Source: Armatimonadota bacterium (GTDB lineage Bacteria; Armatimonadota; Hebobacteria; CAIYQO01). From it: a stretch of 49,326 nt of DNA. The notes under the pieces were generated by a model, which was not told the DNA's origin, made no database searches, and worked only from the letters and a program-made list of their open reading frames with translations. The stretch lies in NCBI GenBank assembly GCA_029553475.1, contig JAKPKV010000107.1, forward strand, positions 1 to 49,326, in the 5' to 3' direction. This document shows positions 1 to 49,326 of the stretch, one piece after another (the stretch's first letter is position 1; each line of letters begins with the position of its first letter). A program made the translations under genes and the position numbers.

Positions 1-1
1 A

Positions 2-385
2 GCGGCCTGGGCTCGTGCGACTACTTCAACTGATTGTACTCAAATTCAAAAATATTTCCCTTGGATTACTAACATAAAAAAATGTTACTATACAAAAGGC
101 TATGTGCGTTATACTGATTTTCCGTATCCATATATTAGCGCTATAGATGGATATCTCTGGTTAAATAATGATGATTTACTAAAGTATACTGATGGAAAAT
201 ATGCGACCGAAGTTGAAGCGGGGTGGATACCTCCCTTCAAGCCAATGCTGTTGCCAGATGAACCATTATCATGGAAGCTTCTATTTATTCGCCGAAACGC
301 TTATGATCCTTCATATATCGAAACGATATATTATGAAGATAGTATTAGGTTACTATACTTCAGATTAAGATGTGAAGAGGTGTAA
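2..385 (+). CDS. Unrecognised gene, 5' end outside the window
   Basis: The frame is open from the first bases of the window and ends at TAA 383-385, so the start is probably to the left; an internal GTG at 104 is the only in-window start and lacks a convincing ribosome site. The visible 127 residues are rich in aromatic and acidic residues (YPYISAIDGYLWL, SYIETIYYEDS) with no motif I recognise. The first ~30 bases are GC-rich and the rest AT-rich, so the frame may cross the edge of the AT-rich island, and the GC-rich part may belong to another gene (frame 1 ends at TGA 31-33). Its setting, AT-rich DNA next to an orphan immunity-like gene, suggests a toxin tip or immunity gene, but that is inference only. 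Confidence 0.4.
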   Translation, partial: AAWARATTSTDCTQIQKYFPWITNIKKCYYTKGYVRYTDFPYPYISAIDGYLWLNNDDLLKYTDGKYATEVEAGWIPPFKPMLLPDEPLSWKLLFIRRNAYDPSYIETIYYEDSIRLLYFRLRCEEV

Positions 386-431
386 ATGTGTATGTATGGA
401 TTGCTGGGTATAAAAATGTACCTGCAATGAT

Positions 432-665
432 GTGAGTGTTGATGAAGATGCATTAGATTTCCTGGGTATGCACTTGACTGCCCAGCACACTAGATGTAGT
501 ATCTCGACAAATAGGGGACAGCCTCTGGTGTCCCCTATTGCTCTAGATAACTATAGGATCAATCCTGATACAGCGTTGCAAGTTACTCTAATTGAGATGG
601 TAAATGACCAATTAGATGTTATTGATCTATGCGTTATGATTGATGACCCAAACTTATTGACATGA
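432..665 (+). CDS. Weak hypothetical ORF, possibly a decayed gene
   Basis: A 77-residue frame from GTG 432 to TGA 663-665. It has no clear ribosome site of its own. A second short frame starts at GTG 388 behind GAGG and stops at 433-435, so the two could be halves of one gene split by a frameshift. The frame contains an 11-bp perfect inverted repeat (510-539), unusual for a short coding region. Its stop overlaps the ATG of the next frame (ATGA at 662-665), which would suit translational coupling. No family recognised; it may not be a working gene. Confidence 0.22.
   Translation: MSVDEDALDFLGMHLTAQHTRCSISTNRGQPLVSPIALDNYRINPDTALQVTLIEMVNDQLDVIDLCVMIDDPNLLT
510..539. repeat. Perfect 11-bp inverted repeat
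   Basis: AATAGGGGACA (510-520) is the exact reverse complement of TGTCCCCTATT (529-539) with an 8-base spacer GCCTCTGG. A degenerate relative, GATAGGGGGGCAGCCTCCAG, lies at 24491-24510 in the other toxin/immunity remnant region. There is no T-run, so it is not an obvious intrinsic terminator. Confidence 0.5.
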
Positions 666-926
666 TGGAATTTTATCGTTACCAAGATTACCTTTGGAGA
701 CAAGATCCCGATAAGTTAAAACGGCGTATTGAGGAATTAGCGATAGCACTCAGTATAACATCGATGAAAAATATACTAGAATTTATTGAAATGTCAAAAC
801 GTACCATTATTATTGCGCCGTTATATTTTTAATAATGTAAATATACACGAAACAGATAAGCTGAAAGCATATTTCTGTACTTACGGAATGGGGCTCTTCA
901 TATTGGGCGATAATGAACAACTGTAA
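662..926 (+). pseudogene. Small gene broken by a one-base frameshift at a T-run
   Basis: The frame from ATG 662 runs 56 residues (MMEFYRYQDYLWRQ...) to TAA 830-832. Removing one T from the T5 run at 826-830 would continue the protein as YFNNVNIHETDKLKAYFC and so on to TAA 924-926, giving about 87 residues. The joined product is plausible: an amphipathic helical N-terminal half (RRIEELAIALSITSMKNIL) followed by a strand-rich half ending MGLFILGDNEQL. I do not recognise the family. The ATG overlaps the stop of the preceding frame. A sequencing error in the homopolymer would make it intact; otherwise it is a pseudogene, which fits a row of discarded toxin/immunity cassettes. Confidence 0.45.
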
Positions 927-986
927 TACAGAGGACGATAGATTCCATGACAGAGTTATGGGGTTGCATCCAAAAAGGAGGTTTCA

Positions 987-1802
987 ATGCTCACAGCAGA
1001 AATGAGGAAGGCAAATCATAACTGGTGGATGGCAGTTGCCGAATCTATTGAAATTATTTGTTCGGATTATACTTATAATATTGAGGAGGATAGAAGGTTA
1101 TTTACCTCAATGGAAAAACAATCATTTTTTTATTTTTTAGATGGCATTAAATATTTGTTGCTAGAAAAATATGAGACTGCGAGTAGGTTATTATCCCTAT
1201 CCGCAGAAGCAGCCGAAACAGCAATAGAAAAAAGTGATTTTGATCAACCTAAAGGTATCAATGGGGCAAATAGCATCTCTGAAAAAAAATTAAGACAAGA
1301 ATATTATCTAGTAGGTCTAGTCGGTTCGTGGACAATGAAGTTGTACTCACAGTGGTTGCTAACTGGTTATTTTGATAGAGCATATTTAGAGCGAACAATG
1401 TGTTATCGTACAGAACTGCAAACACATTGCAGCACCAGTAAGGATAAATACCTTATTGCAGAAGATATGATGTTATACATGATTTCGGAGCGATATGAAG
1501 ATGCGATTGAACGCTATAAGATGAGATACCAACCCGCAAATAGCATCGAAAAATCTTCAAAATCTTCACCTGTTCACGTATTGCACTGTATATGTAAGCA
1601 TATAATTGGTGACGTGCGATACACAAAGTGTGCGTTATCAGGCCTGGAACATTGGTGTAAAGTAAGCCTGGATTGGGCGGGTATTTATACATCGATATCT
1701 TTGCTGGAAACAGAAAGAATTAACTGGCTATATCTATATTATAGGCTAATTCATGGAAATCAAGATATCCGAGAAATGATAATAAATTTGCGAGGCTGGT
1801 GA
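987..1802 (+). CDS. Orphan immunity-like all-helical protein
   Basis: A 271-residue protein starting at ATG 987, preceded by a strong AAGGAGG at 975-981. It is predicted all-helical with TPR-like spacing (FLDGIKYLLLEKYETASRL, AEDMMLYMISERYEDAIERY), no signal peptide and no membrane segment, so it should be cytoplasmic. Codon use is strongly AT-rich, unlike the GC-rich genes to the right, which suggests horizontal transfer. Size, fold class and position in an AT-rich cassette region resemble the helical immunity proteins of polymorphic toxin systems (Imm49-type is one candidate family), but no diagnostic motif was seen, so the role is inferred from context. No intact toxin lies immediately upstream in the window. 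Confidence 0.6.
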   Translation: MLTAEMRKANHNWWMAVAESIEIICSDYTYNIEEDRRLFTSMEKQSFFYFLDGIKYLLLEKYETASRLLSLSAEAAETAIEKSDFDQPKGINGANSISEKKLRQEYYLVGLVGSWTMKLYSQWLLTGYFDRAYLERTMCYRTELQTHCSTSKDKYLIAEDMMLYMISERYEDAIERYKMRYQPANSIEKSSKSSPVHVLHCICKHIIGDVRYTKCALSGLEHWCKVSLDWAGIYTSISLLETERINWLYLYYRLIHGNQDIREMIINLRGW

Positions 1803-2197
1803 CTTGATGATTCTCGCCTTATGGCGTCTCGCTTGGTTGATTAGTGTGGTGGTTTTGATTTGTAAGCACTATGAAGTAATCATGGTTCTGCTTTAAGGAA
1901 TAAGGCTCTAATTGAAAACACACTGTGGAAATTGGAAAGTTTTCTATATGTCATATTACCGCTTGAGGCCGGCAGCTTTACAGCGTTCATCCCCCTGGCA
2001 CCATTCAGGGGGCAGAGATTGCATATTAGATAACGCTGATGAACAGGGGAATGTCGTCACCTGTACCTGGGTAAGTCTCGATGTAGATGTGGTCATGTGC
2101 CGCAGTGCATGCACGGTTGGACAATTCCAGCGTGTAATTATTCACTAGAAACATTGTGATGGAGGCTTTCTGGAAGACGAAAGGAAGATATCATCAA
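1803..2197. other. Gene-free AT-rich stretch
   Basis: No frame here is convincing. A 78-codon frame from TTG 1912 to 2148 lacks a good ribosome site and resembles nothing known. The only structure seen is a 7-bp inverted repeat CCCCCTG (1991-1997) / CAGGGGG (2006-2012), which could end transcription of the upstream gene although no T-run follows. Confidence 0.4.
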
Positions 2198-4399
2198 ATG
2201 CACAGAATAAGCGATATAATAATAATGATTGCTGCTTTAATATCTTTAAGTACCGCACTTTCAGCAATCCCCCAACCCTCTGCCGCCGAACAGGCCTTCC
2301 AGCAGAAAGACTACACGGCCTATCTCACAGCGGCCATTCCTGATTTTGCGTCCAAGCACGCCACCGCGCCTTCCTTTGACCGCCTAATGATGCTCACCAT
2401 CGCCTTGGACAAAACCAACGGCTGGGAAGCTGATTCGGCAAAACAGCTGCAGGATTTGCTCAAAGCGACCCCGCACGCCCTCCGCACCATCGAGAACCTC
2501 CACAAACTCCTCACCGGCGACATGACCGGCCTGCAGGACCTCTACCGCGCGCGCCCAATGGAACCTGACTATTCTGCAGCGTCTAAAAGCATCAAGCTCC
2601 TACGCGAACACGGCTACCCCATCGCCGCCAACGCCCTCAACACTCTCTGCGCTACCGGGTTCAAGGAAAGCATCCTCGCCTGGCTCAGCCTGCCTGCCGA
2701 TGCCAGAAAAACCGTGGATGCGCTGATGGAGACGCGCTACCCCCCGAACACCCCGAACCGGAAACAGTTCCTGCAGACGGCCATCTCCCTCTACAAAAAC
2801 CCGCCGAAGGACACCGGCCTCGATCCGGAGGCGTATCTGGCGTTCTTCCTCTGGTTCGGCACAGGCTCCTACGAAATGTCCTACGACACCGCCGCCGAAT
2901 TCCTCGGCGCCAAACAGCGCGCGGGCGCCTATCGGGTGGCGCGGGCGCTGGTTGAACCGGGCGAGACCGCCTACGCCGCGCACCGCGCGCTGGCCGGCTT
3001 CTTCTTCTTCCGCGCCGGCGATTACCCCGCCACCGCCGAGGCGTATCAGGCGGGCCTGACGGCCATCCGCGAACCCTACGTCCGCGACATCCGCCTGGAC
3101 TACGATGAGTTCCTCGTCACCATGGCGCGCCTCAAGCCGAAGGACTATACCCCGCCCATCCTCGCCGACGTTCAGCAGGATCCCGATCCTCTCGTCGCCG
3201 GCGACGCCCTGCTCGTCGGCGCCCAGTACCCGGCGGCATCGGCCAAGTACCAGGCCGTGCTGCACGACGCCAATGCCCCATTCATTCGCCGCCTCTCCGC
3301 CTGGGCCGGCTTGCTCGACAGCGCCCCCGCCGCCGCCCTCCAGCAGGCCCCGGCGGTGCTGGCCGCCATCGAAAAGCACTCCCCCGCGGAGCGCGCCGAG
3401 GAGCTCCGCTGGCTGGGACGCCAACTCGCCCGCGCCGTCGGACGCGAGATCCCCCGCAAGCCGGGCGCCATCCCTTACGCCACCCGCATGCAATACCGCC
3501 CGCTCCGCGAGGCGGCAGGCTGGGAGACCGCGCTCGTCACCCTGGTGGACCGCATGCTCGCCATGGATGCCAACGTCCTGCTGCAGCCGGATAAACTCGC
3601 CCCACAGCAGACCTTCCGCTACACCGCCAGCCTCATCTACGGGCTGGCCGGACACGATGACCGGGCGAAGGCGATCATCACCCGCGAAATCACCTACACG
3701 CTGCCCGCCCCGCCCGGCGGCTGGCCCACCTTCGGCGGCCCGAAGACGCCCGACACCGATACGCCACGCCAATTCACCAGCCCCGCCCGGGGGGAGGCCG
3801 AGCGCGTGATGCAAGAGGTGATGGACGCCCTGGCCCGCTACCGCGCCCGCAAGGCCGAGCAACAGGGGGAAGAGGCCCTCCCCGTCGCCACCGCGCCGAT
3901 GAACACTCCGCTCATCATCGAGCTGGCGGCGAAGATCATCCCCCTGCAGGACCAGCACGAAGTGAAGGCGCAAATGCGCCGGATGGGAGAGCAGGTGGCC
4001 CTCGCGGTGACGGCGCTCGACCCGATGCCGAAAGTCACCAGCATGAACCAGCCGCCGCCCCCCATCCGCGCGGTGGATATGGCGCAATTCGCGCCCATCG
4101 CGAAAGCCATCACAGACGTGTTGGCCGACCCGGAGGCCGCCCGCGAAGCGCCGCAACTGGTCTTCCTCGGCCTGGAAAAGGGCATGAAGATCGCCAGCAA
4201 CCCCAAACTCCTGGAGGAGCTCTACACGCTGGCGGTGCACGGCCTCGAACGCTACGTCGCCGTCACCGGCAACACCGAAGTGGGCATTGACCTCGCGCAC
4301 TCTTTCGCCGCCGCCCTGGAGACGCGCCTGGTCGTGGATGTAAAACCCTACGCCACGCGCATGCGGGCACACTTCCCCAAACCGGAACGGAAACGGTAG
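2198..4399 (+). CDS. Secreted helical-repeat (TPR-like) protein of unknown role
   Basis: The frame is open from GTG 2156, but ATG 2198 is preferred: it follows GGAAG and begins directly with a Sec signal (MHRISDIIIMIAALISL, cleavage near ALSA). The product is 733 residues, very rich in Ala and Leu, with repeated helix pairs reminiscent of TPR or Sel1 arrays (for example AEAYQAGLTAIREPYVRDI and YPAASAKYQAVLHDAN). No catalytic motif was found; it is probably exported and acts in protein-protein contacts or as a scaffold. The first ~70 bases are AT-rich, like the island on its left, and the composition turns GC-rich around 2270, so the island boundary falls inside or just before the signal peptide. 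The N-terminus may therefore have been replaced or newly recruited. No operon partner is evident. Confidence 0.65.
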   Translation: MHRISDIIIMIAALISLSTALSAIPQPSAAEQAFQQKDYTAYLTAAIPDFASKHATAPSFDRLMMLTIALDKTNGWEADSAKQLQDLLKATPHALRTIENLHKLLTGDMTGLQDLYRARPMEPDYSAASKSIKLLREHGYPIAANALNTLCATGFKESILAWLSLPADARKTVDALMETRYPPNTPNRKQFLQTAISLYKNPPKDTGLDPEAYLAFFLWFGTGSYEMSYDTAAEFLGAKQRAGAYRVARALVEPGETAYAAHRALAGFFFFRAGDYPATAEAYQAGLTAIREPYVRDIRLDYDEFLVTMARLKPKDYTPPILADVQQDPDPLVAGDALLVGAQYPAASAKYQAVLHDANAPFIRRLSAWAGLLDSAPAAALQQAPAVLAAIEKHSPAERAEELRWLGRQLARAVGREIPRKPGAIPYATRMQYRPLREAAGWETALVTLVDRMLAMDANVLLQPDKLAPQQTFRYTASLIYGLAGHDDRAKAIITREITYTLPAPPGGWPTFGGPKTPDTDTPRQFTSPARGEAERVMQEVMDALARYRARKAEQQGEEALPVATAPMNTPLIIELAAKIIPLQDQHEVKAQMRRMGEQVALAVTALDPMPKVTSMNQPPPPIRAVDMAQFAPIAKAITDVLADPEAAREAPQLVFLGLEKGMKIASNPKLLEELYTLAVHGLERYVAVTGNTEVGIDLAHSFAAALETRLVVDVKPYATRMRAHFPKPERKR

Positions 4400-4573
4400 G
4401 GATGCTGGAGAGGCTTTGGGAGAAAGTCGGCGTGCGCTGTTTCTGTGCGGTGAACAGTGAACCGTAAAGGGGCAGGCGCATTGCCTCCGGCTTGCGTGCC
4501 ACCATCTTTGTGGCTAACGTGTAGCATCTTGCCGAACGTGGGTAAAACCTTTTCATACGAAAGGAGGCGCTTG

Positions 4574-5080
4574 ATGGCGATACGAGACGGATGGCTTGTG
4601 GAGTGGGATGTCGAGGGGGAAACTACCCGGCGTATCCTGGCACGCGTGCCGGGCGACGCGTTGGCCTACACGCCGCACGCGAAATCGCCCACTATGGGCT
4701 GGCTGGCGAATCACCTGGCGCTGCTGCCGAGGTGGGGCATCATGACGCTCACCACCACCGAGTTGGACCTGGCGCTGCCGGAGATGCAGCAGCATCCCGT
4801 CGTCCCCGACGCGCTGGAGGAAATCCTCGCGACATTCGATGAGCACGCCGCCGCGTTCCGCGCGGTGCTGGCGCAACAGGAAGACGAGGCGTTCATGGTG
4901 CCGTGGACGATGCGGATGGGACCGGAGGTCATCTTCACCCAGCCGCGTTCCGGCGTGCTGCGCGGCATGATCTTCAACCACCTGGTGCATCACCGCGCGC
5001 AGCTCGGCGTCTACCTGCGGCTGAACAATGTGCCGGTGCCATTCACCTACGGCCCCACGGCGGACGAGAGCCCGATGTAG
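4574..5080 (+). CDS. DinB-fold metalloprotein
   Basis: A 168-residue protein starting at ATG 4574 behind AAGGAGG (4561-4567); the frame is open further upstream but without a comparable ribosome site. It has the four-helix DinB layout: an N-terminal helix with RRILARVPGDALAYTPHAKS, then His47 in LANHLALLP, and a C-terminal helix with NHLVHHRAQLGVYLR giving His136 and His140. These three histidines are the expected divalent metal ligands of the DinB superfamily (bacillithiol transferases, maleylpyruvate isomerase-like and uncharacterised damage-inducible proteins). The substrate cannot be told. It is cytoplasmic and appears monocistronic. Confidence in the fold is high; in the function, low. 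Confidence 0.85.
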   Translation: MAIRDGWLVEWDVEGETTRRILARVPGDALAYTPHAKSPTMGWLANHLALLPRWGIMTLTTTELDLALPEMQQHPVVPDALEEILATFDEHAAAFRAVLAQQEDEAFMVPWTMRMGPEVIFTQPRSGVLRGMIFNHLVHHRAQLGVYLRLNNVPVPFTYGPTADESPM

Positions 5081-5155
5081 CCGCGCGCGCTTCCGCGCCG
5101 TAACAGTTCAGTCCTGTCAGCATGTCGCCGATTGATGTCAAACCTAACCCCCCAA

Positions 5156-5229
5156 CCCCCTTCCCTGGCAGGGAAGGGGGAGTGATTAGTGTGCAGAGCC
5201 GGTGCTCCCCTCCCCGCTCAGGGGAGGGG
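5156..5229. repeat. Pair of G/C-rich hairpins, probable interspersed repeat
   Basis: Two perfect palindromes lie close together: CCCCCTTCCCT (5156-5166) pairs with AGGGAAGGGGG (5170-5180) across a 3-base loop, and CCCCTCCCC (5207-5215) pairs with GGGGAGGGG (5221-5229) across a 5-base loop. The G-runs could also form a quadruplex. It sits between the DinB gene and a secreted-protein gene, so it may end transcription, but similar boilerplate repeats are widespread between genes in several GC-rich phyla. Confidence 0.6.
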
Positions 5230-5340
5230 CGGGGGGAGAGGTGGGCGGGCAGACGCCACATCATGCTGATAAGACTGAACGGTGACGCCGCGCCCGCTGA
5301 CTCGACAGTCACCGGCATCATCGGGTATGATGAGGCTGTC

Positions 5341-6582
5341 ATGGAGACCCAAACGAGCCGTGCCTGGTGGTTGTGTTGTCTGGTCATACTCGCCTGCGCC
5401 GTCGGCGGCGTCGCTGATGCCCCGCCGGCGCCGACGCCGGCGTGGGCGCACGCGCCTTCGACCGAATTGCTGCCGCACCAGCAGAGCGCGCGCCGGGAAG
5501 TCTGCCGCCTGCGCATCGTCAACGACACCGGCGGCCTGATCACCGGCTCTCTGGATGCCGGCCAGTCCTGGGAGATGCTGGGCAGCGTGGTGATCCCCGC
5601 CCTCCACGTGACGGACCACGGGTATACCGCCGCGCAGTGGGCGCCGGACGGCGCCGTCGCCGCCACCGCCGTGAACAGCATCCACCTCTGTTCCGGCCAC
5701 GACGGCCAGAAGGCGTTCCTCTTCTCGCTCTGCCCGAAAGAGCTGATCTCGGAAGAGGGGAAGAAGCTGCAATCGTTCGCGGCGAAAAGCGCCGGCATCT
5801 ACACCGACATCCCCGGCGGCACCGCCATCTTCGGCGGGGCGTGGTCGCCGGCGGTGGGCAGCCCGCTCGGTCTGGAACGCCACGGCGAGGTGACGCCGCT
5901 GCCCGCCAACTATATCCCGAAGAAGGGCGATATCTACATCATCCGCGTGATGATGCCGTTGGATACGCCGCGGGCGATCGTCTTTGAGAATCGTTTCAGC
6001 GGCATCATCACCGAAGAGACGTGGGACGGCACCAGCCGTCCCGTGGGCCAGGTGTTGAAACCGGTGGTCGGCATCGGGCGCTTCTACGGCGGCCAGTATG
6101 CCGAAGCGGGGGCCTTGCGCGCGAACCACAGCGGCGTGATCTGCATCTCGGTCTCGCCGCGCGGCCAGCTCGGCGGCTTCCAGATCCTGCCCAAGGCGCA
6201 TGCGATGTCGGCGGAGATGATCAGCGCGCGGTCGCTCACCCAGTGGATGGTCATCGGGCCGCTGGATGCCCGCGCCCCCTCCTGGGAAGGCGTGGCGCCC
6301 TTCTACCGCGACTACCTGCGCCCCTGCTGGACGCCGGGCAGCGAGCACTATTACGTGGATATCCGCGTGAAAGACGGCCCCTGGCAGCCGATTCCGCCCA
6401 TGGGCCTGTTGGCGGACCAGACGAAACCCCTGCCGGACTGGGCGTGGAACGCGCTGGCGCACGTGACGCATATCCGCATCAACTTCCCCAACCCCACCCC
6501 CCGCTCCACCGCGCCGCAGGTGCCCACGGTGGCCGCTACATCGTCTCCGGCGCAAAGCCCCGGCGCAGCGTCTGTTCAGTGA
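5341..6582 (+). CDS. Secreted protein of unknown function
   Basis: The frame is open from 5122, but the upstream part covers the hairpin repeat and reads as low-complexity Pro/Gly/Arg; ATG 5341, behind GAGG and beginning with a Sec signal (METQTSRAWW then LCCLVILACAVGG), is the sensible start. The product is 413 residues. After the signal comes a Pro-rich linker, then a mainly beta region (CRLRIVNDTGGLITGSLDAG, GHDGQKAFLFSL, IPGGTAIFGGAWSP). No family was recognised and no catalytic residues stand out; an ILAC sequence could be a weak lipobox. It converges on putA, and the two coding regions overlap by 47 bases at their 3' ends. Likely exported or cell-surface. Confidence 0.6.
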   Translation: METQTSRAWWLCCLVILACAVGGVADAPPAPTPAWAHAPSTELLPHQQSARREVCRLRIVNDTGGLITGSLDAGQSWEMLGSVVIPALHVTDHGYTAAQWAPDGAVAATAVNSIHLCSGHDGQKAFLFSLCPKELISEEGKKLQSFAAKSAGIYTDIPGGTAIFGGAWSPAVGSPLGLERHGEVTPLPANYIPKKGDIYIIRVMMPLDTPRAIVFENRFSGIITEETWDGTSRPVGQVLKPVVGIGRFYGGQYAEAGALRANHSGVICISVSPRGQLGGFQILPKAHAMSAEMISARSLTQWMVIGPLDARAPSWEGVAPFYRDYLRPCWTPGSEHYYVDIRVKDGPWQPIPPMGLLADQTKPLPDWAWNALAHVTHIRINFPNPTPRSTAPQVPTVAATSSPAQSPGAASVQ

Positions 6583-9499
6583 TCGTGCGCGGGTCCATGA
6601 AGTGGAGCAGGTAATCCGGTCCGCCCGCCTTGGTGCCCGTGCCTGAGAGGCGGAACCCGCCAAACGGCTGCCGCGCCACGATGGCGCCGGTGATCTTGCG
6701 GTTGATGTAGAGGTTGCCCACCGCGAAATCGCGCTTCACCCGCGCGATATGGCCCGGGTGGCGCGAATAGAGGCCGCCGGTGAGGGCGTACTCCCCATCG
6801 TTGGCCAGCGCCAACGCGTCGTCCAGGTCGCGCGCGCGCAGCACCGCCAGCACCGGCCCGAAAATCTCTTCGCGGGCGATGGCGGCCGCCGGCGGCACGT
6901 CGGTGAAGATCGCCGGCCCGACGTAGTACCCCTCGGCGAGGTGCGCCACCTCCGCCTGATAGGCGAGCGTCGCCTCGCGCGTGCCGAGCGCAATATAGCG
7001 CAACGCCTTCGCCCGCGCCCGCTCGTCAATGAGCGGGCCGAGCGCGTAGCCGGGCTCCTGCGGCGGGCCGATACGCAGACTGCGCGCCGCGGCCACCAGG
7101 CGCTCGACGAAGCGGTCGTGCAGGGGATCGAGCACGATGACGCGTGAGCAGGCGGAGCACTTCTGCCCGCCGTAGCCGAACGCCGACTGCACCGTGCCGA
7201 GCACCGCCTCGTCGAGGTCGGCATCGCGATCCACGATGATGGCGTTCTTGCCGCCCATCTCGGCGATGACCTTCTTCAGATGGCGCTGTCCCGGCGCCAC
7301 TTCCGCCGCCAGCCGCACGATGTGGCAGCCCACCTGGCGCGAGCCGGTGAACACGATGAGGTGGACGCCGGGATGGCCGACCAGAAAATCGCCGATCTCC
7401 TCCGCCGGCCCGGGCAGGAAATTCAGCGCGCCGTCCGGGATGCCCGCGCGGCGCAGGTGCTCCGCCACCACTGCCCCGCAGATGGGCGCCTGCGGCGCGG
7501 GCTTGACGATGACGGTATTGCCGGTGACCAGCGCCGCCGCCGTCATGCCGGCGAGGATGGCCATCGGAAAATTCCACGGGGCCAGCACCAGCGCCACGCC
7601 CTTCGGCGCGTAGCCGTAGCTGTTCGCCTCGCCGGGCAGCGGCGCCAGCGGGTGGAGCCCGGCCAGCCGCTCCATCTCCCCGGCGTAATAGCGCAGGTAG
7701 TCCACCGTCTCACAGACGTCGGCATCCGCTTCGCGCCACCCCTTCCCCACTTCGTAGACCTGCAGCGCCGCCAGGTCATCGCGCGCGCGCGTCATGGCGT
7801 CGGCGGCGGCCCGCAGCAGCGCCGCGCGCTCGACGGCGGGGCGCGCGCGCCAGGCGGGCAGCGCCGCCGTCGCCGCCTCCACCGCCTGCTGCGCTTCCGC
7901 CTGCCCCGCGGACGCTACCCGGCCGATGACCTCCGACGGGCGGGCGGGATTCACCGAGACGATCTCCCGCCCCGTCTCCAGCTCTCGCCCGCCGATGACC
8001 AGCGGGTAGGATTGCCCCAGCCCCGCGGCGGCCCGCGCCAGCGCCGCGCGCATCGCCCGCTGGTCCGCCGCCAGGGCGAAGTTGCGCTCCGGCAGGTTCT
8101 GAAAGCCCGCTGTCGGGGTGGGCGCCGTCACGGATACCACCTCCGCCGGGTTGGCGAGGAGCGCCGCCGGCGCCACCTTCTCGGTGAACCCCTGCCGCAG
8201 GAACGAGGTGTTGGCGGTGTTCTCCAGCAGGCGGCGCACCAGATACGCCATGCCCGGCAGCAGGGCCCCGCAGGGCGTGTAGACGCGCAGGCGGTGATGC
8301 CGCGTCGTCACGGCGTGCTTCAACTGGTCGCCCATGCCGTAGAGCATCTGGAACTCGAGGGCATCGGGCGGCAGACCGCGCTCCTCCGCGGCCACGATGG
8401 CGGCGGCGATGCTGCGCACGTTATGCGAGGCAATGGCGAGACGCACGAGCGGCGCGTGGTCCAGCAGCAGCGCGGTCAGCCGCTCGAAGGCGGCATCCGT
8501 CTCGTGTTTGCGCGTGTAGACCGGCGACGGCCAGCCGCGCTGGCGGGCGAGAATCGTCTCGGAATCCCAGTAAGCCCCCTTCACCAGGCGGATGGTGATG
8601 GGCGTGCCGCGTGCGACCGCCACCGCCAGCAGGTCGCGCGCATCCTGTTCGGCGTCACGCACGTAGGCCTGCAGCACCAGGCCCAGATGCGGCCAGTCGC
8701 GGTAGGCGTCCTCCAGCAGCAGGTCGCGCGCCACCCGCAGGGTGGTCGCTTTCACCGCCGAATGCTCCATGTCAATGTTGATGAACGCGCCGGCGGCTTT
8801 CGCGCGGTCAAGGATGGGGCGCAGGCGTTCGCGCAGCACCGCGGCCGTGCCCTCGGGATCGGCGGGCTCGAACTGCGAATACAGCGCGGAGAGCTTGAGC
8901 GAGAGGTTGAGGCGCGGGACGTCCTCGCCGGCGGCGCTATCGAGCGCGGGCATGGCCGGCCAGCGGTGTGCGGCCGTCGCCAGCGCGTCGAGCAGCTCCA
9001 GGTACTGCCGCTGGTAGGCGAGCGCTTCCGCCTCGCTGACCGTCACTTCGCCGAGGATATCGAGGGTGAAGGTCATGCCGCGGGCGCGCAGGCGGCGGAT
9101 GACGGCCAACGCCTCGGCGGCATTGGCGCCGGCGATGAAGCTTCGCGCCATGCCGGCAACCTGCGCCCGCGTCATCGTCGCCAGCGCCGGCCCGGCGATG
9201 CGGTTGGCGGCCGCCGCGCGGAGCCCCCGCGCGCCGACGGACTCCAGCAGCGGGAACGACACGCCATCGGCGCCAAGATATTCAACCAGGTGGTCGAGCA
9301 GGTCCTCATGTCCCGACAGCATGGGCAGCGCGTCCACGAAGTGGAAGAGCTGTACCTTGAAGCGCTCGTCGCGCATCGCCCACTCCAGCAGGCGCATCGC
9401 CACAGCGTGCCGGGACACCCCGCGCGGGGCGCGCGCCGCGGCGGTGAACAGCGCCAGCCCCACTTCGCGAATCCGCTCTTCGCGCGCGGCAGCCACCAT
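6536..9499 (-). CDS. putA: Bifunctional proline dehydrogenase / P5C dehydrogenase
   Basis: 987 residues. It oxidises proline to delta-1-pyrroline-5-carboxylate with FAD, then to glutamate with NAD. The start at 9499 is chosen because GGGAGGAG lies about nine bases upstream and the frame beyond it is untypical. The N-terminal half carries the PRODH barrel with LSLKLSALYSQFEP, RLVKGAYWDSE (about residue 305) and the LYGMGD stretch. The C-terminal half, from about residue 500, is the aldehyde dehydrogenase domain with APWNFPM, FTGSRQVG, EMGGKN (general base Glu near 745) and the nucleophile Cys781 in GQKCSACSR. There is no ribbon-helix-helix DNA-binding domain, so it is not an autorepressor like the enteric trifunctional protein; the length matches the short fused PutA class. 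It lies 142 bases behind pfp on the same strand, with a strong hairpin between them. Confidence 0.95.
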   Translation of the reverse strand: MVAAAREERIREVGLALFTAAARAPRGVSRHAVAMRLLEWAMRDERFKVQLFHFVDALPMLSGHEDLLDHLVEYLGADGVSFPLLESVGARGLRAAAANRIAGPALATMTRAQVAGMARSFIAGANAAEALAVIRRLRARGMTFTLDILGEVTVSEAEALAYQRQYLELLDALATAAHRWPAMPALDSAAGEDVPRLNLSLKLSALYSQFEPADPEGTAAVLRERLRPILDRAKAAGAFINIDMEHSAVKATTLRVARDLLLEDAYRDWPHLGLVLQAYVRDAEQDARDLLAVAVARGTPITIRLVKGAYWDSETILARQRGWPSPVYTRKHETDAAFERLTALLLDHAPLVRLAIASHNVRSIAAAIVAAEERGLPPDALEFQMLYGMGDQLKHAVTTRHHRLRVYTPCGALLPGMAYLVRRLLENTANTSFLRQGFTEKVAPAALLANPAEVVSVTAPTPTAGFQNLPERNFALAADQRAMRAALARAAAGLGQSYPLVIGGRELETGREIVSVNPARPSEVIGRVASAGQAEAQQAVEAATAALPAWRARPAVERAALLRAAADAMTRARDDLAALQVYEVGKGWREADADVCETVDYLRYYAGEMERLAGLHPLAPLPGEANSYGYAPKGVALVLAPWNFPMAILAGMTAAALVTGNTVIVKPAPQAPICGAVVAEHLRRAGIPDGALNFLPGPAEEIGDFLVGHPGVHLIVFTGSRQVGCHIVRLAAEVAPGQRHLKKVIAEMGGKNAIIVDRDADLDEAVLGTVQSAFGYGGQKCSACSRVIVLDPLHDRFVERLVAAARSLRIGPPQEPGYALGPLIDERARAKALRYIALGTREATLAYQAEVAHLAEGYYVGPAIFTDVPPAAAIAREEIFGPVLAVLRARDLDDALALANDGEYALTGGLYSRHPGHIARVKRDFAVGNLYINRKITGAIVARQPFGGFRLSGTGTKAGGPDYLLHFMDPRTITEQTLRRGFAPETM

Positions 9500-9586
9500 G
9501 TCGTTGTACTCCTCCCGTAGCGACAGTGTAGCGCCATTTCGGCATCTCGGCGGCAGACTTTCGCGCCATGCCCGCACCAAATGCGA

Positions 9587-9614
9587 CCGCGCGCCGGGGA
9601 AGCCCGGCGCGCGG
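9587..9614 (-). terminator. Strong hairpin between pfp and putA
   Basis: A perfect 12-bp stem, CCGCGCGCCGGG (9587-9598) with CCCGGCGCGCGG (9603-9614), closes a 4-base loop about 30 bases after the pfp stop. On the minus strand it would end pfp transcription, although the following bases (TCGCATTT) hold only a short T-run. Confidence 0.6.
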
Positions 9615-9641
9615 CGGCGCGGCATCGCTCACGCGGTCAGC

Positions 9642-11321
9642 TCACCGTCCGCAGCAGCACGTCCCCGCGCCTTTTTCCAGCGCGAGCGTCTTCGTCGGGG
9701 CGTCGCAGACGGCGGTCGGCCCGTAGTACTGGATGGGGCCGGGGAAGAGATAGGCGTCGGTGATCGCCCACGCGTCGCGGTGCGCGGCGAAGTAGCGGAA
9801 CGGTTCACCATCGAGATCAACCAGGGCCTTTTTAATCACCGGCACCGATTTCCCCTTGCGCGTCTCCATGTTCAGCATCATGGTCACCGGCGTGCCGCCG
9901 GCGGCCCATTCGTCGCTGCACGCGACGAGCCGCTGCACGTTCACCGTATAGCCCGTCAACCCGGCGCGTACGAGCATGGCCGCGGCATACCCGAGGGAGT
10001 AGCAGTAATCCGCGTCGAAATTGCTCGGATACGCGCAGCGCCCTTCATACCCGAAGAAATGTCCCAGCGGGGAGAATTTGACGCTTTTCGCCTGGCCATG
10101 CGCCTGCAACAGGCGGATTTTATCCGACACGAGATCAATGAGCAGGCGCTCGGTCTCCACCTGGGAGAGGGGCACGTTCCCATGCGTGTCGCGGCGCAGC
10201 AGCACGGCCTGGATATCCACCGGCAGCGAGCTGTAGACGCGAGAGCTGGTCGGGGTGAGCCGGCCGCTGACATACTGGAAGCGCTCCGCGTGGCTGCCCA
10301 GATCTTTGACATATTCTTCATCGCGGCCCAGGATGGCGCTCAGCTCCTCAATGAGCGCCTTGATGTCGGAGATGAACTCCGGCAGGCCTTCCGGCACCAG
10401 CAGGATGCCGTAATTCTTCCCGGCGTCCGCCCGGCGGACGATGACCTCCACGATGCCGTCTACGATCGCTTCCAGCGTGGTCCCCTTCTCCTGAATCTCC
10501 TCCGAGATGAGGCAGATATTCGGCTGGGTCTGCAGCGCGCACTCCAGCGCGACGTGGCTGGCGGCGCGGCCCATCAGGCGGATGAAGTGCCAGTATTTCA
10601 CCGCGGATTGCGCGTCGCGGCAGATATTGCCAATCAGCTCGGCGTAGGTCTTGGCGGCGGTATCGAACCCGAACGAGGCTTCGATCTGCCCGTTTTTCAT
10701 GTCACCGTCAATCGTCTTCGGCACGCCGATGACGCGGGTCTTGCTCCCCTGGGCGCTCAGGTATTCGGCGAGGACGGCGGCATTCGTATTAGAGTCATCG
10801 CCGCCCACGACCACCAGGCCGTCCAGGTCCATCTCTTCAAAATTCCGCAAACAGGCCGACAGGTGCTCGGGCTTTTCGATCTTGTCGCGGCCGCTCATGA
10901 TCATGTCAAAGCCGCCGGTGTTGCGGTACGCGTCAATGAGCGCGGCCGTCAATTCCTGATACTTTCCTTCGATAACGCCGATCGGACCCTTCAGGAAGCC
11001 ATACAACACGGAAGCGGGATTCGCCGCTTTCAAGGCATCGAAGAGACCGGCGATCACGTTGTGGCCGCCGGGGGCTTGCCCGCCGGAGAGCACCACGCCC
11101 ACCCGCAGCGGGGCGGTCGTCAACGTGCTGTCGCCCTCGACCAGCTTGACCTCGGGCTGCCCGTAGGTGTGCGGAAAAAGCGCGCGGATCGCCTCCTGAT
11201 CGGTCGCCGGCGCGGATGGCGCGCCCAATTCCACCCTGACCGCTCCGGTCCGGAGCGCCTTCGGCAATTTCGGCGCATATACGGCGCGCGCCTGCTGCAA
11301 CGCGGAACTCCCAGAACTCAT
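9642..11321 (-). CDS. pfp: Pyrophosphate-dependent 6-phosphofructokinase
   Basis: 559 residues, the length of the long PFK class. It phosphorylates fructose 6-phosphate with pyrophosphate, reversibly, in glycolysis and gluconeogenesis. The start at 11321 follows AAAGGG about eight bases upstream. Visible motifs are VLSGGQAPGGHNVI near the N-terminus, VVGGDDSNTNA (Gly173-Asp176) and PKTIDGDM. The Asp after GGD, where ATP enzymes have Gly (GGDGS), and the Lys in PKTIDGD are the accepted markers of PPi rather than ATP use. Further on are GRAASHVALE and the LGHFFGYEGR substrate region. It is transcribed alone from a good promoter at 11401-11430 and divergently from the giant Rhs gene. Confidence 0.92.
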   Translation of the reverse strand: MSSGSSALQQARAVYAPKLPKALRTGAVRVELGAPSAPATDQEAIRALFPHTYGQPEVKLVEGDSTLTTAPLRVGVVLSGGQAPGGHNVIAGLFDALKAANPASVLYGFLKGPIGVIEGKYQELTAALIDAYRNTGGFDMIMSGRDKIEKPEHLSACLRNFEEMDLDGLVVVGGDDSNTNAAVLAEYLSAQGSKTRVIGVPKTIDGDMKNGQIEASFGFDTAAKTYAELIGNICRDAQSAVKYWHFIRLMGRAASHVALECALQTQPNICLISEEIQEKGTTLEAIVDGIVEVIVRRADAGKNYGILLVPEGLPEFISDIKALIEELSAILGRDEEYVKDLGSHAERFQYVSGRLTPTSSRVYSSLPVDIQAVLLRRDTHGNVPLSQVETERLLIDLVSDKIRLLQAHGQAKSVKFSPLGHFFGYEGRCAYPSNFDADYCYSLGYAAAMLVRAGLTGYTVNVQRLVACSDEWAAGGTPVTMMLNMETRKGKSVPVIKKALVDLDGEPFRYFAAHRDAWAITDAYLFPGPIQYYGPTAVCDAPTKTLALEKGAGTCCCGR

Positions 11322-11366
11322 CGTCGTACCCTTTCGTTGTGCGTGCATCGTGTCGTCATCGGACGC

Positions 11367-11430
11367 GTCCCACCGCGGAACGCGCGAGTGGGACCGCTGT
11401 ATTATACGGGATTTCACACGGGCGGGTAAA
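11367..11430 (-). promoter_or_regulatory. pfp promoter and leader hairpin
   Basis: On the minus strand, TTTACC (11430-11425), an 18-base spacer and TATAAT (11406-11401) form a good vegetative promoter reading into pfp. Just inside the transcript, GTCCCAC and GTGGGAC (11367-11373 and 11388-11394) form a 7-bp stem, with a further CGCG pairing in its loop, which may stabilise or regulate the leader. Confidence 0.6.
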
Positions 11431-11520
11431 GGAACGGGGAGCAACGGCCGGCATATCCGCATGACTCATCAGCCCCCCTCCCCCGGAAAAAATTTTCGCA
11501 CAATCGGGACAGGCGCCCGC

Positions 11521-11556
11521 CGAGGGACCGATTCTGTCCCTCGCCGTCGCTATACT
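11521..11556 (+). promoter_or_regulatory. Probable promoter with palindrome for the Rhs gene
   Basis: TATACT at 11551-11556 is a good -10 candidate about 64 bases before the start codon. The -35 zone is occupied by a perfect 8-bp palindrome, CGAGGGAC (11521-11528) and GTCCCTCG (11536-11543), a plausible repressor or activator site. No consensus -35 was seen. Confidence 0.4.
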
Positions 11557-11619
11557 ACTTCCAGTGCCTGCCGGGAGAGCCGACGCGGGCAGCTTCGCCA
11601 GGCACCCAGGAGGTCTGTC

Positions 11620-14600
11620 ATGCCGTGGCACACGCGCGGACTGGTCCTCATCGCGCTCCTCACGCTCGGGGGCGCGGCGGTCCTGGGGGCGGCGGCGCCC
11701 GCCGTCACGCTGACGGTCTCCGCGACTGGGGTCACGGTCGGCGCGCCGGCGGCGGTGCGCTGGGCGGTGGACGTGTCGGGGGTGACAGACTGCGACGGCC
11801 GCGTCGCCCTCGTGCGCCCCGCCCTCGCCGTGCCGGCCGGCGAGGAGCCCCCGTCGGCGGACGACCCGCCATGTGACCGCAGCTTTTTCCCGCTGCTGGA
11901 TCCCGCCGGCCATACGGAGCAGGGCACGCGGGAGCCCGGCAATCGGTTGCCACTCACGCCCGGCACGTATACCTTTCGCGCGCGCGTCATCACCGCGGCG
12001 GGGGAGGCGCTGGACTCCGCGCCGGTGACGGTCACCGTGCGGGCGGCCGACGCCGCGGACGACGACGGTCTCCTCATGCTGTTGGAGACCGAACCGCTCT
12101 CCGCGGTGGCGCTCACCGCCACGCCGGCGTCCCCGCAGACGATGCTCACCCCCGTCGGCCTCACCGCTACCCCTGCCGGTGGCACGGTGGTCGAGTTCCT
12201 CTTCCAGGCCAAGCGCGGCCAGGAGAGCACCTGGACCACGCTACAGGACTACAACACCGACGACACCGTGGAGTGGACCCCCGCGGCCGGCGACTACTAT
12301 CGCCTGCGGGTGACGGCGCGCGAGCAGGGCACGGCGGCGCCGACCTACACCAGCGAGCTTGGCTACTACAACGGCGCGACGGCGCTCACCGCCCTCGCGC
12401 TGGCCGTCTCGCCCCCCTCGCCGCAGACCGGGACGCTGCCTCCTGACCCCGCCTACACGCTGACCGCCATCCCCACCGGCGGCGCGCATCTCCAGTACCA
12501 GTTCTGGGTGCGCCGCGCCGGGGAGGCGAGTTTTACGCAACTGCGCGACTATGCCGCCGGCCCGACCTGCACCTGGGCGCCCACCCAGGATGGGTACTAC
12601 AACCTGCGCGTCTTCTGCCGCGAGGAGGGCAGCCCCGGCGGCTACGATAAACAGACCACCATCCGCGACTACGTGAACGCCACCCCGCTCACCGCGCTGG
12701 CCTTGAGCGCCAACCCCGCCTCGCCGATGCTGACCGTGCCGCCTGACGATCCCATCACCCTCACCGCGGCCCCGACCGGCGGCCTCAACCTGGAGTACCG
12801 CTTCTACGTGAAGCGCGGACGGGACGCCAGCTACACCCTGGTGCAGGACTACAGCGCCGCCGACACCTACGCCTGGACGCCGACGGTGGCCGACTGCTAC
12901 CTGCTGATGGCCTACGCCCGCGAGGTGGGCAGCGCCCTCACCTACGACGCGACGACGGCGACCGCCTACTACGTGGGCTACCAGCCCCTCACCGGCGTGG
13001 CGCTGAGCGCCCAGGAGAGCTCGCCCCAGCCGCTCCAGACCCCCATTCACCTCACCGCCACGCCCACCGGCGGGGCGAACCTGGAGTACGAGTTCGCGGT
13101 GAAGCGCGGCGCGGACAGCGCCTGGACGATCCTGCGCGCATACGGCGCGGGCACCACCCTGACGTGGACGCCGGCCGAGGCGACCTACTACCGGCTGCGG
13201 GTCTCCGCGCGCGAGGTGGGGCGCACCGGCGGCATACAGACGGCATCGCTGGACTACTATATCGGCACGACGCCGCTCACCGCGGTGGCGACGAGTGCCG
13301 ACCCGGCCTCGCCGCAGGCCCCGCAGACCCCCATCACCCTCACCGCGGCCCCTACGGGCGGCGTGGCGCCGGAATACCGCTTCTGGATCAAGCGCGGGCA
13401 GGAGGCGGACTGGACGGACGCCCGCGACTACGCGACGACCGCCACCCACGTCTGGACGCCGATGGTGGCCGATTTTTACCTCATCCGCGTATGGGCGCGG
13501 GAGACGGGCAACCCGGCGAGCTACCAGGTCATCGCCCCGCGCGTGCCCTATTATATCGGCACGACGCCGCTCAGCGCGGTCGCGCTCGCCGCCAACCCCA
13601 GCAGTCCGCAGCCGGTGCACGGCCCCATCACCCTCACCGCGACCCCGACCGGCGGCGCGGTGCCTGAATACAAGTTCCAGGTGAAGCGCGCCGGCGCCCC
13701 CACCTGGGTGACGCTGCAGGACTACAGCCCGACCGCCACCTGCCCGTGGACCCCCACCGTCCCCGATACCTATACCCTCCGCGTCCACGGGCGCGAGATC
13801 GGCAATGACCTGGTGAGCTATAGCGTGGCGGCGACGGTGACGTATGTCATTGGCACGCCGCCGACCGTCTCGCTGACCGCGCCGCCGCATGAAGCCGTGT
13901 ACCATGCTCCGACATCCGTGACGCTGACCGCTGATGCGGCCGATGATGGTGCCGTGGCCCGCGTAGAGTTTTACCAGGGGGCCACGAAACTCGGAGAAGA
14001 CACGACGGCGCCGTATAGTTACACTTGGGATGCTGTCCCCGCCGGGACCTACAGCCTCACCGCGGTGGCGATTGATGATATCGGCCTGGCCACGACCTCC
14101 ACGCCAGTAGAGATCACGGTCAATACGCGCCCGACGATCGTGCTTACCGCGCCGGCACCTGGTGAGAGCTTTTCCGCGCCCGCCAGCATCGAAGCCATCG
14201 CAACAGCGGAAGACGAAGACGGGACGGTCACACAGGTTGACTTCTACCACGGGACCACCTTGCTCGCGACGGATACAGCGGCGCCTTTCATCGTCTCGCT
14301 GCCGCAGGTGGACGAAGGCGTCTATACCCTTCACGCGGTAGCGACGGATGACCGGGGAGGGACGGCGGAGTCCGCCCCCATTACCTATCACATCAGACCG
14401 CTCAATGCGCCGGTCGTTCTCCTGACTGCGCCGGAAGCCGGACATGTTTTCGCGCCCGGTACAGATATTACCGTGACGGCCAACGCCTACGATCGCCTGG
14501 GCACCGTCACGAAAGTTGAGTTCTATCACGGCGCAACGAAACTGGGCGAGGACACCGAGACTCCATATTCCTGCCTCTGGACAGCGGTGCCGATGGGCGC

Positions 14601-17600
14601 CTACCTCCTCACCGCGGTCGCAAGGAATGATGCGGAGCAGACGTCGGTGTCAGCAGCAGTCGCGATCATCGTTGACACGGCGCCCACTGCCGCAGCCGAT
14701 GCCGCGGTGACTGACGAAGATGTTGCCGTCACGGTTTCCGTGTTGGCGAATGATGCTGGTTTGAACGGACAGGCGCTGACCGTGACCGCCTGCACCGCCG
14801 GCTCGCATGGAACGACGCAGGTGAATCCCAATAACACGGTGACATATACACCAAACCCGGATTGGTCCGGCACGGATTCCTTCACCTATACCGTTCGCGA
14901 TGAGTTGGGACTGGAATCAATCGGACAGGTGACGATTACCGTGACCGCGGTCACCGATGTCCCACGTGTGACGTTGGCAACCCCGGCGGATGGCGCGCGC
15001 CTCGAACGACCGGCAGCCATCCAACTGGGCGCCACCGTGGACTGTCCCGATGGCACGGTGACGAAAGTCGAGTTCTACCAGGGTTCGACGAAACTCGGTG
15101 AAGATACCACCGCGCCATACAGCTATACCTGGCGCGATGTCGCGCTCGGTGAGTATACCCTCACCGCCGTGGTGATCGGCTCCACTGGACAAGCGACGTC
15201 GAATGCCGTGACGATCACGGTTGGCGAGAGCCTCCCCGCACCACTGATCACCCTGAATGCTCCGAAAACCGGCTCCGTTTTAGCCGCACATTCGGCAATC
15301 ACCCTGACGGCAATACCTGATACGACTATTGGTATTGTGCAGAAAGTCGAATTCTTCGCAAACAATGTCAAAGTCGGCGAAGATACCAATGGGACGGACG
15401 GCTGGTCAGTCGCCTGGACCGGTGGCGCCGCGGGTTTCTACGAACTCACCAGCGCTGTCACCTATCTGGAAGAGGAACGCCTGCTGGGGGAGAGCAGCTT
15501 TGCGAAATTGCTGTTCCCGAATCAGCAACTATTTACGGCAAACGAAACGACAGGAAGTCAGACTTCACCTTCGACTTCGGTGCAGCTTCAGGATCAAATA
15601 AATTGCCTGCCAACTGTCACAATCACGCAACCGACCGATGGTGCGAGCATCGCCACAAATATGTCGGTCATCATCTCCGGAACCGTCACCGATGACGACG
15701 GCGTCGTCACTGCCGTTGCCATCCAGGATACCGTTGGCGGGCGAACCACGGAATATGCCGCAGCGTTGGCAAAGAATGGGCAGACGTGGGTGAAAGAGCT
15801 GACCTTCACCACACCAGGCACGCATACCCTCACCGTCAGGGCGACGGATAACACATCCGGCATCGGCACCAGTTCCCCGCTCACTCTGTATGTCGCCAAC
15901 CCGGCACCGTCAGTCCGGATCGTCTCGCCGGGGGTGAAGCAGGCGGACGGCAGCTACTGGACGGCGATGAACAGACCGACGAAAGTTCCGCTCGTCGCTG
16001 AAGCCTATGATACCAATGGCTCGATTGACGCGGTGACCTTCTATGTGGAGCGTGTCGCCACCGGCGCGCGCATCGCGGCGGTGCCGGGACACCTTGTCGA
16101 ACATTCGCATCACTGGACGGGGGAATGGAATTGTAGTGCGTTGGTCACTGGCCCGTTCGGAGATTATCGCATCTATGCCGTCGCTGAAGATAATGAATCC
16201 ACTTCCGTCCAGTCCCAAACGGTGACGGTGTTGTATAGCAGTCTTCCGGCTCTCAATATCCAGGCGATTGAGCCGTGGGTGCATGGCAGCGGCACCATGA
16301 CCCTGTATGAATGGCTCGAAATGGGCACGACCTATCAGATCACCGCCAACGCATTCGATGTCATCACGCCAAACCCTGAACTCAAACTCTATGTTGATTA
16401 CACGTTGGCAGGCCCATTGACCGGTACCTATCAAGTTCCCTGGAGCGGCACGCTGCGCGGCATCCCGTATTCGTTTTCCGTGCGTGGCACCGGGTCGGGG
16501 GGTGAGACACTCGGCGCCGAGTTCGCGTTGAGCCTGACGAATCCCGCGCCGGTGGGGTATATAACGCAACCGGTGGGAACCGGCGCCTATCCGCCCGGTC
16601 AGCTCGCGCTCAAGGGGTATTTCTACGATGTCAATAATCCCGTCACCACTGTGACCGCGTGCCTGTATGATGATTTCAATGGCAACCTGCTCCAGCAGCA
16701 ACCGCTGACGACGGATGGCACCCCCTTCGGGTGGACCGGCGCCATGACGATCAATGATCCCGGCACCTATTACCTCGAGTTCTACACGCAAGACCCGCAT
16801 GGCGACATCGGCGCGCCGGCGACGTACCTGACGATTACCGCGGATGCCACGCCCCCCGCGCCGGGCACCCCACCGCAAGGGCCGCACGTCACCGTCCTGT
16901 CGCCAACGCATGATCCCCAAGTAAATCCGCACAAGGCGTTCCTCATCAACCCCAATACCATCGTCTTCACCGGGCGCGCCTTTGATTTGACAAGACCACT
17001 GACCACCATGACGTTCACCGTCAACGGCCCCGGCGGGACAACCTGGACGAAATCCCTCCAGTGCGGCGCCGGCATCAATACGAAAACTGTCGTATTCCCG
17101 GATGCCACCTGGACGCCGGCGCCGCCGACATACCTGCCGCTGGGCGACTATACCGTCACCGTTCACGCGACGAACGACCAGGCAGTCAGCGGGCAGGCAT
17201 CCGCGCCATTTGAAGTGAAGAACCTGAATCCGATGATCGAGATCACCGCGCCGGGAGCGGACGCGGAAATCACCACCCCGGCGGTGGTCAAGATCGGACT
17301 GACCGCGTCTGAATATAACGGCTTCCTGACGGAAGTCGAATTCACGGTACGAAACGCAAGCGGGCAGGTGGTCTGGAACCGCCCGCATTGGACGGGAAGC
17401 TCGATCACCGGACGGCACGGCTCCTACACCGCGACGCGCTCCTTCTCACCGGGAGATGACTTGCTCACGAAAGCACTGGCGCCCGGTACCTATACCATCA
17501 CCGCGACCGCTACCGATAACGAGGGCGGCACGGCGACGGCGACGCGCATCTTCACGGTCGTCAACCCGAAACCGGCGGTCACCATCACGTATCCCGCCAA

Positions 17601-20600
17601 CAATATGAATTTCCCGCAGTCACCGCTCATGCTCGTCGCGCATGCGATCGCCACCGACATCAACGGCCTGGCGGCGCCGACGGTGACGTTCGTCCTGCGC
17701 AAGGGCGGTTCCGGTGATGCCATCTTCAAATCCGTCACGGATGTGCAGGCGCCGTATGTCGGGACAATTCCCAACCTGCCGCCGGGCAGCTACACGCTCG
17801 TCGCGGAAGCCGAAGATGACGATGGATCGGTCACGGTATCGCCAACCATCCCGTTCACCGTCGGGCCCGTTCCGCCGCCACAGCGGAAATCGGAGCCGAC
17901 GGACGGCGATCCGGTGAACCTGCTGCGCGGTGAAGAGCAATACAGCGCGCCGGACCTGGCCGTCTATAACCCGAAAGGCATTCACGTCGCCTTCACCCGC
18001 TTCTATTCGACCGCGCTGGCCAAGCGCTGGCAGCCGGCGCCACTGGCCAAAGACGAAGAGGACGATCCCCTGTTGATCGCGGGATTGACGATGACGGGAT
18101 CAACGGGACAGCCGGAGTATGCGCCGGTGGCGCATACGATTGCCGAACCGGGTTGGCTGACGCAGATTTTCGTGCTGAATGGCGAACCCGCCTTCAGCAA
18201 GGCACGGTCCTGCTCTGGCGGCCTGACACCCGGCTGGACGCATAATTATGATGTCTCCTACGTGATTGACCCGGACACGGGGGACGTAGTCGTTCGCTTC
18301 CCCAACGGCGGGGAAGAGCGGCTGACGCCGCCCGCCGGCGGTGACGGCACGGTCAGCCTGACGCCAGCGGCCGGCGCCGCCTTCAGCGCGAAAGGCCAGC
18401 GCGTCGGCGGCGACTTCTCGTCCATCACCTTCACCTGGGCGGACGGGACGCAATGGGTGCTCACCGCGGCGGAATGCCGGCATCTCGCCACGATTCGCAA
18501 TGCGGTCGGGCAGTCTATCAAACTTGACTGGGCGCAGCTCCCCGATGGTCTGCCGGGTTTGCAGAGCATCAGCGACTCGGCGGATGACCCGCTGCTGACG
18601 CTGACGTATGCCGGCAGCACGCTCGCGTCCATCACCGATGAACGACAAGAGCGCACGGTGGCGTATACGTATGGCGATGTGTCCCGGCCGTGGCTCGAGA
18701 CGGCGTCGCACTTCAACAGCACCGACCCGGCGCTGGAATATACCTATCACCCGTCTAGCGACATCCCGCTGCTGACCTCCGTCAGCGCGCCGAGTCCGGT
18801 GGATGGGGCGCTGCAGGTTGAGACGCGGCTCACCTACAGTGACGGCGGCACGGCGGCCAGCACCGCGGACTGGAAAATCACCGGACAGACGAACGTCAGT
18901 GGGACCTGGCGCCAGTACCTGTATCGGGACGGCGAGACGGAGGTGCGCGTCTTTGACAGCGGCGATAACCTCCTCACCCGCTGGGTCAAACATTTTGATG
19001 CGGAGGGGCGGGAGACCGGCACCACCGACGCGGCCGGCGCCAGCTCGGCAACGACCTACGGCGACGCGCGTTTCCCGAACAAGCCGACGGCCTTCACCGC
19101 GAAAGACGGCAAAACGGTGAGCATGGCCTACGATGCGCTGGGCAATATCCAGAGCGTCACCACGCCGCTCGGCACCACGGTCACGGTCTACACCTACAGC
19201 GCGCCCGGTACGAATGCGCCGCTCGGACGGCTGCTACAGGCGCAGCACGGCGCCAAGCCGCCGATGGTCTTCACCTATGATCCCGATGGCCTGCTGCACA
19301 CCGCCACCGCGCCCGCGCCGGGGACGCTCGAAGGCCAGCAGACGTATGACACGGTCACCACCACCTATACCTATGACAACCTGGGCAATATTCTCACCAT
19401 CACCGGCCCGGGCAACGATCCGAACGACCCGGACGCCACCGTCACCGTGAGCTATGACTATACGGATGACACCTTCGCCGCCGACCCGGTGATCGGGCAA
19501 ACCGCGCGCGCGGGACAACCGCTCAAGGTGTCGCAGATCGTGAGCGGCGTCGAGCGCGCCACCCACTTCCGCTACAACTTCCAGGGGCAGCTCACCCCCT
19601 ACCTGCAGCGCGTCTATGACGGCGAGGGGCACCGGACCAGCTACGCCTACAACATCGCCGGCCAGGTGACGGACGTCGTCCTCCCCGCCACCGGACAAAC
19701 GGGACCGGGGCAGAGCCGGCTGGCTACGGAATATCGCTACCCCGGCGGGCCGGTCACCAGCAGCACGCTCTACGACGAGCAGGCGCCGCCGCAGGCCGTG
19801 CGGTCAGTGGCCTATCAGTACGACAGCGCAGGGCATATCGTCACCCGCACCGGCAACGTCGAGCAATCGTCCACGCAGTACGATGCGTTGGGGCGGATGA
19901 CGGCGCTCGTGCACCCGAACAACATTCCCACCGTATACTACTACGACGGCCTCGGTCGGCTGGCGACGACGGTCTATCCCGATGGGCGGGAGGTGCGCTT
20001 CACCAGCTATGACGCGGCGGGCCGCCTGCTGCAGCGGGTGGTGGAGAACGGCGCCGCCGATATCGTCACCGAGCTGACGTATCACGGCGCCACCGGGCTG
20101 CTGGCGAGTCTCAGCGTCCCCAACGGCACCGCGCCCGACGTCAGCTTCACCTACAATACCGACGGCACGCTGGCGAGCACTGCCACCGCCGGCGTGGGCA
20201 CGAAGAGTTTCACCTACGACGCCCTCGGGCACGTCCTCACCGCCACCACGACCTATGATGGCGTCGCGCCGCTCACCCTTAGCTATGACTATTACCGCAA
20301 CGGCCTGCGCAGCGCGATGCAAACCCCGGCGACGGCTACGCCGAATGCCGGGCTCTTCCGCTACTTCTACAATGAGGCGGGCCAGGCCACCCAGCAGGTG
20401 GACGCGCTGGACCTGTCGGCGGCATGGGCCTATCGGCTGAACGGCTGGCTGCAGACACAGACGCTGTCGAACGGGCAGACGCCGGTGGCGGCCACCGCCT
20501 ATACGCAGAACGCCGCCGGGCAGCTCACCGCGCTGCTCAACACCGGGCCGGGGCTGACCGTCCTCTCGAGTTTCACCGGCCTCGGCTACGACGGCGCCGG

Positions 20601-22980
20601 CAATCGCATCAGCCTCACGGCGTCGTTCCCGGATCAACCGACGCGTTTCAGCGGCGAGACCGCCTACACCTACGACGCGCTGGATCAGCTCTTCCAGGAG
20701 GTGAGCGCGCGCGACGGCGGCTACGGCCACGATTTCGTCTACGATCCCGCCGGCAACCTCCTCCAGCACCGCACCGGCAGCAACCCGCGCCTCTACGACG
20801 AAATGAACCGCTGGATCGGCGAGCTGGTGGACCACGTGCCGGACTACAGCGGCTTCCAGTACGACGCCCTCGGCAACCCGAACACCTATCGCGGCGTGAG
20901 CCTCGTCTTCGATGAGGCGAACAGCCTGCGGCAGTACGGCGCCGTCTTCAGCGCCGGCTACACCGGCGACGGCCTGCGCGCCTGGACCGGCCCGGCCGGG
21001 GCAACGCTGACCGAGCGCACCTACTTCCTCTACGACGGCCTGGAGCCGGTATGCGAGGTACAGGTGGACGCGCAGACCGGCCAGCCCTTCGTCACCGCGC
21101 TCAACTGTTTTGGCGCCGGCGGCCTCTACGCCAGGGCGGTCTACAACGCGGGCACGGAGAGCTATGTCCCCCGCCTCTACACCTTCGACCCGCAGGGCAG
21201 CGTCGCCCAGCGCCTGGACGCGCAAGGCACCGTCCTCGCCAGCGATCTCTACGACGCCTGGGGCCGCCTCCTCGCCTGCCGCGACGCGAACGACGACCCC
21301 TTCCCGCTCGCCGATGACCCCTGGGGCTACAAAGCCGAACACGGCTACTACACCGACCGCGAGACCGCGCTCCTCCTCTGCACCTTCCGCTACTACGACC
21401 CGGAAGCCGGCCGCTTCCTCACCGAGGACCCCATCGGCTACCTGGGCGGGCTGAATGTGTATCGGTACTGCGAGAATGATCCGGTCCAGCTTGCCGACCC
21501 GTTGGGGTGGTGCCCGGAATATAGCGGCGATGTGGGTGACGATTTCCCGATGAGTCCAAAGGATTTACACCGGGATTTCTTTCAAGCGATTCATAAAGGG
21601 GCTGGTACCACCCGTAAAGGGATGGAATTTTATCTGAATGTCCTCAACCCGGTGGAGAATGCCCGCCAGGCTGCCACCGGGAGGGACCTCTGGAACAACG
21701 AGATGAGTGCCGGCGACCGCACGATAGCAGCAATAGGGTGCATGCCGATTGGCGGTGTGGCAAAGGCTGGAAAAGCAGCGGCCAAAGTGGGAGATGTGAT
21801 TGATGTTGCAAGTAAAGCATCGAAAAATGACAATGCAATTAAGTGCTTTGCCAAGGGTATCTGTTTCGTAGCTGAGACACCAGTCGTCGTCTCCGATAGC
21901 GCAAGCCGCAGCCAAGTAAAGCTGTTAATGAAGACGTCATGGGCACATTGCCCGGTATTCGCTCATCTACTAAGTAGCAAATGTGCACTACTATTCCTGA
22001 TGGGTGTTCTCTTGTTCTTATTAAGCGCTATGATGCAAACACTGAGCGGAACGTCTGCGGCAATGGTGATGTGTACCAGCAACTGGCGTACACGTGGCTG
22101 GTGGGGTCTGCTCATCCTTGCCGGCGTGCTGTTTGGCGGAGCCGGCGCCCTGCGCCTGCCCCTTGCCGTCGGCGCCAATGTGGTCGCACGGGAGAATGCG
22201 CACGGCGGCACGGAAGTCCTCACCCGCCTGCCCGCCGTCCCCGCACATATTGACCTGGAGCAGTACCCCTTCCCCACGTCGCCTATCGAGACCATCACAC
22301 AGGGCCAGCAGGTCGTCACGCGTAACCCGGTAACCGGCACGACCGAGACTAACACCGTCGTCCGCACCTTCCAACGCACGGCCTACGAAATCATCCAGTT
22401 AGACCTCGCCGATAAGACCACCGGGAAGGCCGTGGAGAGTCTTCGCGGCACGCCGGAGCATCCCTTCTTTACACCCAATGGCATGGTGGAGATGGGTCAG
22501 CTCACGCCGGGCATGGAAGTCTGTACCCGCAATACCGATAAACGCCTGATCATCAAAGCGGTGACGCGGGAGCAACATCCAGAAGGGATACCGGTATATA
22601 ATTTTGAGGTTGAGGATGACCATACCTATTTTGTGGGGCAGGCGGGTGGCGGAGCATGGGTGCATAACCGATGCTATCCGATAATAATCGACCCAAGAAC
22701 AAGGAAGCCTATTTCATTTCCCGATGGTCAACTTATTCGGATACCTAAAGATCAACGAGTCAATTGGGGATCAATTGAAAGGGCCGAATACATAGCAGAA
22801 TGGTATCGAAGAGGATATCAAACCCCTGCAGGTGGTTGGAGTAAATATCATATCCATCATATTAAACCACGAGAATTTGGAGGAGGCAATGATTTTGACA
22901 ACCTTGTACCCGTATTAAGTGAACAACACCCTGAACTTAATAGTTTCTGGCGTGATTTTCCATACGAGGTATCACCGTGA
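11620..22980 (+). CDS. Giant secreted Rhs polymorphic toxin with Hint domain and HNH nuclease tip
   Basis: 3786 residues. ATG 11620 is chosen over the open frame upstream because CCAGGAGG precedes it and a Sec signal follows (MPWHTRGLVLIALLTLG). Order of parts: six ~98-aa Tyr-rich repeats (about residues 160-747); a long series of bacterial Ig-like domains (about 748-2085) with one cadherin-like tandem unit (VSVLANDAG...SGTDSFTYTV); an Rhs entry domain starting GDPVNLLRGEEQYS (about 2090); YD repeats; the Rhs core end YYDPEAGRFLTEDPIGY to DPLGW (Trp3297), holding the Asp residues of core self-cleavage; a pre-toxin helical region; a Hint domain (Cys3415 to Asn3683); and a 103-residue AT-rich tip with HIHHIKPREFGGGNDFDNL (His3744, 3746, 3747), an HNH nuclease signature. 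It should be exported, display the tip outside the cell and release it by self-cleavage into a rival cell. The stop overlaps the SUKH immunity gene (GTGA). Confidence 0.93.
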   Translation: MPWHTRGLVLIALLTLGGAAVLGAAAPAVTLTVSATGVTVGAPAAVRWAVDVSGVTDCDGRVALVRPALAVPAGEEPPSADDPPCDRSFFPLLDPAGHTEQGTREPGNRLPLTPGTYTFRARVITAAGEALDSAPVTVTVRAADAADDDGLLMLLETEPLSAVALTATPASPQTMLTPVGLTATPAGGTVVEFLFQAKRGQESTWTTLQDYNTDDTVEWTPAAGDYYRLRVTAREQGTAAPTYTSELGYYNGATALTALALAVSPPSPQTGTLPPDPAYTLTAIPTGGAHLQYQFWVRRAGEASFTQLRDYAAGPTCTWAPTQDGYYNLRVFCREEGSPGGYDKQTTIRDYVNATPLTALALSANPASPMLTVPPDDPITLTAAPTGGLNLEYRFYVKRGRDASYTLVQDYSAADTYAWTPTVADCYLLMAYAREVGSALTYDATTATAYYVGYQPLTGVALSAQESSPQPLQTPIHLTATPTGGANLEYEFAVKRGADSAWTILRAYGAGTTLTWTPAEATYYRLRVSAREVGRTGGIQTASLDYYIGTTPLTAVATSADPASPQAPQTPITLTAAPTGGVAPEYRFWIKRGQEADWTDARDYATTATHVWTPMVADFYLIRVWARETGNPASYQVIAPRVPYYIGTTPLSAVALAANPSSPQPVHGPITLTATPTGGAVPEYKFQVKRAGAPTWVTLQDYSPTATCPWTPTVPDTYTLRVHGREIGNDLVSYSVAATVTYVIGTPPTVSLTAPPHEAVYHAPTSVTLTADAADDGAVARVEFYQGATKLGEDTTAPYSYTWDAVPAGTYSLTAVAIDDIGLATTSTPVEITVNTRPTIVLTAPAPGESFSAPASIEAIATAEDEDGTVTQVDFYHGTTLLATDTAAPFIVSLPQVDEGVYTLHAVATDDRGGTAESAPITYHIRPLNAPVVLLTAPEAGHVFAPGTDITVTANAYDRLGTVTKVEFYHGATKLGEDTETPYSCLWTAVPMGAYLLTAVARNDAEQTSVSAAVAIIVDTAPTAAADAAVTDEDVAVTVSVLANDAGLNGQALTVTACTAGSHGTTQVNPNNTVTYTPNPDWSGTDSFTYTVRDELGLESIGQVTITVTAVTDVPRVTLATPADGARLERPAAIQLGATVDCPDGTVTKVEFYQGSTKLGEDTTAPYSYTWRDVALGEYTLTAVVIGSTGQATSNAVTITVGESLPAPLITLNAPKTGSVLAAHSAITLTAIPDTTIGIVQKVEFFANNVKVGEDTNGTDGWSVAWTGGAAGFYELTSAVTYLEEERLLGESSFAKLLFPNQQLFTANETTGSQTSPSTSVQLQDQINCLPTVTITQPTDGASIATNMSVIISGTVTDDDGVVTAVAIQDTVGGRTTEYAAALAKNGQTWVKELTFTTPGTHTLTVRATDNTSGIGTSSPLTLYVANPAPSVRIVSPGVKQADGSYWTAMNRPTKVPLVAEAYDTNGSIDAVTFYVERVATGARIAAVPGHLVEHSHHWTGEWNCSALVTGPFGDYRIYAVAEDNESTSVQSQTVTVLYSSLPALNIQAIEPWVHGSGTMTLYEWLEMGTTYQITANAFDVITPNPELKLYVDYTLAGPLTGTYQVPWSGTLRGIPYSFSVRGTGSGGETLGAEFALSLTNPAPVGYITQPVGTGAYPPGQLALKGYFYDVNNPVTTVTACLYDDFNGNLLQQQPLTTDGTPFGWTGAMTINDPGTYYLEFYTQDPHGDIGAPATYLTITADATPPAPGTPPQGPHVTVLSPTHDPQVNPHKAFLINPNTIVFTGRAFDLTRPLTTMTFTVNGPGGTTWTKSLQCGAGINTKTVVFPDATWTPAPPTYLPLGDYTVTVHATNDQAVSGQASAPFEVKNLNPMIEITAPGADAEITTPAVVKIGLTASEYNGFLTEVEFTVRNASGQVVWNRPHWTGSSITGRHGSYTATRSFSPGDDLLTKALAPGTYTITATATDNEGGTATATRIFTVVNPKPAVTITYPANNMNFPQSPLMLVAHAIATDINGLAAPTVTFVLRKGGSGDAIFKSVTDVQAPYVGTIPNLPPGSYTLVAEAEDDDGSVTVSPTIPFTVGPVPPPQRKSEPTDGDPVNLLRGEEQYSAPDLAVYNPKGIHVAFTRFYSTALAKRWQPAPLAKDEEDDPLLIAGLTMTGSTGQPEYAPVAHTIAEPGWLTQIFVLNGEPAFSKARSCSGGLTPGWTHNYDVSYVIDPDTGDVVVRFPNGGEERLTPPAGGDGTVSLTPAAGAAFSAKGQRVGGDFSSITFTWADGTQWVLTAAECRHLATIRNAVGQSIKLDWAQLPDGLPGLQSISDSADDPLLTLTYAGSTLASITDERQERTVAYTYGDVSRPWLETASHFNSTDPALEYTYHPSSDIPLLTSVSAPSPVDGALQVETRLTYSDGGTAASTADWKITGQTNVSGTWRQYLYRDGETEVRVFDSGDNLLTRWVKHFDAEGRETGTTDAAGASSATTYGDARFPNKPTAFTAKDGKTVSMAYDALGNIQSVTTPLGTTVTVYTYSAPGTNAPLGRLLQAQHGAKPPMVFTYDPDGLLHTATAPAPGTLEGQQTYDTVTTTYTYDNLGNILTITGPGNDPNDPDATVTVSYDYTDDTFAADPVIGQTARAGQPLKVSQIVSGVERATHFRYNFQGQLTPYLQRVYDGEGHRTSYAYNIAGQVTDVVLPATGQTGPGQSRLATEYRYPGGPVTSSTLYDEQAPPQAVRSVAYQYDSAGHIVTRTGNVEQSSTQYDALGRMTALVHPNNIPTVYYYDGLGRLATTVYPDGREVRFTSYDAAGRLLQRVVENGAADIVTELTYHGATGLLASLSVPNGTAPDVSFTYNTDGTLASTATAGVGTKSFTYDALGHVLTATTTYDGVAPLTLSYDYYRNGLRSAMQTPATATPNAGLFRYFYNEAGQATQQVDALDLSAAWAYRLNGWLQTQTLSNGQTPVAATAYTQNAAGQLTALLNTGPGLTVLSSFTGLGYDGAGNRISLTASFPDQPTRFSGETAYTYDALDQLFQEVSARDGGYGHDFVYDPAGNLLQHRTGSNPRLYDEMNRWIGELVDHVPDYSGFQYDALGNPNTYRGVSLVFDEANSLRQYGAVFSAGYTGDGLRAWTGPAGATLTERTYFLYDGLEPVCEVQVDAQTGQPFVTALNCFGAGGLYARAVYNAGTESYVPRLYTFDPQGSVAQRLDAQGTVLASDLYDAWGRLLACRDANDDPFPLADDPWGYKAEHGYYTDRETALLLCTFRYYDPEAGRFLTEDPIGYLGGLNVYRYCENDPVQLADPLGWCPEYSGDVGDDFPMSPKDLHRDFFQAIHKGAGTTRKGMEFYLNVLNPVENARQAATGRDLWNNEMSAGDRTIAAIGCMPIGGVAKAGKAAAKVGDVIDVASKASKNDNAIKCFAKGICFVAETPVVVSDSASRSQVKLLMKTSWAHCPVFAHLLSSKCALLFLMGVLLFLLSAMMQTLSGTSAAMVMCTSNWRTRGWWGLLILAGVLFGGAGALRLPLAVGANVVARENAHGGTEVLTRLPAVPAHIDLEQYPFPTSPIETITQGQQVVTRNPVTGTTETNTVVRTFQRTAYEIIQLDLADKTTGKAVESLRGTPEHPFFTPNGMVEMGQLTPGMEVCTRNTDKRLIIKAVTREQHPEGIPVYNFEVEDDHTYFVGQAGGGAWVHNRCYPIIIDPRTRKPISFPDGQLIRIPKDQRVNWGSIERAEYIAEWYRRGYQTPAGGWSKYHIHHIKPREFGGGNDFDNLVPVLSEQHPELNSFWRDFPYEVSP
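12097..13860 (+). repeat. Six tandem ~98-residue repeats in the Rhs stalk
   Basis: Each unit begins with a phrase like PLTAVALSANPASPQ, continues with ITLTAAPTGG, a YRFWVKRG strand, LQDYS, a central W-T-P, Y-x-L-R-V and AREVG, and ends with YYIGTT. Spacing and aromatic pattern resemble the Y_Y_Y (triple-tyrosine) beta-sandwich repeats. DNA identity between units is moderate, so the copies are not recent. Probably a rigid extracellular stalk. Confidence 0.75.
21862..22668 (+). other. Hint autoprocessing domain interrupted by a two-helix hydrophobic insert
   Basis: The first Hint strand, CFVAETPVVV (Cys3415), is followed not by the usual short loop but by ~90 residues that include two hydrophobic helices, about residues 3455-3473 (CALLFLMGVLLFLLSA) and 3493-3518 (GWWGLLILAGVLFGGAGAL). 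The Hint fold then resumes: SPIETITQGQQVVT, VVRTFQRTAYEIIQL, TPEHPFFTPNGMVEMGQL, IPVYNFEVEDDHTYFVG and the terminal WVHN (Asn3683). All expected catalytic features (Cys1, TPEHPF His, terminal HN) are present, so cleavage before the nuclease tip is expected. Confidence 0.8.
22669..22980 (+). other. HNH-type nuclease tip (AT-rich)
   Basis: Residues 3684-3786 after the Hint Asn. The HIHHIKP...GG...NLVPVLSEQH pattern is the metal-binding histidine motif of HNH/Endonuclease VII-type toxins; the conserved Asn (NL) and trailing His (EQH) are in place. Base composition drops sharply from the GC-rich Rhs shell, as expected for an exchangeable toxin cassette. Confidence 0.85.
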
Positions 22981-23495
22981 ATTCATTGGTTACATTACGG
23001 AGACGTTTATCAGCTACAGGAATGGTTATTGTGCAAAATGAAGGGGGGTACATTAGCAAGGCAAAATGTATTTTTCGTCCAGGTGCGGAGACAAATGAAA
23101 TATCTTCCTTGGAAGGACAACTTGGTTTAACTATCCCCGATAGCTATCGTGAATTCCTTTCATATACAAACGGCGCAGTATTATTCAAGGAGCCAACGTA
23201 TGAGCAGTGGGGATGCGTTTTGCTTGGTACTGATGAAATCATAACCATCACAAAGAGGATCAGAAAATACTTTCATAACATCCCTCAACACTGGGTTGTC
23301 TATGCACAGTGGCTAGGGGATTGTGATATTCTACTATTTGATTTACACCACTCTAGTGAAATAGCATCGCCATATATCATAGACGGAGATACTGGATTGC
23401 CTGTACAGGAGTGGAAATATATTCATGGAGATTTTTCGATATGGCTTGACCGGTTAATCGTCGCGCAAGGTGCAAAGTATTGGCGCTGGTTGTAG
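22977..23495 (+). CDS. SUKH (SMI1/KNR4) family immunity protein
   Basis: 172 residues, starting at GTG 22977 that overlaps the toxin stop (GTGA), with GAGG at 22966-22969 as ribosome site. Translational coupling would keep antidote and toxin balanced. The SUKH core is visible: a leading helix SLEGQLGLTIPDSYREFLSY, the NGAVLF turn, a strand region with W-x-x-V, and later YAQWLGDCDILLFDL and DTGLPVQEW. SUKH proteins are the commonest partners of HNH-type nuclease toxins, so this should bind and block the tip encoded just upstream, in the cytoplasm. AT-rich codon use matches the toxin tip, and the pair was probably acquired together. Confidence 0.9.
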   Translation: MNSLVTLRRRLSATGMVIVQNEGGYISKAKCIFRPGAETNEISSLEGQLGLTIPDSYREFLSYTNGAVLFKEPTYEQWGCVLLGTDEIITITKRIRKYFHNIPQHWVVYAQWLGDCDILLFDLHHSSEIASPYIIDGDTGLPVQEWKYIHGDFSIWLDRLIVAQGAKYWRWL

Positions 23496-23520
23496 GGAAG
23501 GTTGATCACATAATCTAATT

Positions 23521-23804
23521 GCTGACCCGCTGGGGTGGCCTGATGAGGGGGGATGACGGCGACGATTTCTCGATGAGTTATACGGATATCCATTCGGATT
23601 TTTTATGGCGAGAAATACAGGGTCATGAACGGCAGGTAGGGCATGGAATTGTATTGAATACCCTTCAGAGACATGGCGCAGATTAGGAGAGCAACGGATA
23701 AAATTGACGATACTAGCGACCTTGATCCAAACATCACTCGCGACGATGTTGTTGCATTTGCACGCCAACTCGCTAACGAATATGGTTTGACTGTTCATTT
23801 TTAG
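23521..23804 (+). pseudogene. Displaced Rhs tip: core end plus decayed toxin
   Basis: GCTGACCCGCTGGGGTGG at 23521-23538 encodes ADPLGW, the exact end of an Rhs core, as at 21493-21510 in the intact gene. After a frameshift (first frame stops at 23554-23556), the next frame reads DDGDDFSMSYTDIHSDF, matching DVGDDFPMSPKDLHRDF just after the core of the intact gene. A further frame change leads to ITRDDVVAFARQLANEYGL and TAG 23802-23804, probably the end of a former toxin. Three frames in ~280 bases and no start make it non-functional. It is the relic of an earlier C-terminal tip displaced when the current HNH tip was acquired, followed by its likely immunity gene. Confidence 0.8.
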
Positions 23805-23814
23805 GAGGGCAGCG

Positions 23815-24465
23815 ATGGATTTTTCATCATTTTATCGTTTATGCAGTGCAGATAAAACGAATGCACTGCAAGTCGAAGCTACACCAGAAACATCAGCTTA
23901 TATTGGCCGTGAGACATTTGCGATTACAATGGGGATTAACGTCCCAGATCGAGTACTTACTTTTCGCCGAGTAGTCGGAAAGCAGCCAATGGACATTATC
24001 TCGTCGTCGTTTGTAAGTATCTATTTAATTTCTGGTAAAGTTGTCGACGTGTTGCGAGATAATAGGGTAACCGGCTGGACTACTTATCCAGTTCTCATTA
24101 AAAGCAACAGGGATAAATTTATTGACGGATATCACGGCTTGGTTGCCTGTGGACGATCTGGTTCTATTATTGATTCTATGAGTAAACATATCATCGAAAC
24201 GATTCCTCCACAAGGTAACCGAAAAACTCTTTTGCAACGTGAGGCATGGCTTGGTTTATATTTTGACATCAACATTTGGGATGGGTGTGATTTTTTCATG
24301 CCGGCGGATATTGGGGAAGAGACTGGGCATATATTTGTTACTGAAAAAGTAGTGAATATATTCCGTAATAAGAGACTTATAAACTTTAATTTTACCCCTT
24401 TATCAACCATTTATCAACCATTAAGCGTACATATATTGCAAAACAAGGATAATTCCGCTGAATAG
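23815..24465 (+). CDS. Orphan immunity protein next to a dead toxin tip
   Basis: 216 residues, ATG 23815 with TAGGAGGGC directly upstream, ten bases after the toxin relic ends. No signal or membrane segment, so cytoplasmic. Features include YRLCSADKTNALQVE near the start, SGKVVDVLRDNRVTGWTTYP, YHGLVACGRSG, and WDGCDFFMPADIGEETGHIF with VTEKVVNIFRNKRLIN near the end. The last two patterns recall the DUF1629/Imm11-Imm43 group of immunity proteins, a tentative match from memory. With its toxin decayed it is either a relic under weak selection or still protects against kin that carry the old tip. The intact reading frame and strong ribosome site favour continued use. Confidence 0.75.
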   Translation: MDFSSFYRLCSADKTNALQVEATPETSAYIGRETFAITMGINVPDRVLTFRRVVGKQPMDIISSSFVSIYLISGKVVDVLRDNRVTGWTTYPVLIKSNRDKFIDGYHGLVACGRSGSIIDSMSKHIIETIPPQGNRKTLLQREAWLGLYFDINIWDGCDFFMPADIGEETGHIFVTEKVVNIFRNKRLINFNFTPLSTIYQPLSVHILQNKDNSAE

Positions 24466-24487
24466 CGAATGATCCCTATTGAAATAG

Positions 24488-24709
24488 AGAGATAGGGGGG
24501 CAGCCTCCAGTGTTCCGTCTTTCGCTGGGCATCCTATGGCACAAGATATGGATGGCGCACTTGCTGAAGTGGAAGATACTTTCCATCGCAAACACTATCG
24601 GACGATACATATCAATACGGGAAAATTGTCATCCGGTATCAATCGCTCGAAGCTTGATCGGGAAAGAGCTAGATATTGGATGGAACGCGCATCCGATTTT
24701 GAAGATTAA
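24488..24709 (+). pseudogene. C-terminal fragment of another toxin tip
   Basis: The frame is open from 24488 to TAA 24707-24709 but has no N-terminal domain. It reads GHPMAQDMDGALAEVEDTFH, HYRTIHINTGKLSSGINRSK and ERARYWMERASDFED, a coherent basic C-terminus like those of nuclease-type tips; ATG 24536 is the only ATG. An overlapping frame from GTG 24510 is less protein-like. It lies 11 bases ahead of a broken SUKH gene, the usual toxin-then-immunity order, so it is read as the remaining end of a displaced toxin. Confidence 0.6.
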
Positions 24710-24720
24710 CGGAGCTTGAC

Positions 24721-25240
24721 ATGAGCATGAGACATTATGACGAGGCTGTTATCCTGATGCACAGACATGAGGAGTTAATGAAGTTCGTCGGCGAGCGTTC
24801 AGATGAGTTAATTCATCTTGGTGAATTAACACTTGGTGTTCAATTCCCTCCAACTTACAAACGTTTCTCGAAGGAATTCGGAGCTGGAAGCTTCGACATA
24901 TATACTTACTTTGGACTAATTGATGAGGACTTTTCACACTCCGGTATTCCAGATGCGATATGGTATACGCTAACAGAACGTATTGATTCGTCTCTCCCAG
25001 ATAGTTAGTAGTCATCCAAAATGATGGCGCAGGTAATCTATACTGCCTTGACACATCACAATCTAACGAAGAAGGTGAATATCCTGTGGTATTATTTATC
25101 CCAGGACTTGAACTAGCTCAGCAGGATTTTGACATTGTGGCTGATGATTTTGGAGCTTTACTATTAGAGAATACGCAATTTTTGCATCGAAAATCATTGA
25201 CTAGCATTTACTACCACAGCAGCGGCAAAAGGTGGAAATT
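24721..25240 (+). pseudogene. SUKH immunity gene broken by a one-base deletion
   Basis: ATG 24721, behind GGAG, gives 95 residues (LGELTLGVQFPPTYKRFSKE then GAGSFDIYTYFGLID, typical SUKH) ending at TAG 25006-25008. Adding one base near 25006 restores LVVIQNDGAGNLYCLDTSQ and EEGEYPVVLFIPGLE...DFGALLLENT, the conserved second half of SMI1/KNR4 proteins. So a single deletion has killed an otherwise complete immunity gene. It belongs with the toxin fragment just upstream. After the SUKH end the frame runs on into unrelated GC-rich sequence. Confidence 0.85.
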
Positions 25241-25531
25241 CAGTGCAAACGATGACTTACACACCTCACTGCTGGACATATGGCTGGTGGGTGCTGCGGC
25301 AATACGGCACGGCAGAGCGGGCAGCCGTTCGTCAGCGCGCTTACAGGAAGCCAGCACCTGGGCGCGCTGCCCGCAAGCAGCTTCAGCGCATCTCTCCCTC
25401 GCTGACGACCGCACAATCAGATTGATGAACGACGCGGGCACCACGTGGAAGTGGGCTGCTACGTGGTGTCCGAGCGCGACGGCGTAGCACCCACGATGCC
25501 CCGCATCCTGCTCACATCCCTAACCGCGTGA
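25241..25531 (+). pseudogene. GC-rich decayed gene fragment
   Basis: Protein-like segments appear in different plus-strand frames: GNTARQSGQPFVSALTGSQH at about 25297-25360 and, after a stop, GHHVEVGCYVVSERDGVA to TGA 25529-25531. Composition switches from AT-rich back to GC-rich at about 25250. I do not recognise the family; GQPFVSAL is faintly like TGQPFVTAL of the Rhs shell upstream. It probably marks the far edge of the toxin/immunity array. The 3' end overlaps the stop of the convergent symporter gene. Confidence 0.35.
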
Positions 25532-27704
25532 TGAGGATGAGCAGGAGGATCACGCCGAGAGCGCCGCCGGTGGTGATGGCGATGCCCTGCCAATCGTGGC
25601 GGTCCCAGCGGCGGAATTCCCAGTTGGTGCCGGAGAAGAGGCGGCCACGTCGGTAGCGTTCGGGGTCGGAGGCCGTGAGCGCGATCTCGCGGGCATCGAG
25701 CTCCGGGTCGGGCTGTATCGGGGTGCGCAGGCGGGCATAGAAATGGTCGAGATGCGCTTTCGCGTGCGGGCGGGTGCAGCAGCCCACGAGGAGGAGCACG
25801 GCGAACGGCACGAGGATGCGGAAGAGGATGCTGATCGTCTCATTGGTGGAATAGCTGTTCTTCGACAGGTCCCACCCCAGCAGGTCCAGCGCCAGCAGCT
25901 CCACCTTCAACAGGCCTTTCCCCTGTTTCACGTCGCCGTGCTGTGCGAAGTCCTGCCACCAGAAGACGGATTTCTTCTTCATGGTGAAGGTCTTTTCGAA
26001 GCGTTGGCCGATGACCAGCGGCTCCGGGCACGCGCCCACTTCCTGGCCGTCCGCGTGCTCTTTCTCCCACTTGAGAATGGCTGCCTCGCGCTCCACCACG
26101 TCGGCCACGCGGGCGTGATACGTGCGCGTAGCCGGCAGCGGCGCCGTTTCCTTCAGCAGGCGGGCGTTGGCGCGCATGCCGGGCACCAGCGGAATGACCA
26201 CCGGCAGCAGCACGGTGAAGAGGAGCATGGTGCCGATGGACGCCCACGCCGCCGCGCGATTCGCCCGCCGCCAGACCATCCCCAGCCAGAAGGCCGCCGC
26301 CACGATGCAGTTGAAGAGCACCAGGTATTTGAAAATATCAAACACGCTGTCGAATTTCCAGGCGATGAGCAGGCCGCCGACGATGTAGAGCAGGCTGAGC
26401 GCGCGCCCCACGTGCACGTAATGCGCCTCCGATTTCGCAGGCGCCAGCGGTTTGTAGAGGCTGTTGGTCAACAGCGCGCCGGTGGTGAGCGCCAGCGCCG
26501 AGGCGGTGCTCATGAAGGCGGCGAGCAGACAGGCGATCATCAATCCGACCAACCCCAGATTCGTCCCGCCGAGGAGCTCGCGGGTGGCGGTGCCCCACAG
26601 CAGGTCGGGATCGGTGAGCGAGGAGCCGAACAGCACCATCGCCAGCAGGCCGACCAGTCCCCAGATCACCCAGCAGTAGCGCTTGATGAAGAGGCCATTC
26701 GTCGAGCCCAGCCGCGCGGTCTGTTCGTCCTTCGCCGCGCCGATGGTGGTGAGCTGGTTCGCCTGGACGGCGGTGTTGATGACATTGGCGATGCCGAAGG
26801 CGATGATCCACCAGACGCTGAATTCCAGCAGCTTCGGCGAGCCCCACAACTCGAAGAACCATTCGGGGAACTGCTGGTGAATCACCTGAAACGGTCCCAT
26901 GAATCCCGACGTGCCGAACTCCGCGTTGATGCGCAGCATGGCAAAGGGGATGAGGAGGATCGTCAGGACAATGATGAGGATGCCCTGGAGCAAATCCGTG
27001 CGGAAGGCGGCCTCCAGCCCGCCCACCGCCACGTACAGCGCCACGCAGAGGGCGATGGCGAGCAGGATGACCCAGCGGTTAATGTGGGGGTAGATCATGC
27101 GCGGCTTCTCCGCGCGCAGGTGCTCCAGCCGCGTCTGCTCCACCGGAGACAGCGCACGGTAATCGCGCCGCTCCAGCGCCTTGAGCTCGATGGCGCGATT
27201 GTATTCGGCGCGCTCCTGCATCGTCAGCGCCGCCTCAGGCTTCGGCATGATGGCGGTGAGCGTTTTGCCCATCGCGGCAAACCCCATGCCGGCGGCGATC
27301 ATGAAAAATGTGGCGGAGACCAGCGCATAGGTGACGGCGATGCCGCGCGATTGATAGCGGGTTTCGAAGAAATCGGCCAGCGTGAGCAGGCGCAGGCGGC
27401 GATACCAGGGCGCGGTGATCCACAACACCGGCATGTAGAGGAGCTGCCCCAGCAGGTTCGCGCCCATCCCCGCCGCGCCGCCGGTGGCGACCATGGTGGT
27501 GGCGGAGACGGCATTTTCCGCGCTGGTGGCCTGCCCGAACATGGCGAAGGTCTGAATCCACTTGCCGAATTTCCGCCCGCCCATAAAGAAGTCTTCGCGC
27601 GTCTTCACCTTGCGGCCGGCCACCAGCCCCACGTACAGCGTGGCGACGAAATACAGCGTCACCACGCCCCAGTCCAACCACGACAAGCCCAACCATGCGC
27701 CCAT
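25512..27704 (-). CDS. Sodium:solute symporter family transporter
   Basis: 730 residues, start 27704 with GGGGAGGA upstream. The SSS hallmarks are present: LDWGVVTLYFVATLYVGLVAGRK as first helix, then TREDFFMGGRKFGKWIQTF, ATSAENAVSATT, WYRRLRLLTLADFFE, and a dozen or so hydrophobic helices. Two features are unusual: a charged ~55-residue insert (PEAALTMQERAEYNRAIELK onwards) and a long soluble C-terminal portion with a final helix (LGVILLLILITRLGM). Family members import sugars, sialic acid, proline or other solutes with Na+. Position behind a lyase and an acyltransferase on the same strand suggests uptake of sugars released by the lyase, but substrate is not readable from sequence. Confidence 0.9.
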   Translation of the reverse strand: MGAWLGLSWLDWGVVTLYFVATLYVGLVAGRKVKTREDFFMGGRKFGKWIQTFAMFGQATSAENAVSATTMVATGGAAGMGANLLGQLLYMPVLWITAPWYRRLRLLTLADFFETRYQSRGIAVTYALVSATFFMIAAGMGFAAMGKTLTAIMPKPEAALTMQERAEYNRAIELKALERRDYRALSPVEQTRLEHLRAEKPRMIYPHINRWVILLAIALCVALYVAVGGLEAAFRTDLLQGILIIVLTILLIPFAMLRINAEFGTSGFMGPFQVIHQQFPEWFFELWGSPKLLEFSVWWIIAFGIANVINTAVQANQLTTIGAAKDEQTARLGSTNGLFIKRYCWVIWGLVGLLAMVLFGSSLTDPDLLWGTATRELLGGTNLGLVGLMIACLLAAFMSTASALALTTGALLTNSLYKPLAPAKSEAHYVHVGRALSLLYIVGGLLIAWKFDSVFDIFKYLVLFNCIVAAAFWLGMVWRRANRAAAWASIGTMLLFTVLLPVVIPLVPGMRANARLLKETAPLPATRTYHARVADVVEREAAILKWEKEHADGQEVGACPEPLVIGQRFEKTFTMKKKSVFWWQDFAQHGDVKQGKGLLKVELLALDLLGWDLSKNSYSTNETISILFRILVPFAVLLLVGCCTRPHAKAHLDHFYARLRTPIQPDPELDAREIALTASDPERYRRGRLFSGTNWEFRRWDRHDWQGIAITTGGALGVILLLILITRLGM

Positions 27705-27782
27705 GCCGCATCCTCCCCGTCATACCGGCTGCTAAAGGGAGTTCAACGCTGGGAAAACAATCCCCTGCCATTGTTCGCGAAT

Positions 27783-27927
27783 CACCCCGGGCGGGCGAGC
27801 GTCCTCGCAAGCCGACTCCGGGGGGAAGTCTTATCCGTCGTGCGCACAAGAGAGCCTATCTATCGAACACGACATACCATACCTCCCCCCGGAGTCGGCT
27901 CGCGAGGACGCTCGCCCGCCCGGGGTG
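27783..27927. repeat. Long inverted repeat (two ~45-bp arms)
   Basis: Left arm 27783-27827 begins CACCCCGGGCGGGCGAGC; right arm 27883-27927 is its reverse complement with two mismatches. The 55-base centre is less GC-rich. It sits between the acyltransferase and symporter genes and could fold into a very stable RNA hairpin, attenuating or processing the transcript, or be a small non-autonomous element. Confidence 0.75.
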
Positions 27928-27932
27928 CGTAT

Positions 27933-29072
27933 CTACGCCGATGCCGGCTGGTGCGGCGCGGGCGCCTGCTCCGGCGGTTTCGGAGTGAAGAAGGCTTTCA
28001 GCGCCTGGGCCAGCGGGCGGTATTCGTAGGCGAAGACCAGGCCAAGGAGATACAGCAGGAGGCTGAAGTCGCGGATATAGATAAGCTGCACGGCCAGCGC
28101 GACGGCGTAGATGACCCAGGCGATGGGCGACAGGAAGAGTTTTTCCACGCGGCCTTTCTGCAGGCGGTCGAAGAGCATCACCGTCGGCACGGTGAGCACC
28201 AGCACGGCCGGCCAGACCATGAGCGGATTCGTGACATCGAGATATTTGAAGAGGCGAATCCAGATGAGGTGGATGAACATGAAGGGGAAGGAGTTGCGCC
28301 CGATGTACGTCACCAGTGGGTGAATGAGCCGCGCCCCCGCCCCGCGCATGAAGGCGTAGATGACATAGAGCAGGGTGACGGAGAGGGCGAAATAGCCGAG
28401 CGTCATCGCGTATTTGTCCGTCCAGAACGGCCCGTAGACGGCGCGCGGCAGCAGGAAATAGCTGCCGACCAGCGCCGCGACGAGGATGCCCGCGAGGCCA
28501 GACGCGATGCGGCGGATGGTGGTATCCTCCAGCCGGTAGGCGATATTCCCCAGCATCGGGAAGATCAGCCAGGGGGTGAGCGGGAAGACGCCGGGGCCAT
28601 CGAGCGGGACGAAGAGGAACTGCCGGCCGGGAAAGGCCGGCACGAACGGGCCGACGACGAAATGCAGCACGGCGAGCACGCCGGCGACCAGCGCGTAGCC
28701 CAGCGTGGGATTGCGGAAGGTCTTCTCCACGATGACGGTGGCGAGGATGGTCATCGCCACGATCTGCGGGATGTCGCTCTCGATGCCTGTGCCGAAATCC
28801 GGCCGCCAGTAGGCATTATAGATCAGGCCGAGGAGCGCGAAAAGCCCGGCGAAGACGGCGAAGTAGCGCAGCGGCCGGCGCTTGGCCTGCAGGGCGTTCA
28901 CCACGCCGGAGACGGAGAAAAAGAGGATGGGGGCCAGGCGACCGAGGAAGGCGCCCGCCGCCGCCAGCAGGAAGAGCGGCAAGGTATGGCCCACCACGTA
29001 GGAATGCGAGAAGACCATCAGCATGCAGCCGATGCCCTTGAGAAAATCGAGACTGTGATCGCGTTGATTCAT
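27933..29072 (-). CDS. Membrane acyltransferase (acyltransferase-3 / DUF1624-like)
   Basis: 379 residues from ATG 29072. The first helix has the signature DHSLDFLKGIGCMLMVFSHS, with the His of the acyltransferase-3 and heparan-alpha-glucosaminide acetyltransferase-like groups. About ten hydrophobic helices follow and the C-terminus is Pro-rich. These proteins move acyl groups, usually acetyl, across or at the membrane onto sugars, polysaccharides or glycolipids. The ribosome site is poor; TACAAT lies 11-16 bases before the ATG on the minus strand, so a nearly leaderless transcript is possible. The lyase gene ends 83 bases upstream on the same strand, which suggests one transcript. Substrate unknown. 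Confidence 0.8.
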   Translation of the reverse strand: MNQRDHSLDFLKGIGCMLMVFSHSYVVGHTLPLFLLAAAGAFLGRLAPILFFSVSGVVNALQAKRRPLRYFAVFAGLFALLGLIYNAYWRPDFGTGIESDIPQIVAMTILATVIVEKTFRNPTLGYALVAGVLAVLHFVVGPFVPAFPGRQFLFVPLDGPGVFPLTPWLIFPMLGNIAYRLEDTTIRRIASGLAGILVAALVGSYFLLPRAVYGPFWTDKYAMTLGYFALSVTLLYVIYAFMRGAGARLIHPLVTYIGRNSFPFMFIHLIWIRLFKYLDVTNPLMVWPAVLVLTVPTVMLFDRLQKGRVEKLFLSPIAWVIYAVALAVQLIYIRDFSLLLYLLGLVFAYEYRPLAQALKAFFTPKPPEQAPAPHQPASA

Positions 29073-29155
29073 CCCAGGGCATTGTACCGCAATCAGGTAC
29101 GCGCGACCAGTGGGGATGAGGGGTCGCCCGCCCAACGCATCCGGCGCCATCACGG

Positions 29156-32100
29156 CTATCGCGCCGCGAACGTCTCGCATTCCAGCGGCGTCAGCGTCGT
29201 CTTCCCGTCTTCGAGTTTCGCGATGCCGGCGCGGCCTTTGAAGGTGATGCCGGCTTCGGTCACTTCACGCGCTTCGGGGAAGAGGAAGATGAGGTGGCGG
29301 CGGGCATCGTGCCAGCGCACCTCCACGACGCCGCTGGGCAGCTCGCGCACGGCCGGCTCCGCATCCACCCCGCGCCGCGTCGGGTAGAGCACCGCGCCGT
29401 AGTCGCCGCCCCGATCGCTGCGCGCCTGCACCCGCGTCATGTCCTGCTGCATGGTGAGGTAGCTGCGCGTGGTGTGCTGCGTCCGCAGCGTGGTGAGCGG
29501 CTGCGCCAGCGGGCGGGTGAAGGTGATCGCCAGGTCTACGCCGTGCTGGCCGGCGAAGCGGGCGACGTTCCCCGCCACCTGTTCGCCCCCGGTGACCGCC
29601 AGCGTCCAGACGTTCCAGGTGGTGGGGGCGTCGGTGCGGACCAGATCGCGCACCACCAGATAGGTGGCGTCAGCGGGATCATCCGCGTCCTTCACGAAGA
29701 GGAGCTGCCGCTGCCACTGCATCGGGTCGGCGTCATGCCCGCGCAGGTAATCTGCGTCCGGGGTGAAGATGGTCCGGTCCAGCGGCGCCAGCAGCCACAA
29801 CGGCTCACCCTGCTCATAGACCACCCGGTTATGGTATTCAGCCTCCTGGAAGCTGTAATCAATCCAGTCCGTGCAGAGCGGCATCCCCTTGGCGAACCAG
29901 GAGAAGCTGCCCTGGTCCTCGTCATAATGGCCATAGCCGAAATCGTTATGCCGATAGGTGAGAAAACTCTCCGCCGGGGTGCCGAAGCCGTGGCGCAGCA
30001 TGGCGCCGAAGCCGGCAATGGCGACGCTCTGCCCGCTGATGGGCACCGGTGGCAGGGCGCCATCGAGCACGCGCTCCTGCAGCAGCAGCAATCCGACGCT
30101 GCCGATGGGGCGCCCCATCTGCTGCCAGGCCCAGATGGCGTTGCCCGCCTGCCTGGGGAATTTTTCGCGCCCGCCGTAGGCGATATAGGCGTGGTGGTTG
30201 TTCCAGAAGGGGGTATTGTCGCCCAGCGCCATGGGTTTGCGCTGCCCGTTGAAGCGCGGATCCGGCGGGGTGAGCAGGTTGGCGAAATAGGTCGAGACGT
30301 CCTGCAGGCGCTTGCCATAGACGGGATCGGCCGTCAGGTCCACGACGCCCGCGCCGCGCAGGATGAGCACCGTCTCGTTCATGGGAGTGTTGCCCGCGCC
30401 CTGGTAGCCGGGGCTCTCCAACCACGCGCCGTCCGCGCTGATCGAGTTCATGATGTCGGCGCTCACCAGCCGCCGGCAGAGCTCCAGCCACGCGCGCTGC
30501 CGCGGATGCCCGGCGAGCACGGCGGCGCTGGTGGCCAATGCGCTGCCGGCGATGCTCATCATGTTCGGGTTCGACGGCCCGCCGCCGTAGGCGCGGTACG
30601 GCCAGTAATCGGGATCCGACTGCTTGTAGGCGAGGAAGGCGACCACCGCCAGCGCGCGCGCGCGTTCCTCCGGCGTCAGATCGGGGCAGGCGAGCGCGAT
30701 ATCGAGCGCCCGCCCGGAACCGCGCAGGATCTCCTGGAAGCGATGGGTGTAGGTATTCATCGTATTGTGCCCGCCGTCCAGGAAATCGTGGGCGGAGGCG
30801 CGCAGGGTGGCCAGGCACTGCGTATACGCCTGCTTGAGCTGCGCGGCGTTGCCGGTGAGGTAGGCATGCGCCTCGCGGTCTTCCTGCATCAGCGTTTTCA
30901 CCGTGTTCGGCAAGTCGGGGAACGCTTTCCGCATGCGCGCCAGGCTTTCGGGCGTGTAGAAGACGCGGGGGAAGGAGGCGTCCGCCGGCAACGTCCAGCG
31001 CAGCGTCCAGTCCTTCACTTTGTCCAGCGGCGTCTCGCCGAACTTCGCGCACGCGTGCTGCAGGGAGGAAAATCTCCGGCCGCCGGCTTTCTGCGACACC
31101 TCGTCGTGCTGGGGCCCCGCCTCGGTCACCAGCAGGCCCCACTCGCGCCGGCCTTCACCGGCGGTGAAGTGGCCCACCACCCCTTCGTCCAGCCAGGGCA
31201 GCAGCACCCGGCTCTCGTTCGGATGCCCCCAGCGGCTGCCGAAACGGTAGAACAGGCCGAGGTAATCCTCGCCGTCAGCGGTATCGAAGCCGATGGCCCC
31301 GCCGCGGCGCCCGCGCTCCTGATACGGCGTCAGCACCAATCCCAGCCGCCAGTCATCTTTCGCCGCGGCGAGATCGGCCCGGCCGTAGATGGCCTTCGCC
31401 TGCCCGATGCCGTAGCCGCGCACCCGCGGATGCGCCAGCCCCTTCGTGAAGTTGAAACGGAAACAGGGGTAGTGCGCCACCTCGGTCGGGATGCTGTTCC
31501 AGCCGATGCCTTTCCTTACCAGCCAATCGCTGTAGTTGGACGGCGTGCCCACCTCCGGCGCCAGATCGGGCGGCGCGGCGAAGGTGGCCCGCGCCAACTC
31601 GTCATCAGCGAGGGCGTATGCTTCCTCGACCAGCACCACCGCTTCCCCTGCGATCATGCGTAGCCGGACCTGATAGCACTTGCGCGGGCCGAATTCATAG
31701 CGCACGCGGAGCTGCGCCACCAGCGGGCCGTTCGCCTCGACGACGCATGCGTACCGCGTCACCGGCATGGCGCCCGCCAGCGTGCCGTCACCCAGCCAGG
31801 CGCCGGAGGCGCCTTTCACCGCCCGGATGGGCGCCGGGCACCGCGCGAAGGGCGTGCCGGGCTTCACCGTCACCGGACCGGCGAGGCGCGCGGCGGCGCG
31901 GCCGAAGGTCGCGAGGTAACGCTCGCCATCCCGCTTCAGCGTCAGGTCCGCCGGGGCGACGGCGGGATTCTTCCCCTTCTCCAGCGCGAAGGTACGGGTC
32001 GCGTACGGCGGCAGGTCCACGAGCAGCAGCAGCGAGACGCGCGCCGGCCGCTCCGGGTCGGCGTAGAACTGGAAGGGCAATGCCGCCCCGGTCTCATCGC

Positions 32101-32287
32101 GGACGGTGTACGCGCGCTCCTTCCCCGGCGCGAGCTTCAGCGCCGCCGGCAACGGGTAGCTGATCAGCTCGCGCGTCCACGCATACCCCAGGCGCTCGGT
32201 GAGCGTCCAGCGCTGCAAGGGGGCGGCCCACAGCGAGGGCAGCAGCAGCACGCCGAGGCCACACAGCAGGAACACGCGCCGCGACAT
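29156..32287 (-). CDS. Secreted heparinase II/III-like polysaccharide lyase
   Basis: 1043 residues. ATG 32287 is chosen for GAGGAGG upstream and the Sec signal it starts (MSRRVFLLCGLGVLLLPSLW). A beta-rich N-terminal part (to about residue 430) precedes an alpha-helical toroid domain (RMRKAFPDLPNTVKTLM onwards) and a heparinase II/III-type beta domain with HNDFGYGHYDEDQGSFSWFA and EYHNRVVYEQGEPLW. The Tyr/His and Asn residues there are where catalytic residues of alginate/heparin lyases lie. It should cleave uronic-acid polysaccharides outside the cell. It is about 40% longer than classical heparinase II. A paralogue of similar build lies at 40977-44228. A TTCATCCGCATGAA palindrome upstream may control it. 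Confidence 0.8.
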   Translation of the reverse strand: MSRRVFLLCGLGVLLLPSLWAAPLQRWTLTERLGYAWTRELISYPLPAALKLAPGKERAYTVRDETGAALPFQFYADPERPARVSLLLLVDLPPYATRTFALEKGKNPAVAPADLTLKRDGERYLATFGRAAARLAGPVTVKPGTPFARCPAPIRAVKGASGAWLGDGTLAGAMPVTRYACVVEANGPLVAQLRVRYEFGPRKCYQVRLRMIAGEAVVLVEEAYALADDELARATFAAPPDLAPEVGTPSNYSDWLVRKGIGWNSIPTEVAHYPCFRFNFTKGLAHPRVRGYGIGQAKAIYGRADLAAAKDDWRLGLVLTPYQERGRRGGAIGFDTADGEDYLGLFYRFGSRWGHPNESRVLLPWLDEGVVGHFTAGEGRREWGLLVTEAGPQHDEVSQKAGGRRFSSLQHACAKFGETPLDKVKDWTLRWTLPADASFPRVFYTPESLARMRKAFPDLPNTVKTLMQEDREAHAYLTGNAAQLKQAYTQCLATLRASAHDFLDGGHNTMNTYTHRFQEILRGSGRALDIALACPDLTPEERARALAVVAFLAYKQSDPDYWPYRAYGGGPSNPNMMSIAGSALATSAAVLAGHPRQRAWLELCRRLVSADIMNSISADGAWLESPGYQGAGNTPMNETVLILRGAGVVDLTADPVYGKRLQDVSTYFANLLTPPDPRFNGQRKPMALGDNTPFWNNHHAYIAYGGREKFPRQAGNAIWAWQQMGRPIGSVGLLLLQERVLDGALPPVPISGQSVAIAGFGAMLRHGFGTPAESFLTYRHNDFGYGHYDEDQGSFSWFAKGMPLCTDWIDYSFQEAEYHNRVVYEQGEPLWLLAPLDRTIFTPDADYLRGHDADPMQWQRQLLFVKDADDPADATYLVVRDLVRTDAPTTWNVWTLAVTGGEQVAGNVARFAGQHGVDLAITFTRPLAQPLTTLRTQHTTRSYLTMQQDMTRVQARSDRGGDYGAVLYPTRRGVDAEPAVRELPSGVVEVRWHDARRHLIFLFPEAREVTEAGITFKGRAGIAKLEDGKTTLTPLECETFAAR

Positions 32288-32332
32288 GGCGAGACCTCCT
32301 CGGGACATTTGACGCCGGCCATGCGCAATGGT

Positions 32333-32346
32333 TTCATCCGCATGAA
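32333..32346. promoter_or_regulatory. Palindromic operator TTCATCCGCATGAA
   Basis: This 14-mer fits TTCATNCGNATGAA, a palindrome with central CG typical of LacI-family sites. It lies 46-59 bases before the start of the lyase gene (minus strand). Two further copies of the pattern are at 34263-34276 and 37658-37671. Confidence 0.6.
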
Positions 32347-32407
32347 TTGCTGGATTCGCGCCCTGTTTCCGTGTTCCTCCTTCATGCATATGTGACATGT
32401 CTCGCTA

Positions 32408-32436
32408 TTGACAGTAAGACAAGCTCTTGCTAACGT
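32408..32436 (+). promoter_or_regulatory. Vegetative promoter upstream of the truncated gene
   Basis: TTGACA (32408-32413), a 17-base spacer and TAACGT (32431-32436). Just upstream, CCTCCTTCATGCAT (32377-32390) is repeated exactly before the nitrilase promoter at 32957-32970. Confidence 0.65.
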
Positions 32437-32488
32437 AAGACCATTCACGGGTCGTGACCTCCCAGCGAGCGGGAACGGAGAGGAACGC

Positions 32489-33007
32489 ATGCCACGGCGG
32501 CCAGGGTGGCGCGGAGGGCTCCTGGGTGTGCTGCTGGCGGGGATGCTGGGTGCATCCGTCCAGGAGGCAGCGCCGCCACGCGCCCCGGACCCGCCGCCCG
32601 TCGCCATCACACCCCAGGATGGCTTCAACCTGGAAGTCGTCGATCAAGTTAATTCGCATTACGTCATCGTCAAACTCGCCTCCCCCGCGCACAACTGGTT
32701 TGCCGGCGCCTTTACCCACCTCCCCACCGACAAAGACGTCCCCATCGGCCTCTCCATGGCCGGCAACGATACCAAGGGCAATGCCGCCGACGTGACGAAG
32801 TGGGTGGGCCTGGTGCCGGTGATGACCTACGCCGATCCCGCGCAATACGAGACCTACGAGTGGTTCACGAAAGATGGCCAAGGTCGTTGGATGAGCGAGG
32901 ACATCTTCAAACAGGGTGAGGCGAAGTATGCCGGTACTGGCAAAGCGGCATGCGCACCTCCTTCATGCATGCGCATTGACAGCACTCGTTATGGCCGGGT
33001 AGTATGA
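32489..33007 (+). pseudogene. Secreted protein, probably truncated (M14 peptidase N-domain?)
   Basis: 172 residues from ATG 32489 (GGAGAGGAAC upstream), with a signal (GGLLGVLLAGMLGASV) and a beta-rich domain: FNLEVVDQVNSHYVIVKL, NWFAGAFTHLPTDKDV, SMAGNDTKGNAADVTKW, MTYADPAQYETYEWF, KQGEAKYAGTGK. This resembles the N-terminal beta domain that precedes the catalytic domain in M14 carboxypeptidases of the cytosolic type (tentative). After KYAGTGK the sequence changes character and reads through the promoter of the next gene to TGA 33005-33007, inside its -10 box. So the catalytic part seems to have been deleted, leaving a short secreted remnant that still has a good promoter and ribosome site. 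Confidence 0.6.
32976..33005 (+). promoter_or_regulatory. Promoter of the nitrilase-family gene
   Basis: TTGACA (32976-32981), an 18-base spacer and TAGTAT (33000-33005). The -10 box overlaps the stop codon of the truncated gene and rules out ATG 33004 as a start. CCTCCTTCATGCAT lies immediately upstream of the -35 region (32957-32970). Confidence 0.7.
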
Positions 33008-33036
33008 GACACTCCTTTCCTGAAAGGCGGCCACGC

Positions 33037-34029
33037 ATGGGCAGACTCGTCACCATCGCCGCGCTGCAGCCGCTGGGGGCGACCGACCGCGTCGTCTACC
33101 GGCATCGCCACGACCCCGCCGCGCGCAACCGGCATTTTCTGCGTTACAATATCGGCGCTTCCACCTACGACGAAGCCTACTGTCGCGCCTACGGCGAAGA
33201 ATATCTGCGCTACCTGGAAGGGTGGATCGCCCGCGCCGCCGCGCGGGGGGTGCAATTCCTGCTGCTGCCCGAGGTGGCCTTCGAACCGGGCGTGCTGGCG
33301 GCGCCGGGTGAGGGCGTGCCGCCGAATCCCACCATGATGGAGGATGCCGTCCGCCTTTACACCTGGAGCGAGGCGCGCTTCCTGGAGCGCGTCGGCGCGC
33401 TGTGCCGCGCCACCGGCCTCTACGTGGGGGTGAGCCTGCCCGGCGCGCGGGACGGGCGCCTGTATAACTACGGCCTGATCCTCGACGACCGCGGCGCGGT
33501 GATCCTGCGCTACGCGAAGGTGCACCTCGCCCCCGGCCCGGAAGAAGACTATTTCACCGCCGGCACGGCATATCCCGTCTGCGCCACGCCGCTGGGGCGT
33601 TACGCCTTCAACATCTGTTACGACATCCAGTTCCCCGAAGCCGCCGCCTGTTGCGAGGAGGCGGGCGCGGAGATTCTCCTGCACCCCTCCAACGGCTACA
33701 CGCTGCCGGACGAAGAGCGCGACATGGGCCAGAACCGCCTGCGCGTGCGCGCCAGCGATCACCACTGTGCGGTGGTCTTCTCCAGCTACGCCCCCGGGCG
33801 GCGCCACGCCCTCGGCCACAGCCAGGTCATCGCGCGGAACGGCACGGTGCTGGCGGAGCTGCGCGGCAAATCCGCCGGGCTGGCGGTGGGCGTCATCGAG
33901 ATTGACTGCAAACGCCAATGGCCCGGCGATGGCCCGGACGCGCCGGACCGCCGCCAGTTCGTGCGTCGCCGCCGCCGCCCGGAGACGTACGGGGCACTCG
34001 TGCGGCGGACGGATCGCTCGACGCACTGA
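33037..34029 (+). CDS. Nitrilase-superfamily carbon-nitrogen hydrolase
   Basis: 330 residues. ATG 33037 is used because ATG 33004 lies in the promoter. The catalytic set of the superfamily is complete: Glu79 in LLLPEVAFEP, Lys161 in LRYAKVHLAP and Cys194 in NICYDIQFPE, with a second conserved Glu just after. Such enzymes hydrolyse amides, carbamoyl groups or nitriles through a thioester. An insert (ASTYDEAYCRAYGEEYL) near the N-terminus and a basic C-terminus (RRQFVRRRRRPETYGAL) are seen. No signal, so cytoplasmic. The substrate may be an amide or N-carbamoyl compound; neighbours do not decide. The stop codon TGA lies in a CTGAG that may be a target duplication of a small element. Confidence 0.9.
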   Translation: MGRLVTIAALQPLGATDRVVYRHRHDPAARNRHFLRYNIGASTYDEAYCRAYGEEYLRYLEGWIARAAARGVQFLLLPEVAFEPGVLAAPGEGVPPNPTMMEDAVRLYTWSEARFLERVGALCRATGLYVGVSLPGARDGRLYNYGLILDDRGAVILRYAKVHLAPGPEEDYFTAGTAYPVCATPLGRYAFNICYDIQFPEAAACCEEAGAEILLHPSNGYTLPDEERDMGQNRLRVRASDHHCAVVFSSYAPGRRHALGHSQVIARNGTVLAELRGKSAGLAVGVIEIDCKRQWPGDGPDAPDRRQFVRRRRRPETYGALVRRTDRSTH

Positions 34030-34191
34030 GAAACTGTCCAAAAAGTCTCGGCGCGTGCCTGCTGGTGGCTTGCCGCAGGCCAGGCGTTGGCCGTCCTCAC
34101 CCTCTCTCCCGATAGCGCCTCAGACGTCCGCCGTGATCCAGGCCGGCATCCCCTGGAGCAGTCCACCGAGACTGCTCGGACAGTTTCTGAG
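34026..34191. mobile_element. Candidate 156-bp MITE with 5-bp target duplication
   Basis: CTGAG (34026-34030) and CTGAG (34187-34191) flank a segment whose ends are inverted: AAACTGTCC (34031-34039) and GGACAGTTT (34178-34186). Inner blocks GTCTCGG (34045-34051) and CCGAGAC (34166-34172) are also inverted. No coding capacity was seen. Against a clean insertion, GTTTCTGAGG also occurs at 37579-37588 in the related upstream region of the third prepilin-like gene. Confidence 0.45.
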
Positions 34192-34223
34192 GCATCGCCC
34201 CCGCCGAATCCCGTTGTATGCCC

Positions 34224-34252
34224 TTGACAGTCTGTCCTTTCGGGAATAGAAT
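34224..34252 (+). promoter_or_regulatory. Promoter of prepilin-like gene 1
   Basis: TTGACA (34224-34229), a 17-base spacer and TAGAAT (34247-34252), close to consensus. The same promoter, with almost the same spacer, stands before the third prepilin-like gene. Confidence 0.8.
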
Positions 34253-34257
34253 GGGGC

Positions 34258-34432
34258 GTTTATTCATGCGAATGAATATCCACCGCCGCCTTCCGCGGAA
34301 GCGGGCGCGCCCCTTCCGCGCCGGCACGGGCACGGGATAATCGCATATTGTTCGCGGATGTGTGTTACCGCCGGCGCTGGGAGCGCCGACAGATCATACT
34401 CGTCTCCGATTCACTTGTAGGAGGTGTGTCTC
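34258..34432 (+). promoter_or_regulatory. Operator and structured leader of prepilin-like gene 1
   Basis: TTCATGCGAATGAA (34263-34276) lies at the expected transcription start, a repressor-like position. The leader then holds a hairpin, GGAAG-C-GGGC with GCCC-CTTCC (34297-34317), and a second, CGGCGC with GCGCCG (34372-34377 and 34383-34388), before AGGAGG (34419-34424). The block is nearly identical at 37653-37825, where the second stem differs in sequence but still pairs. It could be a cis-acting RNA; no known riboswitch was recognised. Confidence 0.55.
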
Positions 34433-35728
34433 ATGCGAACCGTCACGCGATCCCGAGGGTTTACCCTCATCGAGCTGTTGGTGGTCATCGCCATCATCGC
34501 GATCTTGGCCGCCATCCTCTTTCCCGTCTTCGCGAAAGCGCGGGAGAAGGCGCGCACCAACACGTGCATCAACAATCAACGGCAACTCGCGGTATCGTTT
34601 CAGATGTTTGCACAGGACCACGATCAAAAGCTGCCTGAAGCGAAAAACTGGACGAGTGAACTGTCGAATTATGGCACCGCCACCAAACTGTTCGATTGTC
34701 CCTCCGTGACGAATATCGGCAACCCAGGAAAGCCGGATTACCTCTTCGTCGCGGGTTCTTTCCTGTCGGGTGCATCGCTCGGCGATATCCGTGATCCCAC
34801 GATAGCGCCATTGGTCACGGACCTGGCAAAACCCGGTACCAATACCCCCTATATCACGGATGGCGGTGCGAACGATACAGCAATCGCCGCCAGCTTGACC
34901 GACCCGCGCCATAACAACTCCGCGGTCTTTGCCTTCGTGGACGGCCACGTCGAAATCGTGACGCAAAACAACATATCACCGGCGATGTTCGCCAATAGTA
35001 TTCCGGCTTCAGTGCTCGCAGTCACGCCAATAAATATGGGCATGTTATTCCGCGAACCCATCGAACGCGCGCAAAAAATTGGAGGGGTATGGCAAATGCC
35101 GATCGTGGATTGCCGACCCATTTTCAAGAAATATGGCATGGATATCGCGATGCACGGCGCAGCCTGGGGGGCGAATAATTTTGTGTTCACGGATGGCACA
35201 CGCGGTACTGGTGGAATTCCTGCTTCCTATTCCGATTTCACTGTCGACGCGACGACGGGAGCATTGGGTGTCGGAGGTTCTGGCGGAGGCATGTATTTCT
35301 TCCCGACCTGGTGGTCACTCAGTGACACGACATACACAGGCACGAAGCAGTACGGCTCCATAAAAGCAGTCTATGGCACTACTGACCTTGGTTCTGCAAA
35401 TTCCTACTACAATCAGGCACTCTATGAAGGCACCGGCACCCTGATCCTCACCATCGTTCCGGCCGTTGATGACGCGACAACACGAAAGATGGCCATCGTC
35501 TATTGCACAAGTGGCACTTCAACCGGCAGCGCCACCGTCACCAGTATCAAGATCGGCGACCGCCCCGCGATGACCTCACCGATCAAGGCGACTGTCGCAG
35601 CCAATCCAAAAAGTCAGAACTTGCTGCAAGCCTGCCTCTTCTCGGTTCCCGTACGTCCGGACGAGCCGATTGAGATCAAATTTACGCAATCGGGTGGCGG
35701 CTGCTTCTTCGCATTGCCGTTAAAGTAA
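34433..35728 (+). CDS. Prepilin-like protein 1 with H-X9-DG motif and C-terminal extension
   Basis: 431 residues; ATG 34433 behind TAGGAGG. A type IV/type II prepilin leader, MRTVTRSRG, is cut before FTLIELLVV; Glu at mature position 5 and the hydrophobic helix ending [12 protein letters not shown] are standard. A mid-region has [14 protein letters not shown], an exact H-X9-DG motif as in the DUF1559-type pseudopilins. Unlike ordinary ~250-residue members, it continues for about 230 residues of Gly/Thr-rich beta sequence ending with [12 protein letters not shown] and [17 protein letters not shown]. Likely exported to the surface or periplasm by a type II/IV pilus machine. The next gene follows after 52 bases with its own AGGAGG, so the two are probably cotranscribed. 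Confidence 0.88.
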
Positions 35729-35780
35729 TGCGTTTTGCGTCGTATGATCATCCCTCGTTTCTCCCATAGGAGGTATTCGT

Positions 35781-37103
35781 ATGAAACGCGCATTTACGCT
35801 GATCGAATTACTGGTGGTCATCGCGATCATCGCGATCCTGGCCGCCATCCTCTTCCCCGTCTTCGCCAAAGCACGTGAGAAAGCCATGCAAAACACCTGC
35901 CTGAACAACCAGCGTCAGTTGGTGCTGGCCATACTCATGTATGTGCAGGACAACGGCGAGACGCTGCCCGCAGCAAAAAACTGGACGGAAGCCATTCATG
36001 TCACTGGTAAGATCTTTGACTGCCCGTCAGATACACACAATGGCGTCATGGGTAATCCGGATTATTTTTATGTCGCTGGCTCTTTCCTGTCCGGGGTTGC
36101 GCTGGGTGATATTAAAAATCCGAGTTCCGCCGCTATGCTCGCCGATCTCGATGACCCGGCAAACAACAAACCCCATGTTGATGACGGCGGAGCCAACAAC
36201 TGCACGAAAGCCTTGCAGCGCGTTGCATCCCGCCATAATGCCGGCGCCGTGATGAGCTTTGTGGATGGTCATTCGGAGTGGATCAAGAAGAGCAGCATCA
36301 ATGCTCTCTATTTCATGAGTAGTATGGTCATCTCTGATGACCTGAAAGAGCCGTTGCTTCTCGGCACCGTTTATTCACAGCCGTATGTGATTGATTATAG
36401 CAAAGCGGGCGAGGCCGACGTGCTTCATAAGGCACTGGTCAACCTTGACATTAAATATGGCATGTTCCTCAACATTGATACCTGGAGTGGCGGTACACCA
36501 CCTCCCTCAAATGCTCGGGGTGTGACGATGGGTGTCTCCGGCACAGCGGATATCAGCCAAATCGGCGCCAACGGTGAACTCGGCTGGACCAATGGCACAC
36601 CCGGCGCCGGTTTCAACGTTCCGGCGAACCGAGTCCCGTGGTTTGAGTATTCCGGTGGTGTCGCCGATAAAGGCTCCACGCTTACCGGCATTAACTGGGG
36701 ATCAAAGTTGGCTTCAGGTTCGTACTGGGCTGGCTTGACCGGTTCTGGCGCATATACAAATTGCGCGCTGATCGGACCGACGACCGCCGGATCAAGCTGC
36801 ACGCTGACCATCGTTCCGACTGTGACCGGCGTAAAAAAGGTCGCCTTGATTTTTCACGGCGGCAATAACGCGGGAGCCGGGTGGGCGAAATTCGACAGTA
36901 TTCACTACGATAATGACCCGGCGCGTCTCTACACGAACTTCCCTGTCAAGGCGGAAATCAAGCAGATGATCTCCCTGCGAAATCAGATCAACGCCGTGGT
37001 CATCTGCCTGCCCATTACGGCTGGTGAACCTGTCGCGATTGTCTTTTCCGCGAAAACAACCGTCTCGAACCACGGCGGCACCTTCCTGGCGTTTGAAGGG
37101 TAA
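35781..37103 (+). CDS. Prepilin-like protein 2 with H-X9-DG motif
   Basis: 440 residues from ATG 35781 (ATAGGAGG upstream). The leader is only MKRA, so the residue before the cut is Ala rather than Gly, before [23 protein letters not shown] gives H-X9-DG. Between them stand [19 protein letters not shown] and [17 protein letters not shown], shared with the paralogues. The C-terminal extension has [19 protein letters not shown] and [13 protein letters not shown], the shared ending. No promoter of its own was seen; it probably rides on the transcript of prepilin-like gene 1. Confidence 0.88.
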
Positions 37104-37127
37104 GTGTAGCGGGTTGTCACGTTGCAC

Positions 37128-37360
37128 CTTGCTCTGTAGTCCGCGCCCTCCGTGGCGCGTGGTGACGCATTGCTACCCCGTGCCCGATGACGGTGGTGTC
37201 GGACACGGGTGCCCATGTTGGTCACACGCGCCGCGGAGGGCGCGGACTACAGAGCAAGATACATCGTCGGGAACGCCCGCCGTGGCGTTCCGGGGCGCAC
37301 GTTGGCACACCGGGTGGAGATACGGGAACCGGAACGCCGGGGACGGCGTTCCCTACGATG
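37128..37360. repeat. Two adjacent inverted-repeat elements
   Basis: First pair: 37128-37166 (starting CTTGCTCTGTAGTCCGCGCC) and 37220-37258, near-perfect reverse complements over ~39 bases. Second pair: 37262-37293 and 37329-37360, 32-base arms starting CATCGTCGGGAACGCC with a variable middle. Both lie in the 722-base gene-free gap 37104-37825. They look like interspersed intergenic repeats of this genome and could stop or process the transcript of the first two prepilin-like genes. Confidence 0.7.
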
Positions 37361-37500
37361 GACGAGGCACGGTATAGCGTGACGACCCGCGACACGTCAT
37401 CAGTAGTACGACTCCGTTCTGTCACCGCATTACCTCCAGCCGGGCTCCCGCCCTGTTCCAGACGGTGACTATCTCTACAGATGATTGCCTACTCGCGGCT

Positions 37501-37552
37501 CGACGGCGTCTCGCCCTCCAGGATGTGGCGCGACGGCGGCTCGTCCTCCAGG
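37501..37552 (+). repeat. Short direct repeat, 30-bp period
   Basis: CGACGGCGTCTCGCCCTCCA at 37501-37520 recurs as CGACGGCGGCTCGTCCTCCA at 37531-37550, both followed by GG. The copies differ at two positions. No coding frame is supported here. Confidence 0.5.
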
Positions 37553-37618
37553 GAATGCGGCGGATACTTCCGAAACCGTTTCTGAGGCATCGCCCGCGCC
37601 GAACTCCGTTGTATGCCC

Positions 37619-37647
37619 TTGACAGTCTGTCATTTCGGGAATAGAAT
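37619..37647 (+). promoter_or_regulatory. Promoter of prepilin-like gene 3
   Basis: TTGACA (37619-37624), a 17-base spacer and TAGAAT (37642-37647); one spacer base differs from the promoter at 34224. Confidence 0.8.
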
Positions 37648-37652
37648 GAAAT

Positions 37653-37825
37653 GGATATTCATGCGAATGAATATCCGCCGCCGCCGCCTTCCGCGGAAGC
37701 GGGCGCGCCCCTTCCGCACCGGCACGGGATAATCGCATATTGTTCGCGGATGTGTGTTACCGCCGGCGTCGGGGGCGCCGGCAGATCATCCTCGCTTCCG
37801 AATTCACTTATAGGAGGTGTGTCTC
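37653..37825 (+). promoter_or_regulatory. Operator and structured leader of prepilin-like gene 3
   Basis: The operator is larger than in copy 1: GGATATTCAT (37653-37662) and ATGAATATCC (37667-37676) are perfect 10-bp arms around GCGA. The GGAAG/CTTCC hairpin is kept. The second stem is now GCCGGCG (37762-37768) with CGCCGGC (37776-37782), one base pair longer than in copy 1 despite sequence changes. AGGAGG is at 37812-37817. Confidence 0.55.
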
Positions 37826-39133
37826 ATGCGAACCGTCACGCGATCCCGAGGGTTCACCCTCATTGAGCTGTTGGTGGTCATCGCCATCATCGCGATATTG
37901 GCTGCCATCCTCTTCCCCGTCTTCGCGAAAGCCCGCGAAAAGGCCCGCCAGAACACCTGCATGAATAACCAGCGGCAGCTCGCGCTGGCCGTGATGATGT
38001 ACGTGCAGGATCACGCAGAAACTTTTCCGCCCGCCAAAGGGTGGAACGGCCTGCTCTCCAGCGCCTACGGCGCCAAAGGCGAGGTCTGGGATTGTCCCAG
38101 CATCACCCACGTGGGGAATGAAACGGCGCCCGACTATTTCTACGTCGCCGGGTCGTTCCTGTCCGGGGTTGCCCTGGGTGATGTGAAGGACCCGGTGCTC
38201 GCTCCGCTGATGCTGGACCTTGCCGAACCGTCGGAGAATCCCCCGTATATTCACGACGGAGGCGCCAATGATGTGGAGCAAGCCGTCCTGCAGGTAGATT
38301 CCCGGCATAACAACGGCGCGGTTGTCGCCTACGTGGACGGGCACGTGGCGTGGCTGCCGAGCAATAACATCACCGCCGCGCTGTTCCTGCCCAGCCTTAC
38401 GGATGATGCGACGACGGAGGGTATCGTCTTTCTGGGCCGGTTGTATCCCACCGGCCCGTATATCTATACCGGCAACTGCCCGTCCCCCCAGGCGCTCATT
38501 GACCTGGGGCTGACCACGGCCATCGGCACCTGCCCGGCCTGGTCGCGCTTTGAAGTCGGCTTCTTCGATGCGTCCCAAGGCGGCTACCCCCATATCTCCG
38601 ACGTTGGCTCGAATGGCGAGATCGGTCGCGTGGAAGCCAGCAGCAACGTCTACCCCAACCGGCCAGAGCAGCGCCTTCCCTGGTGGACCTACGGCGCCGA
38701 GGGTGACCCGAACGTGACCACCTTGACCGGCACCACGAATACCACGCATACGAGCGCCTATTACTGGCCCGGTCCCGTTCAATCCGGCTGGGGGAGTTAC
38801 GCGCAGCCGATACTCGGCCATCCCAACACCGGCACCTTCAAGCTGACCATCGTGCCGAACGTCACCGAGAAGACGGCGAAGAAATTCGCGCTGGTGATCT
38901 ATTCCGGCCTCAACATCGGCTCGGGCAGCGCCACCGTTGACTCGATCAAGTTCGGCGCGGACGCCCCGATCAGTTTCGCCGGCAAGCAGGCCGTCATCGG
39001 GTCGCTGCAGCAGATGAAATCCCAGACGCAGGCGCTGATTTACAGCGTGCCGGTCGAGCCCGGCAAAAATATTGAAATCACCTGCACGCTTGGCGGCAGC
39101 AGCGTCTTCTGCTACATGATGTTCCAGCGCTAA
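37826..39133 (+). CDS. Prepilin-like protein 3 with H-X9-DG motif
   Basis: 435 residues; ATG 37826. The leader MRTVTRSRG and the first ~40 codons are nearly identical at the DNA level to prepilin-like gene 1, while the rest has diverged, so the 5' portion was recently duplicated or converted. [14 protein letters not shown] gives H-X9-DG. A Cys-containing central stretch ([24 protein letters not shown]) is peculiar to this copy. The shared ending appears as [20 protein letters not shown] and [13 protein letters not shown]. It has its own promoter and operator, so it can be expressed apart from copies 1 and 2. Confidence 0.88.
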
Positions 39134-39265
39134 TCATCCCGGCGCGCATGACGTGAGCGGAGCGCTTCGCGGCCAACCTGGACGCATCGCGACCGTCCTC
39201 CGGTCCTTTCACGGATGGATCACCGGGCCATCGGTGGCATGGGCTGTGGCCGTGCCCGCAGGAAG

Positions 39266-39471
39266 TTTCCGGGAATGACTTGTTCTCGGAAGTCAGCGGG
39301 CGAAAAACTGGATATCTGGCGTCCCGTGAAGCGTGAATGGGGCGCACGGCGCCGCCGATGGGCGCTGTCCGGCGGCGGTACAGGGAGTCGTGGGGGGCAA
39401 ATGCTTGAAATGCTTGACGAGGGCGGCCCGTGCCGGGTATGTTGGTTTCCGGAAACAAGTCATTTTCGGAA
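39266..39471. promoter_or_regulatory. Two inverted copies of a palindromic site, with the promoter of prepilin-like gene 4
   Basis: Within the 468-base gap 39134-39601, TTCCG...AATGACTTGTT...CGGAA (39267-39291) recurs inverted at 39446-39470 with four mismatches in 25; each copy is itself bounded by TTCCG/CGGAA. Between and next to the right copy lies TTGACG (39414-39419), an 18-base spacer and TATGTT (39438-39443), so the right copy falls at the transcription start. This differs from the operator of copies 1 and 3. Confidence 0.5.
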
Positions 39472-39601
39472 CCTTCCGCTCCGGCCAGGCGGCATCAACC
39501 GATGCCGAGCCCATCAGTTCCGCGACGCGGTCACGACGTGGTAGCCCACCCCGCCGGAGCTGTGCGCATGATACTTCATGTTTGGAAAGGAGTGTAAGGG
39601 T

Positions 39602-40894
39602 ATGTCTCACATCCAGCGCAGGGGAACCCGCCGGCGCGCGGGCTTCACCCTCATCGAGTTACTGGTGGTCATCGCCATCATTGCGATCCTGGCGGCGATT
39701 CTCTTTCCCGTGTTCGCCCGCGCCCGCGAAAAGGCGCGGCAGAACACCTGCCTGAACAACCAGCGGCAGCTCGCCCTTGCGATGCAGATGTATGCCCAGG
39801 ACCACAAAGAGAAGCTGCCGTTGGCGAGCAGTTGGGTCGTGCAGCTGACCACGAATTACGGCGTCGCCACCAAAACCCTCGACTGTCCGACCCTCACCCA
39901 TATGGGCACGATGGCCGAGCCGGACTATTTCTTCGTCGCCGGCTCGTACCTGTCCGGCGTCTCGCTCGGCGACATCACCGATCCCGCGGTGACCCCGTTG
40001 ACCGCCGACTGCGCCAAACCCGAGGCCAATGGCTCCTACGTCAACGACGGCGGCAGCTATGACGTCACCAAGGTGCTCAACATGGTGGATGCCCGCCATA
40101 ATAAGTCCGCGGTGTTTGCCTACCTGGATGGGCACGTCGCCGCCGTGACGGAAGACCAGATCAGGGGCGTCATGTTCATCCCCTGTATCCCGAAAGACCC
40201 CCCGCTCCGCGCCGTAGTGTATCTGGGGCAGGTGTTCAAAAACACGACGGATCGCGTCGAAGTCTTCAAGACGCTGGTGAGCAACGGCATGGACATGGCC
40301 TGGGCGATGAGCGCCTGGGGCAACGTCCCGGTCTTCTCGAAATATCAGCATTCGGTATACGGCACCCCGGTCAACGCTACCACGATGGAAATCTCCTCTG
40401 CCGGCGGATACGGTCATGGCGGACCGCCAACCACCCCGCAGCGCGTGGAATGGTGGACCTACGCGCCCGGTAATACCGGCACCACCGTGTACAATGCCAG
40501 CAAGGTGGTCGGCCTCTCGCGCCCGTATAACTGGTGCGACATCAACTGGGGCACGGGGATCGGTAACTGGTACTTCGTCCCGCTGACGGGCGGCGCCGGC
40601 GCCGAGCTGACGCTGACGATTGTCCCCTACGTCAGCAAGCCCACGCTGAAGAAGATGGCGCTCCTCGTCTCCACCGTGACGGCCGGGACCAACGGCAACG
40701 TCAGTCTGAAGACCGCGAAGGTGGGCAATGCAGCGCCGCGGAGCAACGTCGCGTCCGTCCCGCTTGCCGCGACGGCGGTGTATCACGCTACGGCCGGCGT
40801 CTTCCTGCTGCCGGTGCGCCCACGGGAGCCGATCGAAATGACCTTCGCGGTGAGCGCCAACAACGTTGGCTTCTTCCTCGTCTTCGAGCCGTAG
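39602..40894 (+). CDS. Prepilin-like protein 4 with H-X9-DG motif
   Basis: 430 residues. ATG 39602 (AAAGGAG about ten bases upstream) is preferred to ATG 39578, which would place that site inside the gene. The leader [14 protein letters not shown] is long and basic; cutting before FTLIELLVV is expected. [14 protein letters not shown] gives H-X9-DG and [17 protein letters not shown] matches the paralogues. The C-terminal part has [20 protein letters not shown] and [13 protein letters not shown]. The lyase gene starts 83 bases later on the same strand and may be cotranscribed, linking surface display and polysaccharide breakdown. Confidence 0.88.
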
Positions 40895-40976
40895 CCACCG
40901 GCCACGCGACCTGTTCCGCGCCGGTGCGGGTTTCGCGACCCGCGCCGTCACGCCGACTGACCGGGAGGGTCACGCG

Positions 40977-43900
40977 ATGGCACTGCGAACAGCCTGGATG
41001 ATGTTGTGCTGCGGGACGGCGCTGGCGGCCGCGGCGCTGGCGCCCATCCGCTATGGCGACGCGGACGGCCGCTTTCCCGGCCTGCCGCCGCGCACCGCGC
41101 TGCGGCCGGCGGCCGATGGCAGCTATACCGTCACCCTCTCCGAAGAACTCGGCCTCGCTTACGCCAACGAGGTCTTGCAGTATCGTCTGGACGGGCTGAA
41201 AGACGCGAATACGGCGGCGTGGACGCTGTTGAACGAGCAAGGCAAACCGGTGCCGTTCCAGCTCGACCTCGCGCCGGGTGAGCCGCCGGCGGCGCACCTG
41301 TGGCTGCTGGCGGACCGGCTGGACGCGGGGGCGACCCGCCGCTTCCGGCTGGTGAAGAGGCCATCGGCGCCGCGCAGCCCCTTCACCGTCACCGAACAGG
41401 GGAGCCTGCTGGAGATTCGCAACGGCGTCACCGGCGCCCGCGTGCCGAAATCCGCGCCCATCACGGCCGGGGACGCCCCCGGCCCGCTGCAGGGCGTGCT
41501 GGGCGTCAGCGGCACATGGCTGGGGCGATCGGCGCTGCAGCATGCCGGCCAGCCCACCGCCGTAGAGAGCGCGGTGACGGTGGCCGGCCCGGTGCGCGCC
41601 GTCGTCTCCGTGCGCTACACCTTCGCCGACCCCGCCTCCAGCTATCAGCTCGATATGGAGCTGCACGCCGCCTCTCCCGCCATCCGCGTGATCGAGCAGG
41701 GCACGTTTCCCAATGCCGACGGCCGGCTGCTCATCACCTTCGACGACTGGGCGCCGGACCACGGCATCCGCCCCAACGTCTTCAGCCAGCAGGTGCTGCA
41801 CGACCGCTACACCGGCAAAGCCGCCAGCCAGTTGGCGCTGAACAACCTGCGCCCGTACACCGGCGGCGGGTGGTACGGCCTCTGCAAAGACGGCGAGGCG
41901 GACTTCCTCAGCGTCATCCCCTTCCTGGGCGGCTACTGGTCGCCGGGCTATCCGGTGATGGTCGCCTGCGCGGAGAACGGGCACCCCCGGCTGGAGTCTT
42001 ACCTGAACGTCGCCTTCCACGCCTTCATGCTGGTGCCGTCCGACGCCCGCACGGCCATCCGCGCCAGCGCCGTACCCGCCGACGCGCCGGTGACGCGCAC
42101 CGAAAAGCCCTCCGCGGTGCAGCAGGCGCTGGCGCGCACCGCGCCGTACGGGCTGATGTATTTCATCTCCTCCTACCAGTTGCAGCTCCTCGCCGGCTGC
42201 TGCGACCCCTGGTATTACCGGCTGACGCTGAACGACATGCCGCTCGATAAGACGAAAGACTGGGTGCTCACCCATGAGGATAGAGACCTGCAGTGGCCGC
42301 AGCTCTTCGGCACGCGGGACGACTGGCCGCGCATGCGCGCGAAGACCGTGCCGCTGCTGGAAGAGTGGCAGCTCCGCCAGCGCTACCTGCCCATTGACTA
42401 CCTCGTCGCTGGCCAGCCGCTGACCTTCGGCGACCGCGACCACGTGCGCGACCACTGGGAGCAGAGCTGGCGCAACGACCTCATCGCGCAATCGGTGCTG
42501 TATCGCGGCTACGCGGCCACGCCCTACGTGCTCACCCTCGGCCAGGCGCTGCACGCCGCGGTGCGCATGACCGATACCGTGCAGCGCGGCCTGACGCCGG
42601 AACAGTGGACGGAATGGAAGAAGTGGGCGCTGGTGAGCGGCTACGTGCTGCGCGACCGGGAATACTGGTGGTACAACTGGCAGCCGGGGCTGGGCACCAA
42701 ATATCTGCCGAACTTCAACACCTGCCAGTGGGCCAGCCTGGGCCTGCTGAGCGTGATGCTGCCGCACCACCCACAGGCGGCGGAGTGGCAGCGCTTCGCC
42801 CGCGAAAGCCTGGAGAAAGAGTTCGCGCACCACATTGACCGCGACGGCGTGGGCGAGGAGAATCCCGGCAACTACTTCCCCTTCGCCTGCGATCTCTTCT
42901 TCCCCTTCATCGCCGCCCTGCAGCGCCAGGGCATCGCCGATTACTCGACGCACCCGCAGTTCCGCAACGCGGTGCGCTACCTCATCACCATCCTCACCCC
43001 GCCCGATCCGCGCGCCGGGGGCGCGCGCATTCTCCCGCGCATGGGGCATCATCCGGGGGCCGGCGCCATCACCACCGACCTCGGCGGGTGGGCGGCGAAA
43101 CTCCTGCACACGACCGACCCGCAGCTCGCCGCGCAGGCGCAGTGGGCGTGGAAGCAGCAGGGGGGCAAGCTCGCCTTCAATCACGACTTCCCCCTCGGCC
43201 TCTACCTCGCCGATCCCGACCTGCCGGCCGCGCCCGCGCCGCTGCCCAGCCGCGTGGTGGGCCGGCTCGGCTTCGTCATGCGCAACCGCGCGCCAGGAAA
43301 CGATGAGACCTATTTCATCATCAAGAGCGGCCCCATCTGGTCGCATTTTCAGGATGACGAAGGGGCGTTCACCTTCTACGCGCACGGCGTGCCGCTGGCC
43401 TGCGACGGGCTGGACCTGTCCAGCCGCGACAACCAGGCCGTCAACCACAACGTCATCACCTTCAACGGCCAGGGCGGCGCGCGCGGCACGGTGAAGGGAT
43501 TTGCGGCGACAACGGTGGCCGACTACGGCATCGCCGAGCTGCCCGGCGACCGCGGCTACGCCCGGCACGTGGTGCTGGTGAAGGGCGCGGCGGCGGACGA
43601 GCCGGATTACCTGGTGCTGTATGACCGCGTCACCTCCACCTTCGCGCCGCAGTGGAATCTGGACGTGCACTCCGAGCAGCCGGCGCTGACGCCGTACGGG
43701 GTTTCGTTCCCCGGCATCCGCGAGAAGGGCTACGGCGTGGGGCTGGATGTCTTCTTCCTCGCGCCGGAAAAACCAACCGTCACGCTCACCGCCGGCGCCG
43801 TGGACAAGAACTACGTGGGCCACCTGGGCACGAAAGCGCACTGGTACGCCCGCGCCGCCGCGCGGCCCGGTACGCATTTCCTCACCGTGCTGCTGCCCTT

Positions 43901-44228
43901 CCGCGGCGAGGTGACGGCGACGGCAGAGCATCCCGACTCCGGCGCGGAGGAACTGCTCCCCGACGAGCCGGCCCCCGCCCGCGCGGCCGCGCGCCGGCTG
44001 CATGACCCCCGCGTCATCGAAGTCACCTGGGAAGGCGGCCGCGACCTCATCCTGCTCTCGCACGAGCCGTTCACCTATGAGGACGGCGCGCTGCGATTCA
44101 CCGGCCGCGCCGGCGTCGTCCGCCTGCGCGGGAACACCGCGGCGCTGGCCCTGCTGGATGGCGCGCGGCTGACGTATGGGAAGGACACGCTGGAGCGCGC
44201 CGGGGCGATTGATCCGCGCAAGCCGTGA
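40977..44228 (+). CDS. Second secreted heparinase-like lyase
   Basis: 1083 residues. ATG 40977 is chosen for GGGAGGG upstream and a Sec signal (MALRTAWMMLCCGTALAAAA). Layout parallels the protein at 29156-32287: N-terminal beta region (EELGLAYANEVLQYRLDGL, compare ERLGYAWTRELISYPLPAAL), central helical domain (WYNWQPGLGTKYLPNFNTC), then a beta domain with HFQDDEGAFTFYAHGVPLAC and NQAVNHNVITFNGQGG, equivalent to the DEDQGSFSWFAKGMPLC and HNRVVYEQG blocks of the paralogue. This is the heparinase II/III type arrangement. The paralogues are well diverged, so they probably act on different linkages or polymers. Several Trp/Tyr clusters could bind sugar. It is exported. Confidence 0.78.
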   Translation: MALRTAWMMLCCGTALAAAALAPIRYGDADGRFPGLPPRTALRPAADGSYTVTLSEELGLAYANEVLQYRLDGLKDANTAAWTLLNEQGKPVPFQLDLAPGEPPAAHLWLLADRLDAGATRRFRLVKRPSAPRSPFTVTEQGSLLEIRNGVTGARVPKSAPITAGDAPGPLQGVLGVSGTWLGRSALQHAGQPTAVESAVTVAGPVRAVVSVRYTFADPASSYQLDMELHAASPAIRVIEQGTFPNADGRLLITFDDWAPDHGIRPNVFSQQVLHDRYTGKAASQLALNNLRPYTGGGWYGLCKDGEADFLSVIPFLGGYWSPGYPVMVACAENGHPRLESYLNVAFHAFMLVPSDARTAIRASAVPADAPVTRTEKPSAVQQALARTAPYGLMYFISSYQLQLLAGCCDPWYYRLTLNDMPLDKTKDWVLTHEDRDLQWPQLFGTRDDWPRMRAKTVPLLEEWQLRQRYLPIDYLVAGQPLTFGDRDHVRDHWEQSWRNDLIAQSVLYRGYAATPYVLTLGQALHAAVRMTDTVQRGLTPEQWTEWKKWALVSGYVLRDREYWWYNWQPGLGTKYLPNFNTCQWASLGLLSVMLPHHPQAAEWQRFARESLEKEFAHHIDRDGVGEENPGNYFPFACDLFFPFIAALQRQGIADYSTHPQFRNAVRYLITILTPPDPRAGGARILPRMGHHPGAGAITTDLGGWAAKLLHTTDPQLAAQAQWAWKQQGGKLAFNHDFPLGLYLADPDLPAAPAPLPSRVVGRLGFVMRNRAPGNDETYFIIKSGPIWSHFQDDEGAFTFYAHGVPLACDGLDLSSRDNQAVNHNVITFNGQGGARGTVKGFAATTVADYGIAELPGDRGYARHVVLVKGAAADEPDYLVLYDRVTSTFAPQWNLDVHSEQPALTPYGVSFPGIREKGYGVGLDVFFLAPEKPTVTLTAGAVDKNYVGHLGTKAHWYARAAARPGTHFLTVLLPFRGEVTATAEHPDSGAEELLPDEPAPARAAARRLHDPRVIEVTWEGGRDLILLSHEPFTYEDGALRFTGRAGVVRLRGNTAALALLDGARLTYGKDTLERAGAIDPRKP

Positions 44229-44231
44229 CCG

Positions 44232-44312
44232 GTCGGACCGCCGGCTTCCAGCCGGCACGCGCCCTGGACGGTCGGGAGGGACCCGTGGCCGGCTGGAAGC
44301 CGGCGATCCGAC
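44232..44312. terminator. Inverted repeat between convergent genes
   Basis: GTCGGACCGCCGGCTTCCAG at 44232-44251, continuing to 44255, pairs with 44289-44312, 24-base arms with one mismatch. The inner GCCGGCTTCCAGCCGGC also folds on itself. It lies 4 bases after the lyase stop and 48 bases from the end of the convergent gene, so it may serve as a two-way terminator, or be an interspersed repeat. Confidence 0.5.
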
Positions 44313-44359
44313 GGCCGGACAGCGAATGCCGTGCGCAAATCCAACGCCGTCTTCACGAT

Positions 44360-45454
44360 CTAGCGGCCCAGCAGCTCACGCGCGTCGGCAAGCGCCTCGT
44401 CGCGATCAGGCCGGTCAATCGCGACCAGCAGCGCCACCTCGCCGGCCAGCCGCGCGTACACCTCCCGGTAATTCGCGTACGGGTAGGCGACGATCGGGTT
44501 GTAATAGGCGCCGTCGTGGAGAGTGGGCGCGTCGAAGCGCGGATCATACGGATGGCTGTTGAGAATATAGACGCCGCGCCCGCGCAGGCAGGCGACGACC
44601 GTATCCAACGGCACGTCCCGGTGGACTGTGCAGCCGAGGAATCCGTCCATCGCCGCGACCTCAGGCAAGACGCGCGGGTCCGGCGCGTTCGCGCCCAGCA
44701 CGATGCCGCCCGCCGCCCGCGCCAGCCGGCGGTAGCACGGCAGCACGAAATCGCGCCAGTGCGCGTAGGACAGGTACTGGGTGACCAGGTCATTGACATA
44801 CAGGCCGGGAGCGCCGTGCGGCCCCCGCCCATTCAAGCTCGCCTCCCGCTGCACGGCATCCAGCGCAATCGCCATCTCCGTGCAACAGTCCAGCAGATGG
44901 CGCAGCGCATCAGGATCGGTATGAAAGGCGGTAAAGAACTCGGTCGTGCCTAGGAGGTCGGCGGCGGCGTCAACGGGGCTGGCCCCCGTGAGCAGCACCG
45001 GGTAGTGTGCCTGCCATTCCGCCGGAAACGCGGCAATCGCCGCCCGCAGCGCCTGACCATACGGGTGCGTTGACAGGTTCGGCACGCGCAAGCGATAGAC
45101 GTCTTCAACCGACGGGAGCGGCTCCACCCAGGTGGTGAAGCTGGACCGCGCATCCCCATCGCAGGCAACCGTACCCCCGAGCAGCCACGCCAGCAGATGC
45201 GTGCCGGCCTCCGTCGACACATACGGGCAGAGCATGGGCAGGCTGTGACAGCCCGCCCGCAGGGCGTCCAACGCGGGGAGCAGGCTCCGCGCGACAGCGA
45301 CGTCCGTCACCAGCGGCACGTCCGCGTCATCCGGCGCGGCCGACAGCGGATACTGCGCCGCCACGCGGCACGCGCCCGGCTCCCGCAGGCGCCAGAAGGC
45401 GTCGGAGGCCGCTAGGTTGGCGGCGATCAGTGATGGGTCAACCGATAGCGACAT
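44360..45454 (-). CDS. Uroporphyrinogen decarboxylase-like (UroD/MtaA fold) protein
   Basis: 364 residues. ATG 45454 lies inside the end of the SGNH hydrolase gene (17-base overlap), so translation is probably coupled. The UroD-like barrel is recognisable: an N-terminal substrate zone, VLLTGASPVDAAADLLGTTE with TDPDALRHLLDCC, then GGIVLGANAPDPR and MDGFLGCTVHRDV. It lacks the conserved N-terminal RQAGR-type arginine motif of true HemE, so it is not expected to act on porphyrins; corrinoid methyltransferases and uncharacterised relatives share the fold. Such UroD-like genes are frequent beside sugar-utilisation genes in Armatimonadota and Planctomycetota, with unknown reaction. Confidence 0.78.
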   Translation of the reverse strand: MSLSVDPSLIAANLAASDAFWRLREPGACRVAAQYPLSAAPDDADVPLVTDVAVARSLLPALDALRAGCHSLPMLCPYVSTEAGTHLLAWLLGGTVACDGDARSSFTTWVEPLPSVEDVYRLRVPNLSTHPYGQALRAAIAAFPAEWQAHYPVLLTGASPVDAAADLLGTTEFFTAFHTDPDALRHLLDCCTEMAIALDAVQREASLNGRGPHGAPGLYVNDLVTQYLSYAHWRDFVLPCYRRLARAAGGIVLGANAPDPRVLPEVAAMDGFLGCTVHRDVPLDTVVACLRGRGVYILNSHPYDPRFDAPTLHDGAYYNPIVAYPYANYREVYARLAGEVALLVAIDRPDRDEALADARELLGR

Positions 45455-46451
45455 GAAACAGCCACGTCGAGAAGACGCGCAGCCGGTTCTCGCCGGCGCG
45501 CAGCATGACGCAGACGCGGTCCGCGTCCGGATGGTAGCCGTGCGGGAGGCGATTGTCCCAGACCAGCGCGCCATTCACCCAGACCGCCAGTGGCGGAGAA
45601 CCCCCGATTGACAGCACCGCGTCACGTGCGCTATCCGTGGAGAGAACCGTTTCCGCATAAGCGCCGACGCCGTTGCCTGCTTCCGGCCTGCCCAGCGGCA
45701 TCACCCCGCCGCGATCCAGCCAGCAGGCCTGCCACCAGGACGTTTCCCGCACCGCCGGGCTGCCGTCGTAGGGTATCCAGCCCGCGGCGGGCGGCGGCGG
45801 ATACGGATCGCCCTCGCGCCAGGGGACGGGCGGGCTGACGCTCCATGCGGTGAGGGCGCCGGGCTCCGGCGGGGTCACCTCGGCCAGCGGCGCCGCGCAG
45901 CCCAGCGCGTCCAGGACGCAGCGCGCCATCGTGCGCCAGCCGTCAAGACGGTGGTGGATGCCATCCGGGCCCCAGAGCTCGGCCCCGCGCGCCGCGGCGG
46001 CGCGGAAGGCGCCGTGCGCGTCGGCGACCGAGCAGCCATGCCGCGCCGCGATGTCGAGTACGAGGGGGATCAGGAGGCGCAGCCGGGCATCGCGCTCAGC
46101 GTCGCGCATCGCCGGCGGCGTCAGCACCAGCACGCGCGCCCCCGCCGCGCGGATGCCCCGCACCATCGCTGCCATGTCGCGCGCGTAGTCGGCCACCGGC
46201 ACCCCGCGGTTGGCATCATTCGTGCCGCCGTGCATCACCACCAGGTCGGGATGCCGCGCCAGCACGTCGGCCCGATAGCGGGCGCGCATCCGCGCGGCGG
46301 TGTCGCCCGCCACCCCGGCGTTGTGCAGCCGCGGGCGCGGCATCCCCTGCCCCACCAGCGTCTCCACCACCCAGTCCGGCCATGCCGCGCCGTCGGTGAG
46401 GCTGTCGCCGAGGAAGAGGAGGCGCCGGACGTCCATCAGCATCGGATGCAT
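45438..46451 (-). CDS. SGNH/GDSL-family esterase with C-terminal beta domain
   Basis: 337 residues; ATG 46451 is chosen, five bases after the upstream stop (a TTG at 46469 would overlap). Catalytic blocks: block I FLGDSLTDG (Ser17), block III GGTNDAN (Asn78), block V DGIHH (Asp163, His166); block II Gly is in NAGVAGDT. These enzymes remove acyl groups from polysaccharides or lipids. From about residue 200 a jelly-roll-like domain ends with LAVWVNGALVWDN and LRAGENRLRVFSTW, like carbohydrate-binding beta-sandwiches of glycoside hydrolases. No signal peptide is seen at the chosen start. It is the middle gene of a tight minus-strand set and overlaps the UroD-like gene. Confidence 0.87.
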   Translation of the reverse strand: MHPMLMDVRRLLFLGDSLTDGAAWPDWVVETLVGQGMPRPRLHNAGVAGDTAARMRARYRADVLARHPDLVVMHGGTNDANRGVPVADYARDMAAMVRGIRAAGARVLVLTPPAMRDAERDARLRLLIPLVLDIAARHGCSVADAHGAFRAAAARGAELWGPDGIHHRLDGWRTMARCVLDALGCAAPLAEVTPPEPGALTAWSVSPPVPWREGDPYPPPPAAGWIPYDGSPAVRETSWWQACWLDRGGVMPLGRPEAGNGVGAYAETVLSTDSARDAVLSIGGSPPLAVWVNGALVWDNRLPHGYHPDADRVCVMLRAGENRLRVFSTWLFHVAIG

Positions 46452-46455
46452 GCCG

Positions 46456-49326
46456 TCACTCTTTCGCAATCAGCACCAGCCGCGGGCGCAACGCCGCATC
46501 CTGCCACGCCGGGCCGCAGAAGCGATACCCCTGCCCGCCGATATAGTAGCCGGTGTAATCCACGCGTACCAGCAGGCTCACGCTCGCGCGCCCCTGCCGC
46601 AGTGCCTCGCGCACCGCCGCCGTCACATCCCAGCGCAGCGTGCGGCGCGGCTGCACGGTGAACTGCAGCGGCGCTTTGGAGAGGAAGACCCCGCCCGCAT
46701 CCAATTCATCCTTCGCCCACGGCACGCCGGGTTTGGCGGCGTGAAAGGTCGCGGCAGCGGCATCCCAGTCATCGCGGATGCTATTGCAGGAGATCGCCAG
46801 CGTCGCCAGGCCCTGCAGCGCCGCCTCCCCCTCCTTCTGCAGCGCAGGATCGGTGGTCAGCTCCAGCGTCGCGCGTTCCAGCGCGGCGAGTTTCGGGATA
46901 TTCTTCACGCGCAGCAGGATCACCTTCTGCTTCTCCTTCCCGGGCGCGCGCGCCTCCAGCGCGGACGGCGTCGCCGGGTAGACGGCATCCGGCTGCTGCG
47001 CATCCAGCGTGCAGGCTTCGGCCGCTTGCAGCACGGTGCGCGTGAACGGCGGCGCCGGTGGGGCATCCGGAGGCAGGGTGGTGGTCTCCCCGGGCTTCAA
47101 TCCGCGGAAGAGCACCATCTGCGCCGATGCGCTGTTGATGAGGTCGAGCGTGCCGTCGCCATCCACGTCATCCACCGCGAAGTAGCGATAGCTGGCCGGA
47201 TAATCAATCGCCCGATTGTCACCCAGCATTCCCCCTCGCTTGAATGTCAACGCGCGCGGGTTTTCCCCCACGTGCAGGTAACTGACCAGCCGGTTGCCAT
47301 ACTCCACCACCAAGTCGCGCTTCCCGTCGCCGTTCAGGTCGCGCGAGACGACGCCGCATTGCGGGGCGTAGGCCGTGTACCAGTTCGCATTCACCTGCAG
47401 CGGCTTGCCATTCTCGTCGCAGAGCGGCTCGTAGGTGGTATAGAGCGGCCGGTCATTCGTGCCGGTGTTGCGGTACAGGCGGTATACGACATGATTGGGC
47501 CAGATGCCTTTGCTGTTGAGCACACCGAGCAGCAGGTCAATCTTCCCGTCACCGTCCCAGTCCACCATCTCCGGACAACTGCGCATCATCTCGGTGGAGA
47601 AGCGGTCAACCACCGTCACCCATTGCTGCTCGTCCGCCGACACCTCCACCGTGTAATTGTACCACGGCTCGCCCTGCTCGGCGCCCTGGCGGTAGAGCTT
47701 CCCCTGCCAGTAAAAAGGCCAGTAGGCCCTATACCAGGCCTGCTCGCGGTCGGAGAGCAGGAAGCGGATCGTCTTCAGCGCCACCGGCTGCTTGAGGGTG
47801 ATGACCGCCGGGCCGATGTAGTAGCCGAAACTGGTGAAATTCGGCTGCTCGTCGCTGGGCGCGTTGCCGGGGGTGAACATCGCTTCCGGATTCTGCACCT
47901 GATAATAGCTCACGGTCTCTTTGTTCAGCTTCTTAATCTGCACTCCCTCGCCCAGCGTCGCCCAGTTCTTGCCGGCGGCGTCCAGCGCCTGGAAGGTGAC
48001 GATATGCAGGAAGGAGTCGCGCAGGTTGCCCATGCCATTGCCGTCGTTGCCAACGCGGATGTAGCGCACCGGCTCCGGCACGTTCACGGCGATCTCCTGC
48101 TGACCTTTCATCCGGTTGCGGCCGGGATTGGGAATGTTGAGCGGGACGCGCGTGGTGAACGTCAACCCGTCCGCCGCCAGGTCGGTGAAGAGGTACAGTT
48201 GGCCGTTCACGCTCATCACCAGCCGCTTCTTCCCGGTGCCGTCCTCGGGCATCAGGCTGACGAAGGAGCCGTAGACGTCATACGGCCGCTCCTCCAGCGC
48301 CGGCGGCACCATCGCCAAGTCGCCGTTGAAGTTCAGCCAGCCGGCGAAGGCATACTCGATCTCGCCGGGTTTGACGGCGACGTTCCGGTAGAGCGCGGTG
48401 CGGCGCAGCGACCATTTGCAGTGGGCGTCCGTATTGCCGTGGACGATGAGGTCGCGCGACGCCTTGCCGAACCAGTTGGCGATGACCGGCTGACACATGA
48501 AGTCGAAGCGGCTGAAGTCGGTGCCGGTGAGCACCGTCATGCCCCCGAACTGCGCCTTCCCCGTCTTCGCGGCGTTGCGGTACCAGCGGATGCCCGTCTC
48601 CGGGTCGAGCACGAACAGGTCTTTCGTCCCGATGCCCCGGAAATCCGCCACCCGCACCTGGTTGCCGGCGGGGATAGGCGTGCCGGCGGCATCGAGGAGC
48701 GCCCTGCCGGCTTCCAGCTTTGCCGGGTCGGCGCCGGGACGGCGGAACCACTGCACCGCCGGCAGCGTCGGCCAGTCCACGCGGTAGGCGTTGCAGGCGT
48801 ACTGGGTTTCGGTGCTGATGAGATCGAGTTTGCCGTCGCCATCAACGTCATACACCACCGGATTCGGCACGGCCAGCGACTGCCCGTCCGGCGTGGTGAT
48901 CTCCACCCCGGCGTCGAACCACGGCTTCTCCCGCGTGCCGGTGTTCTTATAAAAGTACAGCCCGCGTGCCGGAGGTTGCGCCAGCGTGCCGGTATATTTC
49001 GGCTCGTTCGGGTCGGGCAGCGGCGCTCTGGGCTTCGAGACGGCGGTGCGGCCCCAGGCATTCCATTGCTCACTCGCGCCGATCGTGTTCACCCCCGGCG
49101 CTTCGTCTTTGAAGCGGCAGATGAGCAGGTCTTCCAGGCCGTCGCCGTCCCAGTCCGCCACCGTCATGGTGAGCACCAGCCGCGGAAAAATGCCTTTGTT
49201 CCAGTACATGCTCTCCGGCCCGGTCACGTAGCGCGCGTTCTCCTTCAGCATCGCCGCGCTGCCGGGGAAGAAGGGGTCGCCCCGCTTCTCCTGCCACAGC
49301 CGCCAGTGGTTCGGGCCGTGGGGCGT
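46456..49326 (-). CDS. Large FG-GAP/VCBS repeat protein, 5' end outside the window
   Basis: The frame is open to the right edge of the window (25 codons beyond ATG 49251, reading PHGPNHWRLWQEKRGDPFF), so the gene begins further right; at least 956 residues are visible. It has several calcium-type FG-GAP/VCBS motifs: VADWDGDGLEDLLI, VYDVDGDGKLDLIS, MVDWDGDGKIDLLL, SRDLNGDGKRDLVV and VDDVDGDGTLDLIN, the blades of a beta-propeller. A discoidin-like region (about 47650-47950) and a DNRLRE-like C-terminus (RTLRWDVTAAVREALRQGRA) follow. It is probably secreted and may bind polysaccharide. Its stop lies five bases before the SGNH hydrolase start, so the three minus-strand genes form one operon. Confidence 0.85.
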   Translation of the reverse strand, partial: TPHGPNHWRLWQEKRGDPFFPGSAAMLKENARYVTGPESMYWNKGIFPRLVLTMTVADWDGDGLEDLLICRFKDEAPGVNTIGASEQWNAWGRTAVSKPRAPLPDPNEPKYTGTLAQPPARGLYFYKNTGTREKPWFDAGVEITTPDGQSLAVPNPVVYDVDGDGKLDLISTETQYACNAYRVDWPTLPAVQWFRRPGADPAKLEAGRALLDAAGTPIPAGNQVRVADFRGIGTKDLFVLDPETGIRWYRNAAKTGKAQFGGMTVLTGTDFSRFDFMCQPVIANWFGKASRDLIVHGNTDAHCKWSLRRTALYRNVAVKPGEIEYAFAGWLNFNGDLAMVPPALEERPYDVYGSFVSLMPEDGTGKKRLVMSVNGQLYLFTDLAADGLTFTTRVPLNIPNPGRNRMKGQQEIAVNVPEPVRYIRVGNDGNGMGNLRDSFLHIVTFQALDAAGKNWATLGEGVQIKKLNKETVSYYQVQNPEAMFTPGNAPSDEQPNFTSFGYYIGPAVITLKQPVALKTIRFLLSDREQAWYRAYWPFYWQGKLYRQGAEQGEPWYNYTVEVSADEQQWVTVVDRFSTEMMRSCPEMVDWDGDGKIDLLLGVLNSKGIWPNHVVYRLYRNTGTNDRPLYTTYEPLCDENGKPLQVNANWYTAYAPQCGVVSRDLNGDGKRDLVVEYGNRLVSYLHVGENPRALTFKRGGMLGDNRAIDYPASYRYFAVDDVDGDGTLDLINSASAQMVLFRGLKPGETTTLPPDAPPAPPFTRTVLQAAEACTLDAQQPDAVYPATPSALEARAPGKEKQKVILLRVKNIPKLAALERATLELTTDPALQKEGEAALQGLATLAISCNSIRDDWDAAAATFHAAKPGVPWAKDELDAGGVFLSKAPLQFTVQPRRTLRWDVTAAVREALRQGRASVSLLVRVDYTGYYIGGQGYRFCGPAWQDAALRPRLVLIAKE

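Follow-up and report, generated by a model that had tools for sequence, protein, structure and literature searches.

The window (the whole stretch of DNA analysed here, 49,326 nucleotides from an Armatimonadota bacterium) contains a full-length Rhs/YD-repeat gene at 11620-22980 (RHS_repeat, PF05593, 2e-32). The gene and all of the features described downstream of it are on the + strand. Its reading frame is open from 11350, with 11620 as the likelier start, and its core ends with the motif ADPLGW at 21493-21510, after which the active tip begins. The tip comprises a pre-toxin linker (21511-21870) with a PT-TG match at 21649-21783, a PT-HINT autoprocessing domain (22285-22668; PF07591, 1.2e-16) and an HNH-nuclease-like toxin end (HIHHIKPREFGGGNDFDNLVP; 22671-22976) whose match to PF01844 (E 3e-4 to 2e-3) reaches the curated cut-off or falls just short of it. 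The presumed immunity gene of this tip is a SUKH-1 (SMI1/KNR4) gene at 22977-23495 (PF09346, 4.8e-14), which overlaps the last codon and stop of the tip by four bases. Within 21861-22668 there is also a Hint-like start motif, CFVAETPVVV, about 130 codons before the PT-HINT match, which covers the profile from position 11. These codons hold two hydrophobic stretches (about 21960-22050 and 22090-22160), and the Hint domain of the active tip is apparently split by an insertion.

Downstream of the rhs gene, on the same strand and starting 23 bases past the SUKH-1 stop, lies a remnant that we call fossil 1. Its first half (23519-23659) consists of a core end, with ADPLGW at 23521-23538, and a degenerate, frameshifted linker. 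As the earlier note on this DNA described, ADPLGW followed by GDDFSMSYTDIHSDF repeats the active junction; GDDFSMSYTDIHSDF starts at 23558, one frame off from ADPLGW. A DNA alignment of the two junctions had been set beforehand as the test of that reading. The local alignment of 21491-21639 with 23519-23659 had 69.8% identity over 149 columns and a score of 64, compared with a mean of 18.5 and a maximum of 33 for 1,000 dinucleotide-preserving shuffles. Only about seven core codons are kept in the relic, six of them ADPLGW, and about 120 bp of pre-toxin linker align beyond these six, the part common to both tips being 21511-21639 in the active gene. A BLASTN search of the window with the junction gave E=1.7e-7, and nowhere else in the window came close. 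TBLASTX returned three consistent blocks in successive different frames (joint E 1.7e-8), which bears out the claim that the sequence is broken in three frames and marks it as a frameshifted scar. The shuffles and the TBLASTX result rule out chance similarity of the two junctions. A repeat family as the source of the scar is ruled out by its occurrence as a single copy in the 5.27-Mb genome. When the linker was searched for in the 14 genomes of the class, it was found only in the genome of the window.

The second half of fossil 1 (23658-23804) is a single open frame that encodes a 48-aa C-terminal stub of a lost toxin, ending at a natural stop (...DDVVAFARQLANEYGLTVHF). The order within the relic is thus six core codons, about 120 bp of linker, a large deletion and the stub. 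The stub is unlike the active HNH end and bears a weak resemblance to the C-terminal helix of DUF2380/SitA6-type toxins. Scored against a profile of DUF2380 tips from the phylum, it ranked fourth among 10,001 sequences, 10,000 of which were its own shuffles, and it outscored all but one of 836 unrelated C-termini (five true DUF2380 ends having been left out of that comparison). The bit score itself is small (6-8 bits), so that a DUF2380/SitA6-type HNH toxin is the likely, not the proven, identity of the lost protein. What is left is the C-terminal helix pattern alone; the HH-x-x-P catalytic region and the W-N motif of these toxins are absent and, with the HH catalytic part gone, the toxin is therefore dead. 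Searches of the 291 genomes of the phylum, plasmids and the PDB, and a pattern scan of genome_contigs, found no relatives of the stub. DUF2380 itself was found in 15 genomes of the phylum, and in several of them DUF2380 tips are joined to Rhs cores. Of the 16 DUF2380 copies examined, 8 had a complete WDGSDF (Imm11-like) motif region within 900 bp downstream; in one further copy this region lay at the edge of the stretch read.

Ten base pairs separate the stop of the stub from the start of an intact gene for a 216-aa protein (23815-24465), which from its position is probably fossil 1's own immunity partner. We describe this protein only as Imm11/Gmx_para_CXXCG-like, since it has no direct match in Pfam and none above the curated cut-off of Imm11 (PF07791), and its relatives match weakly to marginally. 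Searches of genome_contigs and plasmids with the protein gave nothing useful. A profile of three sequences (the 216-aa protein and two remote relatives) had matches in 22 of the 291 genomes of the phylum, counting the genome of the window itself. One of the seed relatives matches Imm11 and Gmx_para_CXXCG weakly, other relatives found with the profile have a Gmx_para_CXXCG match at or near the cut-off, and the matches of the profile-found relatives to PF07791 or PF09535 are in general weak to marginal. The suggested relation of the 216-aa protein to Imm11 is therefore transitive, through the sequences of its relatives. Several of these relatives sit directly behind DUF2380 (SitA6-type) tips, and two of the nearest (G065 and G234) adjoin such tips.

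A second relic, missed in the earlier note, follows. Fossil 2 (24488-24709) is a C-terminal stub of an LHH nuclease toxin (PF14411, 7e-9), with a match at 24530-24694 to profile positions 23-75 of 76 that scored 36.2 bits against a cut-off of 23.3. Positions 24527-24706 encode about 70% of the LHH domain; the 22 N-terminal profile positions, which include the LHH motif, are absent. Behind the stub, in the same toxin-then-immunity order as fossil 1 and the Imm11-like gene, is its SUKH immunity gene (24721-25206), which has a frameshift near 25,000; the first part (24721-25005) matches SUKH_5 (1.8e-8) and the second SUKH_6 (3e-5). From the HNH end to this broken gene, GC content is 0.39-0.47, compared with 0.67 in the Rhs core and 0.65 in the next gene. 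The claim that an old tip was kept downstream is borne out: the relic is a decayed Rhs tip with a probable immunity gene of its own, and the low-GC array holds at least one further remnant. With the active tip and SUKH-1, fossil 1 and the Imm11-like gene, and fossil 2 and the broken SUKH gene, there are three toxin-immunity layers in series, of which one is apparently active and two are dead. A second low-GC stretch (about 37%) occupies the left end of the window (1-2100), with an ORF at 987-1802.

Orphan modules are also present at other rhs loci, and further core pieces with different tips downstream were found in the same genome (contigs C93 and C3) and in a sister species (C30). At C93, a second core piece (860 bp, 83% identity) carries another tip and a third piece is broken; the core copies there diverge close to where the core ends. 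Several core pieces also occur at C3. In the sister species, two Rhs core-tip-immunity modules lie in tandem (L037, 4738-9535) with core parts that are 71% identical; the second immunity-like gene of this tandem encodes a pentapeptide-repeat protein. Five Rhs core-end fragments follow one another on the reverse strand of L038 (about 6.1-12.1 kb), in a complete genome of the same class. Elsewhere in the genome of the window, three tandem immunity-like genes, about 82% identical, lie behind a YwqJ-deaminase Rhs tip (L012, 8366-10050, - strand). We found no relative with the tip of fossil 1 itself still fused to an rhs core among the 291 genomes of the phylum or in the pattern scan of genome_contigs. 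A search for the same locus in the sister species through the neighbouring symporter gene turned up no more than a scrap at a contig end and a weak paralogue.

Fossil 1 is close to certain to be a decayed remnant of an Rhs tip. The likeliest account of its origin, and one that we consider probable, is that it was once fused to the active Rhs gene and was then displaced. The displacement is suggested by the arrangement of the locus and by precedent and, with no relative found to carry this tip, the former fusion to the Rhs gene of the window is something that we infer. A new module comprising core end, linker, Hint domain, HNH toxin and SUKH immunity gene would have entered ahead of an older module and pushed it downstream. 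The core, the start signals and the body of the toxin would then have been lost from this older module, in which the core-end/linker scar and the C-terminal stub remained. The Imm11-like gene would have stayed intact, plausibly as a defence against kin still armed with the old toxin. The LHH-nuclease/SUKH module behind fossil 1, which is also broken, would be older still. The earlier note had read the junction as direct evidence of exchange by recombination at the core end. This was too strong, as the homology passes DPLGW and only about seven core codons are left; with similarity running about 120 bp into the linker, the alignment does not locate the exchange point.

Because almost no core is kept in fossil 1 and its linker is only 70% identical to the active linker, an independently acquired module that was never fused here is the main rival candidate. 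A standalone toxin-immunity cassette with a short core end and linker would have been added downstream horizontally and would then have decayed, without ever having been the tip of this gene. The foreign composition of the array would fit such an origin, and standalone cassettes with the toxin ahead of the immunity gene are common (PMC3482391). Against this, the relic starts at the core end and retains the core-to-linker join in the right order, as a displaced tip predicts, and the route documented elsewhere is displacement (PMC2935791). We therefore regard separate arrival as unlikely, though as the strongest of the rivals. A more general idea, which we consider doubtful, is that tip modules in this lineage are exchanged through the shared post-core linker, whereas Enterobacteriaceae use long stretches of identical core; displaced tips would then keep the linker and almost no core.

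The scar could also be a local duplication of the active core end and linker, involving no former tip, with the stub being ordinary intergenic region. Demonstrable homology is indeed limited to the linker, and the stub has no strong relatives. This explanation is nevertheless very improbable, since the linker copies have diverged to 70% identity, the scar is immediately followed by a toxin-like C-terminal stub and an Imm11-like gene, and a second (LHH) stub and SUKH gene are built on the same plan. That the relic is a functional silent cassette able to recombine back onto the core and change the toxin, as Salmonella orphan tips can over 522 bp of 95% identity (PMC3967940) and as the long core copies at C93 of the same genome might allow, is scarcely credible and is largely refuted by the broken frame; the shared stretch here spans about 150 bp with 70% identity, and the greater part of the toxin is missing.

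Former fusion followed by displacement would make the locus a case of tip displacement with at least two fossil layers in a poorly sampled lineage (14 genomes in the class), far from Enterobacteriaceae, in which an intact immunity gene appears to outlive its own toxin. If this were confirmed across strains, the succession of tips replaced at a single locus could be read directly. Displaced or orphan Rhs tips are already well documented (Jackson 2009; Zhang 2012; Koskiniemi 2014), and the window is a clear but ordinary instance; with its extra fossil layer, its intact immunity gene and its linker-only scar, it serves well as an example but comes as no surprise.

The closest parallel is with the dissociated tips of Jackson et al. 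2009 (PMC2935791), whose comparative genomics led to the conclusion that incoming rhs tips displace incumbents and leave low-GC strings of dissociated tips. As there, the window has a low-GC region downstream of an rhs gene, in which tip fragments follow one another behind the active tip. In the Enterobacteriaceae studied by Jackson et al., however, associated and dissociated cores are identical within a locus, whereas here about seven core codons remain and the shared part is a broken, post-core linker at 70% identity. Near-identity of the core was an observation of that study in Enterobacteriaceae and does not enter into how an orphan tip is defined. When examined for core identity, fossil 1 had no long core fragment and 70% identity overall, which fits either age or a separate origin: either the displacement is old or the module came separately with its own linker.

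The orphan Rhs-CT/RhsI modules of Salmonella and other Enterobacteriaceae (PMC3967940) resemble fossil 1 in combining a tip that lacks start signals with a linked immunity gene, in lying downstream of the main rhs pair, and in the position of the junction at a DPxG motif. Koskiniemi et al. 2014 provided evidence that re-fusion of an orphan tip is possible. The Salmonella modules are intact, toxic and re-fusable, whereas fossil 1 is a dead stub. The likeness to the DUF2380/SitA6-type HNH toxins found on Rhs cores with Imm11-like partners (for example L070, L072 and L074) lies in the C-terminal helix pattern and the downstream Imm11-like gene; in contrast to them, just the last 48 residues are left in the window, and the HH catalytic part is missing. 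Finally, in Zhang et al. 2012 (PMC3482391), strings of immunity genes are interpreted as what tip exchanges left behind. The window shares with their polymorphic toxin cassettes the toxin-then-immunity order and has SUKH and Imm11-type genes as candidate remnants of earlier exchanges. In contrast to their strings, toxin stubs interrupt the immunity genes here, and the array is thus better described as a toxin locus with relics than as a polyimmunity locus in their sense.
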